A DNA stretch of 64,000 nucleotides from Rhodohalobacter mucosus (GTDB taxonomy: Bacteria; Bacteroidota; Rhodothermia; Balneolales; Balneolaceae), in contig NZ_QGGB01000002.1 in assembly GCF_003150675.1 (NCBI RefSeq), positions 248,001 to 312,000 of the forward strand. The letters are read 5' to 3'. The translations under genes and the position numbers were made by a program. Every line of letters begins with the position of its first letter. Position 1 is the first letter of the stretch. Of this stretch, positions 1-64,000 are shown piece by piece. Below the pieces are notes generated by a model. That model saw nothing but the letters and a program-made list of their open reading frames with translations, was not told the origin of the DNA and did not search any database.

Positions 1-821
1 TTATGAAAAATGATCCTGAACTGACATGGCGTGAAATTCAGGTTGCAGTCTGGATTCTCGTACCATTTCAGGATTTCGACATGAATATGCCTGCAAGTGA
101 ACTGCCCGAGGAAGTGAGAAGCAACGGTCAGCCCAATTTCAACAAAGAAAAGGTACAGGATATCGTTGATGCGGTTCTAAGCAGGAGTGCTGCCAAAACA
201 ACTTCCTTTAGCGGCATGGCCAGCAGCACAACTGATGATGATTACGAAAAAACCATGTGTGTAATCGGCACCAATGAAGATACTCAAACTCTGATTGTAC
301 CCTGTGATGAAACTGCATTCGCTTACGGTGGCACCAAAGAGGCTGACTTTAACGGTCTTGCAGGTGATACAGAGGATGGCGTATCCCTGGATCCCTATGC
401 CCACTGCTTCCCTGATGACGAAGAAATCGAAGATACACGCTGGGGCTGGACAAACGGTGCACTTGGCGAAGGCACCTATACATTCCCACTCTATGCAGGA
501 GCTGGTAAATGCAATCTTTCTAAAGGACAGTATTCAGGTGACGTCGAAATTGTATATGAGGGCTCAACAGTTAAAGTCACTTTTACTGCAGCTCCTGGAG
601 TCACCTTCTACCAGGAAGATGGGGAGTCTGAAACACATCTATATGTGGGTAATGTGAAAATGCCCGCTTCCGGAGCCGCTCCCGGTAAATATCCGAATAA
701 TGACGATGTTGTTTCATCTTCTGATACCGAGGTAGTTTATGAAGTGACCGGCGTATCCGGTGACATATATGTCGTTGCTCATGCTGTGATGGCTGGTTAT
801 GAAGTACCTGAAGTAGAGTAA
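1..821 (+). CDS. Thioester-domain-like lipoprotein paralogue, 5' end outside window
   Basis: The reading frame is open from the left edge. It aligns along its whole length with the C-terminal two thirds of the lipoprotein at 1440-2606, so the start codon, signal peptide and first half of the N-terminal domain lie outside the window; the ATG at position 3 is an internal methionine. Visible parts are the Gln-containing motif IQVAVW (Gln codon 39-41), a middle region with four cysteines in the same order as in the paralogue, and a C-terminal beta-rich domain ending in an AHAV motif. Role is inferred from the paralogue: a surface lipoprotein, possibly an adhesin. A strong terminator follows, so this is the last gene of its transcript. 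Confidence 0.8.
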   Translation, partial: MKNDPELTWREIQVAVWILVPFQDFDMNMPASELPEEVRSNGQPNFNKEKVQDIVDAVLSRSAAKTTSFSGMASSTTDDDYEKTMCVIGTNEDTQTLIVPCDETAFAYGGTKEADFNGLAGDTEDGVSLDPYAHCFPDDEEIEDTRWGWTNGALGEGTYTFPLYAGAGKCNLSKGQYSGDVEIVYEGSTVKVTFTAAPGVTFYQEDGESETHLYVGNVKMPASGAAPGKYPNNDDVVSSSDTEVVYEVTGVSGDIYVVAHAVMAGYEVPEVE

Positions 822-846
822 GTACTTCATTCATTTATCTGCGTAA

Positions 847-877
847 GGCGTTGATTGTATAGATCAACGCCTTTTTT
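847..877 (+). terminator. Rho-independent terminator
   Basis: A perfect 9-bp stem (GGCGTTGAT / ATCAACGCC) with a 7-nt loop is followed by six T residues. It lies 25 bp after the stop codon of the first lipoprotein gene. Confidence 0.9.
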
Positions 878-1439
878 ATTTATTCGAAATAAACACGTCT
901 GAAATGCTGTCTCAAGTTTGCATCGAACTGTATTTTTTTCCACCACCAGATTTTCTCTGATCTTTGTGCCAGTCAAAATTGTTTTCACACAATTCAAATG
1001 TAGATCAAGATTAAGCTTCGTGCTTTGAATGGGTAATGCATTACGTAATCAACGAAGAGTTTCATCCTTTTTTGATCGGTAAGATTTTTTCCTTTTTTAT
1101 CACTTCTTCCAAATAATTAAGCCCAACCCGGAAAGCTGTTTTGATGGTAGTCTCTGTCTGATTTCATCGAAAGCCACTGACCATGTACAATTGACAATTA
1201 CTTTTTTAAGGTTTGCTTCTTATAAACGCCCGGAAAAATTCAGCCATTCTTCAGATTTCAAATCCTTTTTTTCGTAAATGAATCCAATACCTGTAAAATA
1301 TTTATTAGAGACTATTAATTTAGCGCATTCAAAAATTTTTTAATATTTGATATTACTGCTTTTCCGCAAAAGTCACAGATGTATAATGAGAAAAGAGTTT
1401 GATCGAACCAATAACAAAAACTATTAATGGGATACTATA
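878..1439. other. Intergenic spacer, AT-rich
   Basis: No credible ORF or RNA gene is seen between the terminator and the next lipoprotein gene. The stretch is AT-rich towards its 3' end and presumably holds the promoter for the gene at 1440. No convincing promoter boxes could be assigned, and no strong Shine-Dalgarno precedes that ATG. Confidence 0.6.
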
Positions 1440-2606
1440 ATGCTTTACAGGGGTATACTTGCACTATTAGTTCTTGCTTTTACGATTATCACATTTGTAG
1501 CATGTGATGTGACATCAGAAAAAGCACTTGATGAATCACTTGAACCTGTTCCTAATGTTACCGCAATAGAAGGAGCAGAAAATGCATCCGTACGGGTAAA
1601 CAATGGCACTACCAGCAATTTCACTGTCGACATACAAAATGTTGAATGGAATACGCTGATTTCAAATGGTGAGCGTGAAGCTTACTGTATTGCGTGGAAA
1701 GACCCAATCAGCAGAAACGATGCTATTTATGAAGAGGTGGGTGTCTATTCAACAGAAGATGATGAAAAGTTTGCAGATATAAATCGCTTATTTTCAATAA
1801 AAAATGAACTCATGAACAATGATCCTGAGCTGACCTGGCGCGAAATCCAGGTGGCAATTTGGGTTCTTGCTCCATTCCAGGATTTTGACATGAATATGCC
1901 GGTTAGTGAACTGCCTGAAGAAGTCAGAAGCAATGGACAGGCTAATTTTGACAAAGAAAAGGTGCAGTTTATCGTGGATGCTGTTTTAAATAGAAGTTCA
2001 GCTAAAACTGTTGAGGGATTTGACGGATCCGCAGACTTTTGGTCATTCAAAAAGAAAAAAACCATGTGTGTAATAGGTACGGATAAAGACACACAATCAC
2101 TTATTACCCCATGTGATGAAACAGCATTCGCATACGGTGGTAATCATGATGCCGATTATGCCGGTATTGCGGGCATTCCGGGATTGGATGGTTATGCCAA
2201 CTGTTTCCCTGAAAGCCCGTTTCGCGCTCCGGCAAGATGGGGATGGACAAACGGTAAACTTGAGGAAGGCGAGTATGAATTTCCGCTGTATGCAGGTGCT
2301 GGATTGTGCAATCTTTCAAAAGGACAGTATTCGGGTGATGTTAAGATCGATTATAATGATGGAAAAGCGTCCGTAACATTCACAGCTTCAGATGGCACAT
2401 CTTTTCTTGAAACTCATTTACATGTGAGCAATCACCCGCTACCAAGGTTAAGAAATGGCAGAATTACTCTCGCTCCGGGCCAATATGCAAGCAATGATGA
2501 TGTTGTTTCAATCACTGAAACAGAAGTTATTTATGAAGTGAACGGACTAGATGGTGATGTTTACGTTATTGCACATGCTGTTATGTCTGGTTATCTATCG
2601 GATTGA
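1440..2606 (+). CDS. Lipoprotein with thioester-domain-like N-terminus
   Basis: A 388-residue protein with a hydrophobic N-terminus and a lipobox ending at Cys22, followed by Asp23 and an acidic DESL stretch, as expected for a surface-exposed lipoprotein in Bacteroidota relatives. Residues about 60-185 contain Cys83 (YCIAW) and Gln137 (IQVAIW). The QxA[IV]W pattern with an upstream Cys is the hallmark of Gram-positive thioester (TED/TQXA) domains, in which Cys and Gln form an internal thioester that captures host amines. A middle region has Cys210, Cys225, Cys255 and Cys290, possibly disulfide-bonded. A C-terminal beta-rich domain ends in AHAV. It is the complete paralogue of the partial gene at 1-821 and the two lie in tandem. 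The domain call is an inference from motifs; the lipoprotein call is firm. Confidence 0.8.
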   Translation: MLYRGILALLVLAFTIITFVACDVTSEKALDESLEPVPNVTAIEGAENASVRVNNGTTSNFTVDIQNVEWNTLISNGEREAYCIAWKDPISRNDAIYEEVGVYSTEDDEKFADINRLFSIKNELMNNDPELTWREIQVAIWVLAPFQDFDMNMPVSELPEEVRSNGQANFDKEKVQFIVDAVLNRSSAKTVEGFDGSADFWSFKKKKTMCVIGTDKDTQSLITPCDETAFAYGGNHDADYAGIAGIPGLDGYANCFPESPFRAPARWGWTNGKLEEGEYEFPLYAGAGLCNLSKGQYSGDVKIDYNDGKASVTFTASDGTSFLETHLHVSNHPLPRLRNGRITLAPGQYASNDDVVSITETEVIYEVNGLDGDVYVIAHAVMSGYLSD

Positions 2607-2641
2607 TCGCTTAATCTCTCAACCAATTTCAAATTTTAACT

Positions 2642-2674
2642 GGGCGTTGATGAAATATTCAGCGCCCTTTTTTT
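2642..2674 (+). terminator. Rho-independent terminator
   Basis: A 9-bp stem with one G-T pair (GGGCGTTGA / TCAGCGCCC) and an 8-nt loop, followed by seven T residues. It ends the second lipoprotein transcript and closely resembles the terminator at 847-877. Confidence 0.88.
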
Positions 2675-2958
2675 GTTTCCGGTTCTCACAGTGCCAATAC
2701 TTTATACAACTATCTGGACAGGTTCTTTCCCATTGGAATCTAGTACTCAGAATGTCGACTTCTGTACCTGATTCGAGATTCATTTTTACATCACGACATT
2801 TTCGTTTGTAATGAAAACCTGACTTCTTTACCGAAGCGCTCGCCGCATATTTGCGGCGCCCTCTGCGTTTATACTAGCTCCAGCCCTTTACTCTGATCAT
2901 AATTACTGGCAAAACCCTCGAAAAGTATGAGGAAAAACCACTGCTAATTAAACCTGCA
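2675..2958. other. Intergenic spacer between convergent genes
   Basis: No supported gene. A small palindrome (CGCCGCATATTTGCGGCG, about 2846-2863) lies downstream of the minus-strand wecB but has no T tract on either strand. Confidence 0.5.
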
Positions 2959-4122
2959 TCACATCATCAGCTCTTCATCCACAAAGGGTTGGTGAGGCTT
3001 CAGGCTTCCGTTTTGCATAAGGGCCTGGATGTGTCCCACAATTCGTTCCGCGGCCTTGCCGTCCCATTTTTCGGGGATGGATCCTGATTTCCAGCTGCCC
3101 GACATCAGTTTTTGGAGAGCTGGTTTTACCGAGTCAGGGTTGGTACCGATCAGCTCATTGGTTCCCTGGGTAATGGTTTCGGGGCGCTCGGTATTGTCAC
3201 GAAGGGTCAGGCAGGGGATTCCCATTACCGTTGTCTCTTCCGTAATTCCTCCTGAATCGGTGATGACAGCGCGAGAATACTTCACCAGCCAGATAAACTG
3301 CAGATAGCCCAGAGGATCGGTATAAATCAGGTTCGGATGGGAAATGCCCAGGCCGTCCAGGATTTTCCGGGTTCGGGGATGTACCGGAAAGATAATCTTT
3401 TCATCCTCTGCACCCTCCACGATGTTTTCGACCAGATCTTTCAGCTTGCGCTCTTCATCCACATTGGCGGGACGGTGGAGGGTCATAACAAAGTAGCTGC
3501 CTTCTGAAAGATTCTGCTCATCCACAACGCCCGGCTTTTCCAGTCTTTCCAGGTTTCCTAGAAGCGTATCGATCATAGTATTTCCGACAAAGAAAATTTG
3601 TTCATCGCTTACTCCTTCATTCCTCAGGTTTTTATTGGCCACTTCGGATGTGGTAAAAAAGAAATCGGTAATGCTGTCCGTCGCCACACGGTTAATCTCC
3701 TCGGGCATGGTCCAGTCGCGCGAGCGGATACCGCCCTCTACATGGGCTATCTTCACTCCCATCTTCTTCGCGGTAATGGAGCATGCCATAGTGGAGGTTA
3801 CATCGCCCACAACCATGCAGAGATCGGATTTCCGGTCCATGAGTACCTCTTCGTAGCGGGTCATGATGCGGCCGGTCTGTTCGGCCTGGGTACCGGAGCC
3901 CGATTCCAGGTTCATATGCGGTTCGGGGATGCCGAGCTGTTCAAAGAACGCGCCGCTCATGTTTCGGTCGTAGTGCTGACCTGTATGTATGAGCCGGTAT
4001 TCAAGAAAGTGTTCAGATCCTTTCGCCTCTCCTGATTCTTTATTGGCTTTTTCGATAGCTTTAATGATCGGGGCTATTTTCATAAAGTTCGGCCTCGCCC
4101 CTGCGATGATATCTATCAGCAT
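2959..4122 (-). CDS. wecB: UDP-N-acetylglucosamine 2-epimerase (non-hydrolysing)
   Basis: A 387-residue cytoplasmic enzyme of the WecB/MnaA family, which interconverts UDP-GlcNAc and UDP-ManNAc to supply ManNAc-type sugars for surface polysaccharides. Family motifs are visible in order: an N-terminal Rossmann start with GARPNFMKIAP, HTGQHYD near residue 70, PEEINRVATD near residue 145, HPRTRK near residue 250, and TDSGGITEE near residue 290, which binds UDP. Length is typical. It stands alone on the minus strand, with repeat-rich DNA upstream and convergent lipoprotein genes downstream. The ATG is preceded by AT-rich sequence with no clear Shine-Dalgarno. Confidence 0.95.
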   Translation of the reverse strand: MLIDIIAGARPNFMKIAPIIKAIEKANKESGEAKGSEHFLEYRLIHTGQHYDRNMSGAFFEQLGIPEPHMNLESGSGTQAEQTGRIMTRYEEVLMDRKSDLCMVVGDVTSTMACSITAKKMGVKIAHVEGGIRSRDWTMPEEINRVATDSITDFFFTTSEVANKNLRNEGVSDEQIFFVGNTMIDTLLGNLERLEKPGVVDEQNLSEGSYFVMTLHRPANVDEERKLKDLVENIVEGAEDEKIIFPVHPRTRKILDGLGISHPNLIYTDPLGYLQFIWLVKYSRAVITDSGGITEETTVMGIPCLTLRDNTERPETITQGTNELIGTNPDSVKPALQKLMSGSWKSGSIPEKWDGKAAERIVGHIQALMQNGSLKPHQPFVDEELMM

Positions 4123-4983
4123 GTTATTCGTCAGTCAGTTTATATATTAGATTGACAACAAAATACCACATGATTCCGAGCGGTTAAAACGGATTTGTGT
4201 TAGAACTGATTAAGGTGTTGATCTAAGAGGTTTATTGTAATGAATATGTGTACGAATAATCAAATTGCATCATGCGTGCATTTGTATGTTGGGACAAGTA
4301 TCTATCCACTCGTTCTTCCATAAACCGTGAAACAACTAATAACGATGGGTGTTTTAGTTATAATCAATACTCGCAGGACACGATAAGGTTAATCACTTGC
4401 ATGCTTTTCCAATAATCCCCTCGAATTCATTACGGACGTTGTTCAAAATCGAGCCTCGGGGTTGAAAATATGATCCTCGCATAAACCGGCGCTTCGCACC
4501 GGGCTAATAAGATTCAACAATTCCGGTGTTACAACCAGGGCGCATGCACAAGGCTTCAAGCTAAGGAGTTGATAAAAGCGAAAACCTCCTTATTCCGAAA
4601 ACTTCTTACATCACTCATGGCTCATCGTCCATCACATATCTTTCTCTCCGCCTGCAGATCATCCGGTGATCATCAGATTCCGGAGTGAAGCTACCGGAGG
4701 ATCGGTTCGGGAACTCTATATAGTCTATAAATCAGGATCTATCCACTTGTAACGGCGGTGAACGCAGGGGTTTCGCAGAGGACGCGGTGAGTGGGTTACG
4801 GATTTATTTCACACAGCGAAAACAGCGCCTTCTCCGCGCTCCCGGCGGTTAACAAACCACTGAGTCCCATATATTGGCAATATCGGTTCTCAACCGAGAA
4901 TCTTTTCTCTAAATCTGTAAGGAACTCAAGATTCCCCGTTCATACTAATAGCATGTGTTTAATCATAAGGGAGAGAAACAGTG
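4123..4983. other. Repeat-rich intergenic region
   Basis: No gene is supported. About 4470-4545 resembles the inverted elements seen at 36.2-36.9 kb and at 59.95 kb (CTCGGGGTTGAAA, GCGCTTCGCACCGGGCTAAT). About 4750-4795 contains a CGCAG/GCAGAG purine-rich repeat that recurs at 5.4, 14.9, 15.0 and 58.9 kb. The wecB promoter should lie next to 4123, where the DNA is AT-rich. Confidence 0.5.
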
Positions 4984-5361
4984 ATGCATGAAAATCAAAT
5001 AGGGGATATTGTGATCCAATCCGCTTTATCCGTTCATAATCTGTTAGGCCCAGGGTTGCTTGAATCCACCTATCAGGCATGCCTGGATTACGAACTTAAA
5101 CAGGCCGGTCTTGATGTGATTCGCGAGGCATCCCTGCCGGTGGTTTATAAGGATGTACACCTGCCGTGCGGATACAGAATTGATTTGTGGGTGAACCGAA
5201 AAGTAATCATTGAGATAAAAGCGGTGGATGCACTGAATGATATTCACCTTGCGCAGGTGCTCACGTACCTGAAGCTGACAGAGAACAAACTGGGGTATCT
5301 GCTAAATTTTAATGTCAAACTTCTCAAGCAAGGTATCCGGAGGGTGGTGAATGGGTTATAG
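4984..5361 (+). CDS. GxxExxY family protein
   Basis: A 125-residue protein of the GxxExxY family. The name-giving motif is present as GPGLLESTY near residue 26, followed by the conserved core CGYRIDLWV and VIIEIKAVDAL. The D...ExK arrangement resembles a PD-(D/E)xK nuclease fold, but the family's function is not established. The ATG at 4984 is preferred over the GTG directly before it. It is flanked on both sides by repeat DNA and has no co-transcribed neighbour, which is usual for this family in environmental Bacteroidota. Confidence 0.9.
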   Translation: MHENQIGDIVIQSALSVHNLLGPGLLESTYQACLDYELKQAGLDVIREASLPVVYKDVHLPCGYRIDLWVNRKVIIEIKAVDALNDIHLAQVLTYLKLTENKLGYLLNFNVKLLKQGIRRVVNGL

Positions 5362-5779
5362 GTATTTGCCAATTGGCTAAAATGTTGGCAACAATCAAAG
5401 TCTACCCGGTTTTACCGCAGCGTACGCTGAGTTGGCGCAGAGAGCGCTGCGTTCACTGCGCATTCTCCGCTTACGCCGCGGTTTATCCGGCACAATTCAG
5501 GTTTTCCAGTTTAAATGTCGTCCTGGGTAAAAATTCACACATATAACTACCTCATCTACCAACAAGACCGATCACCATTGCATCGAAGGCACACTCTTCT
5601 AATTTCATGTAACACCTCCCCTCCCCGCCTCTCCTTACATCGATGCAGAATCAAAATAGCAGTTCTGCATGCATTTATGTGTGTGTTTTTATTTAGCAAT
5701 CAATCGAACGTGGGTAATTCGTTCTATTAAATTCAAATAACGGTTCGTCTAAGCGCGATCCGATACGGGAGGTCTCTCT
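5362..5779. other. Intergenic region with CGCAG-type repeat
   Basis: About 5412-5485 is a palindromic stretch built from CGCAG, GGCGCAGAG and GCTGCG words, part of a dispersed family (also about 4750, 14890, 14985 and 58890). The rest holds nothing recognisable except a good ribosome-binding site (GGGAGG, about 5767-5772) for the next gene. Confidence 0.5.
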
Positions 5780-7027
5780 ATGCTTACCAATGTGGATGGT
5801 ATTTCCAAAATTCTGATCTATATCCTATTGTTTCCCCTTTACTTTCAACAGGCGTTCCTGGAGTTTTCCTGGGCCGGTGGCGATACACTCGTTGTAATGA
5901 CCCTCAAGCGGCTCTTCCTTCTCCTGCCTGCCCTGGCTATTATCCTGGGATGCTGGGTGACCATTCCTGCTTTTTTATCCGTCATTTTCAGGCAGAACCG
6001 CAAGGAGTATGTCACCTCTATCTTTATCACCTGGTGGGATTTGGGTAAATCGATCTTCTCCTTCTGGGGAGGGATTCTGCAGTTCTTTTTCAACCTGGTG
6101 ATCGCGCTTCTTGAGCTGTTCAAGGTGTTGATCCTGAGTATCTGGTTTGTGATCCAGTCGATCCTGTTCATGCCTTTCAGGCTGTTTGGCGGAGCTTCAA
6201 AGAAGGTTGTGGAATCCAACATCCCGTGGATTGCGGTGGTTCTGACCCTCTTCTGGGTGCTGATCGAAGCCACCATCTTTACCTATGTAACCACACCGCT
6301 TGTGGTGGACACTCTATCCAACATCACCGGAGAGCAGCTCTCCATGGCGTTTGTGCGCATTCCGCTTTTTGCGTTTCTGTTTTTTATCGTATTGGGAAGC
6401 TACGCGGTGCTCTCCACGTTCGTGGACTCCTTCAAGGAGAAAAACATCTACCAGATTGCCGGGATTTTCGCCATTGAGGTGATCGTGCTTCTGGTTGAGG
6501 TGGTGTTCCTCTATCGCGAGTTCGTGGATGCACTGGTTCCGTGGTTTGCACTCTATGCGAACGATTTCAGCATTACGATGACCGGCATCCTGGCCGTCTC
6601 CGCATTCATGTGGTTCGGTATCCGGAGTCTGTCGTGGTTCCTCTTTGCCTCACACGGTACCCCGACCATCATGGCGGTGATTCAGGGCGAAGGCATTAAG
6701 CTGGCGGAAAAAGCCAAAACGCCCAAAAAAGGCAAAAAGACCGATGACGGCTTTGGTGCGGATCTCTCAAATGAGCTGATCGAATCGCTTAAAAAGGATG
6801 TGGACTGGGTGCAGGAGAAGGGCGATCTGCTTTTGTCATCGTTCATCCTGCCGCCGCTGCAGGTGATTGCAGCCGCCATCAATTTCTGCACGCTTCTTGT
6901 GACGGGCAGCCACCTGTTCAACACCCCGATCAAGAAACTGGACGACATCCGTGATTCGTCCGAAATGCTTAAGGCGGCAGCGGAAAAACGCGCAGATTTA
7001 AAGCCCGCGGCTCCTGCTGAGTCGTAG
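5780..7027 (+). CDS. Polytopic membrane protein of unknown function
   Basis: A 415-residue protein that I do not recognise. The N-terminal 300 residues contain about seven to eight hydrophobic segments, including residues about 7-30, 40-70, 100-140, 150-180, 195-220 and 225-300. A charged, lysine-rich cytoplasmic-looking linker (AEKAKTPKKGKKTDDGF) and a soluble C-terminal tail follow. The start is well supported by GGGAGG seven bases before the ATG. The next gene downstream, 350 bp away on the same strand, is a vWA lipoprotein; the two may act together at the envelope, but nothing in the sequence proves this. Confidence 0.75.
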   Translation: MLTNVDGISKILIYILLFPLYFQQAFLEFSWAGGDTLVVMTLKRLFLLLPALAIILGCWVTIPAFLSVIFRQNRKEYVTSIFITWWDLGKSIFSFWGGILQFFFNLVIALLELFKVLILSIWFVIQSILFMPFRLFGGASKKVVESNIPWIAVVLTLFWVLIEATIFTYVTTPLVVDTLSNITGEQLSMAFVRIPLFAFLFFIVLGSYAVLSTFVDSFKEKNIYQIAGIFAIEVIVLLVEVVFLYREFVDALVPWFALYANDFSITMTGILAVSAFMWFGIRSLSWFLFASHGTPTIMAVIQGEGIKLAEKAKTPKKGKKTDDGFGADLSNELIESLKKDVDWVQEKGDLLLSSFILPPLQVIAAAINFCTLLVTGSHLFNTPIKKLDDIRDSSEMLKAAAEKRADLKPAAPAES

Positions 7028-7039
7028 CGGATCACATCA

Positions 7040-7088
7040 AGACTGTCCGGGCGGGGATGCTTAATCATCCTGCCAGTCCGGACAGTCT
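7040..7088. terminator. Long stem-loop after membrane protein gene
   Basis: An 11-bp perfect outer stem (AGACTGTCCGG / CCGGACAGTCT) encloses a shorter inner stem. It lies 13 bp after the stop codon. The T tract that follows is poor, so it may act as a weak terminator or an mRNA-stabilising hairpin. Confidence 0.55.
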
Positions 7089-7186
7089 GTTGATTCTTAA
7101 ACGATGATACGATTTTGCCATTTTCCAGATTACGCAATCATGAATATGAAATTGATATCAAGTACTTGATTTAGGCAAGTCGATAG

Positions 7187-7307
7187 TCCCCTCCTTCGCA
7201 AGGAGGGGATTTAGGGGTGGTTGGGTTAGACTGAATAGCTTATTACAAAGCCCTTAGTATTTGCCAATCACGTTAACCACCCCCGGCCCCTCCTTGGAAA
7301 GGAGGGG
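7187..7307. repeat. Paired palindromes in inverted orientation (BIME-like)
   Basis: Two GC-rich palindromes, 7187-7209 and 7287-7307, share CCCCTCCTT/AAGGAGGGG arms. The sequences between them face each other as GGGGTGGTT and AACCACCCCC. The whole therefore forms a larger inverted repeat typical of REP/BIME intergenic elements. It lies between the membrane protein gene and the vWA lipoprotein gene. It is related in style to, but distinct from, the GAACACACCCC repeat family further right. Confidence 0.75.
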
Positions 7308-7373
7308 AGTATCTTTGTTCAAAACACCATTTTCGGACTTACATCAAAAACCCTCCACAAACCACTTTCTGTC

Positions 7374-8180
7374 ATGAATGTACATGTATCACGAACTTTC
7401 AAACCAGGACCGTCACTGCCGTCTATCTTTTTAGCCGGAGTGCTTTTCATTCTGTTTATGCCCGGATGCAGCACAAACAGTGAACCCAACCCGCGCATGT
7501 CCATGTTTGTGGGGATTGATATCAGCGGATCCTTCGTGAACAGCGACTATTTTGAGAACTCCATGTCATTCCTGGCCCACTACATCTACTCGCACCTGAA
7601 CGGAGTGGGCGGATTTGAAGAGCCGAATGTTCTCTTTGTGGCTCCCATCGGGGGCGCGGACGTTGATCAGCCCAAGACCTTCTACCCAATCCAGACGTTT
7701 CAGAATAAGTCGGTAGAGGAGATTGAAGAGCTGCTCTATGAGCTCTTCCCAACGGATCAGCTGGACCCGATCACCGATTTCAACGCCTTCTTTGAACATA
7801 TTGCCCGTACCGTGGAGAACCACAACCTGGTGCTTCGTCCAATTTCGGTGGTGATGCTGAGCGACGGGATTCCTGACTATCATGTAGAGGGAAACCGGCA
7901 GATGAGGGATTTCCGCGCGATTGACCTCAGTCCGCTTGAGCGGCTATCCCGTAATATTACCATACGGCTGCTCTACACCAATCCGGTGGACGGACGTTCG
8001 TGGCAGACCGAGGTGCCACGGCGGCGCGTCAAGATCTGGACGCAGGATTCCGACGTGATGGAAACCTGGAACGACCCTGATATCTACCTCGAGGATCGAC
8101 CCCTGCAGCAGCAGGAGCGCTGGATTGAGTGGACGGCAGAGAATGTGAATTACAATGTCCGAGCCCGGAGGGTAGACTGA
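7374..8180 (+). CDS. vWA-domain lipoprotein
   Basis: A 268-residue protein. A hydrophobic stretch (residues about 16-31) ends in a lipobox at Cys32. The mature part starts with FVGIDISGSF, a DxSxS metal-ion-dependent adhesion site (Asp49, Ser51, Ser53). VVMLSDGIPDYH further on is the SDG element of von Willebrand A domains. The protein is therefore probably an envelope-anchored vWA protein that binds a partner through a divalent ion; the partner is unknown. Its last 100 codons are repeated at 11636-11938 with about 91 percent identity and almost only synonymous changes, so this 3' end may have been replaced when the cassette at 8.7-11.5 kb arrived. Confidence 0.8.
   Translation: MNVHVSRTFKPGPSLPSIFLAGVLFILFMPGCSTNSEPNPRMSMFVGIDISGSFVNSDYFENSMSFLAHYIYSHLNGVGGFEEPNVLFVAPIGGADVDQPKTFYPIQTFQNKSVEEIEELLYELFPTDQLDPITDFNAFFEHIARTVENHNLVLRPISVVMLSDGIPDYHVEGNRQMRDFRAIDLSPLERLSRNITIRLLYTNPVDGRSWQTEVPRRRVKIWTQDSDVMETWNDPDIYLEDRPLQQQERWIEWTAENVNYNVRARRVD
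7878..8180 (+). repeat. Copy 1 of duplicated gene 3' end
   Basis: This 303-bp segment, the last 100 codons plus stop of the vWA lipoprotein gene, is repeated in direct orientation at 11636-11938. By eye the copies differ at about 26 positions, of which only about two change the protein. Homology stops at the stop codon. Confidence 0.9.
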
Positions 8181-8719
8181 GGGTTTTTTGATTGTTGAGG
8201 GGCGATTGTTGTTTAGTAATTAAAGGTTGGGTTCAATTAACGTGAATTCAGCAGCCAATTGGTAGTCTGTTTCTTATCTTTACAAAGGTCACTCGAAAAT
8301 CGAGGAATGTCCATTGGTCTCACCTGAATTCAAAAAATATCCCTTTTTGCAAGTACTAATTACGATTGCTTGGATTTAGCAAACGCCCTAGTCTTCTTCT
8401 AATTATTTAAATACCCCGCTTAAATCTCACCATTCATTCTGAGTCGCCAGCAGAGGATTTTCTAACCAAAAACTATGTTTAATTTTAGATTACCTTTCTC
8501 ATTTCTTTGCTCAAAGCAATGGAGCAAGATTTCTATCTAATTCGAAAAAATTTAACTAAATCTTGAACTCTAGCATCTTTTATAATTAGAAATGCCTCAG
8601 AAACATTGTACACATATAACTATCCGATATACTTTATAAAGTTTATAATAGATATCATTCAGATTTACTAACTAAGACTATTTAATTTGGGTATTTTAGA
8701 TTTTACATCGACTGAAATT
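8181..8719. other. AT-rich spacer at left edge of PLP cassette
   Basis: About 540 bp of AT-rich sequence, clearly different in composition from the lipoprotein gene before it. No ORF, integrase fragment or RNA gene is seen. Its composition matches the two genes that follow, so it is probably part of the same acquired segment. Confidence 0.5.
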
Positions 8720-10270
8720 ATGTCTCAGGGCGGAGACGCCAGGATCACTTTAGAAGAAAGCAGTGGTCTTAACAAATACGGATGCAGTCCAATCCCTGAT
8801 TACAGCATTTCCTACTCTTCATGCACAAGTAATACAATTTCATATTCTGCATACGCATTTGTGGAATCTTACCTTCATAAACTTCGTAATCTTTACAATG
8901 AATCCGGTGATCTCTTTTTTTTAAGCGATGAGTTTAAATTCATAAGAAAAAAGATTAGTGATTTTTATAAGCTTCCAAAAAGCGCAGATGTCATACTTGG
9001 TTCCTCGGGAACTGATCTCGAATTGCTCGTTCTTGCAGGGGCAATGTCTTCTCCAGAAAAAAGTGCCCACAACATTCTTATTGAAGCAAATGAAGTTGGT
9101 AGTGGGGCTTTTAACGCAGCACAAGGCCGCTATTTTTCTGAAATTTTACCATTAGGTTTAAAATGTAATATTGGCGATTCCATCGCTGGTTTTTCACAAA
9201 AAATTATTTCATTCAAAAACATTGAAGTTCGAAATCCTGATGGTTCTGTAGAAAACGACACGAAGATTGAAGAAAAACTCGACCACGAAATTAAAAGTGC
9301 TTTTTCTCAAGGAAAAAGGCCTATTCTGCATATTATCCACCGGTCAAAAACTGGGCTCATTGTACCATCATTTAAAGTTTTCAAAAGTCTGCAAGAAAAG
9401 TACAAGGATAAAATTGACACTGTTGTGGATGCATGCCAGGGGAGAATTTCTATACACATTATGAACCAGTATTTGTCTCATGGTGCAGCAATTCTGATCA
9501 CCGGCTCTAAGTTTTACTCTTGCCCACCATTTGCCGGTGCACTTATAATGCCTGAAATCATGTCATCTAGAATTAAAAAATGGAATCATTTTCCTGTAGG
9601 TTTAAAAGATTTCTTTACAAGATATGAGTTTCCTGAAAGTTGGTCCTTTATAAATGAATATTTATCTACAGAAATAAATGTTGGACTGTTACTTCGATGG
9701 CAGGCTGCAATATTTGAAATGAATAAAATATTTGAGGTACCAAATCCTAGAATTGAGTTTGTAATTAATGCTTTCAATTTGATAGCTAAGGAAATGATTC
9801 ATAATTCAAGGTTTTTCAACCTTGTTGAAATAGCTACACAAACAAATGCCTACAAGGTGCCTATTTCAACCAGAAGCCCTTATGAAATTAATTCCATCCT
9901 TACTTTTACTGTTTCTCTACCGGAACATAATATTTTTACACATGATGATGCCAAAATTGTCTATCAAGCTATGTACACAGACTTGTCTGATATAATCGCG
10001 TCTGAATCAAAAATAGCTCATACACCGATTCGAATTGGACAACCGGTTAAAGTGGCAAAGAATAAAAATAATCAATGGTTAGGTACTTTTCGACTCGCTT
10101 TAAGCTCCAATCTAATCAGTGAGATAGCGATGCTAGATGATGAGCTTGTTTACATGCGGATAAAGTCTGATATGGATTTCATCCAAAAGAAGCTGGAACT
10201 TATTCTTGATAATTTTAAAATAATCAAAAGTTTTTTTAGAAGTAATCTATTGGTAAATGAGCAAGCATAA
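8720..10270 (+). CDS. PLP-dependent fold-type I enzyme, aminotransferase class V-like
   Basis: About 516 residues from the ATG at 8720; an upstream TTG at 8687 would add 11 residues and is less likely. The layout is that of fold-type I PLP enzymes. LGSSGTDLELLVLAG (about residues 95-110) resembles the phosphate-binding loop. VVDACQGR supplies Asp237 for the pyridine nitrogen and a class V-like Gln. TGSKFYSCPPFAG supplies the Schiff-base Lys264. The family is longer and more divergent than cysteine desulfurases or ordinary class V aminotransferases, and I cannot name a substrate. The gene is AT-rich and overlaps the next gene by 14 bp, which points to translational coupling and a joint pathway with the second PLP enzyme. 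Confidence 0.7.
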   Translation: MSQGGDARITLEESSGLNKYGCSPIPDYSISYSSCTSNTISYSAYAFVESYLHKLRNLYNESGDLFFLSDEFKFIRKKISDFYKLPKSADVILGSSGTDLELLVLAGAMSSPEKSAHNILIEANEVGSGAFNAAQGRYFSEILPLGLKCNIGDSIAGFSQKIISFKNIEVRNPDGSVENDTKIEEKLDHEIKSAFSQGKRPILHIIHRSKTGLIVPSFKVFKSLQEKYKDKIDTVVDACQGRISIHIMNQYLSHGAAILITGSKFYSCPPFAGALIMPEIMSSRIKKWNHFPVGLKDFFTRYEFPESWSFINEYLSTEINVGLLLRWQAAIFEMNKIFEVPNPRIEFVINAFNLIAKEMIHNSRFFNLVEIATQTNAYKVPISTRSPYEINSILTFTVSLPEHNIFTHDDAKIVYQAMYTDLSDIIASESKIAHTPIRIGQPVKVAKNKNNQWLGTFRLALSSNLISEIAMLDDELVYMRIKSDMDFIQKKLELILDNFKIIKSFFRSNLLVNEQA

Positions 10271-11513
10271 TGACAATCTGCACCAAATCTTAGTGGCTTC
10301 AGAAATATGGAAGGAAATACATAAATCTAGTAAGTTAGATCAGAGAGATGACGCTTTTCTATACTACTCAATACAGAACTTAAAGTACAGACTCAATTAC
10401 CTGTCAAATACATTTAACGGTTTTGAATCTTTACACTCGGTAGCAATAAAGACTAACCCTCATCCGTATATTTTAAAAAAAATTAGCGATTGGGGCTATG
10501 GTCTTGAAGCTGCATCATTACAAGAAGTCCTGTTGGCTGCTAAAACTGGGATTGAACCTCAAAAAATCATTTATAATTCACCAGTAAAAACCAGAAACGA
10601 GATTGAGTATGCTTCGAAAAAGTTCTCCGGTTTAATATTAAATGCAAATTGTCTTGAAGAACTTCAAAGGATCCCAAAAAAAAATAATTTCAATCTTGGA
10701 CTCCGAATTAATCCACTCGTAAGCGGAGAAACTTTTAATTTGTATGATGTAAGTGGGAAATACTCTAAATTTGGTGTGCCTATAAACAAAACCGACCTCA
10801 TTTTTAAAGCAGTTAAGGAACATTCCATCTCTCAGTTACACATGCATGTCGGATCAAAAGAAACTGATCTTAGCAGACCACTTAATGCTATTAAACGGGT
10901 TGTAGATCTTGCCGGTCTTATAAATCAAAGTCTTGGTCAAAAAATTGACACAATTAATATTGGAGGCGGACTATCTGCAGGTGATAGCAATTCTGAATCC
11001 ATGGGTTTCATTAAAAAGTATGTAAAATCAATTGAAGAAGACGTTCCAGAATTAAGTTCCAAATTTAAAATTATTACTGAATTTGGCCAATGGGTACATG
11101 AGCATCAAGGAGTAACTTTTTCCAGGGTGGAATACATTAGAAATTTTGAGGAAAAGGCTATTTGTTACATCCATATTGGTGCAGATATGTTTGTTCGTAA
11201 TACCTATGCTCCTGATAAAGAATTAAAACTAATATGTTTGGACTCTTCAGGAAATCTTAAAGAAGGAAAAGAAAAAATTTATGATATAGCTGGACCATTA
11301 TGTTTTAACGGAGATTATTTATCAAGGAATTATAAATTACCTTTATTAGAAGAAGGCGACTTCATTGTCATAAAGTCAACGGGTGCTAATACTTACGGCC
11401 TATGGTCAAGGCACTGCTCAAGAAATATTCCTGCACTTTTTGTAGATCAAATACACGATTCGAAAATCAAAAAGGTTTCTAAGAGTTGGAATCCTTTTCT
11501 CAAAGCTGATTAG
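10257..11513 (+). CDS. Diaminopimelate/ornithine decarboxylase-family PLP enzyme
   Basis: A 418-residue fold-type III (alanine racemase-like barrel) PLP decarboxylase. The Schiff-base lysine is Lys65 in HSVAIKTNPHP. GYGLEAASLQEVLLA follows as the usual [DE]xAS element. HMHVGS (about residue 196) and NIGGGLS (about 236) bind the cofactor phosphate. GPLCFNGD (about 346) is the Cys-containing active-site motif contributed across the dimer. GANTYGLWSRHCSRN matches the C-terminal GAY/GAN motif with its Tyr. It is not a standard LysA in sequence and its partner gene is not a lysine gene, so a specialised amino-acid or amine product is more likely. AT-rich, with no terminator after it. Confidence 0.75.
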   Translation: MSKHNDNLHQILVASEIWKEIHKSSKLDQRDDAFLYYSIQNLKYRLNYLSNTFNGFESLHSVAIKTNPHPYILKKISDWGYGLEAASLQEVLLAAKTGIEPQKIIYNSPVKTRNEIEYASKKFSGLILNANCLEELQRIPKKNNFNLGLRINPLVSGETFNLYDVSGKYSKFGVPINKTDLIFKAVKEHSISQLHMHVGSKETDLSRPLNAIKRVVDLAGLINQSLGQKIDTINIGGGLSAGDSNSESMGFIKKYVKSIEEDVPELSSKFKIITEFGQWVHEHQGVTFSRVEYIRNFEEKAICYIHIGADMFVRNTYAPDKELKLICLDSSGNLKEGKEKIYDIAGPLCFNGDYLSRNYKLPLLEEGDFIVIKSTGANTYGLWSRHCSRNIPALFVDQIHDSKIKKVSKSWNPFLKAD

Positions 11514-11635
11514 TCAAAAAAATAAATAAACATCAATAAAGCTTCGCTTACTCATAATTTATTATTAAAGCTACTTGAATCAAGTTTAATTTCATATGAA
11601 TAGTCAATATAATCTCATTATAAGCATTCAAGAAG
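11514..11635. other. AT-rich right edge of PLP cassette
   Basis: A short AT-rich stretch that joins the cassette to the duplicated gene fragment. No inverted repeat or transposase remnant is visible at the junction. Confidence 0.5.
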
Positions 11636-11938
11636 TATCACGTAGAAGGCAACCGGCAGATGAGGGATTTCCGCGCTATTGACCTCAGTCCGCTTGAGCG
11701 GCTATCTCGTAATATCACCATACGGCTGCTTTACACCAATCCGGTGGACGGTCGTTCGTGGCAGACCGAGGTGCCACGCCGGCGCATCAAGATATGGACG
11801 CAGGATTCCGACGTGATGGAGACCTGGAATGATCCGGATATCTACCTTGAGGATCGTTCTCTGCAGCAGCAGGAGCGCTGGATCGAGTGGACGGCAGAGA
11901 ATGTGAATTACAATGTGCGTGCAAGAAGGGTAGATTAG
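11636..11938 (+). pseudogene. 3' fragment of vWA lipoprotein gene (copy 2)
   Basis: In-frame remnant of 100 codons plus stop, matching the C-terminus of the vWA lipoprotein at 7374-8180 (only a Val-to-Ile and a Pro-to-Ser change noticed). It lacks the signal peptide, the lipobox, the MIDAS residues and the SDG element. No start codon or ribosome-binding site suits it except an internal ATG at 11660. It is best read as the displaced original 3' end of the gene, left behind when the PLP cassette was inserted together with a replacement 3' end from a related strain. Confidence 0.85.
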
Positions 11939-12572
11939 GTCGCGGATTGGTTATCCTGATTCATATTTTTTGATAGTTGGAGCTTTGTTAAAAGAATAGG
12001 TTCAAATGAAGATCAACCTGATGAACTTATGCCAAGACCATCATAGTGGGCTTTTTGTGATTTGCAATCCGCCATCTGCCAGAGACCCAATGGGTTTTAC
12101 AGAAATGCTTTAAGAATAGCGTTTGACTCGCTTTCACCCCGGAATTAAATAATACCTGCCTTTAAACTGCTTGAACTTCATTCTGTTTTTATTCATTCAT
12201 ATACACTTAAATAAAAAAATACATGACTATGCTAAATAAACAGCCATGCTAATATTTAGCAAAATACTATGCACAACCTAATCTCGATGAATGATTTGAA
12301 ATTTTTCAATTTTATCAGAGAGTGCTCTATTTTTTATCATAATTATTAAAATTTATTAATCTCGATAACATATACAAACAATATTTAAACAAGAGTTTGT
12401 GCCCGTTGTTACATTGGCTATTAGAAAATTTTAAGTTCAAATTGGCAGCATCAATCATTACTCTGTAGGTGAGCATCAAGAGTTTTTTGGTATACATAGG
12501 GGTAAACTAGTACAATCTCATCTCATCACTGAAAAACTCGGGTACAATTAAAATATAACAAAGGGGTAACTT
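11939..12572. other. AT-rich intergenic region
   Basis: About 630 bp with no supported gene. The last part should hold the promoter of the following lipoprotein gene. AAGGGG (about 12561-12566) lies seven bases before its ATG and is a good ribosome-binding site for this organism. Confidence 0.5.
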
Positions 12573-14405
12573 ATGAGAAGCAAGCTATATCTCAGTTTTC
12601 TGATCTTAGTGATTGGAGCACTGTATCTAACCGCATGTGATAATACAACAAGTGGAAGCTTTGAGGACTCACTCGACGTTTTCACAGGTTTGGAAATTAT
12701 ACCGGAAGCATCAAATTCTACCATGTTTGTTAGTAAAGGAGATCAGGTAGGAGGCGATAGTTATTTCCAAATAGAAATCGAAGGCATTGGCGAGAACACT
12801 TTCCTGCAAAATGGCACCCATGGTGGATGGTGTCTGGAATGGAAGAAAACAATTCGTTCAAACAATGATGAGCATAAAGATCTGAATTGGTACACTTCTC
12901 AAGGCAGTGAGAAGTGGAAGCCGCTTAATTATTTATTCCTGATTCGCGATGAGTTGGAAGTTTCTTTCCCGGACCTATCCATTTACGATCTTCAGGCAGC
13001 TGTATGGGTATTGGCCGGCGACATGGGAATTGCACCAGAATTCAACGTCGATAGAGTCACAGCTAGTGAACTATCTGCTGACATGCTGCAAGATGGTGTT
13101 CCCAGATATGACAAAGAAACTGTAAAGGCAGTTGTTGAGAAAGTGATGAGTGAGTTTTCTGATCCGGAGCATGAATATCTTCTCGAAGGCGTAACCGGAA
13201 CCATTGCAGAAACAAGTTCTGATGAGCAGGATGTATTTGTTCCCGGCGAACCATCTGATCCGTGTGAGGAAGGAACCATTGATCCGAACAAAGTGGATGT
13301 GATGCTGCTGTTCGATGATACCGGAAGTTTTGCTGGTTTTGTAGATGACGTTGCAGCTCTTTTCCCGAGTATTATTTCAACCCTTGAATCTACTTTCCCA
13401 GATAAAGATTTTGCTTTTGGGGTTTCAAGATTTGAAGATTATGGTGGTCCAGGTACCGGATTTTCAGGAGAAGTAACAACAGGTAGACCGTTTATTCTTA
13501 ATCAGCCACTGGTTACAGAGAGTGTTGCCGGCAGTGCAGCAGCTCGTGATGCATTGATTTCAGATGCTTTAAGTAATACGGCACCTGGTTTTGGTGGTGA
13601 CGGACCGGAAACAGCACTTCACGCTCTTTATGAATTAGCAATTGGAGAGGGATTTGATGGAAATGGCGACGGACTTACTACCGGAAGTGGTGACGCAGGA
13701 TCATTAGCTGCTCAAACCAGCCCTGGAACAAGTGGTGACGTCCCTGCTTTTGCCTCCAACGTCTTGCCAACATCTGGTACACTGGGAGGTGCAGGATGGC
13801 GAACCGATGCACAAAAAATCGTCATACTTGCGACAGATGTATGTACAGTTGCACCTGTTCCTGCATCACTTGGATTGTCACTTACTTCAACAATTGAAGG
13901 GCAACCTGGAACCTCAGAGCCACTCTCAAGGCTTGTGTGCAGTAGTGTATATTCATCATCTGGTTCTAGTAGATATGGCGATATTTCAGATGCAAAATCT
14001 TCTGCAGCTAATACTGTTCCGAATGCAACGGTACCGTCAGAATCTCCAAGTGTCATTGAAACTGTTGATGCTCTGACATCCTTTGGTATTCAGGTTATAG
14101 GATTATCTACAGATGGAGCTGCAACTGATGCTACTGGTCCATCATTTGGGGGTTCAAATGTATATTTATCAGCATTGGCTAACCTCACAGGTGCCAACGA
14201 CCCAAGTACAGGTGATCCGCTTGTGTTTTCTATTACTACTAGCGCATCTTCTATTGCAGCGGGGATAGTTGAGGCGGTTGGAACGAGTGCATGTGATGCA
14301 ACTGCTGCAAGTGCTGCGAAAATATCCAGCTTTACAAATTCACTGCGCTTGTCATCGGCTGAAACCGATACAACCGAAGATTCTAATTATGTGATCTTCG
14401 ACTAG
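12573..14405 (+). CDS. Lipoprotein with thioester-like domain and vWA domain
   Basis: A 610-residue protein. Lipobox LTAC (Cys22) is followed by Asp23 and an EDSL stretch, as in the other large lipoproteins here. Residues about 65-200 are homologous to the N-terminal domain of the 388-residue lipoprotein: Cys87 (WCLEW) and Gln141 (LQAAVW) are 54 residues apart, exactly the spacing of Cys83 and Gln137 there. Residues about 240-580 form a vWA domain that starts VDVMLLFDDTGSF, with a MIDAS-type DxTxS (Asp248, Thr250, Ser252), resembling the integrin beta A domain. A thioester-like domain next to a vWA domain recalls Gram-positive pilus and surface adhesins. A strong terminator follows. Confidence 0.82.
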   Translation: MRSKLYLSFLILVIGALYLTACDNTTSGSFEDSLDVFTGLEIIPEASNSTMFVSKGDQVGGDSYFQIEIEGIGENTFLQNGTHGGWCLEWKKTIRSNNDEHKDLNWYTSQGSEKWKPLNYLFLIRDELEVSFPDLSIYDLQAAVWVLAGDMGIAPEFNVDRVTASELSADMLQDGVPRYDKETVKAVVEKVMSEFSDPEHEYLLEGVTGTIAETSSDEQDVFVPGEPSDPCEEGTIDPNKVDVMLLFDDTGSFAGFVDDVAALFPSIISTLESTFPDKDFAFGVSRFEDYGGPGTGFSGEVTTGRPFILNQPLVTESVAGSAAARDALISDALSNTAPGFGGDGPETALHALYELAIGEGFDGNGDGLTTGSGDAGSLAAQTSPGTSGDVPAFASNVLPTSGTLGGAGWRTDAQKIVILATDVCTVAPVPASLGLSLTSTIEGQPGTSEPLSRLVCSSVYSSSGSSRYGDISDAKSSAANTVPNATVPSESPSVIETVDALTSFGIQVIGLSTDGAATDATGPSFGGSNVYLSALANLTGANDPSTGDPLVFSITTSASSIAAGIVEAVGTSACDATAASAAKISSFTNSLRLSSAETDTTEDSNYVIFD

Positions 14406-14433
14406 AATTAACATAAATATTAATTTTAGAGTT

Positions 14434-14464
14434 AAGGCAGGTCATTATGGCCTGCCTTTTTTTT
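14434..14464 (+). terminator. Rho-independent terminator
   Basis: An 8-bp stem (AAGGCAGG / CCTGCCTT) with a 9-nt loop and an eight-residue T tract, 29 bp after the stop of the thioester-vWA lipoprotein gene. Confidence 0.9.
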
Positions 14465-15146
14465 GTCCACAAAAAATGTGGTGCGAGTCATAACTATGCT
14501 TTTTTCAGAAGATTCGAAATCATATCTATACTCATCCTCAGTAAAAAAACCTGGATTGAAACGCATCCCGGCAGCATGCCTGATCGGTAACCCCACATTG
14601 ACATAAATACCTTTATAATTCGGAGAAACGTTTGGTGGCTCGGGATGAAACTATCGAGCTTGAATGTATTAATCACCTCAATGGTCGGGTAAGTGTTACA
14701 AGCAGCATATCAGTTTAGGTTATCTATGCCGTTCGTCCATATCCGTTTTTGGAATTTAGTCTTATTTTGCGTCTTCAACCCTTCTTTTTACCGCTCTGGA
14801 AACTGCGGGGAATGGTGATCTTTTTATTGCTGATTGTTGATTACGCTTGTTTAGCTAAACCCGGTGTATACTTGATAATCTGGGCCAGTTTTTACCGCAG
14901 AGAGCGCAAAGAGCGCAGCGGGGATTGCTGATTGGGTTTTCTTTTGGGTGAAACCGGTTGGTAATCGGTGATTTGGATCTGTTTTTACCGCAGGGTACGC
15001 AGAGGAGGCGCAAAGAACGCAGCGTACTCAGCGCCTTCACAGCAATCCCTGAGGTTAATCAGGAACCATCCCCTGCATTGGTCTGATCCATAATTCGGGA
15101 TTTCAATTCTCTAATGAGGAGCGTCCCGGCGGGACGCCTGATCGGT
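14465..15146. other. Repeat-bearing intergenic region
   Basis: No credible gene. Two copies of the CGCAGAG/GCGCAAAGA repeat family lie at about 14888-14925 and 14984-15040. A perfect 7-bp palindrome, GCGTCCC/GGGACGC, lies at 15121-15137, and GCCTGATCGGTAA occurs twice (about 14578 and 15136). Confidence 0.5.
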
Positions 15147-15183
15147 AAAAAAAAAGACAGCCTCTTTATGAAGAAACTGTCCT
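15147..15183 (-). terminator. Terminator of tRNA-Val
   Basis: Read on the minus strand, a stem with GGACAG / CTGTC arms and an inner TTCTT / AAGA helix is followed by nine T residues. It lies directly downstream of the encoded CCA end of the tRNA. Confidence 0.8.
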
Positions 15184-15190
15184 TTGGATG

Positions 15191-15268
15191 TGGTGGGCAA
15201 TGAGGGATTCGAACCCCCGACCCCCTCGGTGTAAACGAGGTGCTCTAAACCAACTGAGCTAATTGCCC
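15191..15268 (-). tRNA. tRNA-Val (anticodon UAC)
   Basis: Minus-strand cloverleaf of 75 nt plus an encoded CCA (15191-15193). Acceptor stem GGGCAAT / ATTGCCC; D arm GCTC...GAGC; anticodon arm CCTCG-TTTACAC-CGAGG, with TAC at positions 34-36 reading GUA valine codons; T arm with GTTCGAATCC. A terminator follows at once. A 19-bp copy of its 5' end lies upstream at 15384-15402. Confidence 0.95.
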
Positions 15269-15383
15269 TGATCTTTATCCTGAAACAGGCACGCTCACCA
15301 AAGTACTAACCCTGGAACCGACCTATCCTCCAAAGCCTTAGCGATGGAGTGGGCTTGCCCTCCGTAGCCTTGGCGCAGGAGGG

Positions 15384-15402
15384 CTGAGCTAATTGCCCTG
15401 AT
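15384..15402 (-). repeat. Repeat of tRNA-Val 5' end
   Basis: CTGAGCTAATTGCCCTGAT occurs inside and just upstream of the tRNA (15254-15272) and again here, 130 bp further upstream, in the same orientation. The second copy lacks the rest of a tRNA. The DNA between carries CTCC..GTAGCC...GGAG words common in intergenic repeats of this group. Confidence 0.8.
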
Positions 15403-15526
15403 TGAATCAAGACTCTAAAGATAAGAAGGATCTCAATTCTAAAAAACATTTTCTTTCGGGAATTTTGAATCTGTTTCATGATTGATATTCAAATTCCATC
15501 TATGCAGAATTTATGTTTTAAGCAAT

Positions 15527-15608
15527 CTGCGTAACTCAGCGATTCATCTGCGAGAAACAAACATCGATGCCATAAAAATTTGCTCGCAGATTTCGCTGAG
15601 TTACGCAG
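15527..15608. repeat. Long inverted repeat beside the giant gene
   Basis: Arms 15527-15554 and 15583-15608 are complementary except for a 2-base indel; the loop is 28 nt. Words such as GCGTAACTCAGCG and TTACGCAG link it to the dispersed CGCAG repeat family. It lies 27 bp downstream of the stop codon of the minus-strand giant gene, so it may also serve as its terminator or 3' stabiliser, although it lacks a T tract. Confidence 0.75.
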
Positions 15609-15635
15609 AGATGCTTTGCAGTCACTCCTTTATCA

Positions 15636-18600
15636 CTAATTAAACGTGATGGAAGGCGAATCGTTTAGTGTAACTGTGTTTGCCGTAACAGTCACAGTAA
15701 TGGTCTCGGCCACTGTATTCGTTACGCTAACGGTGTAGGTTCCGGGTGTACCGGTTTCGGTTACGATACCGTCGGTAGTGGCGCTGCCATCGGGACTAAT
15801 CGTGAAATCGCCTGAAGTTAGCCCCGTGATCGCATTGCCGTTGGCGTCCTGGAGCACGATAGTTAATGTGGAGCTGCCTCCAACTGTAAGTGTTGTCGGA
15901 TCAGCTGTAACTGAAGAGACAGATGCACTCACCGCTCCCGGATTTACGTCAAACGCATTGGAGGTGCCCGTCACTCCGGTGCCCTGACCGGTGGCCGTGA
16001 TCGTCTGACCGGTGCCCGACAGCGTCACGTCCACATCCAGGGTAACCGTACCACTTGTAAATGCTGCCGTTGTAGGGCTGATCGTCCCGGCCGTGGTGGT
16101 CAGGTCCGCGGTCTCCGCAAAGGAAGCGTCCAGGTTTCCAAAATCATCCAGCGCATTCAGCGTGATGGAAAACGGCGTGCCGGCGGTTTGCGGCGAAGCA
16201 ATTGTCGCTATTTCAATTGCCGAGGCCGAAGCCGCCTGCACCGTAAACGGGCCGGAGATGACATCCGCCACGCCCACTGCATCCGCGTTAAAGGTGATTG
16301 TATATCCTGTGGCTGCTGCCTCTATCACCAGGTTTGTGAATTCCGCAATTCCGTCTGTACCGCTCGCTTCCAGTACCGTACTGGTTCCCGTAAAATCATT
16401 GCTGCTTAATGTCGCCGTTACATTCACTCCGTTTACCGCGTTCCCAAAAGAATCTTCAATAAGTACGGCCGGTGCCGGATTTATCGCAGTTCCCGCAGTA
16501 GTCAATGAAGGCTGCACGTTAACTGTCATAGAGGATGCCGCAGCTGCTGTTACGCTTACAGCTGCCGTTTCATTCGCCGTTACCCCATCCACGTCCACGG
16601 TCAGGGTATGAGTATCAGCCGTGGTCAGTGTAACGGGCACGCTGCCTGCACCAGCAGTGAATGTTACCACCGTATTGTGCACTTCGCCGTCAATGTCGCT
16701 GGTCACCGTAACGTTGATGCTTCCATCCAGAAGTACGCCATCTATGCCGCTCGCATCGCTGATTCCAAGATTAAATCCGGATCCGGCTGTCTGTCCACCG
16801 GGATCAGCAACCGTAAAGCCCGAGGCATCCGTGAAACTTCCTGTAGCCGTCGTGCTATTGCTGTTCACCTGTTCGGTGAAGGTAAATATTACACCCGACT
16901 GCACCGTCGAGGAAACCGCCGTAAAGGTTACCTGGCCATTTGCATCGGTATTTAATGTTGATCCGGATGGATAGGTAATCGCAGTTCCATCATCGCTTGC
17001 AATCACAGAAGCACCCGAAACTGGGTTCGCATTGGCATCCGCAACCGTCACCAGGTATTCAAGCTCACTGATTCCATCGGCTGCCGCGCTGCCCTGAACG
17101 GTCGACGCCGATACTGAGGCCGGAGCGCCCGCTACAAATTCCACATCCGCCGTACCCACCACTGCACCTGTCGCGTCAGTGCCAAGGTACCCGGTCACCG
17201 TAATCGTGTTGGCATCCACGGAGGTCAGCGTTGCTGTGGCGACACCATTTACATCCGTTGTCCAGGGACCCGTGCTCAGCGTACCGCCTGTTCCTGAGGT
17301 TAGTTCAAAAAAGACATCCTCACCCTCCAGCAGATTGTCTGACCCGTCACGCGCGGTGATGGTCAGTGTCGAAAGATCCGTCCCGTTAGCCGTCAATCCC
17401 GTTGCAGGATCCGCTCCAATCGTTGACTGAGTAGCATCCGCCGCTCCGGCCAGTACCGTCAGTCCAACTGTCGCATTATCGCTGGCTTCAACATTGCCGT
17501 CTGCATCGCTGATCGAACCGGTAATTACCACAGCTCCCGACTCATTAGCTGATCCGGTCACCACTGCTGTTGCCTGGCCCGAGGCATTGGTCAACGCAGA
17601 TGCATCCACGGTCGCGCGCGTGATTTGATCACTTGAAAAACTTACCGCCACTCCCTCCACCGGATTCGCATTAGCATCCAGCACCGTAGCCGTTACACTC
17701 GTCGACCCATCCAGGGCAATTTCAGAATCGGCAATCGTCAGCGAACTGATTTGTGTGGCCGCGCCCGCTATAAACTCCACATCCGCCGTACCCAACACTG
17801 CGCCTGTATTATCGGATCCAAGATAACCGGTCACCGTAATCGTGTTGGCATCCACGGAGGTCAGCGTGGCTGTGGCGACACCATTTAGATCCGTTGTCCA
17901 GGGTCCTGCGCTCAGCGAACCACCGGTTCCTGAGGTTAGTTCAAAAAAGACATCCTCACCCTCCAGCAGATTGTCTGACCCGTCACGCGCGGTGATGGTC
18001 AGTGTCGAAAGATCCGTCCCGTTGGCCGTCAATCCCGTCGCAGGATCCGCTCCAATCGTTGACTGAGTAGCATCCGCCACGCCGGCCTGGAATTCAATAA
18101 TGGGTGTATTTTCCAATACAACACCATCGGCGGTTATCGTCACCGTAACTGACTCGACCGTACTATTGGTTACATCAACCGTATAGGTGCCGCTTGTTCC
18201 GATTTCAGACACAGTTCCCGGCGATGCTGAGGTAAGCCCCAAATCAACGGTAAAATCGGTATTGATTAATCCGGAAATGGGGTTGCCATTGGCATCCTGT
18301 ACCGCGATCGTAACGGTTGAAGCATCCGACCCGTCAGCCGTATGCGGCGAGGTCGCCGTAACCGATGAACCCGATGCGCTCACCGCACCCGGGTTCACAT
18401 CAAAGTTGTTCGAGGTGCCGGTGATCGCCCCGTCGGTCGCGGTAATCGTCTGGCCGGTTCCTGCACCGCTCACATCCACGCTCAGGCTTGCCACTCCCGC
18501 TGTAAACGTTGCCAACGCCGGCGTGATGGTTCCCGCCGTAGTGGTCAGCGTGGCCGTTCCGTTGTATGCATCAGCCGTATTGCTGCCGGCGTCCAGCGCT

Positions 18601-21600
18601 GTAATCGTAATTCCAAAATCCGCACCGGCCGTTTGCGGGGATGTTATCGTATCAAAAGAGAAGGATGCTGCGGTTCCCGCACTCACCGTACTCGTATACG
18701 GACTGCCCGAGATACCGGTCGTGTTCAGTGTAATGGTAATCTCATCATCACCGGCAGCTGACGGTGTGTAGCCGGCTGAGTAGCTTCCTCCGCCGTCATC
18801 GCTGAATGCACTCACCGTTGCGCCCGCATTGGGTCCGCCGCTCACCGAAGCTGCCAGATTTGCCGCCTCACCGGTCACTGCGTTTCCAAAGGCATCCGCA
18901 ACGTTCACCGTGATGGTAGTTGGCGCTCCCGCCGTGCCGGCCGGTACCGTCGCGGTGGTTGAGGCCGGATCAGCTGCTGCCGGGTTTACATCAAACGTGT
19001 TCGACGTTTCGGTTATGGCGCCGTCGGTGACGGTCAGGGCTTGTCCGCTGCCTGACTGTGTGATCGTTACACTCTCTGTAGCTTCACCGTTTACAAATGA
19101 AAGTGATGTAGGTGCGATGTCACCGACTGTATTTCCAAGAACAGCGGTTGCATTGTAGCCGCTCACGGTATTGTTGCCGCTATCCACAGCACGTACATTA
19201 ATGCCGAAGTTTGCTCCTGCCGTTTGAGGAGTTGGAATTGTTCCTATCTCAAAACCCGATAACGTACCCGCTGTCGCATCAGCCGTAAACGTGACGGTTT
19301 CGGTGCTCCAGGATGCATCCACGCTGTAGGTTCCGGTTTTATCGCCCAGTGTCATAGTGGTGGATGCCTGACCGTTCGGATCTGTAAGAACAGCCGTTGC
19401 ACTCAGTGACTGACCGACGGCATCAACGGGAGTACCCGAAATACTGAAACCAACCGACTCACCTTCCACCGGATTGCCGAAGGCATCGTTTACCTGTACG
19501 ATGAACGGTTGGGCAAGCGTCTGACTGATTTCCGCACTTTGGCCGGTCCCCGATACCGCGGTCAATGCAGAAGCTGTACCCGCACTCACAACAGTTGAAT
19601 AGGGACTTCCGCTGATAGCCACTGCATTAAGCGTAATGGCAATATCGTCCGTGCCTGACGCAGTCGGTGTATAGCTGCTGCTGTACACGCCGCTGCCTTC
19701 AGCCACTACAGGGGCAAACACCGCGCCTGTATTCGGGCCGGTGCCAATACTGAGTGCAAGATCACCCTCTGCCCCGTTCACCGGATTGCCAAACGCATCC
19801 TGAACGGTGATGGAAATGGCTGTCAGCTCACCTGCTGTTCCATTAGCGGGAACGGAGGCTGTTGTTTGAGCTGGATCGGATGCAGCTGCGGTCACGTCAA
19901 ATGTGGAAGAAACCGCATTGACTGCAACGCCCACTGCACTAAACTCGAGATTGTAGGAGCCTGTTTGTGTAAAAACGAGGTCAGAAAAACTTGCGATTCC
20001 GTCCGGCCCTGTCGAAACGGTAAATGTTCCGCTGCTGAACGATGCGCCGCCCTGTTCGCTCACAGTTACCTCAATTCCTTCTACGGGATTGTTCAGATCG
20101 TCATCCACGCGTACGGCCGGCGGACCGGAGATCGTTTGCCCCGCCACAGTGGTGCCGGGCTGTTGCGTGATCACGACAGCATCTGCGTCGCTGGTTGAAA
20201 CCGTACTTGTAAACGGACTTCCCTGAATCTGGACGCCACCCGCCGTGATCGTGATCTGATCATCACCGGTTACGGTAGGCGTATAGCTTGTAGTATAAAC
20301 ACCGTTTCCTGTCTCAGCAACAGCAGTGAATGACGCTCCTGCATTTGGGCCTGAAGTAACTGATGCGGCAAGATCAGCGGAAGCTCCTTCAACACGGTTT
20401 CCGAATGCATCCTCAACGGTAATGGTGATATTGGTAGCATCACCAGCCGATCCGTTCGGAACGGAAGCAGTTGTGGATGCAGGATCCGGGTCTGCAGGAG
20501 AAACGGTAAAGGCATTCGATGTAGCGGCTTCGGTGGCAGCAGAGAAAACCAGGTTGTACTGTCCCTCGGGACCCAGCACCAGGTTGCTGAACTGCACTTC
20601 ACCATTCAGATCGGTCAGCAGCGTCAAATCTCCCGACACAAATGCCTGTCCGCCCTGCTCAGTAACCGATACACTTACGTTGGGAACACGATTGTTGAAC
20701 TGGTCCGTCAGGCGAACAGTGGGCGGTCCGGGGATGGCCTGACCCGCTATCGCACTACCCGGTTGAGTCGTAATCACGATCAGATCCACCGCGCCGGCCT
20801 CAAATGTAATATCAGGCTGATCTTGCAGCAGTACGCCACTTGCCGTGACCGTTACAGTAACTGTCTCCGCTGTGGTGTTGTTTACCGTGAATATGTAGGT
20901 TCCGTCGGTGGCGGTTTCGGTAACCGAACCTTCTGATCCGGAGCCAGTTACACCAAGTGAAAAATCTGTGTTTGTCAGCCCGCCAATCGGATTGTTGCTA
21001 CCATCGCGCAGTTCAACGGTTACCGTGGAGCTGTTTCCTGCCTGAAGCGTCAGCGGATTGGCGGTCACTGATGAATTAACCGCACTGATATCGCTGGTTG
21101 TGACGTTGCTCGTATAGGGACTGCCGGATATGGCTATGCTGTTCAGCGTTATGGCAACATTATCGGAACCTGCTACCGTTGGTGTATAGCTTGCCGTATA
21201 TTCGCCCGCCGTTCCGGTTTCACTGACGGTTGGTGTGGCACTGTTATCGCCTGTTACCTCTACTGAAAGATTTCCGGCTTCACCGCTTACCGGATTATTA
21301 AATGCATCCAGAACCGTGATGGTAATCGTAGTCGGGTTGCCCGCAGTTCCGTCAGGGACGACAGCCGTGGTGTTGGCCGGATCGGCTGCCGCGGTGCTGA
21401 CATCGGTTGAATAGGGGCTTCCGCTGATGACGCTACTGCCCAAAGTGATGCTCACCTCATCCGTACCCGATGCGGTTGGTGTATAGCTTGCCGAATAGGT
21501 CCCTGCCCCGTCATCGCTAAAGGCACTGACCGTTGCTCCCGCGTTGGGTCCGCCGCTGATCGTTGCAGCAAGATTCGCTGCCTCACCCGTTACCGGATTA

Positions 21601-24600
21601 CCAAAGGCATCTTCAACGTTTACCGTGATTGCTGTTGACTGACCCGCCGTACCGGCCGGTACCGTTGCCGTCGTTGAGGCCGCATCGGCCGGTGCTGCGT
21701 TTACATTAAATGCGTTTGAGGTTCGATTGGTTACGCCCGCAGAAGCAAAAACCAGGTTGTAGCTTCCCGCTGTACTGATTGCGATGTTATCAAAGATGGC
21801 AAATCCGTCAGCATTTGTATTTACGGATGATACACTGCCGGCCACAAATGGTGTGCCTCCCTGCACGGTTACAGTGACGCCGGCACCGGGCACCGGATTG
21901 CCCAATGCATCGGTAATCCTAACCGCGGGCGGACCCGCAATCGCTTCACCGGCTGTGGAAGCTCCGGGTTCGGTCGTGATCAGCATCAGATCCGGATCAG
22001 CAGCGGTGAAGGTGATATCAGGCTGATCCAGCAGTAACACGCCATCCGCAGTTACGGTAACAGTCACTGTCTCGGCCGTATTGTTATTAACAGTGAATGT
22101 GTAGGTTCCCGCTGTGCCGGTTTCGGATACGGTGCCTGCTGTGGCATCACCGCTTGCTGCAATCGTGAAGTCCGTTACACCCCCAATTGGATTGTTGCTG
22201 CCATCTCGGAGCTCGATAGTTACCGTGGAGGGGGTTCCGGCCTGAAGTGTCACCGGATTGGCCGTCACGGTTGACTGATCCGCGCTCACTCCGCCCGTCT
22301 GCACATCAAACGCATTGGATACTCCGGAAATGGCACCGTCAGTGGCGGTAATGGTTTGATCCGTACCGGCTTCACTCACAGAGAGATCCAGCGTAATTTG
22401 TCCGTCCGAAAAGGCCGGTGTGGTATTGGGCGCCACCGTTCCCGCCGTGGTTGTAAGCGTTGCAGTTCCGGTGTATCCGCTGGCCGTATTAGTAAATGCA
22501 TCCTGAGCTGTGATGGTCACGCTGAATGGTGAGCCGGCCGTCTGTGGCGTGGCAATGGTGCTGAACTCAAAACTGTTGGCCGCACCTGCCTCTGCAGTTG
22601 CAGTAAATGTTTGAATTCCTGCACCGCCTGCATCCGCATCAACCGTATAGACGCCGGACAGATCACCCAGTGTAAGCAGTGTCGATACGGAACCCGAAGC
22701 GTCCGTTACCGCATCGGTAACAGAAAGGGCCTGACCCGATGCACCGGCCGGTACGGTATTGAATGAAAAAGCGACATTTTGTCCCCCTACCGGATTGCCA
22801 AACGCATCGGTCACTTCAACTGAGAGGGGTACCGCCAGCTGGGTCGCCACGGTACCGCTTTGGTTATTTCCTGATAAGATAGTTGACGCGGATGCCGTTG
22901 CTGCCACCACATCAAAGAGATCACTTACCGCATTATCGGTAACTCCCACCGCATTAAATGTAAGCGAGTACGATCCTGCCGGGTTGACCACCAGGTCACT
23001 GAACTGTGCCACACCGCTGCTGTTTGTAAACTGTTGAACCGTACCCGATGCAAATGCCTGTCCGCTAGTCTCGGTCACGTTCACCTCTACGTTCTGAACC
23101 GGATTCCCCAGATCATCGGTAACCGTCACAGACGGGGGCCCTGAGATTGCTGCTCCTGCCGTGGTCTGCAGGGGTTGTTGCGTTATCGCCACATTTTCAG
23201 CATTGCTTGTAATCACGGTGCTTGTGTACGGACTTCCGCTGATCGCCGAACCGCCAAGCGTGATAGAGAGCTGATCGTCACCGGTGCTTACCGGAGTATA
23301 ACTGGTCGTATAAATTCCGTTGCCGCTTTCGGTAATCGGTGCCACTGTTGCACCCGCATTGGCACCGCTCACGGATACGCTCAGGCTTCCTGCGATCCCT
23401 GTAACACGGTTGCCGAAAGTATCTTCAGCGGTGATGGTGATCGTTGTCGGATCACCGGCTGATCCGCCCGGAACCGATGCGGTGGTTTGAGCAGGGGACG
23501 CTGCGGCTGGAATCACATTGAACGCTGCGGAGGTCCCAATCTGGCCTGATGCCGTAAAGACCAGGTTATAGCTTCCTGCCTCATTAATCACCAGATCCGT
23601 GAATGACGCTTCGCCTGAAGCATTGGATGCCCGCGTAAGCGTGCCTGCTGCAAAAGTCTGGCCGCTTTGCTCGGAAACGGTAATGTCGACACCCGGTACC
23701 CTGTTGCCAAATTCATCAATCAGGCGAACCAGCGGAGGACCTGCAATGGATTGACCCGCTACGGACTCCCCTGGCTGGGTCTGGATGCCGGTGATTGAAA
23801 CGTCTCCGGCTTCAAATGTAATTTGCGGTGTATCATTCAGGGTTACGCCGGATGCGGTAACCGTGACCGTAACAGCCTGGGCTGTTTGATTCTGTACGGT
23901 AAATTGATATGTACCGGTTGTGGTTTCACTGACGCTGCCTGCCGTCGCCGCACCGGTTACGTTAATGGAAAAATCTGTGTTTGTGAGCCCACCAATAAGA
24001 TTGTTGCTGCCGTCCCGCACCAGTACGGTTACCGTTGAACTGCTGCCAACCTGCAGCGTTGACGGATTGGGAGTTACCGTTGAATTTGATGCGCTGATAT
24101 CGCTGGTTGTCACCTGGCTGGTGAACGGACTGCCGCTGACCGGACTGCCGCTCAGAGTGATGGCGATGTTATCCGTTCCGGCTACCGTTGGTGTGTAGCT
24201 GGTGGTGTAAACGCCCGGTGTTCCGCTTTCTGTCACTGCCGGCGACGCACTGTTGGAGCCGCTCACCGATACGGACAGGTTACCTGCCTGGCCTATGACC
24301 GGGTTGTTAAACTGATCCAGTACCGTAATGGAGATATTTGTCGGGTTGCCCGCGGTTCCATCCGGCACCGTTGCAGTGGTGTTGGAGGCAACAGGTGTAT
24401 CTGCATTTATTGTGAATGAAGAGGAGGTTTCATCCGCCACACCCGCTGCATCCGCGTTAAACAGAAGCGTGTAGGTGCCTGCGGATTGAATAATCAGATC
24501 ATCGAAAAGAACTGTTCCGCCTGCATCAGTCACTCCGCTCAGGGTACCTGAACTGAATGATCCGCCCTGCAGTGATACCGTTACCCCGATGCCCTGAACC

Positions 24601-27600
24601 GGATTTCCGCCTGCATCGTCCACCCGTACTTCCGGAGCCGGTGTAATGATATTTCCTGCTGTTGTGTTAACGGGCTGCTGCGTAATAACCAGGTCCGTCG
24701 CGGAACCAATTTCGGCTGCAGCACTGAACGTGACCGATCCGATGGCACCGCCGTCCGCGTCAACGGTGTATGTGCCGGCTTTGTCACCCAGTGTGAACAG
24801 TACGGACGCTTCACCGGTTGATCCGGTTAAAACACTGCTACTGCTCAGAGACTGTCCCGCAGCACCGGCCGGGGTCTGGTCAATTGCATAATTGACGGCA
24901 TATCCTGATACCGGGTTGTTGAATGCATCCGATACCCTCACAGTAAGCGGGTTGGCCAGCTGGGTGGATATTTCGCCCGTCTGGTTATTTCCGGAGACAA
25001 GCTCTATCACGGAAGCGGCCGCCGCTGTAAAGGTAACGGAAGGTGAATCAGTCAGCGGTACTCCGGACACTGTGACGGCAACACTAACGGTTTCTGCCGT
25101 TTCATTTGTAATGGTTGTTTCATACGTACCGGCTGTTGCTGTTTCGGTAACGGTTCCCGCTAAGGCTGAACCGGTAAGGCCAATCGTAAAGGCACTGTTC
25201 TGAAGACCGCTCACAGGATTTCCGATCGCATCCTGAAGTACAATCGTAAGCACCGAACTGCCACCGGCCTGCAGTGATATCGGGTTGGCCGTTACGGACG
25301 AGTTACCGGCATCGATGCCGCCGGTTTCGACGTCAAAAGTGTTGGATGTGCCGGTAATGGTGCCATCCTGAGCTGAGATGGTCTGCGCACTTCCTGCCTG
25401 CGTCACCTCTGCATTCAGTACGGCCTGTCCTCCTGTAAACCCTGCCGAGGCCGGTGTTATGGTTCCCGCCGTTGTGCTTAGTGCTGCGGTACCATTGTAT
25501 CCTGAAGCTGCGTTATTCTGCGCATCAAACGCCTGAATGGTAATTCCGAACGGCTGGCCTGCAGTCTGCGGTGATGAAATTGTTCCGAATTCGAACCGGT
25601 CTGCAGCACCTGCTGCCGCTGTAGCATTGAACTGTACGCTTGTCAGGCCTGTGGCAGATGCAATAACCGAGTAACTGCCTGCAACGCTTCCCAACGTTAA
25701 TAGAGTGGAAGCCTCGCCTGCTGCATTCGTCTGAACCGTTGTTGCAGAAAGTGACGTGCCGGCAGCGCCTGACGGTTCCGAATTGACTGCAAAATCGACC
25801 GAAACCGACTCAACCGGATTTCCGAATCCATCCGAAACGCGTACGGTAAACGGATCTGTAAGCGTCTCGGTAACGGTACCCGTCTGATTGTTGCCGGATA
25901 CCAGGTTCATGGCCGCGGGAGCAGAAGGAACAACATCAAAAGGCTGCGAGACAGCGTTATCCGTTGCACCGATTGCGTTGAATTCAAGCGTATAGCTGCC
26001 CGCATCATCAATCACCAGATCATCAAATATCGCAACTCCGCTTGAATTTGTACTCTGTGAAACGGTTCCCGAGCTGAATTCACCGGTCTGTACCGAAACC
26101 GTAACCTCTACACCCTGAACCGGATTGTCGAAACTGTCCGTAACAAGCACCGAAGGCGGCCCTCCAATTGGCGCACCTGCTGTTGTCTGCAGCGGCTGCT
26201 GGGTTATGGCCACATTTTCTGCATCACTGGTGATGACCGTACTTGTGTACGGGCTTCCGCTGATTGCCGCACCCCCAAGCGTGATAGCTATCTGATCATC
26301 TCCCGTGGATGCCGGGGTGTAACCGGTTGTATAAATCCCGTTTCCGCTTTCGATAATTGCCGTAACGGCGGCACCCGCATTTGCGCCGCTTACGCTAACA
26401 GCCAGGTCTGCCGCAACGCCTTCCACACGATTTCCGAATGCATCCTCAACCGTTATCGTGATCGAGGTAATGTCACCGGCCGCACCGTTTGGTACATTGG
26501 CTATTGTTGAGGCGGGATCCGCAGGAGCAGCAATCACATCAAATGCATTGGATGTTGCCACCAGGCCTGCAGCAGAGGTGAATACCAGATTGTAAGTACC
26601 CGTTTCAGTAATCACTGCATCACTGAACGCTGCAGTACCCGCCGTGTTCGTCTGAATTACAAGCGTACCGCTGATGGATGAATGGCCGCTCTGTTCAGAC
26701 AGCGTAACCTCAATGCCCGGAACAGGGTTGTTGAAGGTATCACGAAGAAGAATAGAGGGTGTTCCTTCAACAGGCTGACCGGCCACGGACTGCTGAGGCT
26801 GGGAGGTAATGGTAATCTGGGTCGGTGCTCCCGCGTTAAATGTAATAACCGGTGTATCATCCAGACTGACACCATTCGCCGATACCGATACGCTAACCTG
26901 CTCAGCAGTAGTGTTGTTTACGTTGAATTCATATACGCCCGGCGTGGTTTCAGACAATGATCCTGCCGAGGCATCGCCGGATACGGAAACCGTGAAATCA
27001 CCGGCCGACAATCCGCCAATCAGGTTGCCGCTGCCGTCACGAAGCTCTACGGTAACGGTTGAGCTGCTTCCCACCGTTACACTTGCAGGGTTTGCGCTAA
27101 CCGCTGAGTTCGACGGACTGATATCGCTTGTCGTCACATCACTGGTAAACGGGCTGCCCGGCAAAGCGGCACCTGATAGTGTAATGTCTATATTGTCGGT
27201 ACCTGATGCGGTTGGTGTATAGCTTGTGGTATATTCACCCGTGTTTGCTGTTTCAGATGCGGCCGGAGAAGCGCTGTTGGCCCCGGTTATATCAATTCCG
27301 ATATTGGCCGCCTCGCCGCCTGCCGGATTGCCGAATGCATCAAACAGTTCCACTGTAATTACGGTTTCAGAACCGGCCACGCCGGATGCCGGTACAGTTG
27401 CCGATGAGCTTGCTGCATCCGCAGCAGCTGCCGTTATGTCGAACGAACCCGATGTTACATCAGGCGCACTGCCGCTGTCTTCGGAGAAGATCAAGCTGTA
27501 TGTTCCGGCCGTCTCAATAACCAAATCATTGAACTGTACGATACCTGAAACATCAGATGCAGCTGATAGCGTCCCGGAATCAAATGAATATCCGCCCTGC

Positions 27601-29948
27601 TCTGCAACGGTTATAGTCACTCCCTCCAGCAGGTTGCCTCCGGCATCCCGCACTTCAACCTGCGGCGCCGGGGCAAGCGTTTCACCTGCTGTTGCAGCAC
27701 CCGGCTCCTGGAGCAGAGTCAGACTTGATGGCACTCCCAGTTCAGCCTGGGCCGTAAAGACCACGTCGCTTGTTAAACCGGCAGACGCGGTCACCTCATA
27801 CGATCCCGGTGTGCTGCCCAGGGTCAGGATTGTGGAAGCCAGTCCGTCAGGGCCCGTAACCACCGACTCTGCAGACAGGCTCTGTCCCAGGGCTCCCGGT
27901 GGACTCTGTGAAATGGCAAACGAAACCGTACGGCCGGAAACCGGGTTACCAAACTCATCCGATACTGCTGCCACAAATGGCGCAGCAAGTTCCTGTGTTA
28001 CGGTACCTGTCTGATTGTTCCCGCTCGCTATTGTAATTTCATTCGCATTACCCGCCAGGAACGTAATTTGCGGATTTTGAGAAAGAGTCACCGCATCTGC
28101 TCTTACAGAAAGGGTGATGGTTTCAGCAACCGTGCTCGTGACGGTAAAGGTATACTCACCCGCATTGGCAGTTTCAGAAATAGCACCCGCAGACGCATTG
28201 CCCAGGCCTGATACCTGAATATTATTCTCGATTCCGCTTACCGGATTGTTCTGGCTGTCGCGCAGCGAAACGGTAACCGTTGAGCTGCCTCCCACCACAA
28301 GTTCAGTCGGGTCTGCTGATACACTGGAATTTACAGAACTGACGGAGCTGGTGATAACTGTGCTGGTAAAGGGGCTTCCGGCAATTTCAGTGCCGTTCAG
28401 GGTGATGGATATATCATCCGTTCCGGCTGATACCGGAGTATAAGAGGATGTGTAGAGACCGTTACCCTGATCCGTAACCGATGTGAAGGACGCCCCTGTA
28501 TTTCCGGAAATCACCTCAAGAGCGATAAGCGATGCCGCACCTTCTACAGGGTTGCCGAAAGCATCGGATACCGTAATGTCGATAGCGGTTGATTCGCCTG
28601 CTGCGCCGTCTGGTACCGTTGCACTGCTGTTGGCCGGATTGCCGGCTGCAGCCGTCACAGTAAAAGCGGAGGATGTCAATTGCGGGAGGGCCGTATCATC
28701 CGCAGTAAACGTAATCTGATATCCTTCGGATGCAGTTTCAATGGTAAGATTTTCAAAAGCCGCAATCCCGTTCTGATCTGTAACGGACTGCAGCGTACTG
28801 CCCGGCGTAAAATCATTCTGGTTCAGGGTAGCCGTAATGTTCTCACCCTGTACAGGATCACCGAATCCATCAATGAGTGTTACAGCAGGAGCCGGAGCTA
28901 CTGCGGTTCCCGCAACGGTTTCACCCGGTTGTGTGGTTATGGTAAACTGCGGCGATCCTTCCTCTTCAAATTCTGCCGTTACAGCCTTATTGCTGTCCAT
29001 GATCAGCGTGGCGGGATTATCCGTCGTGTTCAGGTCGCCCGACCATCGGCCGAATCTCCATCCTGTATCCGGTGTAGCCGTCAGGCTTACCTCGGTTCCG
29101 TCAGGATAGGAAACAAGGTCAGGGTCGGCTGATACAATCCCCTGACCGCTCACTGAAAGAGTAAGGTCAAACTCCTCAGACTGTTCCTGAACAAAAACGG
29201 CTGTGATATTCTTGTCCGTATCGGCAACAACATCCACAGGGTTTTCGCTGCCGGTCAGATCTCCCTCCCAGCGGTTAAACTCCCAGCCGGTTTCCGGCTG
29301 TGCGGTGAGCCGGTAGGTGGCCACAACCTGCTCCATCATGGTACCTGTAAATTCCTGAACAACCCTGTTTCCGCTCGTTTGAACGGTTCCCGGGCTGGGC
29401 GGACTAAGCCTTCCGGGGCCTGAAACAGAAGCACCTTCAAGATCTTCCCTGTTTCCTGTAATATCCCTTTCACCGGTATCCTGAACACTTTCAGGCGGTG
29501 CATTGTCACCTGAGGTACCGTTCTGACCGGCAGTATCCGGTGGTGCGCTAAGCTGCTGTGAACCGGTTGTTTCAGTACTTACCACATCCTGAATCACTTC
29601 GCCCTCACCCACAATCGTAATATTCAGCTGTCCCTGCAGTTCAGCAAAAAGGGCTGTAATGCTGAGGTTCCTGCGGATAAAAAGCTCTGCGGGGTTCTGG
29701 GTGCCTGTAAAGTCACCCTGCCACTCTTCAAAAAGAAATCCATCGGAAGGTTCTGCGCGCAGTATGATGCGTGAACCGTCAACGAATTCACCGCCGGAGG
29801 GTGTCACCGTGCCGCTATTTTCCGGACTTACATTTGTGGTTAGCGTATAATTTTCCGGAAGGGAATCGTCGAAAGGAGTAGTGGATGTATCACAACTAAA
29901 GGTGAACACCGCGATCACTATAGCGATTCCGTATAAAAGTCTGCGCAT
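15636..29948 (-). CDS. Giant Ig-like repeat lipoprotein (4770 aa)
   Basis: Signal peptide with lipobox TFSC (Cys19), then Asp20 and FDDSL. Residues about 33-332 hold three InlB-type/beta-strand repeats, recognised by EEWQGDFTG, NRWEGDLTG and GRWSGDLNT. One has a disordered insert rich in Pro, Gly and Ser. From about 333 to the end I count roughly 44 Ig-like modules of about 100 residues in several recurring types: ITTQPG..TAGQ..., VTVP.G.AG..T.ITV.D.FGNPV, SVTANP..L.AG.SSTVTV.LRD, SGNNQTG, and F.FGTI.SPQTAG. These resemble invasin/Big_1 and filamin-type domains. I see no cysteine beyond Cys19 and very few lysines. No tip domain and no T9SS sorting signal follows the last module. Most likely an outer-membrane-anchored stalk or adhesin, perhaps over 150 nm long if extended. 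Confidence 0.9.
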   Translation of the reverse strand: MRRLLYGIAIVIAVFTFSCDTSTTPFDDSLPENYTLTTNVSPENSGTVTPSGGEFVDGSRIILRAEPSDGFLFEEWQGDFTGTQNPAELFIRRNLSITALFAELQGQLNITIVGEGEVIQDVVSTETTGSQQLSAPPDTAGQNGTSGDNAPPESVQDTGERDITGNREDLEGASVSGPGRLSPPSPGTVQTSGNRVVQEFTGTMMEQVVATYRLTAQPETGWEFNRWEGDLTGSENPVDVVADTDKNITAVFVQEQSEEFDLTLSVSGQGIVSADPDLVSYPDGTEVSLTATPDTGWRFGRWSGDLNTTDNPATLIMDSNKAVTAEFEEEGSPQFTITTQPGETVAGTAVAPAPAVTLIDGFGDPVQGENITATLNQNDFTPGSTLQSVTDQNGIAAFENLTIETASEGYQITFTADDTALPQLTSSAFTVTAAAGNPANSSATVPDGAAGESTAIDITVSDAFGNPVEGAASLIALEVISGNTGASFTSVTDQGNGLYTSSYTPVSAGTDDISITLNGTEIAGSPFTSTVITSSVSSVNSSVSADPTELVVGGSSTVTVSLRDSQNNPVSGIENNIQVSGLGNASAGAISETANAGEYTFTVTSTVAETITLSVRADAVTLSQNPQITFLAGNANEITIASGNNQTGTVTQELAAPFVAAVSDEFGNPVSGRTVSFAISQSPPGALGQSLSAESVVTGPDGLASTILTLGSTPGSYEVTASAGLTSDVVFTAQAELGVPSSLTLLQEPGAATAGETLAPAPQVEVRDAGGNLLEGVTITVAEQGGYSFDSGTLSAASDVSGIVQFNDLVIETAGTYSLIFSEDSGSAPDVTSGSFDITAAAADAASSSATVPASGVAGSETVITVELFDAFGNPAGGEAANIGIDITGANSASPAASETANTGEYTTSYTPTASGTDNIDITLSGAALPGSPFTSDVTTSDISPSNSAVSANPASVTVGSSSTVTVELRDGSGNLIGGLSAGDFTVSVSGDASAGSLSETTPGVYEFNVNNTTAEQVSVSVSANGVSLDDTPVITFNAGAPTQITITSQPQQSVAGQPVEGTPSILLRDTFNNPVPGIEVTLSEQSGHSSISGTLVIQTNTAGTAAFSDAVITETGTYNLVFTSAAGLVATSNAFDVIAAPADPASTIANVPNGAAGDITSITITVEDAFGNRVEGVAADLAVSVSGANAGAAVTAIIESGNGIYTTGYTPASTGDDQIAITLGGAAISGSPYTSTVITSDAENVAITQQPLQTTAGAPIGGPPSVLVTDSFDNPVQGVEVTVSVQTGEFSSGTVSQSTNSSGVAIFDDLVIDDAGSYTLEFNAIGATDNAVSQPFDVVPSAPAAMNLVSGNNQTGTVTETLTDPFTVRVSDGFGNPVESVSVDFAVNSEPSGAAGTSLSATTVQTNAAGEASTLLTLGSVAGSYSVIASATGLTSVQFNATAAAGAADRFEFGTISSPQTAGQPFGITIQAFDAQNNAASGYNGTAALSTTAGTITPASAGFTGGQAVLNAEVTQAGSAQTISAQDGTITGTSNTFDVETGGIDAGNSSVTANPISLQAGGSSVLTIVLQDAIGNPVSGLQNSAFTIGLTGSALAGTVTETATAGTYETTITNETAETVSVAVTVSGVPLTDSPSVTFTAAAASVIELVSGNNQTGEISTQLANPLTVRVSDAFNNPVSGYAVNYAIDQTPAGAAGQSLSSSSVLTGSTGEASVLFTLGDKAGTYTVDADGGAIGSVTFSAAAEIGSATDLVITQQPVNTTAGNIITPAPEVRVDDAGGNPVQGIGVTVSLQGGSFSSGTLSGVTDAGGTVLFDDLIIQSAGTYTLLFNADAAGVADETSSSFTINADTPVASNTTATVPDGTAGNPTNISITVLDQFNNPVIGQAGNLSVSVSGSNSASPAVTESGTPGVYTTSYTPTVAGTDNIAITLSGSPVSGSPFTSQVTTSDISASNSTVTPNPSTLQVGSSSTVTVLVRDGSNNLIGGLTNTDFSINVTGAATAGSVSETTTGTYQFTVQNQTAQAVTVTVTASGVTLNDTPQITFEAGDVSITGIQTQPGESVAGQSIAGPPLVRLIDEFGNRVPGVDITVSEQSGQTFAAGTLTRASNASGEASFTDLVINEAGSYNLVFTASGQIGTSAAFNVIPAAASPAQTTASVPGGSAGDPTTITITAEDTFGNRVTGIAGSLSVSVSGANAGATVAPITESGNGIYTTSYTPVSTGDDQLSITLGGSAISGSPYTSTVITSNAENVAITQQPLQTTAGAAISGPPSVTVTDDLGNPVQNVEVNVTETSGQAFASGTVQQFTNSSGVAQFSDLVVNPAGSYSLTFNAVGVTDNAVSDLFDVVAATASASTILSGNNQSGTVATQLAVPLSVEVTDAFGNPVGGQNVAFSFNTVPAGASGQALSVTDAVTDASGSVSTLLTLGDLSGVYTVDADAGGAGIQTFTATAEAGAANSFEFSTIATPQTAGSPFSVTITAQDAFTNTASGYTGTATLTTTAGTVAPNTTPAFSDGQITLDLSVSEAGTDQTITATDGAISGVSNAFDVQTGGVSADQSTVTANPVTLQAGTPSTVTIELRDGSNNPIGGVTDFTIAASGDATAGTVSETGTAGTYTFTVNNNTAETVTVTVTADGVLLLDQPDITFTAADPDLMLITTEPGASTAGEAIAGPPAVRITDALGNPVPGAGVTVTVQGGTPFVAGSVSSVNTNADGFAIFDNIAISTAGSYNLVFASAGVTNRTSNAFNVNAAPADAASTTATVPAGTAGQSTAITVNVEDAFGNPVTGEAANLAATISGGPNAGATVSAFSDDGAGTYSASYTPTASGTDEVSITLGSSVISGSPYSTDVSTAAADPANTTAVVPDGTAGNPTTITITVLDAFNNPVSGEAGNLSVEVTGDNSATPTVSETGTAGEYTASYTPTVAGSDNVAITLNSIAISGSPYTSNVTTSDISAVNSSVTANPLTLQAGNSSTVTVELRDGSNNPIGGLTNTDFSLGVTGSGSEGSVTETATDGTYIFTVNNTTAETVTVTVTASGVLLQDQPDITFEAGAVDLIVITTQPGSAIAGQAIPGPPTVRLTDQFNNRVPNVSVSVTEQGGQAFVSGDLTLLTDLNGEVQFSNLVLGPEGQYNLVFSAATEAATSNAFTVSPADPDPASTTASVPNGSAGDATNITITVEDAFGNRVEGASADLAASVTSGPNAGASFTAVAETGNGVYTTSYTPTVTGDDQITITAGGVQIQGSPFTSTVSTSDADAVVITQQPGTTVAGQTISGPPAVRVDDDLNNPVEGIEVTVSEQGGASFSSGTFTVSTGPDGIASFSDLVFTQTGSYNLEFSAVGVAVNAVSSTFDVTAAASDPAQTTASVPANGTAGELTAISITVQDAFGNPVNGAEGDLALSIGTGPNTGAVFAPVVAEGSGVYSSSYTPTASGTDDIAITLNAVAISGSPYSTVVSAGTASALTAVSGTGQSAEISQTLAQPFIVQVNDAFGNPVEGESVGFSISGTPVDAVGQSLSATAVLTDPNGQASTTMTLGDKTGTYSVDASWSTETVTFTADATAGTLSGFEIGTIPTPQTAGANFGINVRAVDSGNNTVSGYNATAVLGNTVGDIAPTSLSFVNGEATESVTITQSGSGQALTVTDGAITETSNTFDVNPAAADPASTTATVPAGTAGAPTTITVNVADAFGNAVTGEAANLAASVSGGPNAGATVSAFSDDGGGSYSAGYTPSAAGDDEITITLNTTGISGSPYTSTVSAGTAASFSFDTITSPQTAGADFGITITALDAGSNTADAYNGTATLTTTAGTITPALATFTAGVASLSVDVSGAGTGQTITATDGAITGTSNNFDVNPGAVSASGSSVTATSPHTADGSDASTVTIAVQDANGNPISGLINTDFTVDLGLTSASPGTVSEIGTSGTYTVDVTNSTVESVTVTITADGVVLENTPIIEFQAGVADATQSTIGADPATGLTANGTDLSTLTITARDGSDNLLEGEDVFFELTSGTGGSLSAGPWTTDLNGVATATLTSVDANTITVTGYLGSDNTGAVLGTADVEFIAGAATQISSLTIADSEIALDGSTSVTATVLDANANPVEGVAVSFSSDQITRATVDASALTNASGQATAVVTGSANESGAVVITGSISDADGNVEASDNATVGLTVLAGAADATQSTIGADPATGLTANGTDLSTLTITARDGSDNLLEGEDVFFELTSGTGGTLSTGPWTTDVNGVATATLTSVDANTITVTGYLGTDATGAVVGTADVEFVAGAPASVSASTVQGSAAADGISELEYLVTVADANANPVSGASVIASDDGTAITYPSGSTLNTDANGQVTFTAVSSTVQSGVIFTFTEQVNSNSTTATGSFTDASGFTVADPGGQTAGSGFNLGISDASGIDGVLLDGSINVTVTSDIDGEVHNTVVTFTAGAGSVPVTLTTADTHTLTVDVDGVTANETAAVSVTAAAASSMTVNVQPSLTTAGTAINPAPAVLIEDSFGNAVNGVNVTATLSSNDFTGTSTVLEASGTDGIAEFTNLVIEAAATGYTITFNADAVGVADVISGPFTVQAASASAIEIATIASPQTAGTPFSITLNALDDFGNLDASFAETADLTTTAGTISPTTAAFTSGTVTLDVDVTLSGTGQTITATGQGTGVTGTSNAFDVNPGAVSASVSSVTADPTTLTVGGSSTLTIVLQDANGNAITGLTSGDFTISPDGSATTDGIVTETGTPGTYTVSVTNTVAETITVTVTANTVTLNDSPSITFN
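17125..17442 (-). repeat. Recently duplicated Ig module, copy 1
   Basis: A 318-bp (106-codon) module inside the giant gene that is nearly identical at DNA level to 17761-18078, at a constant distance of 636 bp (212 codons). Most other modules are recognisable only at protein level. Confidence 0.9.
17761..18078 (-). repeat. Recently duplicated Ig module, copy 2
   Basis: Second copy of the 106-codon module, which begins ADATQSTIGADPATG. The long identical run TTCAAAAAAGACATCCTCAC and its flanks are shared with copy 1. A different Ig module separates them, so the duplicated unit may have been two modules long. Confidence 0.9.
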
Positions 29949-30349
29949 CTCTGGCCCCTTGTACCTCTTCTTAACTTAGCAATCAGCTCATCCCGTTTTC
30001 TCTGTTTACGGGATAATTCCAACCATTTTTGAGGGATCTTCTATATAGCAATTTGGTGAACGCTTTCTGATTAGTTTCCTCTAATACAAAAGACTTATCC
30101 ACAATTCACAACCTCTGTAATATGCCTCAAAACCATATCGTACAGTTTAATTTCAATCTGCTTTGAAACAGTCCCCGTTTGAAACTCCCTCTGTCTTATT
30201 CCATATCCTTCAATGAAAGCTGAATTCCTGTTTCAACATCATTATGCCCATGGTAATATTCCACATTTCGCAATTTTTTTTGTATATAGTATAGATAGGT
30301 TAACACTGTTAAGCAGTCTTAATAACCCAATAATCAATGATTATACAGG
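29949..30349. other. Divergent intergenic region
   Basis: About 400 bp between the giant lipoprotein gene and the thiolase gene, with both promoters presumably inside. It is AT-rich near 30275-30300. Apart from the palindrome at 30300-30312 nothing specific is seen. Confidence 0.5.
30300..30312. promoter_or_regulatory. Possible operator upstream of fadI-like gene
   Basis: A perfect 13-bp palindrome, TTAACA-C-TGTTAA, directly follows an AT-rich TATATAGTATAG stretch and ends 37 bp before the thiolase ATG. The position fits a repressor site at the promoter. No regulator gene is adjacent, so which protein binds is unknown. Confidence 0.4.
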
Positions 30350-31654
30350 ATGAGTGAATCCTCAAAGAACCGTGAAGCTGTATTCATAGACGGAGGCAGA
30401 ACGCCTTTTCTGAGATCTCAGACAGAGTTTAAAAAATTGACATCCTTTGACCTGGGGCGTATCGCCGTATCGGGCCTGATCAGCAAATCCATGCTCGAGG
30501 AGGAGCTTGTGGATCATATCTGGTACGGCAATGTGATACAGGATATCAACACCAGCAATGTGGCCAGGGAGATCTCCATAGCGGCAGGCCTGCCCGATAG
30601 CATTCCCGCCACAACGGTATCGATGGCCTGCATATCATCCAATGTGGCGCTTACGTCCGCTGTCAACGCTATTGCAACCGGAAATATTCACTGTTCCATT
30701 GTAGGCGGTGTGGAGGTAATGAGCGATATTCCGATCCGGTTCAGAAAGAGATTCCGGCAGAAGCTGCTGGAATCACAAAAGTATCGCAGCTTTTCCGATT
30801 GGCTCGGTTTTTTCAAGGGGCTGCGGCCGTCCGACCTTCTGCCTGAGATACCTTCCATTTCGGAATACTCAACCGGTGAAACAATGGGACAGAGCTGTGA
30901 CAAAATGGCTGCCAAGTTCGGCGTTACCCGTGAAGAACAGGATGCCTTTGCGCTCCGATCTCATCTGAGGGCCGCGAAGGCGACCGACGGGGGTCAGATT
31001 GAAAAGGAAATTATCCCGGTGTCGGTTCATAACGGCAACAAGGTGGTTCAGAAAGACAATGGCGTGCGCGGCGACAGTACAATGGAGAAGCTCTCCTCCC
31101 TTCGTCCGGCCTTTGTGAAACCGCACGGCACCGTAACGGCAGGAAACGCATCCTTTCTGACCGACGGCGCCTCCGCGGCCCTGGTAATGGAAAAAGAGTT
31201 CGCCCTGAGCCATGGGTACACCCCCAAAGCAGTCATCCGAAACTATAAATACGTAGCACGCCGGCCGGATGACGAACTGCTGATTGGACCTGCTCTCGCG
31301 GTCCCCCAGGTTCTGGATGAGATGAATCTCAGCATGGAAGATGTCGATGTATTTGAGTTCCATGAGGCGTTTGCAGGCCAGATGGTTACGGTACTTAAAG
31401 CCCTGGCGAGTGATGATTTTGCAAAAAACCGGCTCGGCCGTGAGCGTGCAGCGGGTGATGTACCCATGGATAAGCTGAATGTGTATGGCGGATCCCTCTC
31501 CATCGGGCACCCTTTTGCCGCAACCGGAATCCGCCTTGTAACCACGGCAGCCAACCGTCTGATCGATGAAGGCGGACGCTACGCCCTCATTGCCGCCTGT
31601 GCCGCCGGAGGCCAGGGCCATGCAATGGTGATTGAGAGGTTTAGTAGTGAGTAG
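30350..31654 (+). CDS. fadI: Acetyl-CoA acyltransferase (3-ketoacyl-CoA thiolase), FadI type
   Basis: A 434-residue thiolase that cleaves 3-ketoacyl-CoA to acetyl-CoA and a shortened acyl-CoA in beta-oxidation. The nucleophilic Cys94 lies in SMACISSN; the catalytic His and Cys lie in IGHPFAATGIR (about 388) and AACAAGGQGHA (about 420); FEFHEAFAG (about 355) is the conserved NEAF-like motif with Phe-His. An insertion around residues 130-175 and the overall length are those of FadI-like beta subunits of trifunctional systems rather than of short AtoB thiolases. The fadJ-like gene lies 341 bp downstream on the same strand, separated by repeats. Confidence 0.9.
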   Translation: MSESSKNREAVFIDGGRTPFLRSQTEFKKLTSFDLGRIAVSGLISKSMLEEELVDHIWYGNVIQDINTSNVAREISIAAGLPDSIPATTVSMACISSNVALTSAVNAIATGNIHCSIVGGVEVMSDIPIRFRKRFRQKLLESQKYRSFSDWLGFFKGLRPSDLLPEIPSISEYSTGETMGQSCDKMAAKFGVTREEQDAFALRSHLRAAKATDGGQIEKEIIPVSVHNGNKVVQKDNGVRGDSTMEKLSSLRPAFVKPHGTVTAGNASFLTDGASAALVMEKEFALSHGYTPKAVIRNYKYVARRPDDELLIGPALAVPQVLDEMNLSMEDVDVFEFHEAFAGQMVTVLKALASDDFAKNRLGRERAAGDVPMDKLNVYGGSLSIGHPFAATGIRLVTTAANRLIDEGGRYALIAACAAGGQGHAMVIERFSSE

Positions 31655-31664
31655 TGAGAATTAC

Positions 31665-31723
31665 TCCCCTCTGGAGAGGGGACAGATCGATGAGCGCTTA
31701 GCGAGTCGGTCAGGGGTGTGTTC
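31665..31723. repeat. GAACACACCCCT-family palindromic repeat
   Basis: Contains the palindrome CCCCTCTGGAGAGGGG, the word AGCGCTTAGCGAG and the end AGGGGTGTGTTC. It is one of three copies packed between fadI and fadJ. Confidence 0.8.
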
Positions 31724-31773
31724 CCGACCGCTGATCAGGTTTGTGAGTTCGAATATGTTTTCGAGCTCAGCTG

Positions 31774-31860
31774 AACACACCCCACGCATCCCCTCTGGAG
31801 AGGGGACAGAGTTAATAAAAGAACGCAAAAGCGTTGCTTTTAAAACTCAGGGGTGTGTAC
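31774..31860. repeat. GAACACACCCCT-family repeat, two-ended copy
   Basis: The most complete copy: it begins GAACACACCCC, has the central palindrome at 31791-31806 and ends GGGGTGTGTA. The two ends are inverted complements, so the unit looks like a short element with terminal inverted repeats. Confidence 0.8.
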
Positions 31861-31907
31861 AGGGCCCCGATGGTGCTTTGGCTTTCGCGTACGTATTCAA
31901 AAGCAAG

Positions 31908-31945
31908 AACACACTCTTAAGCCCCCTCCGGAGAGGGGACTTTTT
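31908..31945. repeat. GAACACACCCCT-family repeat, short copy
   Basis: GAACACACTC followed by the palindrome CCCCTCCGGAGAGGGG and a T tract (ACTTTTT). It could double as a terminator-like hairpin before fadJ. Confidence 0.75.
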
Positions 31946-31995
31946 CACGCATCAGCCTTATAAAATTTGAACAACTGTAAAACACGTTTATTAGC

Positions 31996-34143
31996 ATGAC
32001 AACTGAAGCCAAAACCAACATCCTGCATACCGAGATCATTGACGGCGTTGCTGTGGTTACGCTCGACACGCCAGACGAAAAGGTAAACAAGCTCAATGAA
32101 GAGCTGATTGAGGAGTTTTCGGAGCTGTTGGACCGGCTGGAATCGGATGACTCCCTGAATGGAGCCCTTCTCGTAAGCGGGAAGGATGAAAATTTCATTG
32201 CGGGAGCCGATATCGAGATGTTCAAAACCCGAGATACTGCTGAAGAGATGGCGAAGCTGAGCTGGACGGGTCACGAGATCCTGCTGCGTGTCGAAAAATG
32301 CAAAAAACCGATCGTGGCCGGTATTCACGGATCATGCATGGGTGGCGGAACCGAACTGGCGCTAGCCTGCCACTACCGCATCGTCTCCGATCACAATGCC
32401 ACAAAAATTGGTCTGCCCGAAGTTAAGCTGGGACTTCTCCCCGGAATGGGCGGCACCCAGCGTTTGCCCAGGCTAATAGGGATCCAGAAAGCGCTCACCT
32501 ACATGCTTACCGGGAAAAATATGTACAGCTATCAGGCGCGAAAAACAGGTTTCGCAGACGAAGTTATTCATCAACACGCTATCCGGGATGCGGGGATCAA
32601 GGCTGTAAAAAAATTGCGGGACAAAAAGGCAGATCACCCAGACAAACGTTCATTCGCTGAAAAAGCCCTGGAGAGCAACCCCATCGGACGCAGTATCCTC
32701 TTTAACCAGGCGCTGAAACGTACCATGAAAGAGACGCGGGGTAATTACCCGGCTCCTCCCAAAATTATTGAGAGCGTAAAATACGGATTCAAAAACGGAT
32801 TGGACGCAGGGCTTAAAAATGAATCCCTTTTGTTTGGCGAGTTGGCCGTGACTCCTGAATCGCGGGCCCTGGTGAACCTCTTTTTCGGTATGAATGCCGC
32901 CAAAAAGAACCCGCTTGACGATAAGAAGCGTGAGGTGAAGCGCATCGCAGTTCTGGGGGCCGGACTTATGGGCTCAGGTATTGCTGAAGTGAGTGCGGAA
33001 GAAGGGTATCATGTATGGCTGAAGGACCAGACCATGGAAAATGCCATGGAAGGCGAAGCGGAGATCGAGAAAAATCTCGAAAAAAAGGTTTCCAAGCGGA
33101 TTCTCTCCTCTTTTGAGAAAGATGAAAAAATGAGCCTGATTCACCCCACCACCACCTACAACGGATTTGAGAATATCGACCTTGTGATTGAAGCCGTGTT
33201 TGAAGATCTGGACCTGAAGCAGAAAATCGTGAATGAAGTGGAGTCGGCAGGATCCGAAAACACCATCTTCGCCTCAAATACATCGTCGCTGCCGATCTCA
33301 GATATCGCTGCAAAATCTGAGCGGCCTGAACAGATTATCGGTATGCACTACTTTTCGCCGGTTCAGAAGATGCCCCTACTGGAGATCATCAAAACGGATA
33401 AAACAGCCGATTGGGTTACTGCTACTGCGTTTGAGGTTGGGCTGAAACAAGGGAAAACCGTTATTGTTGTGAATGACGGCCCCGGATTCTATACCACCAG
33501 AATTCTTGCCCCATTTATGAATGAAGCGCTTCTGCTTCTCGAGGAGGGAGCCTCCATTGAACAGCTCGACAGTGCCATGAAGGATTTTGGTTTCCCGGTA
33601 GGTCCCGTTGCCCTGTTTGATGAGGTGGGAATCGATGTGGGAGCGCACGTTGCCGACACACTAAGCGACATTTTCGAAGAGCGTGGTGCAAAAACCAGCA
33701 AGAAGGCTGCGGAACTGGTGGATAAAGGCTACAAGGGAAGAAAGAACGGCAAAGGCTTTTACGTATATGAGTCCGGTTCGGGTGATAAGAAAAAGAAAAA
33801 AGAGGTCAATACGGAGATCTACTCCTTCTTTGGAGGATCTGACCGCAGGTCGTTTCCTGAAAATGAAATCCAGAAGCGGCTGACTCTGATGATGGTAAAT
33901 GAGGCTGTTTACTGTCTGCAGGAGAATATTCTGCAAAGTGCGACAGACGGTGATCTGGGTGCCATACTCGGCTTGGGATTCCCGCCCTTTCTGGGAGGAC
34001 CGTTTCGCTACATCGACCATGAAGGCCCGGACAAGATCATCGAATGGATGAGTACCCTTCAAAATGATCACGGCGACCGGTTCAAACCTGCCGGTTTGCT
34101 GATTGATAAGAACAAAAGCGGTAGGCGGTTTCACCCGGAGTGA
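31996..34143 (+). CDS. fadJ: Fatty acid oxidation multifunctional enzyme (enoyl-CoA hydratase / 3-hydroxyacyl-CoA dehydrogenase)
   Basis: A 715-residue two-part enzyme. Residues about 1-200 are crotonase fold: IAGADIEMF, the oxyanion motif GGGTELALACHYR, and GLPEVKLGLLPGMGGTQR with the catalytic Glu residues. Residues about 310-500 form the NAD-binding dehydrogenase with VLGAGLMGSGIA and catalytic HYFSPVQKMPLLEII. Two C-terminal helical dehydrogenase domains follow, with GFPVGPVALFDEVGID and LGLGFPPFLGGPFRY. It hydrates enoyl-CoA and oxidises 3-hydroxyacyl-CoA, delivering the thiolase substrate. It pairs with the fadI-like gene upstream in a trifunctional complex. Length and order match FadJ/FadB. 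Confidence 0.94.
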   Translation: MTTEAKTNILHTEIIDGVAVVTLDTPDEKVNKLNEELIEEFSELLDRLESDDSLNGALLVSGKDENFIAGADIEMFKTRDTAEEMAKLSWTGHEILLRVEKCKKPIVAGIHGSCMGGGTELALACHYRIVSDHNATKIGLPEVKLGLLPGMGGTQRLPRLIGIQKALTYMLTGKNMYSYQARKTGFADEVIHQHAIRDAGIKAVKKLRDKKADHPDKRSFAEKALESNPIGRSILFNQALKRTMKETRGNYPAPPKIIESVKYGFKNGLDAGLKNESLLFGELAVTPESRALVNLFFGMNAAKKNPLDDKKREVKRIAVLGAGLMGSGIAEVSAEEGYHVWLKDQTMENAMEGEAEIEKNLEKKVSKRILSSFEKDEKMSLIHPTTTYNGFENIDLVIEAVFEDLDLKQKIVNEVESAGSENTIFASNTSSLPISDIAAKSERPEQIIGMHYFSPVQKMPLLEIIKTDKTADWVTATAFEVGLKQGKTVIVVNDGPGFYTTRILAPFMNEALLLLEEGASIEQLDSAMKDFGFPVGPVALFDEVGIDVGAHVADTLSDIFEERGAKTSKKAAELVDKGYKGRKNGKGFYVYESGSGDKKKKKEVNTEIYSFFGGSDRRSFPENEIQKRLTLMMVNEAVYCLQENILQSATDGDLGAILGLGFPPFLGGPFRYIDHEGPDKIIEWMSTLQNDHGDRFKPAGLLIDKNKSGRRFHPE

Positions 34144-34520
34144 CCAGCCCTGATTGAATAGAGTCTGCCGTTAACAATCAATCGGTTTCAAATGCAATTG
34201 GGAAACCGGGCCTTTGAAGATGCGTGCCTTTGCGTTCCCCGGGCTTCCTTGAATCACATAATCATGACTGCAGTCGCTTGTTGAGATAATCGCTTCAAAA
34301 AAAGTTCCTGCATAATTGCTCCATAGGGAATCTCCCGATTCTCACGTTCGGGAGCGCTCCATACCCTTTCTGCAGCACTTTCCGTTAATTTCATAAACCA
34401 TACGTAAACGTCTGTGAAACTATGCGAGAGCACGGTCGGGATTTTTCAAACGAAGTTGCATTGCGGGACACCCCGGACGGATAGAGAAACTGTAATATTG
34501 ATCAAACCAAGGAGAAACCT
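34144..34520. other. Intergenic spacer
   Basis: No gene or repeat family recognised. A small hairpin (TCCCGA...TCGGGA, about 34332-34352) is present. A good ribosome-binding site, AAGGAG, lies at about 34508-34513 before the SDR gene. Confidence 0.45.
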
Positions 34521-35285
34521 ATGAGACTAAAAGGAAAAACAGCCGTCATAACAGGAGGTGCCGGCGGAATCGGATTGGAGACAGCCAGGATTTTTTTGCA
34601 GGAAGGAGCGGAAGGCATTATGCTGATCGATCTGAATGAGGACCGGCTCAAAGATGCTGCAAAATCACTGGAATCGGAAAAAGTGTACTATTTTACAGCA
34701 GATGTTTCTGACAATGATGACGTAAAGGCGTATACCGAAAAAGCGATCGATAAGATGGGCAAAATCGATATCCTTTTCCTGAATGCAGGAATCGAAGGTG
34801 TGGTTAAGCCGCTTACAGAATATCCCGAAGAAATTTATGACAAAGTGCTGGCCGTAAATGTTAAAGGAGTCTGGCTCGGGCTGAAGCACGGTTTCCCGCA
34901 TATGAAGAAAAACGGCGGAGGGAGCGTGATCATCACGTCATCTGTTGCAGGCATGCAGGGTACACCCAACGTAATGGCGTATGTAACCAGTAAGCATGCC
35001 GTTATTGGCTCTATGCGCGTAGCAGCCCTTGAGGGTGCCGCAGATGGCATCCGTGTAAACTCCATTCACCCATCACCGGTGGACAACCGTATGATGAGGT
35101 CGCTGGAAGAGGGATTTGCACCGGGCGAAGCAGAACAGGCAAAAAAAGGTTTCGAGCAGATGATTCCGCTCGGACGCTATGCCACTAACGACGAAATCGC
35201 TACGGCGGCGCTCTTTTTGGCATCAGACGACAGCAAGTTCATAACCGGTGCCATACTTCCTGTTGACGGCGGTCTTACAGTCTGA
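34521..35285 (+). CDS. SDR family NAD(P)-dependent oxidoreductase
   Basis: A 254-residue classical short-chain dehydrogenase/reductase. TGGAGGIG (residues about 11-18) binds the cofactor, and an Asp at the end of strand 2 (LIDLNEDR) favours NAD. NAGIEG (about 90) follows. The catalytic Ser lies in SSVAG (about 141), with Tyr and Lys in AYVTSKHA (about 155 and 159). The C-terminus ends in ITGAILPVDGG, as in FabG-like members. The substrate cannot be told from sequence. Its place after the beta-oxidation genes may suggest a hydroxyacyl or alcohol substrate, which is inference only. Confidence 0.92.
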   Translation: MRLKGKTAVITGGAGGIGLETARIFLQEGAEGIMLIDLNEDRLKDAAKSLESEKVYYFTADVSDNDDVKAYTEKAIDKMGKIDILFLNAGIEGVVKPLTEYPEEIYDKVLAVNVKGVWLGLKHGFPHMKKNGGGSVIITSSVAGMQGTPNVMAYVTSKHAVIGSMRVAALEGAADGIRVNSIHPSPVDNRMMRSLEEGFAPGEAEQAKKGFEQMIPLGRYATNDEIATAALFLASDDSKFITGAILPVDGGLTV

Positions 35286-35289
35286 CAGA

Positions 35290-35364
35290 TCCTGCCCCTG
35301 CCGGCGGCGTCCGGCCCTGAAAGTCAGGAAGCAGCCCGCAACAGGGAGGCAGAGGCATTTTATA
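35290..35364 (+). ncRNA. Structured RNA candidate resembling the SRP hairpin (uncertain)
   Basis: Just after the SDR stop codon, arms GCCCCTGCC (about 35294) and GGCAGAGGC (about 35348) pair with one mismatch and are followed by ATTTT. Inside, GCGG / CCGC and CCTGA / TCAGG can pair, and the intervening strand GTCAGGAAGCAGCC closely resembles the conserved asymmetric loop of bacterial SRP (4.5S) RNA, but without the usual UCC-GGAA-GGA apical hairpin in its normal place. It could be a divergent ffs gene, a remnant of one, or simply the SDR terminator. Confidence 0.35.
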
Positions 35365-35412
35365 GATTTATCTGTCACCAGATGAATAGCTGTGTAAATA
35401 CATGAAGATGGA

Positions 35413-36015
35413 GTGAAAATGAAAGAGTTCTGGAATGACAGGTATTCCACCGAAAGCTATGTTTACGGCAAGGAGCCCAATCGTTTCTTCAGGAAACAGA
35501 TTGACAGTCTGAAGCCCGGACAACTTCTATTGCCGGGTGAAGGAGAAGGCAGGAATGCGGTATATGCAGCAAAAAAGGGATGGGAGGTTACGGCATTTGA
35601 TTACAGTGAACAGGCCAAAAAGAAAGCGCTGGATTTTGCGCGGGCAGAAGGTGTCTCGATTCAATATGAAATCCGTTCAGCGGATGATTGGAAAGAGAAT
35701 AAGGCAACATTTGATGCGGCAGCCCTCATTTTTGTTCACCTGCCGAAAGATATCTTTAAGCAGCTTATTGAGAAGATTTTGGTTTCTCTAAAAAGCGGTG
35801 GCAAGCTGATCATAGAGGGGTATTCTGTTGCGCAGCTGGGCCATGATTCAGGTGGTCCCAAAGACCCGGATTTGCTATATGATGCAAAGCATCTTCGATC
35901 CCTTTTGGAACCCACAGAAATCAATCTTTTTGAAGAAATTGAAACGGACCTGGATGAAGGCAGTTATCACCGGGGTAAAGCGATGGTGATTCGGGCTGTT
36001 GTCACAATTCCATGA
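35413..36015 (+). CDS. Class I SAM-dependent methyltransferase
   Basis: A 200-residue methyltransferase of the TehB/thiopurine-like small class I type. The N-terminus FWNDRYSTESYVYGKEPNRF is typical. Motif I is LLLPGEGEGRNAVYAAKKG (about 40-58); an acidic residue after strand 2 (AFDYSEQA) binds SAM; motif IV-like AALIFVHLPKD follows. The start is either the GTG at 35413 or the ATG at 35419, two codons later; both give the same domain. The substrate is unknown, although such proteins often methylate small thiol or metalloid compounds. It stands alone after the structured spacer. Confidence 0.88.
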   Translation: MKMKEFWNDRYSTESYVYGKEPNRFFRKQIDSLKPGQLLLPGEGEGRNAVYAAKKGWEVTAFDYSEQAKKKALDFARAEGVSIQYEIRSADDWKENKATFDAAALIFVHLPKDIFKQLIEKILVSLKSGGKLIIEGYSVAQLGHDSGGPKDPDLLYDAKHLRSLLEPTEINLFEEIETDLDEGSYHRGKAMVIRAVVTIP

Positions 36016-36238
36016 ATGATCCATTGGGGCATCAGGACAGATGTGAGATTGGGTTTTGCCAAGGCTCATCTGTTCGTCGCGAGGCGAAACACGGAAGCAG
36101 ACACAGAACGCTCAAAGTGTCCGGATTTATTAACCATGTGTAAAAATCGGGATTAAACAATTGCCAATCTCCGAAAGGTCCCGTCAACATCGGTCGTAAA
36201 TGGTTGCTGGAATCAACAATCCATCCCCTGACCGCATA

Positions 36239-36580
36239 TTCAACGCCTCCGGCGTTGCGGGGGCAGGACTCTGCCCCACCCCGGGCTTTCACCCGGGGCT
36301 ATTTACGTTGATCCGCCATCCGATGGATCTATGGGTTAGTCTGGTGTCATGCTTCAGGAAACACAGGGTATGCATAGAATGTATTCACTCTCATTCCCAA
36401 AAAATCCAATTCGAAATAGATAACAAAGGCCGGCAAATACTTCTCACCGAGTTTTTCCCATTGCCAATCTTCACACCATCTTTCAATATTATCCGGACGC
36501 CGGGAGGCGTCCAATCTCATTAGCCCCGGGTGAAACCCGGGGTTAAACGATCGCATAAATCCGGCAACACCGGAGGTGTT
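36239..36580. repeat. Inverted-repeat element, copy 1
   Basis: Left end TTCAACGCCTCCGGCGTTG, then CCCCGGGCTTTCACCCGGGG and ACGTTGATCCGCC. The right part carries the mirrored modules TAGCCCCGGGTGAAACC and GGCAACACCGGAGGTGTTGA. The ends are imperfect inverted complements and each module is itself a palindrome. MITE-like in layout; no coding capacity. Confidence 0.75.
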
Positions 36581-36650
36581 GAATAGTGCGTGATTGCACA
36601 TTCCCGGCCTGGACCGGTTGACAATACCAACACCTTTTCCATTGATTGTA

Positions 36651-36960
36651 TGTTCAACGCCTTCGGTGTTGTAGGTGCAGGCGTCCTATCCTTCCCCGGG
36701 CTTCCGCCCGGGGCTAAGGACGTTGATCCGCCATCCGGCGGATCGGAGCAAGCAGCAGGTAATGTGCTTCAGGCATCAAGGGATCAATACAGATCAAATT
36801 CAGGTGCAGATATCGGGTTTCACCACCAGGGGGTTTGTTCAATTAATACACTCTATCCCGCATATAATCGGACGCCGAAGGTGTCCAATGTAATTAGCCC
36901 CGGGTGAAAACCCGGGGTAAATCAATAGCCGGGATACGGCAACACCGGAGGTGTTGAATG
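36651..36960. repeat. Inverted-repeat element, copy 2
   Basis: Same module order as copy 1: TTCAACGCCTTCGGTGTTG, CCCCGGGCTTCCGCCCGGGG, ACGTTGATCCGCC, then the mirrored TAGCCCCGGGTGAAAACC and GGCAACACCGGAGGTGTTGA. The interior differs from copy 1, whereas the palindromic modules are conserved. Confidence 0.75.
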
Positions 36961-37042
36961 AAATGCGGAGGGCCGAAACCTGGTGAATATCCAGTTCCGT
37001 TCAGCGTAAACCGGACCCGGATAAAAATGTTACCAAACTGAC

Positions 37043-37213
37043 CTAATCATCCAGGTCATCGATTCTCTCTTCAAGATGGTCCAGCTTATCCATAATCTCC
37101 TGAAGCAGGTGGATAATCATTACATGTGTTTTTTTGGCATCGATGCCAACCACGCTCTCTTCGCTGCCAATCATTTTTTCAATCTCCTTGTAGGCACTGT
37201 CTGATATATTCAT
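37043..37213 (-). CDS. Small acidic protein (56 aa), hypothetical
   Basis: An ORF of 56 residues starting MNISDSAYKEIEKMIGSEES and ending EERIDDLDD. It is rich in Glu and Asp, with a predicted amphipathic helical C-terminal half (heptad-like Leu/Ile/Met spacing in MIIHLLQEIMDKLDHLEERI) that suggests a short coiled coil. GAGG lies a few bases before the ATG. It sits 94 bp downstream of the rhodanese gene on the same strand. Regular codon use and helix periodicity support a real gene; the function is unknown. Confidence 0.55.
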   Translation of the reverse strand: MNISDSAYKEIEKMIGSEESVVGIDAKKTHVMIIHLLQEIMDKLDHLEERIDDLDD

Positions 37214-37307
37214 GATCCTCATAATTATGGTTCTGTTCCAATTAAACCGGGTTCAGAATAAAGATTGTTGTATTGGGCTGAACCCGAACCCTTGCCGGAT
37301 GGTTCTC

Positions 37308-37655
37308 TCACTCTTCAGCTTCAAAGCCGGCTCTCACCAGATCCTCAAATCCGCCCACATTATAAACATTTTCGAAGCCCTTGTTTTTCATCAGGCGTGC
37401 TGCCTGACCGCTGCGGTTGCCTGAGCGGCAGTAGAGATAGTAGGTTTTATCCATTTCAAGGTCATCCACATTCTCGTGAAATTCGCCTGAGTTAAAATCG
37501 TACAGCTTATCGGTCATTTCCAGGTGACCTTCATCATACTCCATCTTTGTTCGAACGTCGATCACCACTCCTCTCTCTTTTTCAAGCTTCTCCCTGAATT
37601 CGGAGGCGCTGATATCTATTCCGTCTGATCGTGTTAAAAAACTAAACATGCTCAT
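37308..37655 (-). CDS. Single-domain rhodanese
   Basis: A 115-residue rhodanese-like sulfurtransferase. VVIDVRTKMEYDEGHLE is the conserved start of the domain, and the active-site loop is CRSGNRS with the persulfide-carrying Cys (about residue 80). GGFEDLVRAGF is the usual C-terminal element. No signal peptide, so cytoplasmic. It probably moves sulfane sulfur from persulfides to acceptors such as thiols or sulfite. It is the last clear sulfur gene of the minus-strand block of permeases, persulfide dioxygenase and SQR. Confidence 0.92.
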   Translation of the reverse strand: MSMFSFLTRSDGIDISASEFREKLEKERGVVIDVRTKMEYDEGHLEMTDKLYDFNSGEFHENVDDLEMDKTYYLYCRSGNRSGQAARLMKNKGFENVYNVGGFEDLVRAGFEAEE

Positions 37656-37780
37656 TCTTTTTTATTTTTAATCCTTTTTCGATTTCTGTTCTGTTCTCAA
37701 TATGTATTACTTATTCAATTCTTCTTTCATACCTGGCTAAACTGACAAGGCACTGTTCGCCTCATTCAGTATTGCAGGCA

Positions 37781-39574
37781 TTAAAAGAACGTGTAGTAGA
37801 AGAAAAGGACGGAAACCACCAGAAATACGAGGGTCATGCCCCCTCCCGCCCTGAAATAGTCCTTTGTCTTGTATCCGCCGGCCGACATCATCAAAGCGTT
37901 CACCTGATGGGTTGGCAGTACAAATGAGTTCCCCGCATTCACTGCGGCGAGCAGCACGAGCGGACGCGGATCCACGCCCGCAATGGTGCCTATACCAACC
38001 ACCAGCGGTGCCAGAACCACAACCGCTCCCACATTCGACATCACCAGTGAAAATCCGGTTGATAAAATGGCTACGGTAAACAGCAGTACCAGAAGGCTGC
38101 TGCCCTCTATTAAACTCATCACGTTTTCGGCCAGAAATTGCGCTGTACCGCTGTTCTGCATTGCGGTTCCCAACGGTATCAATCCTACAAGCAGAAAAAC
38201 CACTTTCCACTCGATCGACTTATAGGCTTCCTGGATGGAGAGCACGTTCAGGAGCACCATCGCAACGGCGCCGGTCAAAAATGCAATGGAGATCGAAAAT
38301 CCGCTCATGGCCAGCCCGATCGCAAGCAAAAAGCTGCCCGCGGCCTGCCATGTTTTAGACCGGTCCTTCACATCTGCAGTTACCGTTGTTGCCACCACAA
38401 ACGGATCGGTATTTTGCAGTTCTTTGATGTTTCTCCAGGGGCCATAAATGATAAATGTATCACCGCCCCTGATTTTGTGATCAGAAAAATCGTCTTCAAC
38501 CCGCTCCCCTTCGCTGAAGAGCATGATCGGTTCTACCGCATATCGCCTTCTCAGGGAAAACTCACGGATGGATTGTCCCACAAGATCCGAGCTTGGAGGT
38601 ACAATCACCTCTACAAAACCGGCCTCTTCAGGATCATCAATACCTTCAAAAATAGTTTCATCATGTGTCTCTGTGAGGTTGTTCTCCTGCACGTAACGGT
38701 TCAGTTTCTCTGTATCGCCATACAAAGCCATGATATCTCCGGGTTGAAGAACCGTCTCTCTCCACGGACCATATTTTGTTTCATTTGCATCTCTCAGCGC
38801 CAGAATATTCACTCCGTGCCGGCTCCAGATTCCGCTCTCCTCAATTGTCTTTTCTGCCAATGCTGAGATCGGCTCCACCCTGAAATAGCGAATATCTTTT
38901 TTCAGGCTGAATGCGTCCATGATTTTTTCCTGCTCGGTTTTATCCACTGCACCCTCGGATGAACCCTGCGGCAAGAAGTATTTTCCAAGAAGTACGAAGA
39001 ACAGGATAGCGGCAACCAGCAGTGCCACGCCCACCGGAGTTACAGCAAAAAGGCCGTAGGGGTCAAGACCTGCATTTGCAAGCAAATCGTTTGTCAGAAT
39101 AAGATGGCCGGAACCAACCATGGTCAGTGTACCCCCGATAATGGCTGCAAAGCCAATCGGCATGATCAAAACGGATGCCGACACTTTGATGCGGCGTGCA
39201 ATATCCATAATACTGGGAAGAAACAGCGCTGCAGCACCAATGTTCTGAATCACCCCGGAAAGCGTACCCACTGAAAGGGATAGTGATCCCAGGACCGACG
39301 ATTTTTTCTTCCCAACCCTTTTCAGCAGCCATTTTGAAAAACGCGACATCATCCCGGTTCGGGCCACACCTTCACCCAATATCATTACTGCAATCATCGC
39401 CACCACTGCATTGCTCGAAAAACCGGCCAGCGCCTCTCCGGTGGTTAATATTCCCGACCAGCTAAGTGCAAGCATCGTTATCAGGGCCGTGACATCGATT
39501 CGTACAATTTCTGTCACCAGCATAAAGATGGTAAAACTCATGATGGTGAGTACGATGATAATTTCTGTTTCCAT
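37781..39574 (-). CDS. SLC13-family permease with two RCK-C (TrkA-C) domains
   Basis: About 597 residues from the ATG at 39574 (start METEIIIVLTI); an upstream TTG at 39622 would add 16 residues. N-terminal membrane segments carry the NIGAAALFLPSI element; two cytosolic TrkA-C-like domains sit at about 210-290 and 300-380 (VLQPGDIMALYGD and IRGGDTFIIYGP). Further membrane segments include SNVGAVVVLAPL and the ending NSFVLPTHQVNALMM. This layout is that of SLC13/DASS-related transporters often linked to sulfate or sulfur-compound transport in bacteria. The neighbours (SulP, rhodanese, SQR) support a sulfur substrate; the direction and exact ion are inferred. Confidence 0.88.
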   Translation of the reverse strand: METEIIIVLTIMSFTIFMLVTEIVRIDVTALITMLALSWSGILTTGEALAGFSSNAVVAMIAVMILGEGVARTGMMSRFSKWLLKRVGKKKSSVLGSLSLSVGTLSGVIQNIGAAALFLPSIMDIARRIKVSASVLIMPIGFAAIIGGTLTMVGSGHLILTNDLLANAGLDPYGLFAVTPVGVALLVAAILFFVLLGKYFLPQGSSEGAVDKTEQEKIMDAFSLKKDIRYFRVEPISALAEKTIEESGIWSRHGVNILALRDANETKYGPWRETVLQPGDIMALYGDTEKLNRYVQENNLTETHDETIFEGIDDPEEAGFVEVIVPPSSDLVGQSIREFSLRRRYAVEPIMLFSEGERVEDDFSDHKIRGGDTFIIYGPWRNIKELQNTDPFVVATTVTADVKDRSKTWQAAGSFLLAIGLAMSGFSISIAFLTGAVAMVLLNVLSIQEAYKSIEWKVVFLLVGLIPLGTAMQNSGTAQFLAENVMSLIEGSSLLVLLFTVAILSTGFSLVMSNVGAVVVLAPLVVGIGTIAGVDPRPLVLLAAVNAGNSFVLPTHQVNALMMSAGGYKTKDYFRAGGGMTLVFLVVSVLFFYYTFF

Positions 39575-39671
39575 TACACTTTCTACGCCTCCTGTTGATA
39601 TTTTATAGCGGAACAGCTGCAATGGATATCAGCTGTTGACTGCCGCTCTGTTTTCTCTGATTGATTCATTG

Positions 39672-41393
39672 TTAAATATTGGTCTGTAGAGGAGAAAATT
39701 TTCGCCGGAACTGTTTGTCTTTCTCTTTGTAAAATGAAACCGCGTCATCCACGTCAAAGAAGAAATTCTGTTCCCCCATTACCTCCTGAATGCCTGATTT
39801 TTTCAGCTTATCACGAACCGGTCCAATGGCTCCCGCAATAAAAAACTTCACACCTTTTTCCCTCACATTGCTGATCGTCTCCTCCAGCGCATGGATACCC
39901 GTTGAATCGATTGTGTTGATTGCAGACGCATCCAGAATAATCAGCTTCAGGCTGTCGCCGTGACGATCCATTCTTTGATTCAGTGTTTCCTGAAAATGCT
40001 CTACATTTGCAAAGTAGAGTGAGGAGTCGTAGCGATAAATCAGGATTTCGTCGTCTACATTGGCTTTTGTGTACCGCTCAATATTCCGGTATGTCTTTGT
40101 ATCTCCCAGGCGGCCAAGTTCTGCACTGTGAGGCCTGGTTGTGCTGTAGATAACCAGTATCAGGGAGAGTACAACCCCAACCGCAATCCCCTCTTCAATC
40201 CCAAGGGCAAGCGTGGATATGAATGTGGTAAGAAGCATCGCCAGATCCCGCTTATCGGTTTTCCAAAGGTTTTTCATCTCCTTAAAATCAAACAAACCCG
40301 CAACCGCCACCATAATGATGGCCGCCAGAACCGCATTCGGCAGGTAGTAGAAGAGGGGTGTCAAAAATATAACGGTGAGTCCGATCAAAACAGCCGTGAT
40401 CATGGAAGCCAGCGTTGTATTTGCACCGGCCTGATCGTTGACGGCAGTACGCGAAAACCCTCCGGTTACGGGAAATGACTGAAAAAAAGCACCGCCCAGA
40501 TTGGCCCCACCCAATGCGATCAGTTCCTGATTCGCGTCCACCTTATACCCTTTTTTATTGGCAATGGCTTTGGCAACCGCGATTGATTCCATATAACTGA
40601 CCAGGGAGATCACCAGAATGATTGATATGAGACTGGTGAAGTCGGAACTGCTCAATCCTGGAATTTCAAAGGATGGAAGACCGATGGGAACCGTGCCCAC
40701 AATATCCACTCCGTTATTGCTGAGGCCCAGCAGTGCGGTGACTGCTGTTCCGATTACAACCACCACAAGCGCAGATGGAAACGTTTTTTTCCATCGTTTC
40801 AGAAGAATCAGGATGATGATGGAGCTAAAACCGATGAGTGCCGTATAGATACTGATCTCGGACGCATTCTGAATGGTGCCCGAAAGTATTTCAAACACCT
40901 GTTTTGTTCTGGGCAGGTCAAGCCCCAGAAGATTTTTTATCTGGCTTGCACCGATGATCAGCGCAGCTGCAGATGTAAATCCTGAAAGAACCGGGTGAGA
41001 CAGGAAATTGACCAGGAATCCCATCCTGAATACTCCCATCAGAAACTGAACCAGCCCTACACCCAAAGCGGCCATAATAGCCAGATGTATAAACCGGTCG
41101 CTTCCGGGATCTGCCAGCTCCCCCACTCCCGCAACCACCAGAAGGGAGACCATGGCTACGGGACCAACTGCAAGCTGCCTGGATGTGCCAAATATGGCAT
41201 AAATCAACAGCGGCACAATGGACGCGTACAATCCGTAAACGGGTGGCATGCCGGCGAGGATAGCGTAGGCCATACCCTGGGGCACAAGCATGATCGCAAC
41301 CGTGATACCGGCAGAAAGGTCGCCGGATAATTTCTCACGGTCATAAGAGCGCAGTGTATCCACGATCGGCAAAAAACGGCCGAGCTTCTCCAT
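39672..41393 (-). CDS. SulP-family inorganic anion transporter with STAS domain
   Basis: A 573-residue transporter. The N-terminal signature DLSAGITVAIMLVPQGMAYA and GLYASIVPLLIYAIFGTSRQLAVGP-type sequence are typical of SulP proteins; about 12 membrane segments span residues 20-430. The C-terminal STAS domain (about 445-560) contains LIILDASAINTIDSTGIHAL. Family members move sulfate, bicarbonate or other anions. In this block, sulfate, sulfite or thiosulfate exchange linked to sulfide oxidation is most plausible. Co-directional with, and about 110 bp downstream of, the persulfide dioxygenase gene. Confidence 0.93.
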   Translation of the reverse strand: MEKLGRFLPIVDTLRSYDREKLSGDLSAGITVAIMLVPQGMAYAILAGMPPVYGLYASIVPLLIYAIFGTSRQLAVGPVAMVSLLVVAGVGELADPGSDRFIHLAIMAALGVGLVQFLMGVFRMGFLVNFLSHPVLSGFTSAAALIIGASQIKNLLGLDLPRTKQVFEILSGTIQNASEISIYTALIGFSSIIILILLKRWKKTFPSALVVVVIGTAVTALLGLSNNGVDIVGTVPIGLPSFEIPGLSSSDFTSLISIILVISLVSYMESIAVAKAIANKKGYKVDANQELIALGGANLGGAFFQSFPVTGGFSRTAVNDQAGANTTLASMITAVLIGLTVIFLTPLFYYLPNAVLAAIIMVAVAGLFDFKEMKNLWKTDKRDLAMLLTTFISTLALGIEEGIAVGVVLSLILVIYSTTRPHSAELGRLGDTKTYRNIERYTKANVDDEILIYRYDSSLYFANVEHFQETLNQRMDRHGDSLKLIILDASAINTIDSTGIHALEETISNVREKGVKFFIAGAIGPVRDKLKKSGIQEVMGEQNFFFDVDDAVSFYKEKDKQFRRKFSPLQTNI

Positions 41394-41503
41394 CTCTATT
41401 CTTATTTCTTATTTTTTATTAATTCAGAACCGGGTTTTCCGACTGAAGTGTGATGCCTCCGGCCGGAAAACAACCGGTAACTGAAATCTGATCTCCGAGC
41501 TGT

Positions 41504-42910
41504 TTACGCAGGCTGTACCGCCTTGTATTTTTCGAAGTCGTCCTCGATTAGCGTCACGTCATATCCTTCTCTTTTAAGAAGTGCAGACGCTACGGCTGAC
41601 CTTCCGCCCGTCATGCAATAGACAAGGTATTTTTTGCTTTTATCGAGTTCACTGAATCTTGGAAGCAGCCGTGTATGTGCGATGTTGATCGCTCCTTCCA
41701 CTTTGCTTTCATCATACTCTGACGCTTTTCGAACATCAAGTATCTCTGTATCGGCATCTTTTTCTTCTACCGCGCTGAAATCGGTCGTGTCCAGTTTGGA
41801 CAGTTCATTTCCCTGCTCCTTATAGAGCAAAAGGTCTCGTGCCGTAAAAAAGCCGGCAATATTGTCGAGACCGATTCTGTACAGGTCACGAACCGCTTCG
41901 GTCAGCTGATGCTCCTCAACCAATAAATAGATTTGCTGGTCTTCGGTGATATACGAGCCTGCAACAGTGTTGAATTGCTTGGTGAGGGGTGATAAAAGTG
42001 AGCCCGGGATATGGCCGCCTTCGTAATCATTTCTGTCACGCGTATCCAGAATCACTCCATCCTCTTTTGAAGCTGCAATCCCGACCTCCTTCAGGGTCAT
42101 GCGCTTCACGGAAGGCAGTCCACCGATAAGGGCAGGACCGATTTTATTATCCCGTTTCATACGTGCGAAGTAAAGCGGCGGCTCCGGCTGACCTTCGAGT
42201 ATAAATTTCACAAAATTGTCTTCGGAGGTCGCCGACTTCAGTGAGTTATTGTACCGAAGCTCATACCCGACCGTAGACTCCGGAATAGCACCGAGTGCTT
42301 TTCCACATGCGCTGCCTGCACCGTGACCCGGCCAGATCTGCATATACTCCGGCATGCTCTTGAACTGCTCCACGGTTTTATAGAGCGTACGAGCAGAAGG
42401 TTCCATAACGTCCTGCATTCCTGCGGCCGACTCCAGAAGGTCCGGGCGGCCAACGTCACCGACAAATACGAAGTCGCCGGTTGCCACTCCCATAGGCTCA
42501 TCCGCGGCGGCGCCGTCGGTGATCAGGTAGCTCAAATGCTCCGGAGTATGTCCCGGAGTATGCCACGCTTTGATGGTAATGTTTCCGATTGAGAATGAAT
42601 CCCCATCATTCAGCAACTCAAAGTCATAATCGCTGCCTTTGAGCCACTCATATTTCCAGTCCTTATCACCCTCGTCGGATGCGTAGACCTTCACTCCTCT
42701 TTCCGCAAACTCGCGAAGCCCGGAGATGTAGTCTGCATGAATGTGGGTGTCGGCGGCTGCAACGATCGTCAGTCCCTGGTCGGCAGCATGATCAATGTAC
42801 TGATCAATGTCGCGCATGGGATCAATCACTACTGCGGTTCCGTTTGCCTGGCATCCAACCATGTAGGCGTACTGAGCCAGTTTGTCGTCGAAGAATTGTT
42901 TGAAATACAT
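41504..42910 (-). CDS. MBL-fold persulfide dioxygenase-rhodanese fusion
   Basis: The ATG at 42910 gives 468 residues beginning MYFKQFFDDKLAQYAYMVGC; an open frame upstream to 43210 has no family homology and runs through a repeat, so it is excluded. Residues about 1-240 are an ETHE1-like metallo-beta-lactamase fold: THIHADYISG, HTPGHTPEHLSY, GDFVFVGDVGRPDL and WPGHGAGSACG with the iron ligands. Two rhodanese domains follow: about 265-355 without an obvious catalytic Cys, and about 375-468 with active-site CMTGGRS. The architecture matches CstB-type proteins, which oxidise glutathione or protein persulfide to sulfite and then form thiosulfate. It receives its substrate from SQR, encoded in the same block. 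Confidence 0.93.
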   Translation of the reverse strand: MYFKQFFDDKLAQYAYMVGCQANGTAVVIDPMRDIDQYIDHAADQGLTIVAAADTHIHADYISGLREFAERGVKVYASDEGDKDWKYEWLKGSDYDFELLNDGDSFSIGNITIKAWHTPGHTPEHLSYLITDGAAADEPMGVATGDFVFVGDVGRPDLLESAAGMQDVMEPSARTLYKTVEQFKSMPEYMQIWPGHGAGSACGKALGAIPESTVGYELRYNNSLKSATSEDNFVKFILEGQPEPPLYFARMKRDNKIGPALIGGLPSVKRMTLKEVGIAASKEDGVILDTRDRNDYEGGHIPGSLLSPLTKQFNTVAGSYITEDQQIYLLVEEHQLTEAVRDLYRIGLDNIAGFFTARDLLLYKEQGNELSKLDTTDFSAVEEKDADTEILDVRKASEYDESKVEGAINIAHTRLLPRFSELDKSKKYLVYCMTGGRSAVASALLKREGYDVTLIEDDFEKYKAVQPA

Positions 42911-42957
42911 AGGTTTGTTCTTTTTGTCTTTTTTTGTTGTTGATATTCTTGCATGCG

Positions 42958-43014
42958 TCCCCTCTCGAGAGAGGACAGGTGATGAAGCGTTTAGCGAATC
43001 ATCAGGGGTGTGTT
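42958..43014. repeat. GAACACACCCCT-family palindromic repeat
   Basis: CCCCTCTCGAGAGAGG palindrome, AAGCGTTTAGCGAAT word and AGGGGTGTGTTT end. It lies between the second YeeE gene and the persulfide dioxygenase gene, and is followed by the word CACGGAGGCACGGAATATG that recurs at about 55977. Confidence 0.8.
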
Positions 43015-43071
43015 TATTGGCCACGGAGGCACGGAATATGTTATGCTTTTTCCGTGCTTCTGTGACTTGAA

Positions 43072-43497
43072 TCAATGCGGCAGTTTGTCGCGCAGCATGC
43101 CGTATGCATAGGTGCCGGCTATCGCAGATAAAATCGGGATAATCATAATGGTAAGCCCGCTGCCAAGCAGTGCGAACATGGGGCCTGGGCAGGCTCCAAG
43201 AAGCGCCCATCCGAGCCCGAATATGGATCCGCCAACGATATAGCGCGTCACCTGTTTCGGATCCTTCGGCGGTATCGTTATCGGGTTTCCATAAACATCC
43301 TTCATGTTCTTACGCTTGATAATTTGTACTGAGATGACCCCTACGATGACGGCGAGGCCAATAATCCCGTACATATGAATAGAGTCGAACCGGAACATCT
43401 CCTGAATCCTGAACCAGGATACCACTTCCGATTTAACCAGCACAAAGCCAAATGCGGTGCCGATCAGCAGATATTTAATGTATTCAGATAATTTCAT
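43072..43497 (-). CDS. YeeE/YedE-family membrane protein (DUF6691 type)
   Basis: A 141-residue membrane protein with about four hydrophobic segments. GGSIFGLGWALLGACPGPMF contains the conserved Cys in the GxGWALxGxCPGP signature of the second half of split YeeE/YedE permeases. With the gene directly upstream it makes a two-protein transporter for thiosulfate or a related sulfur compound, in which conserved cysteines pass the ion. A gap of 34 bp to the first half shows operon organisation. Confidence 0.9.
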   Translation of the reverse strand: MKLSEYIKYLLIGTAFGFVLVKSEVVSWFRIQEMFRFDSIHMYGIIGLAVIVGVISVQIIKRKNMKDVYGNPITIPPKDPKQVTRYIVGGSIFGLGWALLGACPGPMFALLGSGLTIMIIPILSAIAGTYAYGMLRDKLPH

Positions 43498-43531
43498 GTC
43501 TTTCTTTGCAGTCTTATAAATTGAATGTCGT

Positions 43532-44095
43532 TTAGCCCAGAATAATCGGGTAGATGAAATAGGTCATCAGCAATCCGCCGATAAAGAAACCGATCACTGC
43601 GATCAGGGAGGCGAGCTGAAGGTCAGACAGGCCCGAAATGGCGTGTCCGGAGGTACATCCTCCCGCGTATCGTGCGCCGAATCCAACCAGGAATCCGCCC
43701 AGCACCAGTACAGTCAGCCCTACACCCGTTCCCAGCATCTCCCAGGCAAAAAGGTCATTAGGCACCAGGCCCCCGAAATCCTGTATTCCAAGCGCCTGCA
43801 GATCGCTGATCGTGCTCATGGAGAGAGCGATTGGCTCGGGGTTTTCAAATATATATCCACCGAGAAAACCTCCCAGTACGGACCCAACCAGAAACGTCAG
43901 GTTCCATTTGCCGGCTGTTTTCCAGTCGTAATTGAAAAACTCCACGTTCCCGAAGTTGCACGCGGCGCAGACGTGACGCAGGTTTGCTGACACGCCAAAC
44001 ATTTTACCGCCCAGCAGCAGAAGAATCGGTACGGTTAGTCCGATAATCGGACCGGCCACGTACCAGGGCCAGGGTTCATATAGAAAGTCAAACAT
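43532..44095 (-). CDS. YeeE/YedE-family sulfur transport membrane protein
   Basis: A 187-residue membrane protein with about five hydrophobic segments. It has the YeeE signature GFGARYAGGCTSGHAISGL with its conserved Cys, plus a CAACNFGN cysteine pair near residue 43. It forms the first half of the split YeeE/YedE system, with the DUF6691-type gene following 34 bp later. A GntR-type palindrome (44152-44167) lies 57 bp before its ATG, so this is probably the first gene of a regulated transcript running into the persulfide dioxygenase and anion transporters. Confidence 0.92.
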   Translation of the reverse strand: MFDFLYEPWPWYVAGPIIGLTVPILLLLGGKMFGVSANLRHVCAACNFGNVEFFNYDWKTAGKWNLTFLVGSVLGGFLGGYIFENPEPIALSMSTISDLQALGIQDFGGLVPNDLFAWEMLGTGVGLTVLVLGGFLVGFGARYAGGCTSGHAISGLSDLQLASLIAVIGFFIGGLLMTYFIYPIILG

Positions 44096-44151
44096 GGTAT
44101 TGCTTCAGTTGATTTTTTAATTGTTTCATCAAATATAGACAACTTGACACT

Positions 44152-44167
44152 ACTTGTCAATACAAGT
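44152..44167. promoter_or_regulatory. Predicted GntR operator, yeeE promoter
   Basis: ACTTGT-CAAT-ACAAGT is a perfect 6+6 inverted repeat. It matches the site at 45526-45541 (there ACTTGT-TAAT-ACATGT on the minus strand), with further agreement in the flanking T and TA bases. It is embedded in a wider repeat, ACAACTTG (44139-44146) / CAAGTTGT (44163-44170). The position upstream of yeeE fits an operator. Confidence 0.65.
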
Positions 44168-44220
44168 TGTATTTTTTGGTTTGTCCACCTCATTCGGCGA
44201 TATAAACGAACATGAGTTTG

Positions 44221-45480
44221 CTATGCCCTGCCCCTCAGCATTCCGTACCAGTACATTTTGGGAAGCAGGTCTTTTTTCATGTGATACATGCTCCATCTTT
44301 CTTTGGCCTGGTTGATCGGAAATGAAGGTGTCATATTATTGTCATAATCAAATTCCGCCAGAATCAGTTTATTAAAGCCTGTGATAAGTGGACAGGAGCC
44401 GTAACCGTCATATCTAAGTGACGGATCAATTTCACCCTTTTGGATCAGCGAGACCAGATTTCCTGTAACCACCTTCGATTGCTTTCGTACTGCGGCTCCG
44501 GTTTTTGCATTGGGCGTGCTTCCGGCGTCTCCCAGGCTGAAGATATTGGGATAGCGATTATGCTGAAGCGAATACTTATCAACATCCACCCATCCTTCAG
44601 CGTCTGCAATGGGGCTCTTCTTGATAAATTCAGGCGCACTCATTGGCGGCGTTACATGAATCATATCAAAAGAAATCTCCTTTTCATCCACCGGCTTACC
44701 GTCTTTCAGAATGTCATAAACGGCTATTTTTTCATCCGCTTTAATCTCCTTCAGATTGTGTGTGAAATGTGTGGTTATACCGTACCGTTTAAGCACCGGC
44801 TGCAATGCTTCAGCTATCTCCGTAACCCCGAAAATCACCGTTCCTGCTGTTGTAAACCGCACATCAATATCATTAAGAATGCCTGCCTTTTTCCAGGTAT
44901 CGCTCGCCAGATACATAATTTTCTGTGGAGCACCACCGCACTTGAACTTGGTTCCCGGTTGGGTAAAAAGTGCCGTTCCGCTCTTTGTGTTGTCAATACA
45001 CTCTTTCACATAGTTTAGATTTCTGTAGGAGTAGATGCTGCAAATCTGGTTGCTGCCAAGCCCTTCCGCGAGGCCGGGAATGGCGTCCCAGTCAACCTGG
45101 ATACCAGGTGCAACAATCAGGTAGTCGTAGGAGTACTGCGCGCCTGATCCCGTGATGACGATGTTTCGTTCCGGCTCAAATGCAGTTGCATAATCCCTTA
45201 TCCAGGCGGTTTTATCGGGGATCACCTGCTCCATTGGTTTTTGAGAGTTTTCTTTCCCGATCACTCCTGCTCCCGAAAACGTCCACATCGGCTGATAATA
45301 ATGTGTTTCTGATGGTTCCATGATCGCAATGTCAGGGTGCTTCAGCTTTTTGTGCAGCTGGGCAGCAACGGTTATCCCCGCCGAGCCGCCGCCGATAATC
45401 AGAAACTGATGGTGTGCAGCAAATGGTTTTGCGTCTTCTGAATCTACTTGTTTTCCTAAAATCGTTGTTAAATTTGCCAT
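44221..45480 (-). CDS. sqr: Sulfide:quinone oxidoreductase
   Basis: A 419-residue FAD protein. FLIIGGGSAGITVAAQL (residues about 26-42) binds FAD. Cys181 in KFKCGGAPQK and a second Cys near 365 (GYGSCPLITG) correspond to the redox pair of type II (SQRDL-like) enzymes; Cys147 and Cys161 are also present. FSLGDAGSTPNAKTGAAVRKQ is the C-terminal FAD-binding element. It oxidises sulfide, passing electrons to quinone and sulfur to a thiol as persulfide, which is the substrate of the dioxygenase fusion in this block. Divergent from gntR, with a shared palindrome between them. Confidence 0.93.
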   Translation of the reverse strand: MANLTTILGKQVDSEDAKPFAAHHQFLIIGGGSAGITVAAQLHKKLKHPDIAIMEPSETHYYQPMWTFSGAGVIGKENSQKPMEQVIPDKTAWIRDYATAFEPERNIVITGSGAQYSYDYLIVAPGIQVDWDAIPGLAEGLGSNQICSIYSYRNLNYVKECIDNTKSGTALFTQPGTKFKCGGAPQKIMYLASDTWKKAGILNDIDVRFTTAGTVIFGVTEIAEALQPVLKRYGITTHFTHNLKEIKADEKIAVYDILKDGKPVDEKEISFDMIHVTPPMSAPEFIKKSPIADAEGWVDVDKYSLQHNRYPNIFSLGDAGSTPNAKTGAAVRKQSKVVTGNLVSLIQKGEIDPSLRYDGYGSCPLITGFNKLILAEFDYDNNMTPSFPINQAKERWSMYHMKKDLLPKMYWYGMLRGRA

Positions 45481-45525
45481 GGCAGTATGGATTGGTTATG
45501 GACTACATAAAATGTACAATTAATT

Positions 45526-45541
45526 ACATGTATTAACAAGT
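45526..45541. promoter_or_regulatory. Predicted GntR operator, sqr/gntR divergent region
   Basis: On the plus strand ACATGT-ATTA-ACAAGT, the same pattern as 44152-44167 with one arm mismatch. It lies 46 bp before the sqr ATG and 33 bp before the gntR ATG, where a repressor could control both, including its own gene. Confidence 0.65.
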
Positions 45542-45573
45542 ATTGATGATTTGATTCGAATTCTCTATTTTGG

Positions 45574-46374
45574 ATGAAAAAAGATGACATGCTGAAAAAA
45601 GGAGTACCACGCCACAGTCAGATATCCCAGTGGATTCGCAGCCAGATTGAGGAGGGTGTATTTGAGCCGGAAGAGAAACTGCCATCTGAAAACGAACTGG
45701 CAAAAAAATTTGATGTAAGCCGCGTCACCATCCGCAGAGCGCTTCAGTCGCTTGAAAGCGACGAGGTGATCTACAGATGCCAAGGGCTTGGTTCTTTTGT
45801 CAGCGACAAGCGTACTCCGCACAACCTCGTGCGCCTTACCGATTTTAATGAAGACATGGCAAAGGCAGGGCTGAAAGCTTCATCAAAAGTTCATGAATTT
45901 CGCGTAATTGAAGCTCCCTCCTGGCTGCTTGCCCCGCTTCAGATAGAGAAGGGCACCAAAGTAATGCAGATCGACCGCCTCAGGCTGGGCGACGGTGACC
46001 CTGTTGCATTCGATAGTACATGGCTCCCCATTCTTTACGGCCAGCTTCTGTCTGATGAAAAGCTGCGCAAATCAACCATTTATAAAATATTGGAAGAGGA
46101 GTATGATATTGAGGTGATCCGCGGAACCTATCGCTTTTCTGCAGATATTGCCGATGAAGTACTCTCAAAAGAGCTGAATATTGAAGCCGGCTCACCGCTA
46201 CTGGTGATAGAGCGGTCTACATTTACCATGGGCAATAAGCCGGTCTATTTTCAGCGCCGCTACTACAGAACAGACAAGGTGATGTATGAAATGACCCTTG
46301 AACGATCTCAGGGTGCTGAAGGGAGCTTTGAAAACATGCCCCTTAAAGAGTTTGTACCTGTTTTTAATCCTTAA
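45574..46374 (+). CDS. GntR/HutC-family transcriptional regulator (UTRA domain)
   Basis: A 266-residue regulator. The N-terminal winged helix (about 12-78) has the GntR signature KLPSENELAKKFDVSRVTIR, followed by GLGSFVSD. A UTRA ligand-binding domain spans about 95-245 (GTKVMQIDRLRLGDGDPVAF, PLLVIERSTF, PVYFQRRYYRTDK). It begins the plus-strand operon with the DsrE-like, DUF2892 and FAD-oxidoreductase genes and diverges from sqr. Two matching palindromes in the sqr/gntR and yeeE promoters make it the likely regulator of sulfide oxidation here. The inducing ligand is unknown; the role is inferred from position. Confidence 0.9.
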   Translation: MKKDDMLKKGVPRHSQISQWIRSQIEEGVFEPEEKLPSENELAKKFDVSRVTIRRALQSLESDEVIYRCQGLGSFVSDKRTPHNLVRLTDFNEDMAKAGLKASSKVHEFRVIEAPSWLLAPLQIEKGTKVMQIDRLRLGDGDPVAFDSTWLPILYGQLLSDEKLRKSTIYKILEEEYDIEVIRGTYRFSADIADEVLSKELNIEAGSPLLVIERSTFTMGNKPVYFQRRYYRTDKVMYEMTLERSQGAEGSFENMPLKEFVPVFNP

Positions 46375-46387
46375 AAATAATATTACT

Positions 46388-46807
46388 ATGAAACTCATTC
46401 TTCTTCTTTTTGCACTTACAGCCAATTTCATACCTCAAATTGACAGATCCGATTCAGGACTCTTCGTTGTTGTTACCTCAGCCGATGCGGAAACCCAGAT
46501 GATGGCGATGGTACTTGCCACGCAATCCATCAATCAGGATGTAAACGTGCGCATTCTCTTATGCAGCGAAGCCGGTGAACTGGCTGTCAAAAACAGTGAA
46601 TCACCCATGTTCGCCCCTCCAAACCGTTCTCCCAAACAGCTTCTGTCCGGCCTGATTGAGCGCGGGGCCGTTGTGGAAGTTTGCGGTATTTTTCTGCCTA
46701 ACCGGGAGTACACCAGCGAAGATCTTATAGACGGTGTGGGCACCGCCAGTCCCCCGGAAGTTGCAGAGTATATGCGGGGTGAAGGAATCAGATACTTTAC
46801 ATTTTGA
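46388..46807 (+). CDS. DsrE/DsrF-like sulfur-relay protein
   Basis: About 139 residues from the ATG at 46388, 13 bp after the gntR stop codon; a longer frame inside gntR is ignored. A hydrophobic N-terminus (MKLILLLFALTANFI) suggests export or a membrane anchor. FVVVTSADAETQMMAMVLA is the usual start of the DsrE fold, and Cys residues in ILLCSEAG and VEVCGIF (the latter at the position of the DsrE-type active Cys) could carry sulfur. It is second in the operon, consistent with handling of persulfide sulfur. Confidence 0.8.
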   Translation: MKLILLLFALTANFIPQIDRSDSGLFVVVTSADAETQMMAMVLATQSINQDVNVRILLCSEAGELAVKNSESPMFAPPNRSPKQLLSGLIERGAVVEVCGIFLPNREYTSEDLIDGVGTASPPEVAEYMRGEGIRYFTF

Positions 46808-46813
46808 TCTGCC

Positions 46814-46915
46814 ATGCTTGAAAATCAACCAAACTGGGTAAAACTTGTATTAGTCTGCCTGATATGCCTTCTTATATTCAGCGCTATCGGGCTGATCATC
46901 AGTTATCTCACTTAA
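46814..46915 (+). CDS. Small membrane peptide (33 aa)
   Basis: An ORF of 33 residues: a short polar start (MLENQPNWVK), then one hydrophobic segment (LVLVCLICLLIFSAIGLIIS) with two cysteines. It fills the gap between the DsrE-like gene (7 bp upstream) and the DUF2892 gene (22 bp downstream) in the same direction. Tight packing and a clear transmembrane helix support translation; no family is recognised. Confidence 0.55.
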   Translation: MLENQPNWVKLVLVCLICLLIFSAIGLIISYLT

Positions 46916-46937
46916 CCCTAACCAAGCACTGACCGTG

Positions 46938-47150
46938 ATGAAAAAAAACATGGGCAACCTCGACCGAACCCTCAGAGTCATGGTAGCAATTGTTATTGCC
47001 ATTCTCTATTTCACAGGAACCATCTCAGGAACCCTTGCAATTATTCTGGGTGTCGTATCGGTGGCTTTTATACTGACCAGCATGGTGGGCACCTGTCCCG
47101 TCTATCTTCCTTTTGGCCTTTCTACCGTCAAAAATGACCGTTCTGATTAG
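46938..47150 (+). CDS. DUF2892 (YgaP-like) inner-membrane protein
   Basis: A 70-residue protein starting MKKNMGNLDRTLRVMVAIVI; a GTG directly upstream is an alternative start. Two transmembrane helices are separated by a turn, with the conserved end GTCPVYLPFGL containing the family Cys. Such modules are fused to rhodaneses in YgaP and occur beside sulfur genes. It may help dispose of or export sulfur species at the membrane. It lies in the gntR operon, 5 bp before the FAD oxidoreductase gene. Confidence 0.88.
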   Translation: MKKNMGNLDRTLRVMVAIVIAILYFTGTISGTLAIILGVVSVAFILTSMVGTCPVYLPFGLSTVKNDRSD

Positions 47151-47155
47151 TCATC

Positions 47156-48283
47156 ATGACTGACTACCCCCGTAAAAAACTGATCATTGCAGGCGGGGGA
47201 CATGCATCGCTGCCGTTAATTAAAATGGGGCGGTACTGGAAGGGGAAAAACCTGTCTGTCACTCTGGTATCTGCTGAAAATTACCTTGTGTATTCCGGCG
47301 CCCTTCCCCAGTACCTGGGCGGCTTTTACAAATGGGAGGAGACAGCCATCAATCTCGAAGAGCTCTGCAGCCGATATGGTGTGGAGTTTATCAGGGCACG
47401 GGTGGGTTCAGTGAACCGCCAAAAAAACACTATCGGGATTGATGCGGGTAATGAACTTTCGTTTGATTATCTGCTGATTAACGTAGGTGTAAAAACGTCG
47501 GGTTACTCAAGCGGTGATAAGATCTACCCCGTAAAACCGATGTCTGCACTGATTGACCTCAAAAAAAAGCTTGAATCCGGCGACTGCAGAAAACTGATGA
47601 TTCTTGGCGGGGGAGCTGCCGGAACGGAGATTGCCCTGAACCTGTCGCATCCAAACTGCACGTATCGCCCTGCTATTACGATTATTGAAAAAGAGAATAG
47701 CCTGCTGAGCGGTTTTCCTCAAAAGGCATCTATCAATGCGGAGCACATCCTGAGAAACCGCGGCGTTGAGGTTCTTACAGGGAATACATTCAAAAAAAGT
47801 GACACAGAACCATTTGATGCGGTAATTATGGCAACCGGAAATGAGCCGGAGAGCGTGAATATCAGCCATAATTTTAAAACGGGGTCCGGCAACCGGCTTC
47901 TTACTGACAGAACATTGCTGGTTACGGGATCAGACTGCATTTTTGCAGCCGGTGACACCGCTGATGTTGACGGTGCGGACTTCTCACAGATTGGCGTACA
48001 TGCAGTGAAACAGGGAAAAACACTCCGCGCCAACATTGAGTCGCTGCTTGACCGAAAACCGCTGAACAAATACTCTCCGTACTCTATTAATCCGCTTATT
48101 ATTTCGGATGGCCCCGATCGCGCAATTTTCACTGCGGCTGGTCTTTCCGTAACGGGTCGTGCGCCGGCAGTAATGAAATATGTACTCGACATGAAATGGC
48201 TCGAAAAATATACAATGGAACCGGAAAACCGCCGCCCTGTCTACATGCTCTTAAAAGACGGTATGGACAGATCCTCCGATTGA
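47156..48283 (+). CDS. FAD-dependent pyridine nucleotide-disulfide oxidoreductase (NDH-2/SQR-like)
   Basis: A 375-residue flavoprotein. KLIIAGGGHASLPLI (about 8-22) binds FAD, KLMILGGGAAGTEIAL (about 145-160) binds NAD(P)H or a second nucleotide, and IFAAGDTADVDG (about 262) is the C-terminal FAD motif. It resembles the NDH-like half of selenide dikinase fusions and membrane-associated NADH:quinone or sulfide oxidoreductases. It ends the gntR operon, so it probably acts in sulfur metabolism, but the electron donor and acceptor cannot be read from the sequence. Confidence 0.88.
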   Translation: MTDYPRKKLIIAGGGHASLPLIKMGRYWKGKNLSVTLVSAENYLVYSGALPQYLGGFYKWEETAINLEELCSRYGVEFIRARVGSVNRQKNTIGIDAGNELSFDYLLINVGVKTSGYSSGDKIYPVKPMSALIDLKKKLESGDCRKLMILGGGAAGTEIALNLSHPNCTYRPAITIIEKENSLLSGFPQKASINAEHILRNRGVEVLTGNTFKKSDTEPFDAVIMATGNEPESVNISHNFKTGSGNRLLTDRTLLVTGSDCIFAAGDTADVDGADFSQIGVHAVKQGKTLRANIESLLDRKPLNKYSPYSINPLIISDGPDRAIFTAAGLSVTGRAPAVMKYVLDMKWLEKYTMEPENRRPVYMLLKDGMDRSSD

Positions 48284-48300
48284 CGGTTTAACCTTTGAAT

Positions 48301-48330
48301 ACCCGCCTCATAAATCTCTTTTTGGCGGGT
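48301..48330. terminator. Stem-loop after gntR operon
   Basis: A 7-bp perfect stem, ACCCGCC / GGCGGGT, with a 16-nt loop begins 17 bp after the operon's last stop codon. No T tract follows, so it is a weak or factor-dependent terminator at best. Confidence 0.5.
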
Positions 48331-48411
48331 TACTGGCACATTGCTCCCCGATGGAGAATACGCTATCTTTGAAAGCCAAACGATTATTCACCATTTTAAT
48401 CAAACAAAACG

Positions 48412-48732
48412 ATGCAAATTTCCACTATTTATTTCCTGATGGGCAACCCGGAGGGCGGCGGTGACGGTGCCATCATTAATCTGCTTTTTCTTGGAGCCCT
48501 CTTTTTTGTCTTTTACTTCTTCATCATTCGTCCGCAGAGCAAGCGTCAGAAAGAGGTGCAGAAGAAAGTGAGCGAAATGAAAAAGGGAGACAAGGCAGTT
48601 ACCTCCGGCGGCATGATCGGTATTGTGAACACCATAGACGAAGAGACTGTTCTACTGGAGATCGACAGCGGCGTCAAAGCCCGTTTTCAGAAAGGGTCCA
48701 TTACGGATGTAAATCCCGGAAAGAACAAGTGA
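48412..48732 (+). CDS. yajC: Preprotein translocase subunit YajC
   Basis: A 106-residue accessory subunit of the Sec translocon that works with SecDF. One N-terminal transmembrane helix (about 22-40) is followed by the family signature FFIIRPQSKRQKE and a soluble domain with KKGDKAVTSGGMIGIV and ETVLLEIDSGVKARFQKGSI. Length and order are typical. No secD or secF lies beside it. A GAACACACCCCT-family repeat separates it from ribBA. Confidence 0.95.
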   Translation: MQISTIYFLMGNPEGGGDGAIINLLFLGALFFVFYFFIIRPQSKRQKEVQKKVSEMKKGDKAVTSGGMIGIVNTIDEETVLLEIDSGVKARFQKGSITDVNPGKNK

Positions 48733-48806
48733 GGGATTGATGAATGATCATTCATTATTGATTAATTGAATTTGTCTGAGTATCAATTTCCCGTTTAATC
48801 ATAGTC

Positions 48807-48843
48807 GAACACACCCCTAAATCCCCTCTCGAGAGGGGACTTT
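48807..48843. repeat. GAACACACCCCT-family palindromic repeat
   Basis: GAACACACCCCTAAAT followed by the perfect palindrome CCCCTCTCGAGAGGGG and ACTTT. It lies between yajC and ribBA. Confidence 0.8.
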
Positions 48844-48867
48844 AGAATTTTCCCTCTACATAAATCC

Positions 48868-50091
48868 ATGCCAATAACTCCATTCCATAGCATTCCCGAC
48901 GCCATTGAGGACATCCGTGCGGGTAAGATGATCATCGTAGTGGACGATGAAGACCGGGAAAATGAGGGGGATTTTCTGATGGCGGCCGATAAGGTATCGC
49001 CTGAGGCTGTCAATATCATGGTAAAGCACGGACGCGGATTGGTGTGTGTTCCTATCACAAGGCACCGAGCCCACGAGCTGAACCTGGACTATATGGTTAC
49101 CGAGGGAGCTGATCCCGATGAAGCAGCTTTCACCATCTCGGTTGATCACAAAAAGCTTACGACCACCGGCATTTCCGCACCCGACAGGGCCAACACGATC
49201 AGGGAGCTGATCAACCCAAAGGCGAGCCCCACCGATTTTCGTCGTCCGGGACATGTATTTCCACTGATTGGCGTGGATGGCGGGGTTTTGCGCCGCGCCG
49301 GTCATACAGAAGCAGCCATAGACCTTGCCCGGCTTGCCGGAAGTGCGCCGGCTGGAATCATCTGTGAAATCATGCATGATGACGGAGAAATGGCCCGCCT
49401 GCCCGAACTAATCGGACTCTCACGGAAGTTCGACTTGAAGCTCATCACGATCAAGGACCTCATTGCATACCGGATGAAGCATGAGTCTCTCGTTAAAAAT
49501 GTGATGAGCGTGGATATGCCCACCATTTACGGTGATTTCATGCTGCATGTATTTGAGGAGAAACTTACAGGTGAAAATCATCTTGCATTCACAAAAGGTG
49601 AATGGACTGAAGAGGATTCGGTTCTGACCCGGGTGCACGCAGCCAACATGCTCGCAGACATTTTTGGCAGCAAAAGAAGCGACAAAACCGGCCTCCTGCA
49701 TCAGAGCTTCCGGATGATTGAAAAAGAGGACCGCGGCGTTGTTCTATACATGGATCAGATGAGCCATGAGCGCAATATTGTTGACCAGATCCGCGCCATG
49801 AAACTCCAGGAAGAGGGCCACACAAAAGATGAGATCCGCCAGAAACTGGGCGCCAAGATGGACTCCAGGGATTATGGCGTGGGCGCACAAATTCTCCACT
49901 CTTTGGGCATCCGCAAACTGAGGCTTCTTACCAATAACCCTGTAAAGCGGGTTGGTCTCAACAGTTTCGGGCTTGAAATGGTAGAAGAGGTATCAATCCC
50001 GGTTGATCATATCGACACAGATCATCCCGACGAAAAACTGGACAAACCGGTTAAGAAAGAGGGCTTTTTGAAGCGCTTGATGCTGGAGTGA
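48868..50091 (+). CDS. ribBA: RibBA: DHBP synthase with a degenerate GTP cyclohydrolase II half
   Basis: A 407-residue fusion. The N-terminal 3,4-dihydroxy-2-butanone-4-phosphate synthase (about 1-200) is complete: VVDDEDRENEGD for Mg2+ and substrate, TTTGISAPDRA, and HTEAAIDLARLAG. It makes the four-carbon riboflavin precursor from ribulose 5-phosphate. The C-terminal half aligns with GTP cyclohydrolase II, including the end SRDYGVGAQIL and LRLLTNNP. However, the zinc site SECLTGD...RCDCG is replaced by HAANMLAD...KRSDKTG, so all three cysteines are lost, and the RQEGRGIGL-type loop reads MDQMSHERNI. This half is probably not a GTP cyclohydrolase, so another enzyme should start riboflavin synthesis. 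Confidence 0.9.
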   Translation: MPITPFHSIPDAIEDIRAGKMIIVVDDEDRENEGDFLMAADKVSPEAVNIMVKHGRGLVCVPITRHRAHELNLDYMVTEGADPDEAAFTISVDHKKLTTTGISAPDRANTIRELINPKASPTDFRRPGHVFPLIGVDGGVLRRAGHTEAAIDLARLAGSAPAGIICEIMHDDGEMARLPELIGLSRKFDLKLITIKDLIAYRMKHESLVKNVMSVDMPTIYGDFMLHVFEEKLTGENHLAFTKGEWTEEDSVLTRVHAANMLADIFGSKRSDKTGLLHQSFRMIEKEDRGVVLYMDQMSHERNIVDQIRAMKLQEEGHTKDEIRQKLGAKMDSRDYGVGAQILHSLGIRKLRLLTNNPVKRVGLNSFGLEMVEEVSIPVDHIDTDHPDEKLDKPVKKEGFLKRLMLE

Positions 50092-50238
50092 GGAATGGGA
50101 GTTTTGAGTGTTTAGTTTTGGGTTTTGAGTTGGAAATACCAATGACCCAATCCCAAATTCCAAATTTAAAACCAGTGCTATTTTAATCAGCCCGTCTCAC
50201 GTCTGCCTTTTGCCTTTTGCTTTCTAAGAAATTTTAAG

Positions 50239-51117
50239 TCAAATTCCCTGCGAAAAAACGATGGTGCGCCTGCCAGAAACGATGATTCTGCGCTCAAGAT
50301 GCGCTTTGACCGCCCTTGACAGAACAATCCTTTCAATATCCCTTCCAATCTGCTTTAAGCTTTTTGGCTCCATTTCGTGATTTACGCGTTCCACGTCCTG
50401 TTCGATGATTGGACCTTCATCCAGATCTTCCGTCGCATAATGCGCAGTGGCTCCAATCATTTTTACTCCGCGCTGATGAGCCCGTTCATATGGATTTCCA
50501 CCCTGAAATGCCGGCAAAAAAGCATGATGTATATTGATGATTCGCTCTTCATACTCGTCCACAAACTGGGGCGATAGCACCTGCATGTATCTGGCGAGTA
50601 CAACCAGATCGATGTGATGCCTTTTTAGTATTTGTCTTATTTGTGCCTCTTGTGAAGTCTTATCACCGTTTTTAATTGGCAGACAGTGAAAGGGTACACG
50701 AAACTGATCCGCAACTGATTCAAGGTCGGGATGATTGCTTATGATCACTGGAATTTCGCAGTCCATCTCATTTTCTTTCCATCTCAGAAGCAAATCGTAA
50801 AGACAGTGAGATGTTTTAGAAACCAGTATCGCCATCTTCTGCACTGCATCAGAGTAATGTACTGACCATTGCAGCCCGAAATGGTTTCCGAATTCATCAA
50901 ACTCCTTCTCCAGCTGTTTCCTGGTAATCGTAAGGTCGTTGAGTACAACCTGCAGACGCATATAATAATGGCCGTTCAGTAGATCAGTATACTGCTGGCA
51001 ACTCAGAATGTTAAAGTCTCTCTCATAAAAAAAGCTGCTTATCGAGGCCACAAGCCCCTTTTTGTCAGGGCATTGTATCAAAAAAGTAATGGTATGCCCG
51101 TTTCTTCCTGTTCCCAT
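50239..51117 (-). CDS. purU: Formyltetrahydrofolate deformylase
   Basis: About 292 residues from the ATG at 51117; a TTG at 51153 would add 12. An N-terminal ACT domain (about 5-80; TITFLIQCPDKKGLVASISS) senses metabolites. The C-terminal formyltransferase-like hydrolase has MAILVSKTSHCLYDLLLRW, VVLARYMQVLSP, the catalytic NIHHAFLPAFQGGNPYERA, and IGATAHYATEDLDEGPII with the catalytic Asp. It hydrolyses 10-formyl-THF to THF and formate, balancing one-carbon pools for purine synthesis. Single-gene unit. Confidence 0.94.
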   Translation of the reverse strand: MGTGRNGHTITFLIQCPDKKGLVASISSFFYERDFNILSCQQYTDLLNGHYYMRLQVVLNDLTITRKQLEKEFDEFGNHFGLQWSVHYSDAVQKMAILVSKTSHCLYDLLLRWKENEMDCEIPVIISNHPDLESVADQFRVPFHCLPIKNGDKTSQEAQIRQILKRHHIDLVVLARYMQVLSPQFVDEYEERIINIHHAFLPAFQGGNPYERAHQRGVKMIGATAHYATEDLDEGPIIEQDVERVNHEMEPKSLKQIGRDIERIVLSRAVKAHLERRIIVSGRRTIVFSQGI

Positions 51118-51378
51118 CTTAACTCTGTTTTTTTCTTTAGGAATTGCATACAAGCTATTAAAAACAAGTACCGTACAAAATTAAGGGTTGCTAATGCAAT
51201 GGGGGAGACGGAAGACGGAATTTCAATGATCCAATCACAAATTCCAATCAATACCCCTAATCAGATTTTTCTCGCACAAGGGGGATCCCTGCGTGGCAGA
51301 GTTGCGCCACATAGTGATTTTTTCAGAGCTGAGTATCCTTCTGAGTTGTCCTTATTTTGTTAAAGGGAACGCTTGAAA

Positions 51379-51439
51379 TTTCCCTCTGGAGAGGGGAAAC
51401 GTGCAGTGAGCGTTTAGCGAACCAACGAGGGGTGTGTTC
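51379..51439. repeat. GAACACACCCCT-family palindromic repeat
   Basis: Palindrome TTTCCCTCTGGAGAGGGGAAA (one mismatch), then GAGCGTTTAGCGAAC and AGGGGTGTGTTC. Same module order as 31665-31723 and 42958-43014. Confidence 0.8.
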
Positions 51440-51485
51440 GGGTTTTGATACAAATCATGAATGTTTTTTGGTGTACAGGCTTCAC

Positions 51486-51523
51486 GAAACACAACCCTAA
51501 ATCCCCTCTCCAGAGGGGACTTT
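51486..51523. repeat. GAACACACCCCT-family repeat, short copy
   Basis: GAAACACAACCCTAAAT and palindrome CCCCTCTCCAGAGGGG followed by ACTTTT. It faces the copy at 51379-51439 in opposite orientation, and lies just downstream of lspA. Confidence 0.75.
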
Positions 51524-51555
51524 TCACTTTTGCCTTCTGCCCTCTGCCTTCTCCC

Positions 51556-52161
51556 TCAATTATCTTTCTCAGGATCGAGTGCTTCATCAATCATATCAGG
51601 TTCTTCAGATGTGCTTTCCGTTTGGGTACCGGATTCGTCTTCATCCAGCGGCATGATTTTTTTATGGAAAACCAGGAGGATGATAATTGATGTGCTGATG
51701 GCGATGTCGGCCACGTTGAATATGTAGGGAAAAACCGCCCAGTCGCCGATGGTTTTAGTGAAATGGATAAAATCGACCACATGGCCCTCCAAAACGCCCC
51801 CATACCCAAAGTAAAGGCCCATTAAGATGCGGTCTGTGATATTTCCCAATGCCCCGCCGACGATAAGTCCCATACAGGTGAGATAGCCCAGGTTGGCTTT
51901 ATCCAGTGTAAACAAGATGTAGGTGACAATTCCAATAGTGGCTAATATGGCCACCACACTGATTACAGGTGTGGAAAGCCAGTCCATTCCCAGTGCCATA
52001 CCAGGGTTTTTGGTGAAATTGAATGCAAGCCACCCTTCAATGATCTCCTTATTCTGAAGATCCGGTGAATTCAGTATTATCCTTTTGGTGACCTGGTCTG
52101 CAATGAGAACCAGAACGGCAGGAGTAAACAGAAAAAGGTATTTTTTTGCTCGCAGCGACAA
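51556..52161 (-). CDS. lspA: Lipoprotein signal peptidase
   Basis: A 201-residue inner-membrane aspartyl peptidase that removes signal peptides from prolipoproteins, needed for the many lipoproteins in this window. Four transmembrane helices; catalytic Asp motifs GGALGNITDRI (about 105) and FNVADIAI (about 150); conserved VVDFIHF between them. It has an acidic C-terminal tail of about 30 residues. No ATG fits the N-terminus MSLRAKKYLFLFTP; a TTG at 52161 is the likely start. Clustered with the DksA-like gene and ileS, as is usual in Bacteroidota. Confidence 0.93.
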   Translation of the reverse strand: MSLRAKKYLFLFTPAVLVLIADQVTKRIILNSPDLQNKEIIEGWLAFNFTKNPGMALGMDWLSTPVISVVAILATIGIVTYILFTLDKANLGYLTCMGLIVGGALGNITDRILMGLYFGYGGVLEGHVVDFIHFTKTIGDWAVFPYIFNVADIAISTSIIILLVFHKKIMPLDEDESGTQTESTSEEPDMIDEALDPEKDN

Positions 52162-52215
52162 TATGGTAGACCTATCCTTGTGCCTGATGATTTTCAGTTA
52201 TGGCAGATGCGACCA

Positions 52216-52620
52216 TTACCGCCGTTTCAGCTTTGCTTCAATACTGAGCTGTGTATGGGGAACGGCTTCGAGTCTGCCCTTTGCAATCTTCTTGCCGGTA
52301 ACTTTGCAAACACCATAGGTTTTGTTGTCGATGCGTTTCAGGGCATCGTCCAGATAGCGGACAAACTTTTTGGTTCGGTTAAAGAGCATATAGGTTTTTT
52401 CACGCTCCTGGGCATCGGTTCCGGCATCTGCCATATGGAAGGAGTAGGCCGACTCATCCGAAGCATTTTCCATGCTTTCCCGCAACAGATTTTGCAGTGT
52501 ATTGAGCTCCTGTTCGGCCTCATCTCTCTTTTTCAGAATGATTTTCCTGAAATATTCCAGTTCCTCATCGTTGTAGGGTGAAATTCTTTCCGGGTTTTTG
52601 GAATCTTTTGAAGATGCCAT
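52216..52620 (-). CDS. TraR/DksA-family protein with degenerate zinc finger
   Basis: A 134-residue DksA-like protein. A long coiled coil (about 17-95) includes RDEAEQELNTLQNLL and ADAGTDAQEREK. The zinc-finger region reads YGVCKVTGKKIAKGRLEAVPHTQLSIEAK, so only one of the four usual cysteines remains. This variant is standard in Bacteroidota and probably folds without zinc. It probably binds RNA polymerase through the secondary channel to adjust transcription. It lies 11 bp downstream of ileS and just upstream of lspA in one transcript. Confidence 0.9.
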   Translation of the reverse strand: MASSKDSKNPERISPYNDEELEYFRKIILKKRDEAEQELNTLQNLLRESMENASDESAYSFHMADAGTDAQEREKTYMLFNRTKKFVRYLDDALKRIDNKTYGVCKVTGKKIAKGRLEAVPHTQLSIEAKLKRR

Positions 52621-52631
52621 AATGCTGGTAA

Positions 52632-55600
52632 TTATTTGTTAGTTGTTCTTCGTATTGATATTTCGCATTCGGACCCTTCTATATCCCAGGTCTTCACAAA
52701 ATCGGATACATCAAGCAGCGCCGAACTGATCTCTTCAGCCAGGGTCTCCGACTTAATGGTATCCATGGCATAACGTACTGCTTCGGATAGTTTATCGGAC
52801 CCTTCAAATCCGATTACAATCCTGTCTGTAACATCAAAGTCCGCCTCCTTGCGCATATTCTGAACTCTGTTGATGAATTCGCGCGAGAGTCCTTCTTTCA
52901 GCAAATCGGGCGTGAGTTCGGTATCCACAGCTACCGTGATACCGTCCATCGCCTCCACCGACCAGCCTTCAAGGCCGGTTCGCTGAATCTCAAGTTCATC
53001 GGATGACAGCCGAACCGTTTCACCGTCCTCAATTGTCAGTTCGATCGATCCCTGATTTTCAAAACGGGTGATTTCTTCCGTTGTCAGCTGATTTATACTG
53101 GAAGATACGGCTTTCATTTGTTTTCCGAGACGTTTTCCTAATAAAGGATAGTTCGGCTTTGCGGATTTATTCACAATACCGGAATCATCATCTACAAATT
53201 CGATCTTTTTAACGTTTACTTCGTCCAGAATAATATCCTTAACCGCTTCAACGACCAGCCTTTCATCCTCATCCATAGGGAGGATAATTCTGGAGAGCGG
53301 CTGACGAACGTTTACATCGATCTGGTTTCGCACCCGAAGCACCAGGGAGCTGACTGTCCGGGCTACCTCCATTCTGTGCTCCAGCTGTCGGTCAATTGCC
53401 GTTTCTTCGACGGTGGGATAGAACGAGAGGTGAACAGAGTCTTCGTCCTGTCCCGTTACCTCGTTCAATTTCTTGTAGAGCCATTCGCCAAGGTAGGGAG
53501 CGATGGGGCTTATAAGCTTCGCCAGGTTCACCAGACACTCATAAAGTGTCTGGTAAGCAGCCGTTTTGTCCAGGCTTTTCCCCTCTTTCCAGAATCGACG
53601 CCTGTTTCGGCGAACATACCAGTTACTCAGCTCTTCAACGAACATCTCCACTTCGCGCGCGGCTTTTGTAGGCTCGTACTCTTCCAGATACTCATCCACC
53701 TGTTTCACCGTGGTGTTAAGGCGGGATATAATCCAGCGGTCCATTTCGGTCCGCTCCGTTTTTGGAAGAGGGGATCCGGAGTACGTAAAGCCGTCAATAT
53801 TGGCGTACATCGCAAAGAAAGAGTAGGTATTTACGATGGTGTTGAAAAACTTGCGCTGTGTTTCCTGAAGGCCTTCTTCACTGAACTTAAGGTTCTCCCA
53901 GGGTGATGAGTTGCTCATCATATACCAGCGTACCGTATCCGCACCGAATTTCTGAATCACCTCGAACGGATCCACGCTGTTGCCCTTCGACTTGCTCATT
54001 TTCTCACCTTTCGCATCCAGAACCAGCCCGTTTGATACCACATTTTTATATGCGGGCTTATCAAAAAGCATGGTTGCGAGTGCGTGAAGCGTGTAGAACC
54101 AGCCGCGGGTCTGATCTACCCCTTCTGCGATGAAATCGGCCGGGAAATTTTCCTTGAACTTATCTTTGTTTTCAAACGGATAGTGCCACTGCGACCACGG
54201 CATCGCACCGGAATCAAACCAAACGTCCAGAAGATCAGGAATGCGTCGCATGGTGCCGCCTTTCGGGCATTTCCATGTAAATTCGTCAATATGGGGCCGA
54301 TGGAGGTCGATCTCCACATCTTCCGAAATACCCGCTTTTCTGCGGAGTTCTTCCACGCTGCCGATGCACTCCACATAATCGGGATCCAAATCGCTCACCC
54401 ATATCGGAATCGGTGTACCCCAGTAACGCTGCCTGGAAACCGCCCAGTCCACATTGTTTTCAAGCCAGGTACCGAATCGACCCGTACCGGTACTTGCGGG
54501 CTTCCAGTTGATGTTGCTGTTCAGCTTAACCATCTTATCCTTTACATCCGTGGTACGGATAAACCACGACTCCACCGGGTATGACATCAGTGGTGTTCCT
54601 TTCCGCCAGTCGAACGGATAGTTGTGGAGGTAGGTCTCGTGATGGTACATCAGTCCTTTCTCCTTGATGGCTCGTGCAATCTCCTTGTCGGCTTCCTTGA
54701 ACCACTGCCCTTCATATTCGGGAACCTGACCGGTAAAGCGGCCCTCTTCGTCAATCGGATTGAACATGGGAATGCCCGCCTTTTTGCCGGATTCGTAGTC
54801 ATCTGCACCAAATGCAGGGGCTGTATGAACCACTCCCGTACCGTCTTCGGTCGTTACGTAGTCAGCTTCGATCACCCTCCAGGCACTCTCTTTGGGATGT
54901 TCTTTGAGGGCATAGTCAAAAACCGGCTTATAGACCCAGCCAATAAGGTCTTTGCCTGAATAGGTTTCCACAATCTCATAATCATGATTAATTGCGTCTT
55001 CAAGGCATTTCTTGGCCAGTATATAGTATTCGGTAATGTCGCCTTCACTCACCCGGATTTTTACATACTCCAGTTTCGGGTTCACGGTGAGAGCCATGTT
55101 TGAGATAATGGTCCAGGGTGTGGTTGTCCAGGCAAGAAAAAAGACGTTTTCATCCGCATCCAGGGGGAATTTCACATAAATGGATGGGTCCTGTGTCTCC
55201 TTGTAACCCAGGCTTACCTCATGAGATGAAAGCACCGTTCCGCTTCCAGGTGAGTACCATTGTATCTTGTATCCCTTATAAACCAGGCCTTTCTCGTAGA
55301 GTTGTTTGAAGGCCCACCAAACCGACTCAATATAATCGTTTTCGAATGTTACATAGGGATCCTCAAGATCCACCCAATATCCCATCCGCTGAGTGAGATC
55401 GTCCCATAAATCCTTGTATTTAAGCACGCTTTCACGGCAGCGGGCATTGTATTCAGCCATGCCGTACTCCTCTACCTGAGAACGGCCTTCAAGTCCAAGT
55501 TCTTTTTCCACTTCAATTTCAACCGGCAGACCGTGTGTGTCCCAGCCGCCCTTTCGCTCCACCCGGAAACCTTTGAGGGTCTTGTAGCGGCAAAAAAGAT

Positions 55601-55802
55601 CTTTTACCGTACGGGCCATCACATGGTGGATGCCGGGTTTCCCGTTGGCGGTTGGCGGTCCCTCAAAAAAGGTGAACGGTATACCGTCTTCACGTGTGGA
55701 GAGGCTTTTTTCAAAAATGCGTTTCTCCTTCCACCAGTTTAGAGTTTCAACCTCAGCTTTAGGGTACGCCAGCTGTTTAACTTCTTCGAATTTTTTAGCC
55801 AT
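52632..55802 (-). CDS. ileS: Isoleucyl-tRNA synthetase
   Basis: A 1056-residue class I synthetase that charges tRNA-Ile. HIGH-like motif GKPGIHHVMAR (about residue 52); editing domain in the 200-400 region with TEDGTGVVHTAPAFGADDYE; KMSKSKGN signature (about 605); anticodon-binding domain with MDRWIISRLN and a long C-terminal region. Length and the HHVM form fit the eukaryote-like (type 2) IleS found in many Bacteroidota, which is often less sensitive to mupirocin. First gene of the ileS-dksA-like-lspA unit. Confidence 0.96.
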   Translation of the reverse strand: MAKKFEEVKQLAYPKAEVETLNWWKEKRIFEKSLSTREDGIPFTFFEGPPTANGKPGIHHVMARTVKDLFCRYKTLKGFRVERKGGWDTHGLPVEIEVEKELGLEGRSQVEEYGMAEYNARCRESVLKYKDLWDDLTQRMGYWVDLEDPYVTFENDYIESVWWAFKQLYEKGLVYKGYKIQWYSPGSGTVLSSHEVSLGYKETQDPSIYVKFPLDADENVFFLAWTTTPWTIISNMALTVNPKLEYVKIRVSEGDITEYYILAKKCLEDAINHDYEIVETYSGKDLIGWVYKPVFDYALKEHPKESAWRVIEADYVTTEDGTGVVHTAPAFGADDYESGKKAGIPMFNPIDEEGRFTGQVPEYEGQWFKEADKEIARAIKEKGLMYHHETYLHNYPFDWRKGTPLMSYPVESWFIRTTDVKDKMVKLNSNINWKPASTGTGRFGTWLENNVDWAVSRQRYWGTPIPIWVSDLDPDYVECIGSVEELRRKAGISEDVEIDLHRPHIDEFTWKCPKGGTMRRIPDLLDVWFDSGAMPWSQWHYPFENKDKFKENFPADFIAEGVDQTRGWFYTLHALATMLFDKPAYKNVVSNGLVLDAKGEKMSKSKGNSVDPFEVIQKFGADTVRWYMMSNSSPWENLKFSEEGLQETQRKFFNTIVNTYSFFAMYANIDGFTYSGSPLPKTERTEMDRWIISRLNTTVKQVDEYLEEYEPTKAAREVEMFVEELSNWYVRRNRRRFWKEGKSLDKTAAYQTLYECLVNLAKLISPIAPYLGEWLYKKLNEVTGQDEDSVHLSFYPTVEETAIDRQLEHRMEVARTVSSLVLRVRNQIDVNVRQPLSRIILPMDEDERLVVEAVKDIILDEVNVKKIEFVDDDSGIVNKSAKPNYPLLGKRLGKQMKAVSSSINQLTTEEITRFENQGSIELTIEDGETVRLSSDELEIQRTGLEGWSVEAMDGITVAVDTELTPDLLKEGLSREFINRVQNMRKEADFDVTDRIVIGFEGSDKLSEAVRYAMDTIKSETLAEEISSALLDVSDFVKTWDIEGSECEISIRRTTNK

Positions 55803-56218
55803 AGAGAACGAAATCGCTCATCCTGAAAATTTGTAAAGTAAGCTCACAATATACGGAATGTTTCGCAATGGCAATACCATCCGGAACGGTGATTTTGCGG
55901 CCTATTAAGATCGAGGCGGGCTAAGATAGAAGGAGAACGGAAGAAAGTCAGGTTATAATTTATTTGAAGTGATACCACGGAGGCACGGAATATGGAATAG
56001 TGACATTACCATTCAGGACTATCATATCCCTGAAAGTTCCAAAACAGATTTTTATTGCCAAAGTCATCGAAAAAACCCAACACACCTCCCCTTTGCCTCC
56101 GCGGCAACCCTTCCCAGGTTGTCCGATAAGACAGAAAACTTGAATCTGAGCCGAATTCACTCAATCTTTCACTGTCAATCACACTCCGGTTCAGCCGCAC
56201 TCTTATTCAATAATCATT
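55803..56218. other. Intergenic region between divergent genes
   Basis: No gene is supported. The word CACGGAGGCACGGAATATG (about 55977) recurs at about 43022. Promoters of ileS and the phosphatase gene should lie near the two ends. Confidence 0.45.
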
Positions 56219-56725
56219 ATGACCGAAAATACTCCCATCACCAAAGAGAATCCCTTTAAAATCGTTTTTGTATGCCTTGGCAACATCTGCCGAAGTCCAA
56301 CTGCAGAGGGCATTTTTCAGCACCTGGTAAATGAACGCGGGCTGGAATCGTATTTTTACATCGATTCGGCCGGTACTTCGGCCTATCATATAGGCGAACC
56401 GGCCAACAGCAAGAGCCGCCAGGTTGCGGAACGTCATGGAGTTAAGCTGCAATCACGCGCAAGAAAATTTGAACCGGAAGACCTGGAAGAGTTCGATCTC
56501 ATCCTGGCCATGGATCGCGAAAACTATGACAACCTGAAACAGCTGGACCAGGATGACAAATATGGTGATAAAATTCTGCTGATGCGCGATTTCGATCCCC
56601 AGCCCGGCAATGGAGAGGTTCCCGATCCCTATTTTGGAGGCATGGACGGGTTTCAGAATGTGTTTGAGATCCTCAGAAGAAGCTCAAAAGAGCTGCTGGA
56701 TGAACTGGAGGAGCGGGTGGAATGA
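56219..56725 (+). CDS. Low-molecular-weight protein-tyrosine phosphatase
   Basis: A 168-residue phosphatase with the P-loop VFVCLGNICRSPTAEGIF (nucleophilic Cys at about 19 in CLGNICRS) and the general-acid DPYFGG element near residue 138. Members dephosphorylate tyrosine on proteins such as BY-kinases that control exopolysaccharide, or act on small phosphoesters. No kinase gene is adjacent, so the target is unknown. A low-complexity GATGGATGATG stretch follows the stop codon. Confidence 0.93.
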   Translation: MTENTPITKENPFKIVFVCLGNICRSPTAEGIFQHLVNERGLESYFYIDSAGTSAYHIGEPANSKSRQVAERHGVKLQSRARKFEPEDLEEFDLILAMDRENYDNLKQLDQDDKYGDKILLMRDFDPQPGNGEVPDPYFGGMDGFQNVFEILRRSSKELLDELEERVE

Positions 56726-56768
56726 TGGATGATGGATGATGGGTGATGTGTGATGAGTGATGAGTGAT
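56724..56768. repeat. Low-complexity GATG/GTGATG tract
   Basis: An imperfect run of GATGGATGATGGGTGATG words between the phosphatase gene and the ECF operon. A similar tract lies at about 58826-58866 after the toxin gene. Text-like slippage sequence with no coding potential. Confidence 0.7.
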
Positions 56769-56805
56769 GTTTCAACTAGATTTACGAAAATACAAAGAGT
56801 CCAGT

Positions 56806-57165
56806 TTAGAAGCGGTTAGAGAGTCTGGCCCTTGTCATTGTGATGAGTTTTTCGAAGTGGAGCAAAATGAACATCAAAAACCCGATTTGAAAGATCAGCA
56901 GAAAATTTGCTGAATCAACACCGAGAAAACTGATATCAAATTGTGGTATCCATGACGTAAGTACTACACCAAATACGATACCAATCAAAAAGAAAATCCA
57001 GGAGAAGGTAATTCCGCGTCTGTATCCTTCCCGAACCAATTCTTCACTGGTCTCAATCTCGTTTATCTTATTCATCACTTCATCCTCAAAGTCCGGAAAA
57101 GGCATGCTTCTTTGAGTTTCGGTGAGAAGTTCCTTAAGCATTTGGTCATACCGTTGATCACTCAT
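56806..57165 (-). CDS. Small membrane protein downstream of ECF sigma (possible anti-sigma)
   Basis: A 119-residue protein: a cytosolic N-terminal half (MSDQRYDQMLKELLTETQRS, acidic), then two transmembrane helices (about 50-70 and 85-103). Its ATG overlaps the sigma gene stop codon (ATGA), so the two are translationally coupled. Position and topology suggest that it restrains the sigma factor at the membrane, but no ASD/zinc anti-sigma motif is visible. Confidence 0.7.
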   Translation of the reverse strand: MSDQRYDQMLKELLTETQRSMPFPDFEDEVMNKINEIETSEELVREGYRRGITFSWIFFLIGIVFGVVLTSWIPQFDISFLGVDSANFLLIFQIGFLMFILLHFEKLITMTRARLSNRF

Positions 57166-57722
57166 GAGTATAATTCCTCCGGATTTAGATTAAACATACC
57201 TTCCATTAATTCTTTCATGCTTTTACGAGCCCTATGCAGGGTAACTTTTACCTTTGATGTACTCCATCCGGTAACTTCAACCATTTCATTTATGCTATAC
57301 TCATCCAGATAAAAGAGCTTCAGAGACAAGCTTTCATCCGGCTTCATCCGGTCCAGAGTTTCATTGATATAAAACATTTTATGATCGTGATTAATCTTCT
57401 TGCTTGTGCGATTAACATCTGATGTCAGATTCGTTAACCCATCTGGCTTAAAGCGATCTTCGGGGCCTCTTTTTCTCATCATCTGATATGCTTCATTTAC
57501 TACAATCCGATGAAACCAGGTTTTAAAAAGAGATTCTTTCTTGAATGATTTTAGATTCTCATAAGCTTTCAAAAAAGACCTTTGTACAGCATCTTTAGCT
57601 GCATGCTCGTCTTTCAATACGGATAAAGCCAGATTAAAGGCGCCATCCTGACATTCTCTGATGATATGCCGGAATGCATTCTTATCCCCCTCAAGAACCT
57701 GTGATATGTATCTATCCGGCAT
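57162..57722 (-). CDS. ECF-type RNA polymerase sigma factor
   Basis: About 186 residues from the ATG at 57722; a TTG two codons upstream is an alternative. Sigma region 2 (about 15-85) has DAVQRSFLKAYENLKSF and FKTWFHRIVVNEAYQM. Region 4 (about 125-180) has SLSLKLFYLDEYSINEMVEV and KVTLHRARKSMKEL for -35 recognition. It directs RNA polymerase to stress or envelope promoters. Operon order is DUF6249-like protein, sigma factor, membrane protein. Confidence 0.92.
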   Translation of the reverse strand: MPDRYISQVLEGDKNAFRHIIRECQDGAFNLALSVLKDEHAAKDAVQRSFLKAYENLKSFKKESLFKTWFHRIVVNEAYQMMRKRGPEDRFKPDGLTNLTSDVNRTSKKINHDHKMFYINETLDRMKPDESLSLKLFYLDEYSINEMVEVTGWSTSKVKVTLHRARKSMKELMEGMFNLNPEELYS

Positions 57723-57733
57723 GGACAATTGAT

Positions 57734-58069
57734 TTAACTATCCTTTTTCCCGGCATAATGAGCAATGATCATACCGATACCTCCGAATAAAAACATGAAA
57801 ACCGGAATAATTTCTCCTCGCAAATCAACGATTGACTCAATAAGAATTCCAGTAAATATGCCAGTTGAAATGGCTGTAATTACTATTCCTAACCTAAGCC
57901 AAGGAAATCGGAACTTGAAATTAAAGCCTGATTCCTTATCAGGTACATCAATACCTTTTTCTATTAGCATCAAACGTTCTTTTTCCCGGGCCTGATGGGT
58001 AAAGAACCATGCAAGAAAACCGGCCGTTAAGAATGCAAGAAAGATGATTGTAAATGTTAGCTGACTCAT
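57734..58069 (-). CDS. DUF6249-like membrane protein
   Basis: A 111-residue protein with an N-terminal helix (about 5-25), the conserved cytosolic element HQAREKERLMLIEKGID, and two further transmembrane helices (about 58-80 and 88-104). This arrangement, helix then EKERLMLIEKG then helices, is typical of the small proteins encoded beside ECF sigma factors in Bacteroidota. First gene of the sigma operon, 11 bp before the sigma ATG; it may take part in signal sensing. Confidence 0.8.
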   Translation of the reverse strand: MSQLTFTIIFLAFLTAGFLAWFFTHQAREKERLMLIEKGIDVPDKESGFNFKFRFPWLRLGIVITAISTGIFTGILIESIVDLRGEIIPVFMFLFGGIGMIIAHYAGKKDS

Positions 58070-58307
58070 ATGTAAGCTGAATTTTGGATTTATGTTCGTT
58101 ACTTAGATGCATCAGCTCACCAAAACGTTACAATTTATTTCCCAAGACTATCATCTGCAGATTATATCTGGATTTAAGATTTCAAGGTTTGTACAGAAAA
58201 AGCAACAAGACATCTCTAATCCTTATGAGAACCCGAGAATCTCAGTTCTCGATGTTACAATCCTCAGCCAAATTGCTAATATCCTGACTCAAAACTATCT
58301 TAATAAC

Positions 58308-58517
58308 ATGATTGATAAATCCGACATAGCAAAAATGAGCATTCCTGAACGCCTCAAGGCCATGGAATTACTGTGGGAATCAATATCCGACCACCCGGAA
58401 AGTATAGATTCGCCAAACTGGCATAAAGATATTTTAAACAAGAGAGAATCCCGGGTTGATTCCGGAAAAACAAGCTATTTGACCCTGTCAGAACTCAAGA
58501 GCCGAATGAAGAAATAG
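58308..58517 (+). CDS. Antitoxin, addiction-module component family
   Basis: About 69 residues from the ATG at 58308 (MIDKSDIAKMSIPERLKAME). It carries the addiction-module family pattern: an amphipathic start, LLWESISDHPESIDSPNWHKDIL, and a charged helical tail. The longer frame upstream to 58107 lacks homology. It should bind and neutralise the RelE/ParE-type toxin encoded 4 bp downstream. Confidence 0.85.
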   Translation: MIDKSDIAKMSIPERLKAMELLWESISDHPESIDSPNWHKDILNKRESRVDSGKTSYLTLSELKSRMKK

Positions 58518-58521
58518 CTGC

Positions 58522-58827
58522 ATGAAACATTTGCACATTCTATCTGAAGCGGCAGATGACCTGGAAAAAGCAAGAGATTTCTACGAATCCCAGGAAGAAG
58601 GCGCCGGCAACTATTTTGTGGAATCAGCATTCAGCGAGCTAAATGAACTGATGGAAACAGCCGGGATGCATCCGCTGTTTTTTGGATATCATCGAAAATT
58701 ATTCAAAAAGTTCCCGTTTGCTATTTACTATCGCACAAATACAGATTTTATAGACATATATGCCATTTTGGATCTAAGGTCCAGACCTGGTTTTCTCGAT
58801 GATGTACTCGAAGAAAGAGTGAAGTGA
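58522..58827 (+). CDS. RelE/ParE-family toxin
   Basis: A 101-residue toxin: HILSEAADDLEKARDFYESQ (helix 1 of the ParE fold), YFVESAFSELNELM, KKFPFAIYYRTN and the C-terminal VYAILDLRSRP-like strand (IYAILDLRSRPGF). RelE members cleave mRNA on the ribosome; ParE members poison gyrase. Sequence alone does not decide which applies. It forms a type II pair with the antitoxin gene before it. Confidence 0.88.
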   Translation: MKHLHILSEAADDLEKARDFYESQEEGAGNYFVESAFSELNELMETAGMHPLFFGYHRKLFKKFPFAIYYRTNTDFIDIYAILDLRSRPGFLDDVLEERVK

Positions 58828-58928
58828 CTAGTGATATGTGATGAGCGATGTGAGATGTTAGATGTTATTAAAAATGACAACTTTTCTCAGCGTCCTTTGC
58901 GCCTCTGCGGTAATATTTACCTTTTCAT

Positions 58929-59795
58929 ATGAACATACCAGATACGATTCGCAATAATTTACGTGATAAATACGGCATTCATGTATCATCTGCCAAAACA
59001 GTATCTGGCGGGAGCATTAATCAGGCATATCAACTCGAAACAAATCAGGGTGCTCTGTTCCTGAAAATTAATGTCTCAGCTCCTGAGGATTTCTTCGAAA
59101 AAGAAGCAGAAGGTTTGAAACTCCTGAAATCTGCCGGGAGTGGTTTACGCATACCCGAGGTGATTGCTGCGGAGAAGCCGATCAACGGCAGTCCAGGCTT
59201 TTTGTTGATGGAGTTTATTGACAGCGGTTCGTCCGGTGACTCTTTTGCATTCGGGGCAAACTTGGCTCACCTTCATCAAACCAATAGTGATCAATTCGGT
59301 CTTGATGCAGAAAATTATATCGGGAGCCTGCCTCAAAGCAATAATTGGCACTCAAACTGGCCGGGCTTCTTTTCGGAGGAGCGGATTCGTCCGCAGCTTC
59401 GTATGGCCATCAAATCGGGCAAAATGGATTCCCGGGTCCTGAAACAGTGGGATCGGATTGAACCCCTGCTGTATGACCTGATGCCGGAAACAGAGCCGTC
59501 CCTGATTCACGGTGATCTTTGGGGCGGCAATTACCTTTTTGATACCAACGGAGATGCAGTTTTGATTGATCCGGCCGTCTATTATGGCCACCCTGAGATG
59601 GACCTCGCCTTTTCCCACATGTTCGGAGGTTTTTCTGGAGAGTTTTATCGGGGATATGAATCTGTTTCACCACAACCATCCGGATTCAGCGAAAGAAAAC
59701 CCTTGTATAATCTATATCCCTTGCTGGTTCATGTAAATTTATTTGGCGGGCATTATGTAAGTCAGGCTGAAGCCGTGTTGAAGAGGTTTGCTTAG
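58929..59795 (+). CDS. Fructosamine kinase-family protein
   Basis: A 288-residue protein-kinase-like enzyme. SGGSINQAYQLET is the nucleotide loop, LFLKINVS carries the ATP lysine, LIHGDLWGGNYLF (about 195-207) is the catalytic HGDxxxxN, and VLIDPAVYYGHPEMDLA (about 215-231) holds the metal-binding Asp. These match bacterial fructosamine/ribulosamine 3-kinases, which repair glycated amines; the aminoglycoside phosphotransferase fold is the wider family. Single gene. Confidence 0.92.
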   Translation: MNIPDTIRNNLRDKYGIHVSSAKTVSGGSINQAYQLETNQGALFLKINVSAPEDFFEKEAEGLKLLKSAGSGLRIPEVIAAEKPINGSPGFLLMEFIDSGSSGDSFAFGANLAHLHQTNSDQFGLDAENYIGSLPQSNNWHSNWPGFFSEERIRPQLRMAIKSGKMDSRVLKQWDRIEPLLYDLMPETEPSLIHGDLWGGNYLFDTNGDAVLIDPAVYYGHPEMDLAFSHMFGGFSGEFYRGYESVSPQPSGFSERKPLYNLYPLLVHVNLFGGHYVSQAEAVLKRFA

Positions 59796-60287
59796 CGCGG
59801 TTAGTTGTTTGTTGATGGGAGTTGGTGGTCTGTGGTAAGTTGTTAGTTGTCAGTTGTTTTTTTGTTGATATGTGAATGGGGTTTATGTTTTGTCATGAAT
59901 CGGTCACTCAATTTCAGATTGTTGCTTTGAACCCCTCGATAAAAGCCGGGGCGTTGATCAAATAAAGGCTCGGGGTTGAAATAGTTGGCACGTCCTACCC
60001 CGCGCTTCGCACGGGGCTGATGATTGCGCGCTTTAAGCGCTGGGCAAACGTTTGGATGGCGGCGCTGGAAATAATTTTTCATGAATTATGGATTTTAAGT
60101 GCGCCGCTACTGCCCTCTCGTGCCTTGTCATCCCGAGTGAGAGATCCGTCAGCCGACGGAGATCGAATCGAGGGAACTCCCATCGTCTCATTTGGATAAT
60201 CTTCCCACAAATCCATCTCCCAAAAATGAGGCTTTCAGTTATGATCGAGTACCCCATTGGAATTTGGTGCGTGTATTTTGGAATTTG
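59796..60287. other. Repeat-rich intergenic region
   Basis: No gene is supported. GTTGTTTGTTG/GTTAGTTG low-complexity sequence occurs at 59800-59865. At 59950-60050, CTCGGGGTTGAAAT and CGCGCTTCGCACGGGGCT resemble 4470-4510. About 60110-60185 carries GTCATCCCGAGTGAGAGATC with its mirrored GATCGAATCGAGGGA, a palindromic repeat common in this group. Confidence 0.5.
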
Positions 60288-61058
60288 ATGTACCGAAATC
60301 TATCTATTGAACCCGCACCATTGCCTACAAACCGCATCATAAGCCTTGTACCTTCTCTCACCGAGCTGCTTTTTGATCTCGGACTGGATGACTCTGTTGC
60401 AGGACGCACCCGGTTCTGTATCCATCCGGAGAAGCGTATTGATAACGTGCCAATCATCGGAGGTACAAAAAATCCCCGCATCGAAAGAATCAGAGAGCTG
60501 GAACCGGATCTCGTAATTGCCAACAGGGAGGAGAACCGGAAAGAGGATGTGAAGGCCATTGAAGAGTTCTGCGAGGTGATGGTTACCGACATCAACACCA
60601 TCGACGATGCACTGTTTGCAATTCACGATATCGGCGACCGATGCGGGACGAAAGAAAAAGCGGCGGAACTGATCGATGCTGTCAGGAAAGAGCTGCATCA
60701 TGTGCCGGAAGAGCCCCTGTTGCGTGCCGCCTACATCGTCTGGAGAGAACCCTGGATGAGTGTCGGTAACGACACCTATATTCACTCTGTGATGATGCAC
60801 TGGAAGCTGGAGAATGTTTTTTCAAACAGGACACGCTACCCAAAAACCACGCTGGATGAGCTGAATAAAGTGCAGCCGGATGTTATCCTCCTGAGCAGCG
60901 AACCCTATCCTTTCAGGGAGAAACACCTTGAAGAGGTAAGCAGCCGTTGCAAAGATTCAAGGGTTCTACTGGTAGATGGAGAGTGGTTCAGCTGGTACGG
61001 CTCCCGTATGCTGCCTGCATTCCGGAAGCTGAATGCTTTCAGAAAAGCCATAGGATGA
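60288..61058 (+). CDS. Helical-backbone metal receptor, BtuF-like, without signal peptide
   Basis: About 256 residues from the ATG at 60288 (MYRNLSIEPAPLPTNRIISL); the frame upstream lacks homology. It is a two-lobed substrate-binding-protein fold: RIISLVPSLTELLFDLGL, VAGRTRFCIHPE, and a second lobe with AYIVWREPWMSVGNDTYIHS. These match BtuF/cobalamin-type receptors. No signal peptide or lipobox is present, so it is probably cytoplasmic and may not serve an ABC importer; a cobalamin- or corrinoid-handling role is inferred. Confidence 0.85.
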   Translation: MYRNLSIEPAPLPTNRIISLVPSLTELLFDLGLDDSVAGRTRFCIHPEKRIDNVPIIGGTKNPRIERIRELEPDLVIANREENRKEDVKAIEEFCEVMVTDINTIDDALFAIHDIGDRCGTKEKAAELIDAVRKELHHVPEEPLLRAAYIVWREPWMSVGNDTYIHSVMMHWKLENVFSNRTRYPKTTLDELNKVQPDVILLSSEPYPFREKHLEEVSSRCKDSRVLLVDGEWFSWYGSRMLPAFRKLNAFRKAIG

Positions 61059-61232
61059 GTTTACACGCTGGACCGATAGTAAATATTGTTCTGTAAGTTT
61101 ATTATACATGAGTCCGTGATGATGTGTTTCCCGCCACCGCCCCGCAGGTAGTCATATAAAGATAGCGGGCTCATTTTCTGGACACGACTTTCCGGCCTGA
61201 ACCGTTAACTGCTTTTGATTATCTTCATTCAC

Positions 61233-62936
61233 ATGAAAATGAATATCAAGGCACTTACCCTGTTTTTCGGGTTATTTCTCATAACCATGGCCTCACACCT
61301 GTCAGCTCAGTCGGGCTCCGCTGATACTGATGAGAAGGCTTTGGCGATGGAGTACTTTATTCAGGGGATCACCGATTTTGAAAATGAGGACTACGAACAG
61401 GCGCTGGATAATCTGACGGCAGCCCATGTACGATTATCAACCGACCCCGGAATCAACTATGCCCTTTCGGATGTGTATCTTGCAATGGGCGATTACAGTA
61501 ACGCAGCCTATTATGGGCGTCTTGCCGCCGAAGCGGACCCTGAAAACAAGTGGTATCATCTGCAGCTGGCAGAAATCCACCGGCGGTCGGGGCGTAACAC
61601 AGCCGCTATCGAAACACTCGACAACGCTCTCCGCTATCATCCGCGGGATCTGGACCTCCTGTTCATGAAGGCTGAAAGCTATGTAGAGTTTGGTAAACTG
61701 CTTCAGGCTAACGGTGTGCTCGATCAGATTCTGGAGATTACCGGGAGTGATTTTGAGATCCATCTCCGAAAATTCCGAAATTACAATGCCCTTGGAATGA
61801 ATGAAGAAGCTCTCACTGAGCTGGAAGCCATGCGTGAGCTGAATCCGGGTAATTTATCTACTCTGCAAACAATCAGTCAGCTTTACCTGGAGCTTGGCGA
61901 TGAAGACTCTGCACGCAATACCCTTATTGAGGCACGCGAAAGGAACCCCCGTGATCCGCAAACCCTGATACTGCTGGCGGAAATCTACATTAACAACCGG
62001 GAGTGGGAGAATCTTGGCGACACCTTTGTTTCCATTTTGGGGGATCCGCTGATCTATCCAACCCAAAAAATGGAGCTGGTTCGCTTTATCTATTCGCAGC
62101 ATACCCAAAATCCGGAAATCGAAACCCTCGCAGAGCAGACCAGTTCCGTTATTCTGGCTTTCAGCCGCAATGAACCGGAATACACACCCGCACAGCTCAT
62201 TGCCGCCGAGTTCTTTATTCAGCGGGGCGAATCGGAACTGGCACTGGAAACACTTGAACGGGTTACAACAAGTGCACCCGATGAACAGGATGCCTGGGCT
62301 CAAAGGCTTCAGCTGCTTTTTTCACTTGAACGGTATGATGACATAATAAATCTGGAAGACCAGGCGGCTGAGCACGCTCCAAACAACGCCTTTGCAGGGT
62401 TTTTTACAGGGCTTGCATTTCTTGTGACCGATCGCTTTGAAAAAGCTGAATACTGGCTTGAAAAAGCGGCCATGCAGCCCGGGCGAAGAAACTTCAGATC
62501 ATTGGTTTACAGCAGTCTGGGCGATGCCAGACATGAACTTAATGAATGGAGTGCTTCGAAAGAGGCCTATGAGATGGCGCTGCGCCTTGACCCCGATAAC
62601 CACGGGGCAAAAAATAATTATGCTTATCACCTTTCACTGCGTGATGAACGTCTTGATTATGCGATGGATCTGGCGGAAGAAGCTACAACTGCAGAACCGG
62701 ATAACGCCGCCTACCTGGATACCCTTGGATGGATACATTTCAAAAAAGGGAACTACGAGGAAGCACGGCGGTATATAGAGCAGGCTGTTGAAACAGGCAA
62801 TGCAGGCGTTGACGTGCTTGAGCACTTAGGTGATGTGTATGATGCTTTGGGTGACCCGGAGAATGCCAGAATCTGGTGGCAAAAGGCGCTGGACGCTGAC
62901 CCGGAAAGACAATATTTAGAAGAAAAAATTCAGTAA
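61233..62936 (+). CDS. Exported TPR protein
   Basis: About 567 residues from the ATG at 61233; a TTG 18 bp upstream is less likely. A signal peptide (residues about 1-26, ending LSAQSG) is followed by roughly 12-14 tetratricopeptide repeats, for example YFIQGITDFENEDYEQALDN near the start and AKNNYAYHLSLRDERLDYA near the end. Probably periplasmic or on the inner face of the outer membrane as a scaffold. The adjacent DUF4292 lipoprotein and EnvC-like genes suggest envelope or cell-wall assembly. Confidence 0.88.
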   Translation: MKMNIKALTLFFGLFLITMASHLSAQSGSADTDEKALAMEYFIQGITDFENEDYEQALDNLTAAHVRLSTDPGINYALSDVYLAMGDYSNAAYYGRLAAEADPENKWYHLQLAEIHRRSGRNTAAIETLDNALRYHPRDLDLLFMKAESYVEFGKLLQANGVLDQILEITGSDFEIHLRKFRNYNALGMNEEALTELEAMRELNPGNLSTLQTISQLYLELGDEDSARNTLIEARERNPRDPQTLILLAEIYINNREWENLGDTFVSILGDPLIYPTQKMELVRFIYSQHTQNPEIETLAEQTSSVILAFSRNEPEYTPAQLIAAEFFIQRGESELALETLERVTTSAPDEQDAWAQRLQLLFSLERYDDIINLEDQAAEHAPNNAFAGFFTGLAFLVTDRFEKAEYWLEKAAMQPGRRNFRSLVYSSLGDARHELNEWSASKEAYEMALRLDPDNHGAKNNYAYHLSLRDERLDYAMDLAEEATTAEPDNAAYLDTLGWIHFKKGNYEEARRYIEQAVETGNAGVDVLEHLGDVYDALGDPENARIWWQKALDADPERQYLEEKIQ

Positions 62937-63003
62937 CGGCTACAGTATCGGTAAACACCGGTATGAATCTTTTCCAAACAATGGACAGATAACCCCATCC
63001 ACT

Positions 63004-63765
63004 TTGATTTCTTTAAGGAAAAATACTTTTGTTCTGATTGTTCTTACCGTCCTGCTTGCAGGAGCCTGCAGTACGCAGCGAACGGTACTAAATGTGGAGG
63101 ATATGAATCCTTCGGACCTCAGCGGCAGTGAACTGGCAGAAATGGTTAACGATTACAGCGAGTCGCTGCTAACCATAACAGGCAGCGGACGGGCGATAGT
63201 GAGCGAGCCGGGAAACAGTGACCGGGTGACGCTTGAGTTTTTATCGAGCAGGGAAGCCAGCCTGATTACGGTACGAACGGGTGTGGGAATTGAAGGCGGG
63301 CAGATTCTGGTCGATTCCGATTCCCTTCTGGTCTACAACCGGGTTGACGGATATGCTGAAAAGGTATCCGTAAACCAAAGCAATCTTACAAGTATCGGGT
63401 CACTGGCGTCTCTCAATATGCTCAGCATGTTCAGCTATTCACTTCCCGCAGGTCAGGTAGACTATGTTTTTGAAGATGACTCCCGCTATTTGGCCATTCT
63501 GGAAGATGAAACAAGGGTAACGGTTATGAAAGGGAGCGGATTCGTAGAGTCGGTTCAGCAGCAGGATACCCGTGCAGCCTACAGCCGGATCGAGTATGAA
63601 GGCTATGCAGAGATTGATGCCTTTTATCTGCCACGAAAAATCACCATTTTTAGCCGTGACGGAAGCTCAAGGGCCACATTTCTGGTCCAGCGACTTGATG
63701 TAAACAACCCGCTTCCCGAACTTACGATCGACTTGCCAGAAAATACTCCAATCAGAAGGTTATGA
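63004..63765 (+). CDS. DUF4292 lipoprotein
   Basis: A 253-residue lipoprotein. The signal sequence runs from a TTG start at 63004 (no in-frame ATG fits) to the lipobox AGAC at Cys22. The mature protein is beta-rich, with SLLTITGSGRAIVSEPGN and SREASLITVRTGVGIEGGQ, like LolA/DUF4292 proteins; the end INNPLPE-type element (VNNPLPELTIDLPENT) is conserved in the family. It may handle lipids or lipoproteins in the periplasm. Its stop codon overlaps the ATG of the EnvC-like gene. Confidence 0.88.
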   Translation: MISLRKNTFVLIVLTVLLAGACSTQRTVLNVEDMNPSDLSGSELAEMVNDYSESLLTITGSGRAIVSEPGNSDRVTLEFLSSREASLITVRTGVGIEGGQILVDSDSLLVYNRVDGYAEKVSVNQSNLTSIGSLASLNMLSMFSYSLPAGQVDYVFEDDSRYLAILEDETRVTVMKGSGFVESVQQQDTRAAYSRIEYEGYAEIDAFYLPRKITIFSRDGSSRATFLVQRLDVNNPLPELTIDLPENTPIRRL

Positions 63766-64000
63766 TTTCGCGATCCGGACTCATCCTGATCTTACTATCG
63801 CTCATTGCAGCCCCAACTGTCCTCGCCCAGGGAAATGGCAGCTACGAGGAGCGCCGTGCTGAGCTTATCGAGCAGCAAAACACTACCAGGGAGCAGATCG
63901 AGAGCCTCCGCCAGCAAATTGAAACCTATACGGAGCGATTGGGTTTTGCAACGGAGCGTTATGAGCAAATGTATCAGCAGTATCTTGAACTCGAACGGGT
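63762..64000 (+). CDS. EnvC-like murein hydrolase activator, N-terminal part
   Basis: An open frame from the ATG at 63762 runs off the right edge; 79 complete codons are visible. A signal peptide (LILILLSLIAAPTVLAQ) is followed by a Gln/Glu-rich coiled coil (YEERRAELIEQQNTTREQIE), as in EnvC/M23 peptidase-family activators of amidases. The zinc peptidase domain would lie outside the window. The start overlaps the DUF4292 stop codon (ATGA), so the two are coupled. Confidence 0.75.
   Translation, partial: MISRSGLILILLSLIAAPTVLAQGNGSYEERRAELIEQQNTTREQIESLRQQIETYTERLGFATERYEQMYQQYLELER

Follow-up and report, generated by a model that had tools for sequence, protein, structure and literature searches.

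The window (the whole 64,000-nucleotide stretch analysed here) encodes three lipoproteins, hereafter P1, P2 and P3, whose homologous N-terminal domain of about 200 residues is probably a class-I-like thioester domain (TED) with an internal bond between Cys83 and Gln219 (Cys87 and Gln219 in P3), a proposal that implies no particular partner. What is new is the family that they represent, lipid-anchored, membrane-proximal and class-I-like, missed by existing models and accompanied by a paralogous clade without the thioester. If this reading is correct, covalent protein capture would be extended to diderm envelopes by a family invisible to current sequence models, and the clade devoid of both bond-forming residues would provide a natural control. 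The corresponding features are as follows, with nucleotide positions in the window.

1..821, forward strand: P1, C-terminal portion of a lipoprotein with a TED, 397 aa when whole
39-41, forward strand: P1 helix Gln
285-287, forward strand: P1 strand Gln219, predicted thioester Gln
1440..2606, forward strand: P2, lipoprotein of 388 aa with lipobox VAC22
P2 residues ~45-230: predicted N-terminal class-I-like TED
P2 residues ~230-388: C-terminal beta domain
1686..1688, forward strand: P2 Cys83 (AYCIAW), predicted thioester Cys, terminating the third model strand, equivalent to strand C
1848..1862, forward strand: P2 Gln137-Trp141 (EIQVAIW), helix alpha2 counterpart of TQxxPhiW, distinct from the bond partner
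2094..2096, forward strand: P2 Gln219, predicted thioester Gln, opening the C-terminal strand, which corresponds to strand Q
12573..14405, forward strand: P3, lipoprotein of 610 aa with lipid Cys22, N-terminal TED and vWA-like C-terminal region
12831..12833, forward strand: P3 Cys87, predicted thioester Cys
13227..13229, forward strand: P3 Gln219, predicted thioester Gln

P1 starts at C2:247631 on the contig, about 370 bases upstream of the window, and the genome sequence gives its Cys83, located outside the window, its Gln137 and its Gln219 the same numbers as in P2. The residue set of P3 consists of Cys87 (GWCLEW), helix Gln141 (DLQAAVW) and strand Gln219. Both P2 and P3 display a clear lipobox with Cys22 as the lipid-bearing Cys. 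The initial annotation had associated the three lipoproteins through a motif pair, a Cys followed by a QxA[IV]W glutamine; their coordinates, lipoboxes and motifs were retrieved as described, together with the spacing of 54 residues separating Cys83 from Gln137 in P2 and Cys87 from Gln141 in P3. Since the shared region is homologous (BLASTP E=1e-25 for P2 and P3, E=1e-117 for P1 and P2), the presence of the motif pair in the three proteins is not due to chance.

Six copies of the domain occur in the window's genome: a TED-only lipoprotein just upstream of P1, the three proteins P1, P2 and P3, a fusion with an SdrD-B-like region and another with DUF3466-like repeats. At the phylum scale, the domain HMM was positive in 9 of 296 sampled genomes, all of them Balneolaceae, one of these (G042) being a weak partial match unconfirmed in the family-level scan, where 23 of 92 Balneolaceae genomes were positive. 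The member set analysed comprises 63 near-complete copies, all from Balneolaceae, 56 bearing the Cys and seven devoid of it. Named carriers are Fodinibius species and Balneolaceae or Bacteroidetes bins, several originating from saline sites according to their record titles. About 24 members are made of the TED alone (mature size ~190-204 aa), others associate it with a C-terminal beta domain, and further fusions involve SdrD-B-like, vWA-like, FN3-like and DUF3466 regions, the vWA reading and part of the FN3 reading being based on sequence motifs. The TED starts about 27 residues past the lipid-bearing Cys, which makes it membrane-proximal and leaves the variable C-terminal domains in a distal position. 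No relatives were retrieved from plasmids (tblastn) or viral contigs, and a scan of the viral contigs for canonical TEDs with the TQAAIW pattern returned unrelated proteins only.

That the domain of P1, P2 and P3 adopts the TED fold, a beta-barrel combined with three core helices in a bundle, is supported by an AlphaFold2 model of P2 residues 22-232 based on an alignment of 23 sequences (mean pLDDT 83.4, above 90 in the core and ~74-85 around the strand Gln). The two best PDB matches of this model with Foldseek both correspond to the Cpa adhesin, with weak E-values of 0.029 and 0.082. The top nine rows obtained with VIA-align are all TED structures (6fwv, 2xi9, 4bug, 5a0g, 5a0d, 5a0l, 4c0z, 6fwy and 5a0n), aligned over 138-166 residues with Z values of 8.1-10.5; an unrelated chain comes tenth, with a Z of 3.0. 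Sequence identity between the P2 model and TED structures amounts to 9-16%, a normal value considering that TEDs share 5-64% identity among themselves (PMC4450167). The model of full-length P2 (12 sequences) is poor, with a pLDDT of 65, and its C-terminal domain matches CBM56 and Ig-like folds at a Z of no more than ~4, too low to be interpreted.

The resemblance to known TEDs put forward in the initial annotation was borne out by structure comparison, with TED structures ranking first in both Foldseek and VIA-align, but not by Pfam. Neither Pfam nor NCBIfam gave a TED match for the window proteins or for the 23 members scanned; PF08341 matched none of these 23 members even at an E-value of 10 and was also negative on the window's genome, and a sequence profile search of the PDB retrieved nothing relevant. 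The alignment of the family with 25 Pfam-recognised Bacteroidota TEDs by hhalign, in which the Cys, Gln and Trp of the two profiles fall in matching columns, scored 24.8, a value that none of 100 column shuffles reached (19.3 at most); as hhalign itself gives a probability of just 3%, this profile comparison is considered supporting evidence and not proof. A weak match was also obtained with plasmid class II TEDs, in which TQxxPhiW is missing (pairwise E 0.014, probability 3%).

In solved TEDs, the Cys is located on strand C and the bond-forming Gln on the C-terminal strand Q; the Gln and Trp of TQxxPhiW belong to helix alpha2, beside the bond, where they hydrogen-bond the Cys backbone, and this Gln is not essential, a Cpa mutant still forming the bond (PMC4450167, PMC6194298). 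A second conserved Gln, overlooked in the initial annotation, is present in the family within an xDxQTxI motif and corresponds to Gln219 in each of P1, P2 and P3. The ranges aligned by VIA-align end at residue 206 of the model, 275 of CpTIE and 255 of PnTIE; as these ends match, and assuming that the last 8 residues are gapless, Gln219 of P2 (residue 198 of the model) is equivalent to Gln267 of CpTIE and Gln247 of PnTIE. Few residues are invariant in the otherwise variable C-terminal part of the domain, and this strand Gln is among them.

The Cys, helix Gln, Trp and strand Gln are each found in 56/56 Cys-bearing members, the strand Gln being shifted by one column in three of them (DQII or DQIV). 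The helix Gln follows the Cys by 54 residues in 43 of these members and by 52-57 in the others, and the strand Gln follows it by 120-136 residues. The Cys motif of TEDs, on strand C, reads [YFL]C-hydrophobic-hydrophilic; in the family, the residue preceding the Cys is Y, as in P1 and P2, F or, most often, W, as in P3. The helix motif keeps its Gln and Trp in all 63 members, and the Thr of TQxxPhiW is mostly I or L. Before the strand Gln stands a Thr in P2, a Glu in P3 and usually T, V, G or an acidic residue elsewhere, hence mostly a polar or small one, and after it mostly a polar-hydrophobic-hydrophobic succession. The published strand motif reads hydrophobic-Q-hydrophilic-hydrophobic-hydrophobic, and its first, hydrophobic position is only partly kept in the family, which weighs against the proposed bond.

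The seven Cys-less members form a DUF3466/HAF-like clade (L006:1438-3276, L024, L046, L068, L083, L088 and L100) with Ser or Leu at the site of the Cys. The helix Gln and Trp are kept in all seven, and the strand Gln is lost in all seven, with P, D, S, Y, Y, E and V at its position. This joint loss identifies the strand Gln as the one that accompanies the Cys; it is a single loss event in one clade of the tree and not a repeated statistical association. Judging from these residues, the clade is a natural, putatively non-reactive version of the TED fold.

The fact that these paralogues keep the TED fold recalls that the fold alone is no proof of the chemistry, and the Cys of the other members could be structural, metal-binding or involved in an intermolecular disulfide, with no thioester formed. 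We regard such a role as improbable, given that the Cys is accompanied by the strand Gln in every one of the 56 members and that the number of Cys is nearly always odd. Twenty-seven members possess no Cys other than the lipidated one and that of the site, which is hence not engaged in an intramolecular disulfide. The remaining Cys-bearing members display an odd count, except L092, the start of which is uncertain, as would be expected if the other Cys pair up, and in the seven Cys-less members the lipidated Cys stands alone. Cys210 and Cys225 of P2 (2067-2114), which flank the predicted thioester Gln219 as they do in P1 and close relatives and have no equivalents in the TED-only members, could form a disulfide bridging the last two strands. 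A bond between Cys83 and Gln137 of QxAIW, as initially proposed, is hardly credible despite the invariance of both residues across Cys-bearing members, since the alpha2 Gln is not the acyl donor in solved TEDs, its mutation in Cpa left the bond intact and it was kept in the seven Cys-less members, where the strand Gln was lost together with the Cys; the fold (VIA-align) and the residue set of the TED then proposed hold, but not this bond, for which solved TEDs use the strand Gln.

According to the Cys83-Gln219 proposal, an internal thioester would arise during folding, as it does in other TEDs, between the Cys that terminates the third strand (Cys83, or Cys87 in P3) and Gln219 of the last strand, and helix alpha2 would hold the site through hydrogen bonds from Gln137 and Trp141 to the Cys backbone. 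An amine or a hydroxyl of a partner would then attack this thioester, and the lipoprotein and the partner would become permanently linked by an amide or an ester.

The family resembles class I TEDs (CpTIE, SfbI, PnTIE and Cpa) by its beta-barrel and helical bundle (Z 8.1-10.5), by the position of the Cys at the end of strand C, of the Gln and Trp on alpha2 and of the second Gln on the last strand, and by the lack of the seven-stranded beta-sandwich that class II TEDs carry as an insert from alpha3 to strand P, the corresponding stretch after alpha3 amounting to only ~17 low-confidence residues in P2 and fewer elsewhere. The Cys-Gln spacing is 120-136, compared to 129-153 in class I TEDs (129 in CpTIE). 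Unlike class I TEDs, which are anchored by a C-terminal LPXTG, these proteins have an N-terminal lipoprotein anchor, their thioester domain adjoins the membrane, [IL]Q replaces TQ and PF08341 misses them; their thioester is a predicted one. Neither LPXTG nor stalk was found in the proteins read, which carry an N-terminal lipobox instead and do not correspond to the definition of TIE proteins, sortase-anchored adhesins in which an N-terminal TED is followed by an isopeptide or ester stalk and a C-terminal LPXTG. Internal Cys-Gln thioesters also serve covalent attachment in complement C3 and alpha-2-macroglobulin, where the fold is different and the Cys and Gln are three apart in CGEQ, instead of 120-136 apart in the window family.

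The initial annotation considered TEDs as known mainly from Gram-positive bacteria, in agreement with the literature: the 2015 paper defining them found TEDs in Gram-positive bacteria only, the fibrillar-adhesin surveys consulted name them in Firmicutes and Actinobacteria, and our literature search retrieved no publication describing TEDs from Bacteroidota or Balneolaceae. PF08341 nevertheless exceeds its curated cut-off in 22 of the 296 phylum genomes (L171-L200), mostly in large proteins, and the existence of Gram-negative TEDs is therefore implicit in existing models. These PF08341 TEDs (L171-L196), as well as the short PEP-CTERM-like ones (L197, L198 and L200), display YC[IV]D and an AVQxAIW helix and carry a strand Gln of the KQKLVLATP type, a strand Gln being likewise present in the window family. 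The short PEP-CTERM-like TEDs also share with the latter a Cys-Gln span near 120 and the lack of an insert. In contrast, most PF08341 TEDs of the phylum are encoded by frames of ~770-2260 aa, in which an Ig-like insertion is present and a lipobox absent; they are recognised by Pfam and were not found in Balneolaceae.

Because the TED is membrane-proximal and the varied domains are distal, the domain is more likely to fix a polymer or a protein to the membrane than to act, like the tip-borne TEDs of Gram-positive bacteria, as a chemical harpoon that attaches covalently to its targets. The candidate cargo would be the exopolysaccharide of the cell itself or a neighbouring giant Ig-repeat protein, tethered to the membrane via the thioester, a possibility that we put forward tentatively, as a serious alternative to adhesion, from the gene neighbourhood. 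The location of the genes in or beside exopolysaccharide loci also argues against a mere replica of Gram-positive adhesins. In nine of the ten TED-positive genomes of genus g7, the distance between a TED gene and an ATP-grasp gene (PF14397, associated with sugar transfer) does not exceed 8 kb, for a chance expectation of 0.3-1.4% per genome. In two g7 genomes considered in detail, TED-only genes and genes combining a TED with a beta domain enclose a series of genes for glycosyltransferases, epimerases, methyltransferases and ATP-grasp proteins, EpsG being among them in one genome. In the window's genome, a Wzz/tyrosine-kinase gene, a fucose-synthase-like epimerase gene and a GDP-mannose dehydratase gene are located directly upstream of the TED cluster, the order from Wzz to TED being common to a congener by gene size and strand, and a UDP-GlcNAc 2-epimerase gene follows P2. 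This synteny is however inherited by descent and indicates association, not function, and other TED genes of the same g7 genomes are not beside ATP-grasp genes. The link with exopolysaccharide loci nonetheless provides a testable function other than host adhesion. The most far-reaching reading, a Gram-negative system whose lipid-anchored, membrane-proximal TEDs covalently fasten to the membrane the exopolysaccharide that the cell produces, or a giant protein of Ig repeats, appears unlikely; if true, it would mean that thioester chemistry builds the envelope instead of gripping a host.

It is somewhat doubtful that these lipoproteins are outward adhesins in the Gram-positive sense, which would be exposed on the exterior of the outer membrane and covalently bind cells, particles or eukaryotes of the brine. 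The TED fold itself supports an adhesin, as do the modular partners of adhesin type (SdrD-B-like, vWA-like and FN3-like, partly as a reading of the sequence) and the giant Big_1/Invasin_D3 proteins encoded close to TED genes in two species. However, the TED is membrane-proximal and does not occupy the tip of a stalk, the TED-only members being stalkless; the named carriers are halophile isolates and metagenome bins from brine or sediment, with no host-associated pathogens among them; and most members have no obvious acidic run after the lipid Cys.

A lipoprotein of 4770 aa made of Big_1/Invasin_D3 Ig-like repeats is encoded at 15636-29948 on the reverse strand, and in a congener a Big_1/Invasin_D3 repeat protein of 2116 aa directly adjoins a TED pair (L106:11528-17878). 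The C-terminal region of P3 reads like a von Willebrand A domain with a MIDAS-like DDTGS motif; it has no Pfam match, and its comparison to the PDB gave noise only, at an E-value of 0.16. Another lipoprotein (7374-8180), with a MIDAS-like DISGS motif and no Pfam match, possibly carries a vWA domain. The C-terminal domain of P2 (2118-2603; WGWTNG...YAGAG.C.LSKG...ETHLHVS...VYVIAHAV), to which no Pfam model corresponds, is also found in other families of the phylum, including proteins of 900-3300 aa.
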